DNA of 14,823 nucleotides from Chloroflexota bacterium (GTDB taxonomy: Bacteria; Chloroflexota; Anaerolineae; Caldilineales; Caldilineaceae): the NCBI GenBank assembly GCA_003577005.1, contig QEUW01000192.1, positions 1 through 14,823 of the forward strand. The letters are read 5' to 3'. Positions 1-14,823 of the stretch are shown one piece after another. Numbering within the stretch: the first letter of the stretch is position 1; each line of letters starts with the position of its first letter. Both the position numbers and the translations under genes were made by a program. Under the pieces are notes generated by a model. The model was not told where the DNA came from. It was given only the letters and a program-made list of their open reading frames with translations, and did no database searches.

Positions 1-7
1 ATGCGAA

Positions 8-45
8 AACCCTCTGCTCCACTATCCCGAGTGACACAGAGGGTT
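8..45 (-). terminator. Possible stem-loop terminator beyond the att site
   Basis: AACCCTCTG at 8-16 is a perfect 9-bp inverted match of CAGAGGGTT at 37-45, with a 20-nt loop. On the minus strand the hairpin lies just past the tRNA 3' fragment and is followed by TTCGCAT, so only a very short T run. It may end transcription from the tRNA side or from the integrase. The large loop and weak T tract keep confidence low. Confidence 0.3.
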
Positions 46-69
46 CACATTGCCATACCTTGCAATATA

Positions 70-102
70 GGCTCCCCGGGCTGGACTCGAACCAACAACG
101 TT
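70..102 (-). other. tRNA 3'-end fragment, probable attachment (att) site
   Basis: Read on the minus strand, this stretch has a T arm with stem GTTGG/CCAGC and loop TTCGAGT, then the 3' acceptor strand CCGGGGA, discriminator G and CC. The next base is T, so CCA is not encoded. The matching 5' acceptor strand TCCCCGG is not found upstream on the minus strand, so the tRNA is not complete here. A 3' tRNA fragment about 25 bases past an integrase stop is the usual att arrangement of tRNA-targeting tyrosine recombinases. A U1-A72 pair with G73 fits tRNA-Asn, but the isotype is an inference because the anticodon is absent. Bases 1-69 would then be flanking DNA, and the intact tRNA would lie beyond the right end of the window. 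Confidence 0.72.
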
Positions 103-124
103 CAAGCCCTCACACCCCAATCGA

Positions 125-1132
125 CTAAACCCGAAGCAACCTCGCTACCTCTTCCATCGGCGAACAGAACACCGCACGGATCGAGTCGATTGTTCGCAGA
201 TCGTACAGTTGATGTGTGATGCCTTGTGGTTTGTGGCCGATCTGCAACTGTAGCAGATGATAGTGGCCCTCTCCTGGACGTTTGTCGGCAAAGTAAGTTG
301 TGAACGTACGCCGGAAATCGTGGGCGCCGCCGATTTCCACCCTGGCCGCGGCTGCAATCGTCCGCAACACCTTGTATACGCCCTGACCGGTTAGCGAGTT
401 ACCATTGATAACAGACGGCCACAGAGGGGCATCTGCGTCCCGCCTGCGCAGGGCGAGCCACCGCGCCAGATAGCAACCTGTATACCGATCAAAGCAGGCC
501 AAGCGCTGATGAACCGTTCGGCCACGTACCTTTTTGGCCGAGCGAATGTGCAGATCGCCGCTGTTGTCTGTACGCAGGGTTACATCTCCTACCGTCAGGG
601 CAGCTACCTCCGATCGCCGCGCACCAGTACCGATCAGCGTTGCCAACAGCGCCGAATTGCGCATGCGCAGAAAATGCCGCTCATCCGCCCGAAACTCCAT
701 CTCACCAGCCGTCCGCATCAAGGCAGCCAAATGCGTTATGCCGATCGGTAGATGCAGCCGGTCCGACCCTTCTGGGGCAGCGGGCACCCAATAGGCGCAG
801 TTGAGCGGCTGAGTGTAGCGGCGCCGGGCGGCCCAATGGAACATCGAGCGGAGGACGCCCAACGCCTTTTTTCGGGTCGAGTATGCCAGCCCCAGACCAG
901 TCAACCAGCGGTTATACGCCGATAGATCGGCCTCGCGCAATTGCCAACCTTGCGACGGACCCACCGTCGCCCACCAGTCCAAAAAATGCCGAATTTTGAC
1001 CTGGTAGGCAGTCACCGACGCAGGCGGCAGGCGCCGGGCGCAGTCATCCAGCCAGCGCTCGATGATGACGGACAAATGCAGCCCGTCCAGAATCTCCTCA
1101 TCAGGAGACAAGTCGATTGATATAACCGTCAT
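125..1132 (-). CDS. int: Tyrosine recombinase / phage-type integrase
   Basis: A 335-aa site-specific recombinase that would cut and rejoin DNA at att sites through a 3'-phosphotyrosine intermediate. The N-terminal core-binding (SAM-like) domain spans about residues 19-110. The catalytic domain spans about 130-325 and has the full set: R172 in GTGARRSE, a hairpin Lys at K200 or K201, H271 and R274 in HDFRR, H300 in IGH, and Y310 in HQLYD. Length is normal for XerC/D-like phage integrases. The ATG at 1132 is preceded on the minus strand by GCAGGTG at good spacing. It is the only leftward gene, divergent from the long rightward series, and its stop lies beside the tRNA fragment, which supports integration into a tRNA gene. 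Nothing appears truncated. Which tRNA and what direction control it uses cannot be seen. Confidence 0.95.
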   Translation of the reverse strand: MTVISIDLSPDEEILDGLHLSVIIERWLDDCARRLPPASVTAYQVKIRHFLDWWATVGPSQGWQLREADLSAYNRWLTGLGLAYSTRKKALGVLRSMFHWAARRRYTQPLNCAYWVPAAPEGSDRLHLPIGITHLAALMRTAGEMEFRADERHFLRMRNSALLATLIGTGARRSEVAALTVGDVTLRTDNSGDLHIRSAKKVRGRTVHQRLACFDRYTGCYLARWLALRRRDADAPLWPSVINGNSLTGQGVYKVLRTIAAAARVEIGGAHDFRRTFTTYFADKRPGEGHYHLLQLQIGHKPQGITHQLYDLRTIDSIRAVFCSPMEEVARLLRV

Positions 1133-1326
1133 TTTTCACCTGCTCATTTTGTTGATATTCCACTTTTGCCAAAATCGATCCTCAGCATTTTTCGCCTTCA
1201 ACGCATCGGGCAAAGCGCCGATCTACTCTCTGTCAAATGTCCCGTTTTGCAGCGTAACACATGCACAACCGCCTATGGCGAAGCGGCCAAATTAGGGCAA
1301 AAGGGGAGCACGATCGATCGACAGGC
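1133..1326. promoter_or_regulatory. Divergent intergenic control region
   Basis: This gap separates the leftward integrase from the rightward replication genes and must hold promoters for both. It is more A+T-rich than its surroundings on the integrase side. Visible symmetric elements are ATTTTG/CAAAAT at 1146-1151 and 1170-1175, and CGCC-TAT-GGCG at 1270-1280, either of which could be an operator. No convincing -35/-10 pair stands out, so the promoter assignment rests on gene arrangement. Confidence 0.4.
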
Positions 1327-1343
1327 ATGGAGCAATCAGACCA

Positions 1344-1637
1344 ATGACCAGACCCAAACCCTACCGAACAAAGCACAGACATTTGAACGATGATGCAATT
1401 GCCAGGACGCACGAAATACGCAAGCTGCTGATCCGCATCCATCGCCACATCCCGGCCAATGACATGGTGGGTACAGCACTGGCTATCGAGATAGATGAGC
1501 TTGTATCGTCCGTCCTAGCAGCGCTAGAGGAAGAGCGCCGCATCCTCGACAACGGGACCCAGGGGGCGCCCCCATCGGAAACCGAGATCGACCGCCTGTG
1601 GGCGGCGATCCAGGAGTTACAAGAGAGGTTGACATGA
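1344..1637 (+). CDS. Small charged helical protein of unknown function
   Basis: A 97-aa protein not recognised as any family. It has a basic start (residues 2-14), a predicted helical middle, and an acidic C-terminal half with heptad-like leucines and isoleucines (about 50-97) that could form a coiled coil. It is the first substantial gene of the rightward operon. Its TGA (1635-1637) overlaps the ATG of the next tiny reading frame at 1634. Its own ATG at 1344 overlaps the stop of a six-codon frame that begins at 1327 (MEQSDQ), a possible leader for coupled translation. No strong Shine-Dalgarno lies directly before 1344, so the start is uncertain. Its position before the initiator suggests a regulatory or accessory replication role, which is an inference. 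Confidence 0.6.
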   Translation: MTRPKPYRTKHRHLNDDAIARTHEIRKLLIRIHRHIPANDMVGTALAIEIDELVSSVLAALEEERRILDNGTQGAPPSETEIDRLWAAIQELQERLT

Positions 1638-1717
1638 GTAACTACACAGCGTGGGTATCTACTGGGCGCTTCGCCACAACGACGCCTATCACCCAGGAAG
1701 CGGACGGGACACGATGA
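1634..1717 (+). CDS. 27-residue ORF locked between two genes by ATGA overlaps
   Basis: This frame (starts MSNYTAWVSTGR, ends EADGTR) begins with ATG at 1634, inside the stop of the 97-aa gene. It ends with TGA at 1715-1717, inside the ATGA that starts the initiator at 1714. A purine-rich AGAGAGG lies about 4-6 bases before its ATG, a better ribosome site than the one directly before 1714. No function is recognised. It may be a translated micropeptide, or simply a coupling device that delivers ribosomes to the initiator start. Stop-start overlaps at both ends are the evidence that it is translated. Its short length keeps confidence moderate. Confidence 0.45.
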   Translation: MSNYTAWVSTGRFATTTPITQEADGTR

Positions 1718-2802
1718 GCGACCTACTGAGGGACAACCGCCAACCAGGATTTTGCATCATCGACAACGAACTACTCGATGAATACGCACCCCGGATCGGG
1801 GCATATGGTGTGGCGGTCTACGCGCTGATCGTCAGATTTGCCGGAAGAAAAGACGCGGCCTTCCCATCATACCAAACTATCGCCGACCGGATAGGGATCA
1901 GCAGACGCAAGGCAATCAGTACAGTACAAGCCCTGCTCGATATGGGACTGATCGAAAAAACGAAACGAGTTGGCCCAACGGGAAACACGAGCAACCTGTA
2001 CACCCTGCTCGATCTCAAGAAACCATCACCTGGTGCATGTGATGCACCACCTGGTGCATGTGATGCACCACCTGGTGTATGTGATGCACCACCTGGTGCA
2101 TGTGATGCACCACCCCTAGTGCATGTGATGCACCCAAAGAAGACACAGTTAAAGAAGACACACTTATTAAGACACAGGGAAGAGAGAGAAGCCCCCGCCC
2201 ACGTCGCACCCCTCATCGATCTCGACTTGCCAAACCCGCCCACCGAGGAGGAGATGGCCCAACGACTGGCCGAGGACACAGGCGCCGTCTCAGTGAAAGT
2301 GTTCAAACATAGACATGCTTCTCGCTATGCGAACGGCCCACACATGAAAGGCGCACAGCTTGCCGGCGAGTACGTCGTGGCAGGGAAGGGCACAAACCCA
2401 GTGCAGATTTACCACGAGCGGTATTCGATTGAGCAACACCCACTGACCGACCCACAACAAGACGACCTGATCGCCATCGTCACCGACTTGACCCGCTGGC
2501 GCAACACCGTCATCCAGTGGAGCCAGACCAGCTACAGCCCCAAAAACATCCGAGGACAGCTAGACTGGTATCACAACGGAACACCGACACATCGAACGGA
2601 GAGCCGTAACCATGCAAGCAATCAAGGAACTGGTAGCAACGGTCGCCCCCGTCCCCACTGGGCCGACTACGACCCCAAGCAAACCGAATACAATCCCGAC
2701 CGAGCCGCCGTCCTCGCCGGATGGAGCGACGAACCAGACATCGACGATTACGGAGAGTACAAGAAGCAGCTTGCAGCACGGGAAGCCGCAGCAGCCGGAT
2801 AG
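1714..2802 (+). CDS. Lambda O-like replication initiator with winged helix and internal iterons
   Basis: A 362-aa protein. Residues about 31-100 form a helix-turn-helix/winged-helix domain (AFPSYQTIADRIGISRRKAI, then GLIEKTKR), as found in phage and plasmid initiators. Residues 105-140 are a low-complexity linker of PGACDAP heptapeptides encoded by the iteron array. A Lys/Arg/Glu-rich piece follows at about 141-160, then a C-terminal domain that could contact the helicase loader. An in-frame ATG at 1651 exists, but 1714 is preferred because it forms an ATGA overlap with the preceding frame and the domain begins soon after. The loader gene starts inside its 3' end at 2612. The order initiator, iterons inside the gene, A+T-rich stretch, loader matches lambda O-P. 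No homology to O is claimed beyond architecture. The initiator role is an inference from HTH, iterons and neighbour. Confidence 0.78.
   Translation: MSDLLRDNRQPGFCIIDNELLDEYAPRIGAYGVAVYALIVRFAGRKDAAFPSYQTIADRIGISRRKAISTVQALLDMGLIEKTKRVGPTGNTSNLYTLLDLKKPSPGACDAPPGACDAPPGVCDAPPGACDAPPLVHVMHPKKTQLKKTHLLRHREEREAPAHVAPLIDLDLPNPPTEEEMAQRLAEDTGAVSVKVFKHRHASRYANGPHMKGAQLAGEYVVAGKGTNPVQIYHERYSIEQHPLTDPQQDDLIAIVTDLTRWRNTVIQWSQTSYSPKNIRGQLDWYHNGTPTHRTESRNHASNQGTGSNGRPRPHWADYDPKQTEYNPDRAAVLAGWSDEPDIDDYGEYKKQLAAREAAAAG
2027..2133 (+). repeat. Five iterons (21-bp direct repeats with dyad core) inside the initiator gene
   Basis: The 15-base core GTGCATGTGATGCAC starts at 2033, 2054, 2075, 2096 and 2119. 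Spacing is 21, 21, 21 and 23 bases, so the sites lie on one DNA face. The third copy has one change (GTGTAT). In copies 1, 2 and 4 the symmetry extends to TGGTGCATGTGATGCACCA, 8-bp arms around GTG. Lambda iterons are likewise dyad-symmetric, about 18-20 bp long and inside gene O. The array encodes the PGACDAP repeats, but the fifth copy is shifted by two bases and reads in another frame (VHVMHP). DNA sequence rather than peptide therefore seems to be conserved. This is probably the binding site of the protein encoded by the same gene. Confidence 0.88.
2134..2190 (+). other. Purine-rich A+T-rich stretch, candidate DNA unwinding element
   Basis: Directly after the iterons the plus strand becomes strongly purine-rich and lower in GC than the gene around it. 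It includes two tandem 15-mers, AAAGAAGACACAGTT (2136-2150) and AAAGAAGACACACTT (2151-2165), differing at one position, then ATTAAGACACAGGG. In lambda-type origins an A+T-rich, strand-asymmetric segment next to the iterons melts first. Position and composition support the same role here. Together with the iterons this defines a candidate origin at about 2027-2190. Confidence 0.6.
2598..2603 (+). promoter_or_regulatory. Ribosome binding site that sets the helicase-loader start
   Basis: GGAGAG lies 8 bases before the ATG at 2612, inside the 3' end of the initiator gene. No comparable site precedes the alternative in-frame TTG at 2771, which has its purine run 12-14 bases away. This favours the long form of the loader and a genuine 191-base out-of-frame overlap. 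Confidence 0.55.
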
Positions 2803-3559
2803 CACCTGCCCGACATGCAAGGGGAATCGCTTCTACATCCCCGACTTGCCCACCACAGACCCCATGTTCGGTCGAGCGCAACGTTGCCACGATTGCGCAA
2901 CGGACCACGCCCAACGGTGCGGACTCAACGAGCAAGAGCTATCCATCACCGCCAGCGACATCCACGGCAACACGCACGCCGAACGCGCACTACGCTACCT
3001 GATCGGGTATATCGCAGACAATCCAACCGGCTGGCTAACCCTATGGGGCAACTACGGCACGGCCAAGACCATGACCGTACAAGCCATCATCGCCTCGCTC
3101 GTGCGACAAGGCAAACCTGCCCGCTTCTACAGGGCCAGCGAAATCGAGCAGGGTTGGTTCGACGATCTCAATGCAGACCGCAGCAACGCCGAACTGTATC
3201 GTCGATTGCCCATCTTGGCTATCGATGAGCTAAACAAGGTCAACCTGCGCAACGACTGGATACGCGAGAGATTCCAGGACCTCATCGACCACCGCTATCG
3301 ACAAGCCGTGGCAGGAAAGCAACTCACGCTCATCACGCTGCAATACGAGCCAAACGATTGCTTACCCGGTGATATTGCCAGCCGGCTCGGAGACGGTCGC
3401 TTCTATCGACCCTGGGTGGGTGGAACAAACAAGCTGGTGATCGACCGTTGGGGCGAGAGGGTTCTGCCCGGCTGCCTGCACATCGAGGGTGAGGACGCAC
3501 GGCCACAGATACCCCCTGACTTCATCACCAAGAAACGGCGAGGAGCAGACAATGGGTAA
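2612..3559 (+). CDS. DnaC-like AAA+ helicase loader
   Basis: A 315-aa ATPase expected to load the replicative helicase at the origin, acting with the initiator upstream. Residues 1-60 are a Pro/Thr/Ser-rich disordered segment that overlaps the initiator gene. A CxxC pair (C66, C69) and C92/C95 make a likely zinc site, as in other phage DnaC-like proteins. The ATPase core has Walker A GNYGTAKT (146-153, K152), Walker B ILAIDE (D205, E206) and a conserved-looking SRLGDGRF (257-264) where DnaC/DnaA-type proteins place a sensor arginine. The start at 2612 is supported by the GGAGAG site; a shorter form from TTG 2771 is possible. The stop at 3557-3559 overlaps the next gene by 8 bases. The C-terminus is basic (KKRR). 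IstB-type transposition ATPases share this fold, but no transposase is present. Confidence 0.88.
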   Translation: MQAIKELVATVAPVPTGPTTTPSKPNTIPTEPPSSPDGATNQTSTITESTRSSLQHGKPQQPDSTCPTCKGNRFYIPDLPTTDPMFGRAQRCHDCATDHAQRCGLNEQELSITASDIHGNTHAERALRYLIGYIADNPTGWLTLWGNYGTAKTMTVQAIIASLVRQGKPARFYRASEIEQGWFDDLNADRSNAELYRRLPILAIDELNKVNLRNDWIRERFQDLIDHRYRQAVAGKQLTLITLQYEPNDCLPGDIASRLGDGRFYRPWVGGTNKLVIDRWGERVLPGCLHIEGEDARPQIPPDFITKKRRGADNG

Positions 3560-4013
3560 GCATGGCATCATACCGCCCGACGACCAACTGATCGCCCTGC
3601 TCGATCACCTCAGCCAGAAACATTACGACGGACTGTTCGCACCGGGCGCACCACTCTACGACCAGTACAGACCACCCCGCTGGGCGGTCAACAAAACCCT
3701 ATGCCGGGCGCACGGTCTACCCCCCAACCGCCACGGCTGGCGACGACTGGTGCAGCGCCTCGGCCTATGCAAACCCGTAGCAGAACGAGGCGTCACCTGG
3801 AACAACCACGTACGAGACTATCAGGCCAGACAGCGTATCAGCGAGTTGCCTGATACCCCGCTCGACTGGCCCCATGCGCAACTGCACGAGATCCGCAGCC
3901 GTGACCTCGCCGGCATGGACGCCATCGTGAGGCAACGCCCACTGCTTGCCTGGTGCATCCGCACCAAACGCTACGTACAAACCGGCGTCTATACAACCTT
4001 CGAGCTGCGATAG
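3552..4013 (+). CDS. Unrecognised basic protein following the helicase loader
   Basis: A 153-aa protein, rich in Arg, Trp and Pro, with no family recognised. It begins MGKHGIIPPDDQLIAL. A basic, probably helical middle (residues about 47-75, with NRHGWRRLVQRLGL) could bind nucleic acid. A hydrophobic C-terminal end contains LLAWCIRTKRYVQTGVY. The ATG at 3552 overlaps the loader's stop by 8 bases and has GAGGAG about 6 bases upstream, so it is chosen over the in-frame ATG at 3489. Tight coupling to the loader suggests a replication accessory role, an inference only. Confidence 0.72.
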   Translation: MGKHGIIPPDDQLIALLDHLSQKHYDGLFAPGAPLYDQYRPPRWAVNKTLCRAHGLPPNRHGWRRLVQRLGLCKPVAERGVTWNNHVRDYQARQRISELPDTPLDWPHAQLHEIRSRDLAGMDAIVRQRPLLAWCIRTKRYVQTGVYTTFELR

Positions 4014-4078
4014 CTATCCTCCCCAACGGGCACCCGCGTGTCCGATTTGAATTATCCGCCACGAAAGGACCAATCGCC

Positions 4079-4450
4079 ATGACAACCACCCGCGACGAAA
4101 TCGCCCACCTGCTCGATCCCGCCCATATCGACATCGACCAGGTTGCCCACAATCTAGACCTGCTGATCGCCGACCAGAACCAGCGCATCAAACTCGACCG
4201 GCCCCTATCATCCATCCCGTTGCTCTGGTTGGCAATCGCCCGAACAGTTGGCCTGACGGTCCGCATCGAGACCGCCACTGCATGGGGCGCGCACGGTCTG
4301 TTCACACAAGCCGCCAACGCCGGTCTGAGCTTTCAGCCCCTCGCCACCAGTCCCGAAAATCGGATCGCACTCATCATCGACGGCCCGCACAATCCGCTTA
4401 TGACCTACTCGATCCGGGCAGAATCAATCGTCAAGGCAAGTAACGTTTGA
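4079..4450 (+). CDS. Unrecognised small protein
   Basis: A 123-aa protein with no recognised domain. The N-terminal 40 residues look helical and acidic (MTTTRDEIAHLLDPAHIDID). The middle holds a hydrophobic helix (about 45-60, IPLLWLAIARTVGLTV), and the C-terminal half looks like beta strands (RIALIIDG, MTYSIRAESIV). The ATG at 4079 has AAAGGA about 9 bases upstream. The 65-base gap before it is the first real gap after the initiator. It is not an obvious membrane protein, since the hydrophobic helix is short and interrupted by Arg. Codon use matches its neighbours. Confidence 0.65.
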   Translation: MTTTRDEIAHLLDPAHIDIDQVAHNLDLLIADQNQRIKLDRPLSSIPLLWLAIARTVGLTVRIETATAWGAHGLFTQAANAGLSFQPLATSPENRIALIIDGPHNPLMTYSIRAESIVKASNV

Positions 4451-4466
4451 CTAAGAAAGAAACCCC

Positions 4467-4661
4467 ATGAGCGCACCTAAACTCTTTACCGTCCGCGAGG
4501 CAGCCGCTCTCCTTCGCATCGAGCCGGAAACTGTGCGCCGGCGCATCCGTAGCCGTCGCCTGCTGGCTACCAAACCGGCAGGAGCTAAGCACTGGCTTAT
4601 CCCCGAACACGCGCTAAAGACGACCATCAACGAGGGAAGCAACAATGCCAATCAGAAATAA
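4467..4661 (+). CDS. Excisionase/MerR-type small DNA-binding protein
   Basis: A 64-aa protein that is essentially one winged-helix domain of the HTH_17/Xis type. KLFTVREAAALLRIEPETVR is the helix-turn-helix, followed by a basic RRRIRSRRLLATK and the wing AKHWLIPEHAL. Such proteins act as recombination directionality factors or local repressors. With an integrase in the same element, an Xis role is plausible, although it is about 3.3 kb from int and inside an operon rather than beside the integrase. It ends 17 bases inside the next gene. The ribosome site before 4467 is weak (AAGAAAG). It could also bind the 10-bp repeat array at 5346-5431; this is untested. Confidence 0.8.
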   Translation: MSAPKLFTVREAAALLRIEPETVRRRIRSRRLLATKPAGAKHWLIPEHALKTTINEGSNNANQK

Positions 4662-5343
4662 ACTGACCGGCCTGCTCACCGAGCAGCCAGAGACGCCACC
4701 GCCCCAACCAACATGGGAAACGCACATCGTGATCCCACTGGTGCAGAACCTGGCCGGAGGGATTGCGGTATTCGCACTCTGCTGGACAATCACTGTAGGG
4801 CTAGGCCGCTACTTCCTATGGGATGTGATCCTCAGAGAACTTAGCTTTTGGTCCGCAGTCATCGGCGGCACGGTAACGGCCCTTATGACAATCGTCCGCT
4901 TCTTCGGTGACGAACTCGGTCTATTAGCCGCCGCCTACCGCCTGGGCAAGCGCAGCGCCGACTCACAGATCAACGCCCTGATCGCCGAGAACGAACAGCT
5001 ACGAGCCACCGCCAGAGAAATGCGCGGGACTACCAGCCACAAAACGCAGGAAATGATCGAGCGCATCGACCAGGCACAAAACGACGCAGAGCACCTGCTG
5101 GCGCTGGCCTACGGAGGCCAGAGCATCGCACGGGAGCAAGTCAAAGCCTACATACCACAACGCTCCTGGGAAAGAGCCGTGCAACTCCTGATGGCTTCCG
5201 GCTGTCTCGACCAGAACCGATACCTCGCCGAACCCAACCTTGCCCTTGCGCTTGGCCGACTGCGCTCCTACACCGACACCGACCGCCAACGAGCCACCCA
5301 CGAATCATGGCGACCTGCCTGGTACGTCAAAGCCAAGCACTAA
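4645..5343 (+). CDS. Two-pass membrane protein with cytoplasmic coiled coil
   Basis: A 232-aa protein of unknown function. A Pro-rich N-terminus (about 1-27) precedes two hydrophobic segments, about 33-53 (LAGGIAVFALCWTITVGLG) and 66-86 (LSFWSAVIGGTVTALMTIV). Both tails are likely cytoplasmic. Residues about 103-150 have heptad-like charge and leucine patterning (INALIAENEQLRATAREM and onward), suggesting a coiled coil. Residues 155-205 may form a small helical or winged domain (RSWERAVQLLMASGCLDQNR). The ATG at 4645 has GAGGGAAG just upstream and overlaps the previous gene by 17 bases. The 10-bp repeats begin within a few bases of its stop, so it could be a membrane anchor related to segregation or entry. 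That idea rests only on position. Confidence 0.75.
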   Translation: MPIRNKLTGLLTEQPETPPPQPTWETHIVIPLVQNLAGGIAVFALCWTITVGLGRYFLWDVILRELSFWSAVIGGTVTALMTIVRFFGDELGLLAAAYRLGKRSADSQINALIAENEQLRATAREMRGTTSHKTQEMIERIDQAQNDAEHLLALAYGGQSIAREQVKAYIPQRSWERAVQLLMASGCLDQNRYLAEPNLALALGRLRSYTDTDRQRATHESWRPAWYVKAKH

Positions 5344-5345
5344 TA

Positions 5346-5431
5346 GCACTTTGTACAACTTTGTAGCACTTTGTATAACTTTGCACGCATAGCACTTTAT
5401 GGCACTTTGTACAACTTTGTAGCACTTTCCC
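5346..5431 (+). repeat. Array of eight 10-bp direct repeats (ACTTTGTA), candidate centromere or operator
   Basis: The unit (gc/ca)ACTTTGTA repeats at exact 10-base steps: 5346, 5356, 5366, 5376, then a 6-base break, then 5392, 5402, 5412 and 5422. Units 4, 5 and 8 are degenerate at the end (GCA, ATG, CCC). Alternating gc and ca prefixes also give 20-bp super-repeats such as GCACTTTGTACAACTTTGTA. A pitch near one helical turn puts all sites on one DNA face, as in ribbon-helix-helix centromeres (ParR/parC, omega) and some initiator arrays. It lies about 0.75 kb upstream of parA, in a gap where the A+T content jumps, and starts right after the preceding stop. Confidence 0.85.
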
Positions 5432-5505
5432 GCCCGTGCAACGTCACTGCACCAGTGTATGGCCGCACTGCACGAAACCAGGAGGGTAGGGCAGTAGAAG
5501 CAACC

Positions 5506-5808
5506 ATGCGCATCCTATCGAAACTAGCGGCGCACAGCCTCATCACGCTGGGCGCAACAATCGCGGTCATGACAATCTTCAGCCTGCCGACCAACACAGC
5601 AATCGCCATCTGGCTGATCTTCACCGCCACCGACCTGCTAACCGACTACCTGCTGTTGACGATGCCCCCCAGGCAGCCCAGCATCAGAAATTTTTTCCAG
5701 GAGATACAGCCCCATGCTCACCACCACACGCATAATCTTGATTCCGCTCGTCGCCTTGATTCTCGTTGGGTGCCTGCCGGACCCGATGGGAATGACAACC
5801 AGAACTGA
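5506..5808 (+). CDS. Small two-helix membrane protein
   Basis: A 100-aa protein with no recognised family. Two hydrophobic helices, about 10-27 (HSLITLGATIAVMTIF) and 31-53 (TAIAIWLIFTATDLLTDYLL), are followed by a polar tail with a His cluster (residues 70-75). The tail overlaps the next gene out of frame by 95 bases, and the His cluster falls where that gene's start codon and first codons lie. An in-frame ATG at 5371 would run through the 10-bp repeats and is rejected. AGAAG about 7 bases before 5506 serves as the ribosome site. The real protein may be shorter in function than the frame suggests. Confidence 0.6.
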   Translation: MRILSKLAAHSLITLGATIAVMTIFSLPTNTAIAIWLIFTATDLLTDYLLLTMPPRQPSIRNFFQEIQPHAHHHTHNLDSARRLDSRWVPAGPDGNDNQN

Positions 5809-6190
5809 AATTCGAGCGCGAGCCTACACCGAAGCCGCCCGTCTAGAAGCCGACGCCCGCCGCTACGAGGCAAGCCAGGAGACGATCCGGGCGGGCATCA
5901 TGGCCGCTACGATCCCTTGGATCGCCCTCATCATCATGGGCGGAATTGTGGCCGCTATCGTGGTCTGGTGGCAAGGGAAAATCTGGCACACTCGCACAAC
6001 CATGCTCCTCGCCCAGCAACCCAGGCCACAACTACCACGCCCGCGACAGCCAGGACTCGCCGATCTCATGCTGTTGGCCCAGCAGCAGGGATACCAGATC
6101 GAGATCGAAGACCAGACCGCCTATCTGCTCGACGCCAGTGGCCGACGCGTCGGCCAACGCTCGCTGACCGACAAAGGAACTAACTCATGA
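5714..6190 (+). CDS. Putative lipoprotein / membrane protein with coiled segment
   Basis: A 158-aa protein of unknown function. The first 20 residues look like a lipoprotein signal: Arg at 6, a hydrophobic core IILIPLVALILV, and a lipobox ending in GC at C20. A charged, Ala/Glu/Arg-rich helix (about 29-58) follows, then a strong membrane segment (about 62-86, ending AAIVVWWQGK), then a Pro/Gln-rich linker (100-114) and a small C-terminal domain (about 115-150, GYQIEIEDQTAYLLD). AGGAGA lies about 10 bases before the ATG at 5714. Its TGA overlaps parA's ATG (ATGA at 6187-6190), so it is translated together with parA. If C20 is lipidated, the TM helix would return the tail to the cytoplasm. Two plain TM helices are the alternative. 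Confidence 0.7.
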   Translation: MLTTTRIILIPLVALILVGCLPDPMGMTTRTEIRARAYTEAARLEADARRYEASQETIRAGIMAATIPWIALIIMGGIVAAIVVWWQGKIWHTRTTMLLAQQPRPQLPRPRQPGLADLMLLAQQQGYQIEIEDQTAYLLDASGRRVGQRSLTDKGTNS

Positions 6191-6975
6191 CCCACATAAT
6201 CGCATGTGCCAACTCGAAGGGCGGAGTGCTCAAGACCACCACCGCCGCCACCCTCGCCCATAAGCTGGCCCTCATGGACGCCGGCGTCATCGCCATCGAC
6301 GCCGATCCACAAGGCAGCCTCAGCATGGTGTTAGGGCTGATGCCGGACAACTCTTTCGCCGCCGCCATCGCCGGCAATCTGTATATCCCCCAGCACGCAC
6401 GCGGATTCGACACCCTGACCGGCAACGACACCACCAAGATGGCAATCAACGAGACGGCCGCCCACATCGCAGCCGGCGCGCTCACGCGAGCCGACATCGC
6501 CGCCCATCTGCGAGAACTCGGACACAACTACGACTACACGGTCATCGACACCCCGCCCAGCGGCATCCTACAAGAGATCGCTATCCTGGCCGCCGATACG
6601 ATTGTGATCCCCGTCGTGCTCGATTATCTGGCCCTCGCCGGACTGGGCAACATGCTACGGATGATCTGTGCGCTGGGCGCGCAACACACACGGACGATCA
6701 TCCTGCCCACGATGTACATACGCAGCCGGGAAAGCGAATACAACCTATCCCTGCTGCACGAGACCTACCCAGGTCACGTCTGCACAGCAGTCCCCTACTG
6801 CACTGCCGCCAGAGACGCCGCAGCAAACGCCCAAACCATTTGGGAAATCAAGGACGCCCGATCCAACCGCAGCGCCACCCTCGCAGCCATGCGCCAGGCA
6901 TACGAGGAACTCGCCCACTGGATCACCCGAACCGACCAGGACACAGATGGAGCACTAACCGATGAGACCCAATAA
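6187..6975 (+). CDS. parA: ParA/Soj-type partition ATPase
   Basis: A 262-aa deviant-Walker ATPase expected to move plasmid-like DNA over the nucleoid. The P-loop KGGVLKTTT (11-19) keeps the signature Lys11 and Lys16, but has Leu where most ParA proteins have Gly. P1 ParA and F SopA also vary at this position (KGGVYKT). Walker A' is IDADPQG (D38, D40) and Walker B is YTVIDTPP (D121). No N-terminal HTH extension is present, so it resembles the small type Ib/Soj ParA. It is coupled to the lipoprotein gene upstream by ATGA and overlaps the exonuclease gene by 14 bases. No typical ParB (ParBc nuclease-like domain) follows. Candidate partners are the DUF3102 protein, the 56-aa protein, or a protein binding the 10-bp array. 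Confidence 0.93.
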   Translation: MTHIIACANSKGGVLKTTTAATLAHKLALMDAGVIAIDADPQGSLSMVLGLMPDNSFAAAIAGNLYIPQHARGFDTLTGNDTTKMAINETAAHIAAGALTRADIAAHLRELGHNYDYTVIDTPPSGILQEIAILAADTIVIPVVLDYLALAGLGNMLRMICALGAQHTRTIILPTMYIRSRESEYNLSLLHETYPGHVCTAVPYCTAARDAAANAQTIWEIKDARSNRSATLAAMRQAYEELAHWITRTDQDTDGALTDETQ

Positions 6976-7534
6976 ACTGGCAGTCATCGAATGGGCCAGA
7001 CGCACGCTCCAAAGCAATGCCGTCATTCTCGACACCGAAACCACCGGATTAGACCGCTACGCCGAGGCGATCCAGCTATCGATCATCGACACGCAGGGCA
7101 ACACGCTCTTTGATTCCCTGCTACGCCCCGTCAGGCCGCCGGCGCCGGAGAGCATCCGCATCCACGGCTTGACCGCAGACCGCCTACAGCTGGCCCCACC
7201 ACTACTGGAGATGATCGAGCAGGTGCGCCGGCTGCTCACAAATCGCAACGTGGTCATCTACAACGCAGCCTTTGACCTACGCATCCTGGCGCAATCCTGC
7301 GAAGCTCACGGACTCGCCAGCGACTGGATCAGAGCGTTGGCGCCACACTGTGATTGTCTTATGGAACGCTACGCCATTTACCACGGCGAGAGAAGACGCA
7401 ACGGAGGCTACAAGTGGCAACCTCTACCCGCTGGCGACCATTCCGCTTTAGGCGATGCGCAGGCAACACTTGCGCTGCTCCAGCGCATCGCCGACACCAG
7501 CACAGAGAGACAGACATGGACAGCACGAGTTTAG
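6962..7534 (+). CDS. DnaQ-like 3'-5' exonuclease (DEDDh)
   Basis: A 190-aa exonuclease of the DNA polymerase III epsilon/RNase T superfamily, which removes nucleotides from 3' ends using two metal ions. All DEDDh motifs are visible: D24 and E26 in ILDTETTGL, HGLT near 68-71, D105 in YNAAFDLRIL, and H160 with D165 in HSALGDA. Length fits a single exonuclease domain with no polymerase attached. The ATG at 6962 has GGAG about 9 bases upstream and overlaps parA by 14 bases. Its role could be proofreading for the host polymerase, trimming of ends, or DNA or RNA turnover. The sequence does not decide between these. Confidence 0.93.
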   Translation: MRPNKLAVIEWARRTLQSNAVILDTETTGLDRYAEAIQLSIIDTQGNTLFDSLLRPVRPPAPESIRIHGLTADRLQLAPPLLEMIEQVRRLLTNRNVVIYNAAFDLRILAQSCEAHGLASDWIRALAPHCDCLMERYAIYHGERRRNGGYKWQPLPAGDHSALGDAQATLALLQRIADTSTERQTWTARV

Positions 7535-7686
7535 AAGACACACGAACCGACCAGCAGAAACAGGCAGATCGAGACAGGCACGATCGATGGCTAATTGAAA
7601 CGACCATCCGCCATTGCAAGCAACAGCAAGCAGCAGCAACCCGACGCCGGAGAACCAACCATGACCAGACGCAACCCTCTAGCTAA
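7516..7686 (+). CDS. Small highly charged protein
   Basis: A 56-aa frame rich in Asp, Arg, Gln and Thr with an Arg4 patch (residues 44-47 region, TRRRRTNH). No family is recognised. It overlaps the exonuclease stop by 19 bases and the next gene's ATG at 7661 by 26 bases, in keeping with the packed operon. Purines (AGAGAG) lie about 6 bases before the ATG. Base composition gives it a long open frame on this strand, so it may not be translated. A basic C-terminus would suit nucleic-acid binding. Confidence 0.45.
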   Translation: MDSTSLEDTRTDQQKQADRDRHDRWLIETTIRHCKQQQAAATRRRRTNHDQTQPSS

Positions 7687-8821
7687 CCAGACCAACGCCG
7701 TCACCCTCGCCAGCGACGCAGGAGTAGACCTCGCGCCAGCCCTACGCTACGACTACGACCTGATCGCCGAGGAACACCGCAGCCCCGTCATGCTGGCCGC
7801 CCGCCGCATCAAGATGAAGGGCAACCGCATCCGCACTGACCTGATCGACATCGGGCGAGAACTCACCGAAGCGAAGCAGCGCCTACCCCACGGGCAATTT
7901 GGCGACTGGCTTGCCGTCGAGTTCGAGATGAGCGACCGCTCCGCCCGCCGCTACATGCGCATCTATGAGGGATGGGGCGACAACCCCGAAGCGATCTCGC
8001 TGCTCAGTGATAAGGCGCTCTATCTGCTGGCCGACCCCGACACACCCGAGGAGGCAAAACAGGAAGCCATCGAGACGGCGCTCACGACCGGACGCAGCCC
8101 CACAGCCAAAGAGACACGAGAAATCATCGCAGCCCACAAACCACCACCGCCGCCACCGCCCCCTATGACCATTGACATGCCGTTGGGGTTACGCGCACTC
8201 GACACCATGGCTACCCCCACCGAGGATGACGAGGAGGGACCGTCACCAGGTAATACCGACAGCGCCGGCGTCATCGACACACACAGCGATGACCTCGACG
8301 ACACCGCCCACGATGATGATAAGCAGCACCAGCCTGGCACGGTCACACATCAGCCCGGACTTGTCGATCACGAAGTGGGCGCTCTGCGCCATCTGGTCAC
8401 AATCGAGGCGCACATCTGGCGCATAGCCCTGCTACAAGTCGGGCACGATCTCACCAAACTACACCAATGGATCTCCGAACACGATCGGCCCATACACTAT
8501 CACACCGACACCGTTCACCACATAGACCGACCCACGTTCAACGAGGCATACGACATCGTGCGCCAGGAGATCGCCAGCAAGTACGACTACGGCAGTCACC
8601 CCCTACTACTGCCGCCAGACGAGGAGGAACCCAACGACCAGCCAGCCAACGAAATGGAGCGTCACAACTGGCGCATCAACCAGATCAGCGCCGCGCTCAC
8701 CCACATCCAACTAATGGACTTCTCGCAGTACAGCAACATCACGGGCGACTGGACATCACCTCGCAAGCTGGCCGACATCGCCGATACGATGGTCCGCAAA
8801 CTGGAAGGAAACCTGCGATAA
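7661..8821 (+). CDS. DUF3102-domain protein with acidic linker
   Basis: A 386-aa protein. Residues about 45-110 match the DUF3102 pattern seen in phage and plasmid proteins: IRTDLIDIGRELTEAKQRL, HGQFGDWLAVEFEMSDRSAR, YMRIYEGW. The end of this segment looks like a helix-turn-helix (FEMSDRSARRYMRI). Eight prolines (151-158) and a long Asp/His-rich linker (about 185-230) lead to a C-terminal helical domain (about 240-386) of unknown function. The ATG at 7661 is chosen over the in-frame 7595 start because of GGAG 8 bases upstream. It closes the parA operon before the intergenic hairpin. A role as ParA partner or DNA-binding protein is plausible from position, not shown. Confidence 0.78.
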   Translation: MTRRNPLANQTNAVTLASDAGVDLAPALRYDYDLIAEEHRSPVMLAARRIKMKGNRIRTDLIDIGRELTEAKQRLPHGQFGDWLAVEFEMSDRSARRYMRIYEGWGDNPEAISLLSDKALYLLADPDTPEEAKQEAIETALTTGRSPTAKETREIIAAHKPPPPPPPPMTIDMPLGLRALDTMATPTEDDEEGPSPGNTDSAGVIDTHSDDLDDTAHDDDKQHQPGTVTHQPGLVDHEVGALRHLVTIEAHIWRIALLQVGHDLTKLHQWISEHDRPIHYHTDTVHHIDRPTFNEAYDIVRQEIASKYDYGSHPLLLPPDEEEPNDQPANEMERHNWRINQISAALTHIQLMDFSQYSNITGDWTSPRKLADIADTMVRKLEGNLR

Positions 8822-8829
8822 GTCAACGT

Positions 8830-8953
8830 GCCACAGGCGCGCCAGGAGTCAAGGCGTTTGGACATTCGATCTTCAGGGCCGCTGCGTTGTTCCCTCGTAG
8901 ATCCTCTTTCTCGCACCTGCATTGCGCCTTGACTCCTGGCTTGCCCCTGTAGC
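8830..8953. repeat. Long inverted repeat (perfect 16-bp core) in the intergenic gap
   Basis: GCCAGGAGTCAAGGCG (8841-8856) is a perfect inverted copy of 8925-8940, separated by 68 bases. Outside the core the arms continue as GCCACAGGCGC (8830-8840) against 8943-8953, matching 9 of 11 after a 2-base bulge. The transcript could fold into a stem of about 27 pairs closing a 68-nt loop. It could be a terminator, a structured RNA, or a small mobile element with terminal inverted repeats. No target-site duplication is evident. Confidence 0.8.
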
Positions 8954-8964
8954 GTTGGTATTAG

Positions 8965-9010
8965 GATGTTGTTTTTCTTTCTCTCTCTACTCTTTTCTCT
9001 CTTCCTTGAA
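8965..9010 (+). other. Pyrimidine-rich tract upstream of the MazG-like gene
   Basis: After the inverted repeat comes a run of about 45 bases made almost only of T and C on the plus strand (TTGTTTTTCTTTCTCTCTCT and onward), ending just before the AAAGGG ribosome site of the next gene. It may serve as the U-rich end of a terminator formed with the preceding hairpin, or as a leader element of the gene that follows. Confidence 0.6.
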
Positions 9011-9021
9011 AGGGCCACACC

Positions 9022-9411
9022 ATGAATCAAGACACCACCCACAAACGTGCATCCACGATGAAACTCAGCGACATCGGCACACTAATCGCTTTCGCGAACA
9101 TACTCAACCAAATGGCTGTCCTGATCCACCAGAATGCCAGAGATAAAGGTTTCTGGGAACAAGACCGCAACGACGGCGAAATGATCGCCCTTGCCCACTC
9201 CGAACTGAGCGAAGCCCTCGAAGCCATCCGCCACGGCAACCCGCCCGATGACAAGCTGCCCCAACACACTGCCGCAGCCGTCGAGCTTGCCGATTGCGTC
9301 ATTCGCGTCCTAGACATGGCCCACGCCCGCGGCTGGAATCTCGGTAAGGCCATCATCGACAAGCACATCTACAACACCGAGCGGCCATATCTCCACAACA
9401 AGGCATTCTAA
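9022..9411 (+). CDS. MazG-like nucleotide pyrophosphohydrolase
   Basis: A 129-aa all-alpha NTP pyrophosphatase of the phage MazG-like type, which splits (d)NTPs to monophosphate and pyrophosphate. The metal-binding pattern is E61xxE64 in HSELSEALEAI and E88xxD91 in ELADCVIRVLD, with 23 residues between. GFWE (43-46) and the RPY near residues 121-123 also fit the phage subfamily. AAAGGG lies about 8 bases before 9022. A second in-frame ATG at 9058 (MKLSDIG) would still include the whole domain. It is the first gene after the 200-base gap and is followed within 7 bases by a palindrome, so it may be its own transcription unit. Nucleotide pool cleaning or ppGpp-like signal removal are possible roles. 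Confidence 0.88.
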   Translation: MNQDTTHKRASTMKLSDIGTLIAFANILNQMAVLIHQNARDKGFWEQDRNDGEMIALAHSELSEALEAIRHGNPPDDKLPQHTAAAVELADCVIRVLDMAHARGWNLGKAIIDKHIYNTERPYLHNKAF

Positions 9412-9417
9412 CCACCC

Positions 9418-9446
9418 GGCAAAACGGACACGGTGTCCGTTTTGCC
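9418..9446. terminator. Perfect palindromic stem-loop after the MazG-like gene
   Basis: GGCAAAACGGACAC and its exact inverted copy GTGTCCGTTTTGCC are separated by one base, so a hairpin of about 12 pairs with a short loop can form on either strand. It starts 7 bases after the MazG-like stop and ends 22 bases before the protease ATG. No long T run follows, but TTTT is within the 3' arm. It may be a bidirectional terminator or a dyad operator. Confidence 0.6.
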
Positions 9447-9468
9447 ATCCACCCAGGAACCAACAATC

Positions 9469-10362
9469 ATGAAACGCATTCTAACTCCGCTGATCTTCGG
9501 CGCGCTCTTTGCGCTCAGCAGCGTCACGGCTTTCGCCATCATAGACGGGCAGGACGCCCCTCGTACGCTCTACATGGCGCGCCTGGCAGTCAACGGCTCA
9601 GTGTGCGGCGCAGCCCTGATCGACCCCCAATGGGCGCTCAGTGCAGCCCACTGCATCGATCCCCACATCAACGGGCTACCCGTCACTTCCACGCTGGCCG
9701 ACATCGCACCACACACCAAAATCAGGATCGGCGAGTATGACACATCCCGGCAGGAAGATCACGAGCGATGGATCGCCGTTACCGAGATCATCACGTTTGG
9801 CTATCGCTACGGCGATCCCGGAAACCACGACATTGCGCTGATCCACCTGGCCGAAACGTTGACGAGAACCGAGTTTGTCGATTTTGTTCCACTCGACACA
9901 GCCACGCCAGCCCTTGAAGAACCCATCACGATCTACGGCTGGGGAAAGCAGACTACTACGCCACGCCGCCCAATCCTACAGGTTGGACAAACCAGCGTCA
10001 GCCGACTTTACCTGCTCTACTTTGCAACACAGGGCGGCGCGCACATCGGCCCAGGAGACAGCGGCGGCCCGGCCATCACCCAATACAACACGCTGGCCGG
10101 AGTCAGTAGCTCAGTGTCAGGCACTACCAGCTATTACACAGCCGTCGCACCCTATCGCCAGCAGATCGAGGAGACGATCAGCGCCCACAGCAGGCCCGAC
10201 CAGCCCGCAGCAGCCGACCTGTCCGACCCATGCCCGCCCGACGCCATGTCGCCTTGCGACCACTGCGTGATCGAGATACAACCCGGCATCTGTTTGGAGT
10301 TTGAACCCGGCCACTACTCGCCCATCTACTTGCCCATCATCTACGGAGAGCCAGCCCTATGA
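9469..10362 (+). CDS. Secreted chymotrypsin-fold serine protease
   Basis: A 297-aa exported S1-family protease. The signal peptide is residues 1-23 (MKR, hydrophobic core, AFA cleavage site). The mature chain would begin IIDGQDAP, equivalent to the IVGG start of active trypsin. The triad is complete: H61 in LSAAHC, D121 in NHDIALIHL and S198 in GPGDSGGP. C46 and C62 match the conserved C42-C58 disulfide. The position that is Asp189 in trypsin is His192, so trypsin-like Arg/Lys cleavage is not expected. A C-terminal extension (about 235-297) is Pro- and Cys-rich (C245, C253, C256, C265) and ends in YSPIYLPIIYGEPAL. An in-frame GTG at 9433 lies inside the palindrome and is rejected. The stop overlaps the next gene's ATG (ATGA at 10359). 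Confidence 0.93.
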   Translation: MKRILTPLIFGALFALSSVTAFAIIDGQDAPRTLYMARLAVNGSVCGAALIDPQWALSAAHCIDPHINGLPVTSTLADIAPHTKIRIGEYDTSRQEDHERWIAVTEIITFGYRYGDPGNHDIALIHLAETLTRTEFVDFVPLDTATPALEEPITIYGWGKQTTTPRRPILQVGQTSVSRLYLLYFATQGGAHIGPGDSGGPAITQYNTLAGVSSSVSGTTSYYTAVAPYRQQIEETISAHSRPDQPAAADLSDPCPPDAMSPCDHCVIEIQPGICLEFEPGHYSPIYLPIIYGEPAL

Positions 10363-11084
10363 CCACGAACACAGCCATTGAATGGACAAATCACACCTGG
10401 AACCCCTGGCGCGGTTGCCTCAAGGTATCGCCAGGCTGCAAGGCGTGCTACATGTACCGCGAACAAACCCGCTACGGGAACGATCCCAAGGCTATCGTGC
10501 GCGCCAAGGATGCCACCTTTTACGCGCCGCACAAATGGAAGGAGCCGGCCAGAGTCTTTACATGCTCGTGGTCGGACTTCTTTATTGCGCTGGCGGATGG
10601 ATGGCGCTTTGACGCCTGGAACACGATCCGGGCCACACCGCACCTTACCTACCAGATTCTCACTAAGCGGCCAGAAAACATCACGGATCGCCTGCCGCCT
10701 GACTGGGGCACTGGTTGGCCCAACGTGTGGCTGGGTGTTTCTGTCGAATCTCAAGACTATGACGGGCGACTCAGGCAACTTGCACAAATCCCTGCCAAGG
10801 TCCGTTTCGTTAGCTACGAACCCGCGCTGGGTCCGCTCAACTTGCGTCCGTGGCTCTATACGAGATCGCTCGACTGGGTAATCAGTGGCGGGGAATCTGG
10901 TCACTACCCACGCCCTGCCGATCTGGACTGGTTTCGCTCCGTGCGCGATCAATGCGTTCAGTATGGGGTGGCTTACTTCCACAAGCAGCACGGGGGGCAC
11001 TCCAAGATCGACGGCTCGTATGGTGGGCACCTGCTGGACGGACAAAGCTGGCGACAGTTCCCAAAGGGGGCAAGCAATGAATAA
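10359..11084 (+). CDS. Phage Gp37/Gp68 family protein (DUF5131)
   Basis: A 241-aa protein of the DUF5131 (phage Gp37Gp68) family, common in phages and mobile elements. The diagnostic start IEWTNHTWNPWRGC is followed by VSPGCKACYMY, placing three cysteines at 20, 27 and 30 that probably bind metal or an iron-sulfur cluster. Other family-like blocks are TCSWSDFF, QILTKRPENI, NVWLGVSVESQ, VRFVSYEPALGPL and WVISGGESG. These resemble an alpha/beta barrel of the radical SAM type, although the biochemical activity is not established. Translation is coupled to the protease by ATGA and to the methyltransferase after it by an 8-base overlap. The plus strand here is richer in G than in neighbouring genes, hinting at a separate origin. 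Confidence 0.9.
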   Translation: MTTNTAIEWTNHTWNPWRGCLKVSPGCKACYMYREQTRYGNDPKAIVRAKDATFYAPHKWKEPARVFTCSWSDFFIALADGWRFDAWNTIRATPHLTYQILTKRPENITDRLPPDWGTGWPNVWLGVSVESQDYDGRLRQLAQIPAKVRFVSYEPALGPLNLRPWLYTRSLDWVISGGESGHYPRPADLDWFRSVRDQCVQYGVAYFHKQHGGHSKIDGSYGGHLLDGQSWRQFPKGASNE

Positions 11085-11634
11085 CGCTCAACTGATCAAT
11101 CAAACATCGGGCACCGTTGATTACTACAGCCCGCAAGAGATCGTCGAGGCGGCACGAGCCACAATGGGCGGCATCGACCTCGACCCGGCCTCCAGCGCCA
11201 TCGCAAACCAGATCGTGCAGGCTACCAAATACTTTGACGAATGCACAGACGGCCTACGCCCATCCCTCACCTGGACGGGCAGAGTTTGGCTCAATCACCC
11301 TTTCAGCCGCCAGGAGAACTATTTCTGGATCAAAAAGCTGATTCACCACTACCAGGCAGGAGACATCAAACAAGCCTGCTGTATCACCTTCGCCAGCACC
11401 TCCGAGGCATGGTTTGCGCCCCTCTTTGCTTTCCCGATGTGCTTTTTGCAGCCGCGCACGAACTACTACCTGCCATCCGGCGCCAAAGCAAGAGGAGTCA
11501 CCAAAGGATCGGTTGTCACCTATCTTGGCCCCAACATCGACCGCTTCGCCCGCAGCTTCGCCAACTTGGGCGCTATCGTCGTCCCCTACGACTCGCCCAC
11601 CGTCAGGCTGCGAGATACGGATTTTGGATCGTGA
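11077..11634 (+). CDS. Phage Dam-type N6-adenine DNA methyltransferase
   Basis: A 185-aa protein of the phage DNA N-6-adenine-methyltransferase family (Dam, PF05869 type). Visible are DYYSPQEIVEAARA, the SAM-region block IDLDPASSAIAN, and the catalytic motif IV in RVWLNHPFSR. This reads N73-H-P-F, where the usual form is NPPF/Y or DPPY. The His in place of the first Pro is unusual, but the Asn and aromatic residue that contact the adenine are kept. The ATG at 11077 has AAAGGGGG (11063-11070) 6 bases upstream and overlaps the DUF5131 stop by 8 bases, so it is chosen over the in-frame ATG at 10885. It would methylate adenine in element DNA. The recognition site is unknown. Confidence 0.85.
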   Translation: MNNAQLINQTSGTVDYYSPQEIVEAARATMGGIDLDPASSAIANQIVQATKYFDECTDGLRPSLTWTGRVWLNHPFSRQENYFWIKKLIHHYQAGDIKQACCITFASTSEAWFAPLFAFPMCFLQPRTNYYLPSGAKARGVTKGSVVTYLGPNIDRFARSFANLGAIVVPYDSPTVRLRDTDFGS

Positions 11635-11636
11635 CC

Positions 11637-12512
11637 ATGAGCAATACGTATCCAGGAGGCAAAGCACGCCTCTACCAGTGGCTGATTAATCACATCCCGC
11701 CCCACGACACCTACATCGCAACCCACCTCGGACACGACGCAATCATGCGCTTCAAGCGCCCCGCCCGGTCCAACATCGGCATAGACGCCGATGTAGAAGT
11801 GATCGACTGGTGGGCGCGTTGGGACCCTACCGCCGGCGACATCGACGCAGACGACGAGGCTGCAGCACCGCCAGCCACGCCGAGGATGGCCAGCACCGCC
11901 CAAGACAATGGTGAGGGCCTACACCACCAGCCCCAACGATACCTGCCGGCACGCACCGTCAATCACAACGATATGGCCCGCGCCCAAAGGGCCCCCGCCA
12001 CATACAGAAATGGCGATGCTCAATACACGTTCATCCACGCCGACGCCCACCAGTGGCTACGCTATCACTACCACAGCGTCATCACAGGCAATGAATTTGT
12101 CTACAGCGACCCGCCTTATCTCTTTGTCACCCGCAAGCAGCGCAATCGACCGCTCTACAACCACGAATACACCGTCGCCCAACACGTCGATCTGCTCTCC
12201 CTGCTCAAAGCCCTACCCTGCCCGGTCATGATCTCAGGCTACGAGTCGGACATCTACAACGACATGCTTGCCGGCTGGCACAAAGACACCATCAACACCA
12301 CAACCAGAGGAGGCACACCAGCAACCGAAGTCATCTGGATGAACTACCCCCCACCCACCGCCCTGCACGATTATCGCTATCTTGGCGAGGGATACCGGGA
12401 GAGAGAGCGCATCAAGAAGCTCAAGCGGCGCTGGGTCACACGTTGGAAGAACATGAGCACGTTACAGCGGCAGGCGGTCTTAGCAGCAATTCAGGAGGCA
12501 AACCAATGCTAG
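11637..12512 (+). CDS. D12-class N6-adenine DNA methyltransferase with altered motif I
   Basis: A 291-aa member of the D12 (MethyltransfD12) adenine methylase family. TYPGGKARLYQWLINHIP holds the Y/FxGGK block (5-9). D24-TYIATHLGHDAIM is motif I, NIGIDAD (46-52) the acidic SAM contact, and VYSDPPY (D158-Y161) the catalytic motif IV. TEVIWMNYPP is near the end. Motif I normally ends in a glycine run (GGGA); here it reads G32-H-D-A, which could weaken SAM binding. A hydrophilic insert of about 65 residues (63-128), rich in Asp, Ala and Pro, sits between motif I and IV. The ATG at 11637 is 2 bases after the previous stop with a weak ribosome site. The in-frame ATG at 11241 is rejected as it lies within the Dam gene. 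Confidence 0.87.
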   Translation: MSNTYPGGKARLYQWLINHIPPHDTYIATHLGHDAIMRFKRPARSNIGIDADVEVIDWWARWDPTAGDIDADDEAAAPPATPRMASTAQDNGEGLHHQPQRYLPARTVNHNDMARAQRAPATYRNGDAQYTFIHADAHQWLRYHYHSVITGNEFVYSDPPYLFVTRKQRNRPLYNHEYTVAQHVDLLSLLKALPCPVMISGYESDIYNDMLAGWHKDTINTTTRGGTPATEVIWMNYPPPTALHDYRYLGEGYRERERIKKLKRRWVTRWKNMSTLQRQAVLAAIQEANQC

Positions 12513-13342
12513 TGCTATCCCTATTCCCTGGCATCGACCTGTTGGGCAGGGGGTTCGAGGAGGAAGGCTTTTGTGTGGTGCGATCTCCCGACCCTATCTT
12601 CGGCGGCGACATCCGCAACTTCACCCCGCCAGCCCTGCGCTTCGACGGGGTGATCGGCGGCAGCCCATGCCAGGACTTCAGCCGGGCAAGGAGAGACCCG
12701 CCCACGGGTTACGGCCTGGAAATGTTGGGCGAGTTTACTCGCGTCATCACCCAGGCCCGCCCCACCTGGTGGCTCCTAGAAAACGTTGAGCGAGCGCCAA
12801 CGATCCACATCGAGGGATACCACACCCAACGCCTTGACCTAAACGCCCTGGAATGTGGATTGCCCCAGCGTCGCCTACGACACTTCCAGTTTGGCAGCCC
12901 CACGGATCGACCTATCACGATCTCACCCAAACGTGACTCGCCGGCAAATCACAAATCTGAGCCGACCTGTACCGCCACCGAGGGCAAGCGAGCCAACCGC
13001 CGCGCATGGGCAAAATTCTGCCAGTTGCAGGGGCTGCCGCCCGACTTCGACTTGCCCGGCTGGACGATGGAGGCAAAATACCGAGCCGTAGGCAACGGCG
13101 TGCCCATCCCTATGGCGCGCACTATCGCCAGAGCTATCGCCCTGGCGATCTATGCCCCAAGGCTACAACCCAAACGCCTTTGCATTTGCGGTCGCGGTCG
13201 CCCGCTCACAGGTAGGGCTGACCAGACCAGCGCCACACCCGCTTGCAGGAAGCGCATGGAGATGCGCCGCAAAGCCGCCGCAGGTCATCGAGGAATCACA
13301 CATGCACAAGAGGAAGACGGCAGCCAGCCCGACACTTTTTGA
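12506..13342 (+). CDS. C5-cytosine DNA methyltransferase with Cys-containing tail
   Basis: A 278-aa cytosine-5 methyltransferase. Motif I is LSLFPGIDLLGRGF (F7, G9), motif IV is GGSPCQDFS with catalytic C55, motif VI is ENV (92-94), motif VIII is QRRLR (121-125), and motif X is GNGVPIPMA (196-204). The span between motifs VIII and X is short (about 70 residues), so the target-recognition domain is small. After motif X a basic tail holds LCICGRGRP and CRKRMEMRRK (C226, C228, C247), similar to a Zn-ribbon-like CxC...CRxR ending. AGGAGG (12493-12498) lies 7 bases before ATG 12506, the best ribosome site in the run, and overlaps the D12 gene by 7 bases. No cognate restriction enzyme is seen beside it. 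Confidence 0.93.
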   Translation: MLVLSLFPGIDLLGRGFEEEGFCVVRSPDPIFGGDIRNFTPPALRFDGVIGGSPCQDFSRARRDPPTGYGLEMLGEFTRVITQARPTWWLLENVERAPTIHIEGYHTQRLDLNALECGLPQRRLRHFQFGSPTDRPITISPKRDSPANHKSEPTCTATEGKRANRRAWAKFCQLQGLPPDFDLPGWTMEAKYRAVGNGVPIPMARTIARAIALAIYAPRLQPKRLCICGRGRPLTGRADQTSATPACRKRMEMRRKAAAGHRGITHAQEEDGSQPDTF

Positions 13343-13811
13343 CGAGGAGCGAGACACCGTAAACACCACCACGACCAACGATGCTCCAGCCACATCAGCC
13401 CCAACGGTGCAGCCCATCGAGGCAGGCCCCCAGCTCAGTCACACGCCAACAGGCCCGGCCAGACACATCGCCACCATCAAGCACCAACAAGCTGCCGTGT
13501 ACCTGCGCGACCTCACCGAATACGCCAACGGCGACCAAGCTCGCTTCAGCCGGATGGCAGGTAAGGCCAGCCCGGAGCTATGGATCAGCAACCTACATTC
13601 CATCTGCTCCAATGAGCACGTATTGACCTTCTACCCCGACCTGCCCAGCGAAGTCGGCGCAGCCCTCGCCACGCTTCGCCTTGACGACCTGCTAGAACGC
13701 TTCAAAGGTCATGCCATACCACCACGCCCGCCGAGCCACGCCAGCGCCCCGCCTGCGCAATTACGGCGCAAGTTAGCACGAGTAGACGGCCAAAGTTTGC
13801 GAAGGATTTGA
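13302..13811 (+). CDS. Unrecognised protein ending the methyltransferase operon
   Basis: A 169-aa protein with no recognised family. Residues 1-60 are Thr/Pro/Ala-rich and probably disordered. About 60-135 is a compact, likely helical domain (AAVYLRDLTEYANGDQARFS, LWISNLHSICSNEHVLTFYP). The C-terminus is Pro-rich, then basic (LRRKLARVDGQSLRRI). It begins at ATG 13302, 41 bases inside the cytosine methyltransferase, with GAGGAA about 7 bases upstream. The in-frame 13152 start is less likely. It shows no PD-(D/E)XK or HNH motif, so it is not an obvious restriction partner. Plus-strand C-rich composition ends with this gene. Confidence 0.65.
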   Translation: MHKRKTAASPTLFDEERDTVNTTTTNDAPATSAPTVQPIEAGPQLSHTPTGPARHIATIKHQQAAVYLRDLTEYANGDQARFSRMAGKASPELWISNLHSICSNEHVLTFYPDLPSEVGAALATLRLDDLLERFKGHAIPPRPPSHASAPPAQLRRKLARVDGQSLRRI

Positions 13812-13881
13812 CCAGCCATTGCGATTAAATATATGCCAGTGATCTTGAAAGTGGCAAACTGATTGTTAAAGGGGGTATTGC

Positions 13882-14823
13882 ATGGTTAAAGCGGCGAATA
13901 ACCCAGAGACCGAAGATAAACCTGAGGTCTCTGGAAGTTTGGTCGAAATGCTATCAGATATGCTGGACGCTGATTTGTACATTTATAGCGGACAGTTGGG
14001 GTTCGAAGGCGTTAACCTTTTTATAGACGCTGTTGAATTTCAACCGCGGCGAACCAATGCAGCCTTATTTCTTACAACTTGGGGCGGCATCGCTGAGGCC
14101 GCGTACATGATAGCTCGACACATTAAGCGCCGTTATCAGAAATTTATCCTCTACATCTTTGGGGTATGCAAGAGCGCAGGCACATTGCTTGCACTTGGCG
14201 CCGATGAAATCGTGATGTCATGTCGGGGAGAGCTAGGACCCTTGGATGTACAAATTATGAAAGATGACGAGATGGGCATGCGCAGTTCGGGACTTGTCAT
14301 CTCACAGGCTCTCGATTCGATTAGCGAGGCAGCTTTTGGCATTTTCGAACAGTCATTTCTTCAGCTGAAAACTAGAAGTGGTGGAATAATTACTACTCGA
14401 ACCGCCAGCAGTATTGCGAGTTCAATCGCGGTGGGATTACTGTCGCCCATCACTGATCAGATCGATCCATTACGGCTTGGTGAAAACGAGCGCGCGATGA
14501 AGGTAGCAGTAGAATACGGGAGACGACTGAATCCAGATCTAAGAAAAGTCAACCGTTTGACAGTGGAGTATCCGTCTCATATCTTTGTTATTGATTTTGA
14601 GGAAGCAGAAGAAATTTTTGGAAATGTTCGGGAACCTACAGATTTAGAGATTGTATTTGAACATGATATGATGGAGACCCTCGAAGAAAAGACTGGGCAT
14701 AGTTGCATTCGAATGCCCCATCCAGAACTGCCTATCGTTCTTCGTCTTCGTGTCGCTGAGGAGGAAATTGCTCATGTTGAAACGAATAGTGATTTCTCTG
14801 CCGGCACAACCAATTCCACAACA
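13882..14823 (+). CDS. Serine dehydrogenase proteinase-like ClpP/crotonase-fold protein (partial)
   Basis: At least 314 residues, open at the window end. It resembles the SDH proteinase family (PF01972 type, related to SppA and ClpP). The oxyanion-type TTWGGIAEAA (65-74) is followed by IFGVCKSAGTLLALGADEIV, with putative nucleophile S98 in KSAG, then ELGPLDVQI (D122). No signal peptide or membrane helix is seen, so it is likely cytoplasmic. An A/G-rich site (AAAGGGGG, 13868-13875) lies 6 bases before ATG 13882. GC content and codon use differ sharply from everything to the left (many A/T-ending codons, no C bias), suggesting a later-acquired cargo gene or the edge of another module. The 70-base gap before it could hold its own promoter. 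Enzymatic activity is not certain. Confidence 0.85.
   Translation, partial: MVKAANNPETEDKPEVSGSLVEMLSDMLDADLYIYSGQLGFEGVNLFIDAVEFQPRRTNAALFLTTWGGIAEAAYMIARHIKRRYQKFILYIFGVCKSAGTLLALGADEIVMSCRGELGPLDVQIMKDDEMGMRSSGLVISQALDSISEAAFGIFEQSFLQLKTRSGGIITTRTASSIASSIAVGLLSPITDQIDPLRLGENERAMKVAVEYGRRLNPDLRKVNRLTVEYPSHIFVIDFEEAEEIFGNVREPTDLEIVFEHDMMETLEEKTGHSCIRMPHPELPIVLRLRVAEEEIAHVETNSDFSAGTTNSTT

Follow-up and report, generated by a model that had tools for sequence, protein, structure and literature searches.

A putative lambda-O-type replication origin inside the gene of its own winged-helix initiator in a tRNA-associated integrative element

The DNA analyzed here (the window) is a whole contig of 14,823 bases, with a tRNA-Thr and an integrase gene at its left end, followed by rightward genes (Table 1). 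In order, these are a small open reading frame (ORF), the initiator gene, the loader ORF, small ORFs, and genes for ParA, an RNase T-type exonuclease, DUF3102, a trypsin-like protease, DUF5131, and three DNA methylases. No phage structural genes were recognized among the window proteins scanned with domain and PHROG profiles, and a single-protein scan of viral contigs matched one stretch and confirmed none. The predicted tRNA-Thr and the 3' end of the integrase gene overlap, an arrangement that resembles an attachment site. Positions 1 to 260 share with the rest of the window no exact direct (att) repeat of 12 or more bases that would mark the ends of the element. The trypsin-family protease gene (9469 to 10362) lies inside the mobile element, between the ORF at 9022 and DUF5131. 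Of the 12 least stable 45-bp stretches in the window, six fall in an ORF for a ClpP-like SDH-type protease at its right end (13882 to 14823), a region that is perhaps another module or flank.

Table 1. Positions of the main features in the window
Feature	Position	Strand	Basis
tRNA-Thr (anticodon agt), or an attachment end derived from a tRNA	70..163	-	ARAGORN; overlaps integrase stop
Tyrosine integrase	125..1132	-	PF00589 and PF02899 above cut-off
Initiator gene, 362 aa, with winged helix at the N terminus, linker modeled at low confidence, and C-terminal portion	1714..2802	+	PF13730, PHROG O-like families
Predicted recognition helix, residues 64-76 (Arg65 codon 1906-1908, Ser69 codon 1918-1920)	1903..1941	+	AF2 secondary structure, covariation
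Iteron 1, GTGCATGTGATGCAC, coding frame A	2033..2047		Dyad search
Iteron 2, GTGCATGTGATGCAC, coding frame A	2054..2068		Dyad search
Iteron 3, GTGTATGTGATGCAC, one mismatch, coding frame A	2075..2089		Dyad search
Iteron 4, GTGCATGTGATGCAC, coding frame A	2096..2110		Dyad search
Iteron 5, GTGCATGTGATGCAC, shifted reading frame (VHVMH)	2119..2133		Dyad search and translation
Candidate DNA-unwinding element, A-rich repeat	2134..2180		TRF, duplex stability
DnaC-like helicase loader ORF (from first ATG)	2612..3559	+	phrog_50, E 1.2e-12; phrog_3277, E 1.4e-5
ParA-type ATPase of the element	6187..6975	+	PF13614, 5e-27; phrog_164, 5e-38

The nearest relative found together with its neighbors is an element in a Caldilineaceae MAG (Chloroflexota; L008/L018). 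Gene order is the same in both, and identities are 30% for the integrase, 34% for the initiator (residues 5 to 324), 31% for the loader, 31% for ParA, 46% for DUF3102, and 44% for the 9022 ORF. The comparison rests on 18 of the 20 window queries; the other two (orf4080 and mt2) were shifted by one base from their frame, and their failure to match carries no information. No tRNA was found beside the integrase gene of the Caldilineaceae element. The mobile element of the window is itself probably of Chloroflexota origin.

The initiator matches PF13730 (33.2 bits; cut-off, 25) and four "replication initiation O-like" PHROG families, which bears out an earlier note on this DNA that had called the gene a winged-helix gene. 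In the AF2 model, the winged helix-turn-helix (HTH) consists of helices at residues 18 to 42, 53 to 60, and 64 to 76 and wing strands at 80 to 86 and 92 to 98; on the predicted recognition helix, a single turn separates residues 65 and 69. The whole-protein model is poor (mean pLDDT, 52), with pLDDT of <50 in the linker segment from residue 102 to 175, and the linker encoded through the array is probably disordered. Because the array encodes a linker of such low predicted confidence, its coding frame would be nearly free. The initiator gave no match to PF04492 (the lambda O family) down to an E value of 0.1, and PF06970 (RepA_N) was not among its matches down to the same value. RepA_N and TubR chains were also not among the 50 matches listed in a VIA-align structure comparison, a result that excludes nothing. 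In the structure comparison, which covered the winged helix, a match to DnaD ranks level with matches to TFE-alpha and RNA polymerase III subunits, which are unrelated; DnaD is a primosome component whose N-terminal domain does not bind DNA, according to the available part of PMC7145576.

The array behind the winged helix consists of five 15-bp dyads between 2033 and 2133, which Tandem Repeats Finder (TRF) reports as 5.0 copies with 94% matches at 2027 to 2134. The earlier note had claimed five copies of one sequence; five dyads are indeed present, but only four are exact, the third carrying one mismatch. The claimed start-to-start spacing of 21/21/21/23 bp is confirmed by the dyad starts in Table 1. 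Copies 1 to 4 encode G-A/V-C-D-A-P, and the fifth, said to be out of register but to keep its DNA core, is an exact dyad read as V-H-V-M-H. Two tandem dyad pairs were observed, against a mean of 0.00 in 200 dinucleotide shuffles of the window, and five single sites at up to one mismatch, against a mean of 0.79 and with no shuffle reaching five. As an array behind a PF13730 domain, the five dyads score 47, whereas none of 20 codon shuffles scored above 16.

The last iteron is followed immediately by an A-rich repeat in which AAGACACA occurs at 2140, 2155, and 2169, the third copy in another frame; TRF reports a 15-bp repeat at 2136 to 2177. The least stable 45 bp of the initiator gene are 2147 to 2191, and the stretch from 2134 to 2178 stands at the 99th percentile of the window. 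These rankings were computed from duplex-stability energies. The loader ORF, counted from its first ATG, begins 191 bp before the end of the initiator gene, and its overlap with the gene end and its phrog_50 match agree with the claim of a DnaC-like loader directly downstream.

Homologues found by protein search encode the same half-sites via other peptides (SAPHAL, VHDMH, and VHTVH), and P0003 (SAPHAL and VHDMH) and L001 (GAPDAP and VQEMH) each do so in both frames. When viral contigs were scanned by DNA sequence alone for tandem GTGCA-N5-TGCAC, at least 120 loci were obtained. The initial winged-helix profile matched 78 of the 120 listed loci (67 of them at an E value of <1e-3), and an iterated profile placed 103 of the 120 in initiator genes (E value of ≤1e-3); of the other 17, five start within the linker at the edge of the stretch, two are initiator-like by eye, and 10 are unrecognized. 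A composition-matched control with equal spacing, CACGT-N5-ACGTG, gave two loci, neither with a winged-helix domain. Contrast scans of viral contigs gave at least 120 loci for GTAAA-N5-TTTAC (86 of the 120 listed with the domain and 34 without a match at an E value of ≤1e-3) and 15 for GTTCC-N5-GGAAC (nine with and six without). These counts are not directly comparable, as the GTGCA, GTAAA, and A-rich-repeat scans each stand at 120 or more, whereas those of the control (2), GTTCC (15), and the N6 gap (65) are complete. The N6-gap scan (GTGCA-N6-TGCAC; L464 to L528) failed as a negative control for geometry: 36 of its 65 loci carry a winged-helix initiator domain, so that the 5-bp gap is not unique and gap length is not diagnostic. 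It was retained as a replicate of the half-site rule.

Dyad statistics were taken from 65 of 66 clusters (70% identity), with copies of up to one mismatch counted. The median distance from the domain to the start of the first dyad downstream is 6 residues (range, -3 to 32), and spacings are 21 to 24 bp in 158 of 214 cases and 17 bp in 20. Dyad copies are distributed over the three reading frames as 175/83/21; 47 of the 65 dereplicated genes have dyads in at least two frames, and the copies specify 198 distinct hexapeptides. This frame-independent conservation of dyads in dozens of gene families strongly supports, by comparison, the suggestion that selection acts on the DNA. For 53 of the 66 clusters, a downstream ORF was chosen by a fixed rule; with the window loader added, 54 ORFs were scanned. 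DnaC-like families were represented by phrog_50 (seven ORFs), phrog_3277 (six), and phrog_26922 (three), and other families were P-like (three), DnaB-like (six and five), and primase/helicase (six); these counts come from 25 listed families of 67, and memberships possibly overlap.

The approximately 45 nucleotides behind the last iteron are A-rich and G-poor on the coding strand across relatives. In GTGCA-type genes the tract has A at.40 to.45 and G at.11 to.19, versus.29 and.26 in the remainder of the gene (n = 52 of 56 genes), and in GTAAA-type genes A at.50 to.53 and G at.06 to.11, versus.36 and.21 (n = 29 of 30); an earlier composition profile covered 63 of the 66 GTGCA clusters. Near-repeats, defined as 8-mers at up to one mismatch with at least two copies in 60 nucleotides, occur behind the iterons in 46 of 52 GTGCA and 28 of 29 GTAAA genes, compared with 21 of 51 and 14 of 29 farther downstream in the same genes. 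Mean copy numbers are 2.38 and 2.97, versus 1.58 and 2.22 in codon shuffles. The Caldilineaceae element has 2.6 copies of TGAACAAGACTCAT behind its in-gene iterons.

A 42-base stretch of an enterobacterial A-rich repeat occurs in 100 phage records, of which 62 are from Vibrio. A scan for this repeat alone gave at least 120 loci, with a winged helix in 109 of the 116 examined; the other four of the 120 listed stretches were left out as probably loci already included. At L146 to L258 the GAACCAGTCA unwinding-type repeat, which was the search pattern, is nearly constant. Iterons in front of it fall by eye into at least five classes (GTGCA, GTGAA, GGGCA, GTGCC with a 7-bp gap, and GTGTA). Since the iterons differ before a near-constant A-rich repeat, the two seem to be exchanged as separate modules.

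Covariation between initiator residues and iteron bases was analyzed from 315 initiators, after removal of any whose half-site class was unmapped or that had >15 gaps. Dereplication at 70% left 98, and mutual information was computed on 86 (56 GTGCA and 30 GTAAA). The column of Arg65 carries 0.93 bits, which is about the entropy of the iteron class itself, and that of Ser69 is second, with 0.39 bits; the median excess over shuffles is 0.06. Arginine occupies position 65 in 51 of the 56 GTGCA proteins (Asn in three and His in two) and in none of the 30 GTAAA proteins (Pro in 19, Gln in seven, Met in two, and Ile and Val in one each). In a tree built without residues 61 to 73, the class changes 11 times, versus a shuffled mean of 25 and minimum of 20, and nearest neighbors share a class in 71 of 86 cases. 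The pattern on this short, weakly resolved tree is one of phylogenetic signal plus several independent class changes.

The same relationship was examined in a protein-first set of 53 distinct ORFs, including that of the window, obtained by protein or PF13730 searches at an E value of ≤1e-6, with a fixed-gap dyad caller blind to the protein sequence. Only 29 of the 53 have significant N5 arrays. Without the window (n = 28), G3 is present in 11 of 14 with Arg65 versus 2 of 14 without (Fisher, 0.0018), and C5 in 10 of 12 with Arg69 versus 0 of 16 without (Fisher, 5e-6). Seven of these 28 (L002, L003, and L005 to L009) had been found by the initial protein search, and a majority of the seven also belong to the mutual-information set, which includes the window, L001, L005, L007, and L009 (all of these L loci but L001 are shared with the protein-first test). 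At the 21 genome loci outside the discovery set, G3 accompanies Arg65 in 9 of 12 versus 1 of 9 (0.0075), and C5 accompanies Arg69 in 8 of 10 versus 0 of 11 (0.0002); with one locus per helix sequence (19 loci), the values are 0.020 and 0.0007. Loci L002 to L009 and L394 to L424 had been viewed by eye before the Arg69 rule was fixed, and L384 and L279 duplicate the contigs of L003 and L007, respectively. At the eight accepted loci never viewed (L425 to L463, including two related pairs), the rules hold in seven and eight cases, respectively.

Exceptions are Arg65 without G3 (L403, L015, and L425), G3 without Arg65 (L005 and L412), and Arg69 without C5 (L403 and L412). Clostridioides phage AR1074-1 (L144) has, by eye, Arg at the aligned place and four GGTGC words with no called dyad array. 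At the N6-gap loci, all 25 distinct domain sequences, some nearly identical, have Arg65, versus 29 of the 53 protein-first ORFs. The window, with Arg65, Ser69, and GTGCA, is consistent with the rule, and the search for different iterons matched to diverged HTH domains in relatives, proposed as a check in the earlier note, was run and holds.

It is rather probable that PF13730 initiators follow a code in which Arg at helix position 2 (residue 65) specifies G3 and Arg69 specifies C5, while iteron, spacer (N5 or N6), and unwinding repeat behave as separate modules in an almost free frame. Each mobile element would then carry lock and key in one gene, and the specificity of its origin and incompatibility could be read from its sequence. 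Neither a residue-to-base rule nor a separable unwinding repeat was found in the open-licence literature searched. The specificity of lambdoid O proteins has been the subject of earlier work. Where protein and binding site share one gene, natural protein-DNA pairs can be read directly, which offers a sequence-first route to winged-helix specificity, origin compatibility, and origin swapping. Besides that of the window (Arg65 with GTGCA), such pairs are seen at L007 (Pro65 with GTAAA), L003 (Gln65 and Arg69 with GTTCC), and L002 (Arg65 and Arg69 with GTGAC).

In-gene origins bound by an N-terminal winged helix are already known from lambda O and RepA_N plasmids. As described in the available part of PMC7466680, lambda, like the window, has dyad iterons (four) in the middle of its initiator gene O, an A-rich tract directly behind them, and an overlapping loader gene, P, downstream. 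The lambda tract contains AAAAGACACTATTAC, close to AAGACACAGTTA of the window. In contrast, lambda O belongs to PF04492 (5.7e-36) and is missed by the winged-helix profile, its iterons (ATCCCTCAAAACGAGGGA) measure 18 to 19 bp rather than 15 bp, and the window loader is DnaC-like rather than P-like, in a different gene set. The assertion that the repeat and gene set are unlike those of lambdoid phages therefore stands for the surrounding genes; that the repeat is foreign to lambda-like phages was rejected, as GTGCA half-sites occur in the O-type genes of coliphages 2H10 (recorded as "Lambda_2H10") and PhiR49_2. These two and Aeromonas phage AsXd-1 have a related PF13730 winged helix, followed by GTGCA-type dyads (several with one changed arm base) and then GAACCAGTCA-type A-rich repeats; they differ from the window in the sequence of the A-rich repeat, host, and gene neighborhood.

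In RepA_N Rep proteins of the pSK41 type, rep boxes lie centrally in rep and are bound by the N-terminal domain, and the protein stretch encoded by the origin is dispensable; in a chimeric pPR9 Rep, approximately 500 bp comprising domain and origin were exchanged for a PF13730 domain, and the mini-replicon replicates (PMC5703833, in the part available, which mentions no overlapping loader gene such as that of the window). pSK41 Rep is a PF06970 protein, unlike the window initiator. Because in-gene origins, including that of pPR9, are known, the window adds a member of this type outside PF04492 and PF06970. The homologue P0002 resembles the pPR9 exchange: it is 53% identical to the window initiator over 86% of the window protein, an identity carried by the C-terminal half, and differs in its winged helix and its repeat peptide (GEWHPREGEDGIHARGEGGIAMP). 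Its iteron, judged from the peptide, would also differ, as if HTH domain and origin had been swapped together. Aligned by eye, P0002 has Asp65 and Arg69, for which the rule would predict C5 and no G3.

The window shares with PF13730 in-gene-iteron initiators the domain, the tandem dyads behind it, and the A-rich, G-poor repeat after them, and with lambda-type modules the in-gene iterons, A-rich region, and adjacent helicase loader. Frame-free dyads, A-rich repeat, adjoining loader, and helix-iteron covariation support the lambda-O-style origin proposed in the earlier note, and on this comparison of sequences the array very probably serves a tRNA-associated integrative element as a lambda-O-type origin of replication, located within the gene that encodes its initiator. 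Each dyad would be bound by a dimer of the winged helix, with Arg65, to judge from covariation, reading G3 of each GTGCA half-site. The five bound sites may form a complex like the lambda O-some that strains and opens the A-rich repeat, and the DnaC-like loader, as its families suggest, would load the DnaB helicase of the host onto the strand so exposed. These steps of binding, opening, and loading are proposed by analogy with lambda and RepA_N precedents (PMC7466680, PMC5703833, and PMC7145576, each in the part available).

A different function for the array is conceivable. TubR-type proteins bind in-line repeats, and TubR of pBtoxis is the best sequence match of the initiator among solved structures, at a weak profile E value of 0.026 (Foldseek rank 31; E value of 0.056). 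The repeats could accordingly be a partition centromere at which a TubR-like winged helix, with the ParA encoded by the element, segregates it, the origin lying elsewhere; iterons are treated only as centromere iterons in the available part of PMC6669507. However, the overlapping gene is a DnaC-like loader and not a motor protein, DnaC-like, P-like, and DnaB-like families occur among the ORFs located downstream in dyad-first relatives, and a centromere is not expected to need the unstable A-rich repeat, all of which make this reading very unlikely. A further possibility, conservation for the encoded PGACDAP linker or a neutral minisatellite, has in its favor that the 21-bp unit holds frame in four copies and that the linker is of low complexity, but is close to negligible: the fifth copy is out of frame, P0003 and L001 each read the same half-sites in two frames, changes in the iteron bases track those in the recognition helix, and frame use across gene families rules the explanation out.

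Replication might instead start at the T-rich tandem repeat at 5344 to 5428, leaving the in-gene array only as an autoregulation operator. TRF finds 20-bp repeats there (TAGCACTTTGTACAACTTTG, about 4.4 copies), in an intergenic stretch of very low duplex stability before the ParA gene, and among 45-bp windows ordered from the least stable, 5339 to 5383 ranks fourth and 2147 to 2191 eighth. Nevertheless, both the in-gene iterons and the A-rich repeat are retained in the Caldilineaceae element, with no comparable intergenic array found by TRF in the 15 kb examined, and the in-gene layout is kept at about 300 loci, so a start at this repeat is very unlikely. Autoregulation could coexist with origin function, and the intergenic repeat is a possible centromere.

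An in-gene origin thus remains the preferred reading of the array. Such origins are usually told of lambda and a few plasmids, whereas the layout described here occurs at about 300 viral loci examined and in Chloroflexota elements, which makes the candidate strand-opening repeat available for testing beyond model phages. At another Chloroflexota locus (L394), a PF13730 gene contains six CAAACCCTGAACG-like units, the first ones followed by CAGGGTTT, with AACCGTCAA repeats behind them; the plan is that of the window, with a longer and differently spaced iteron.
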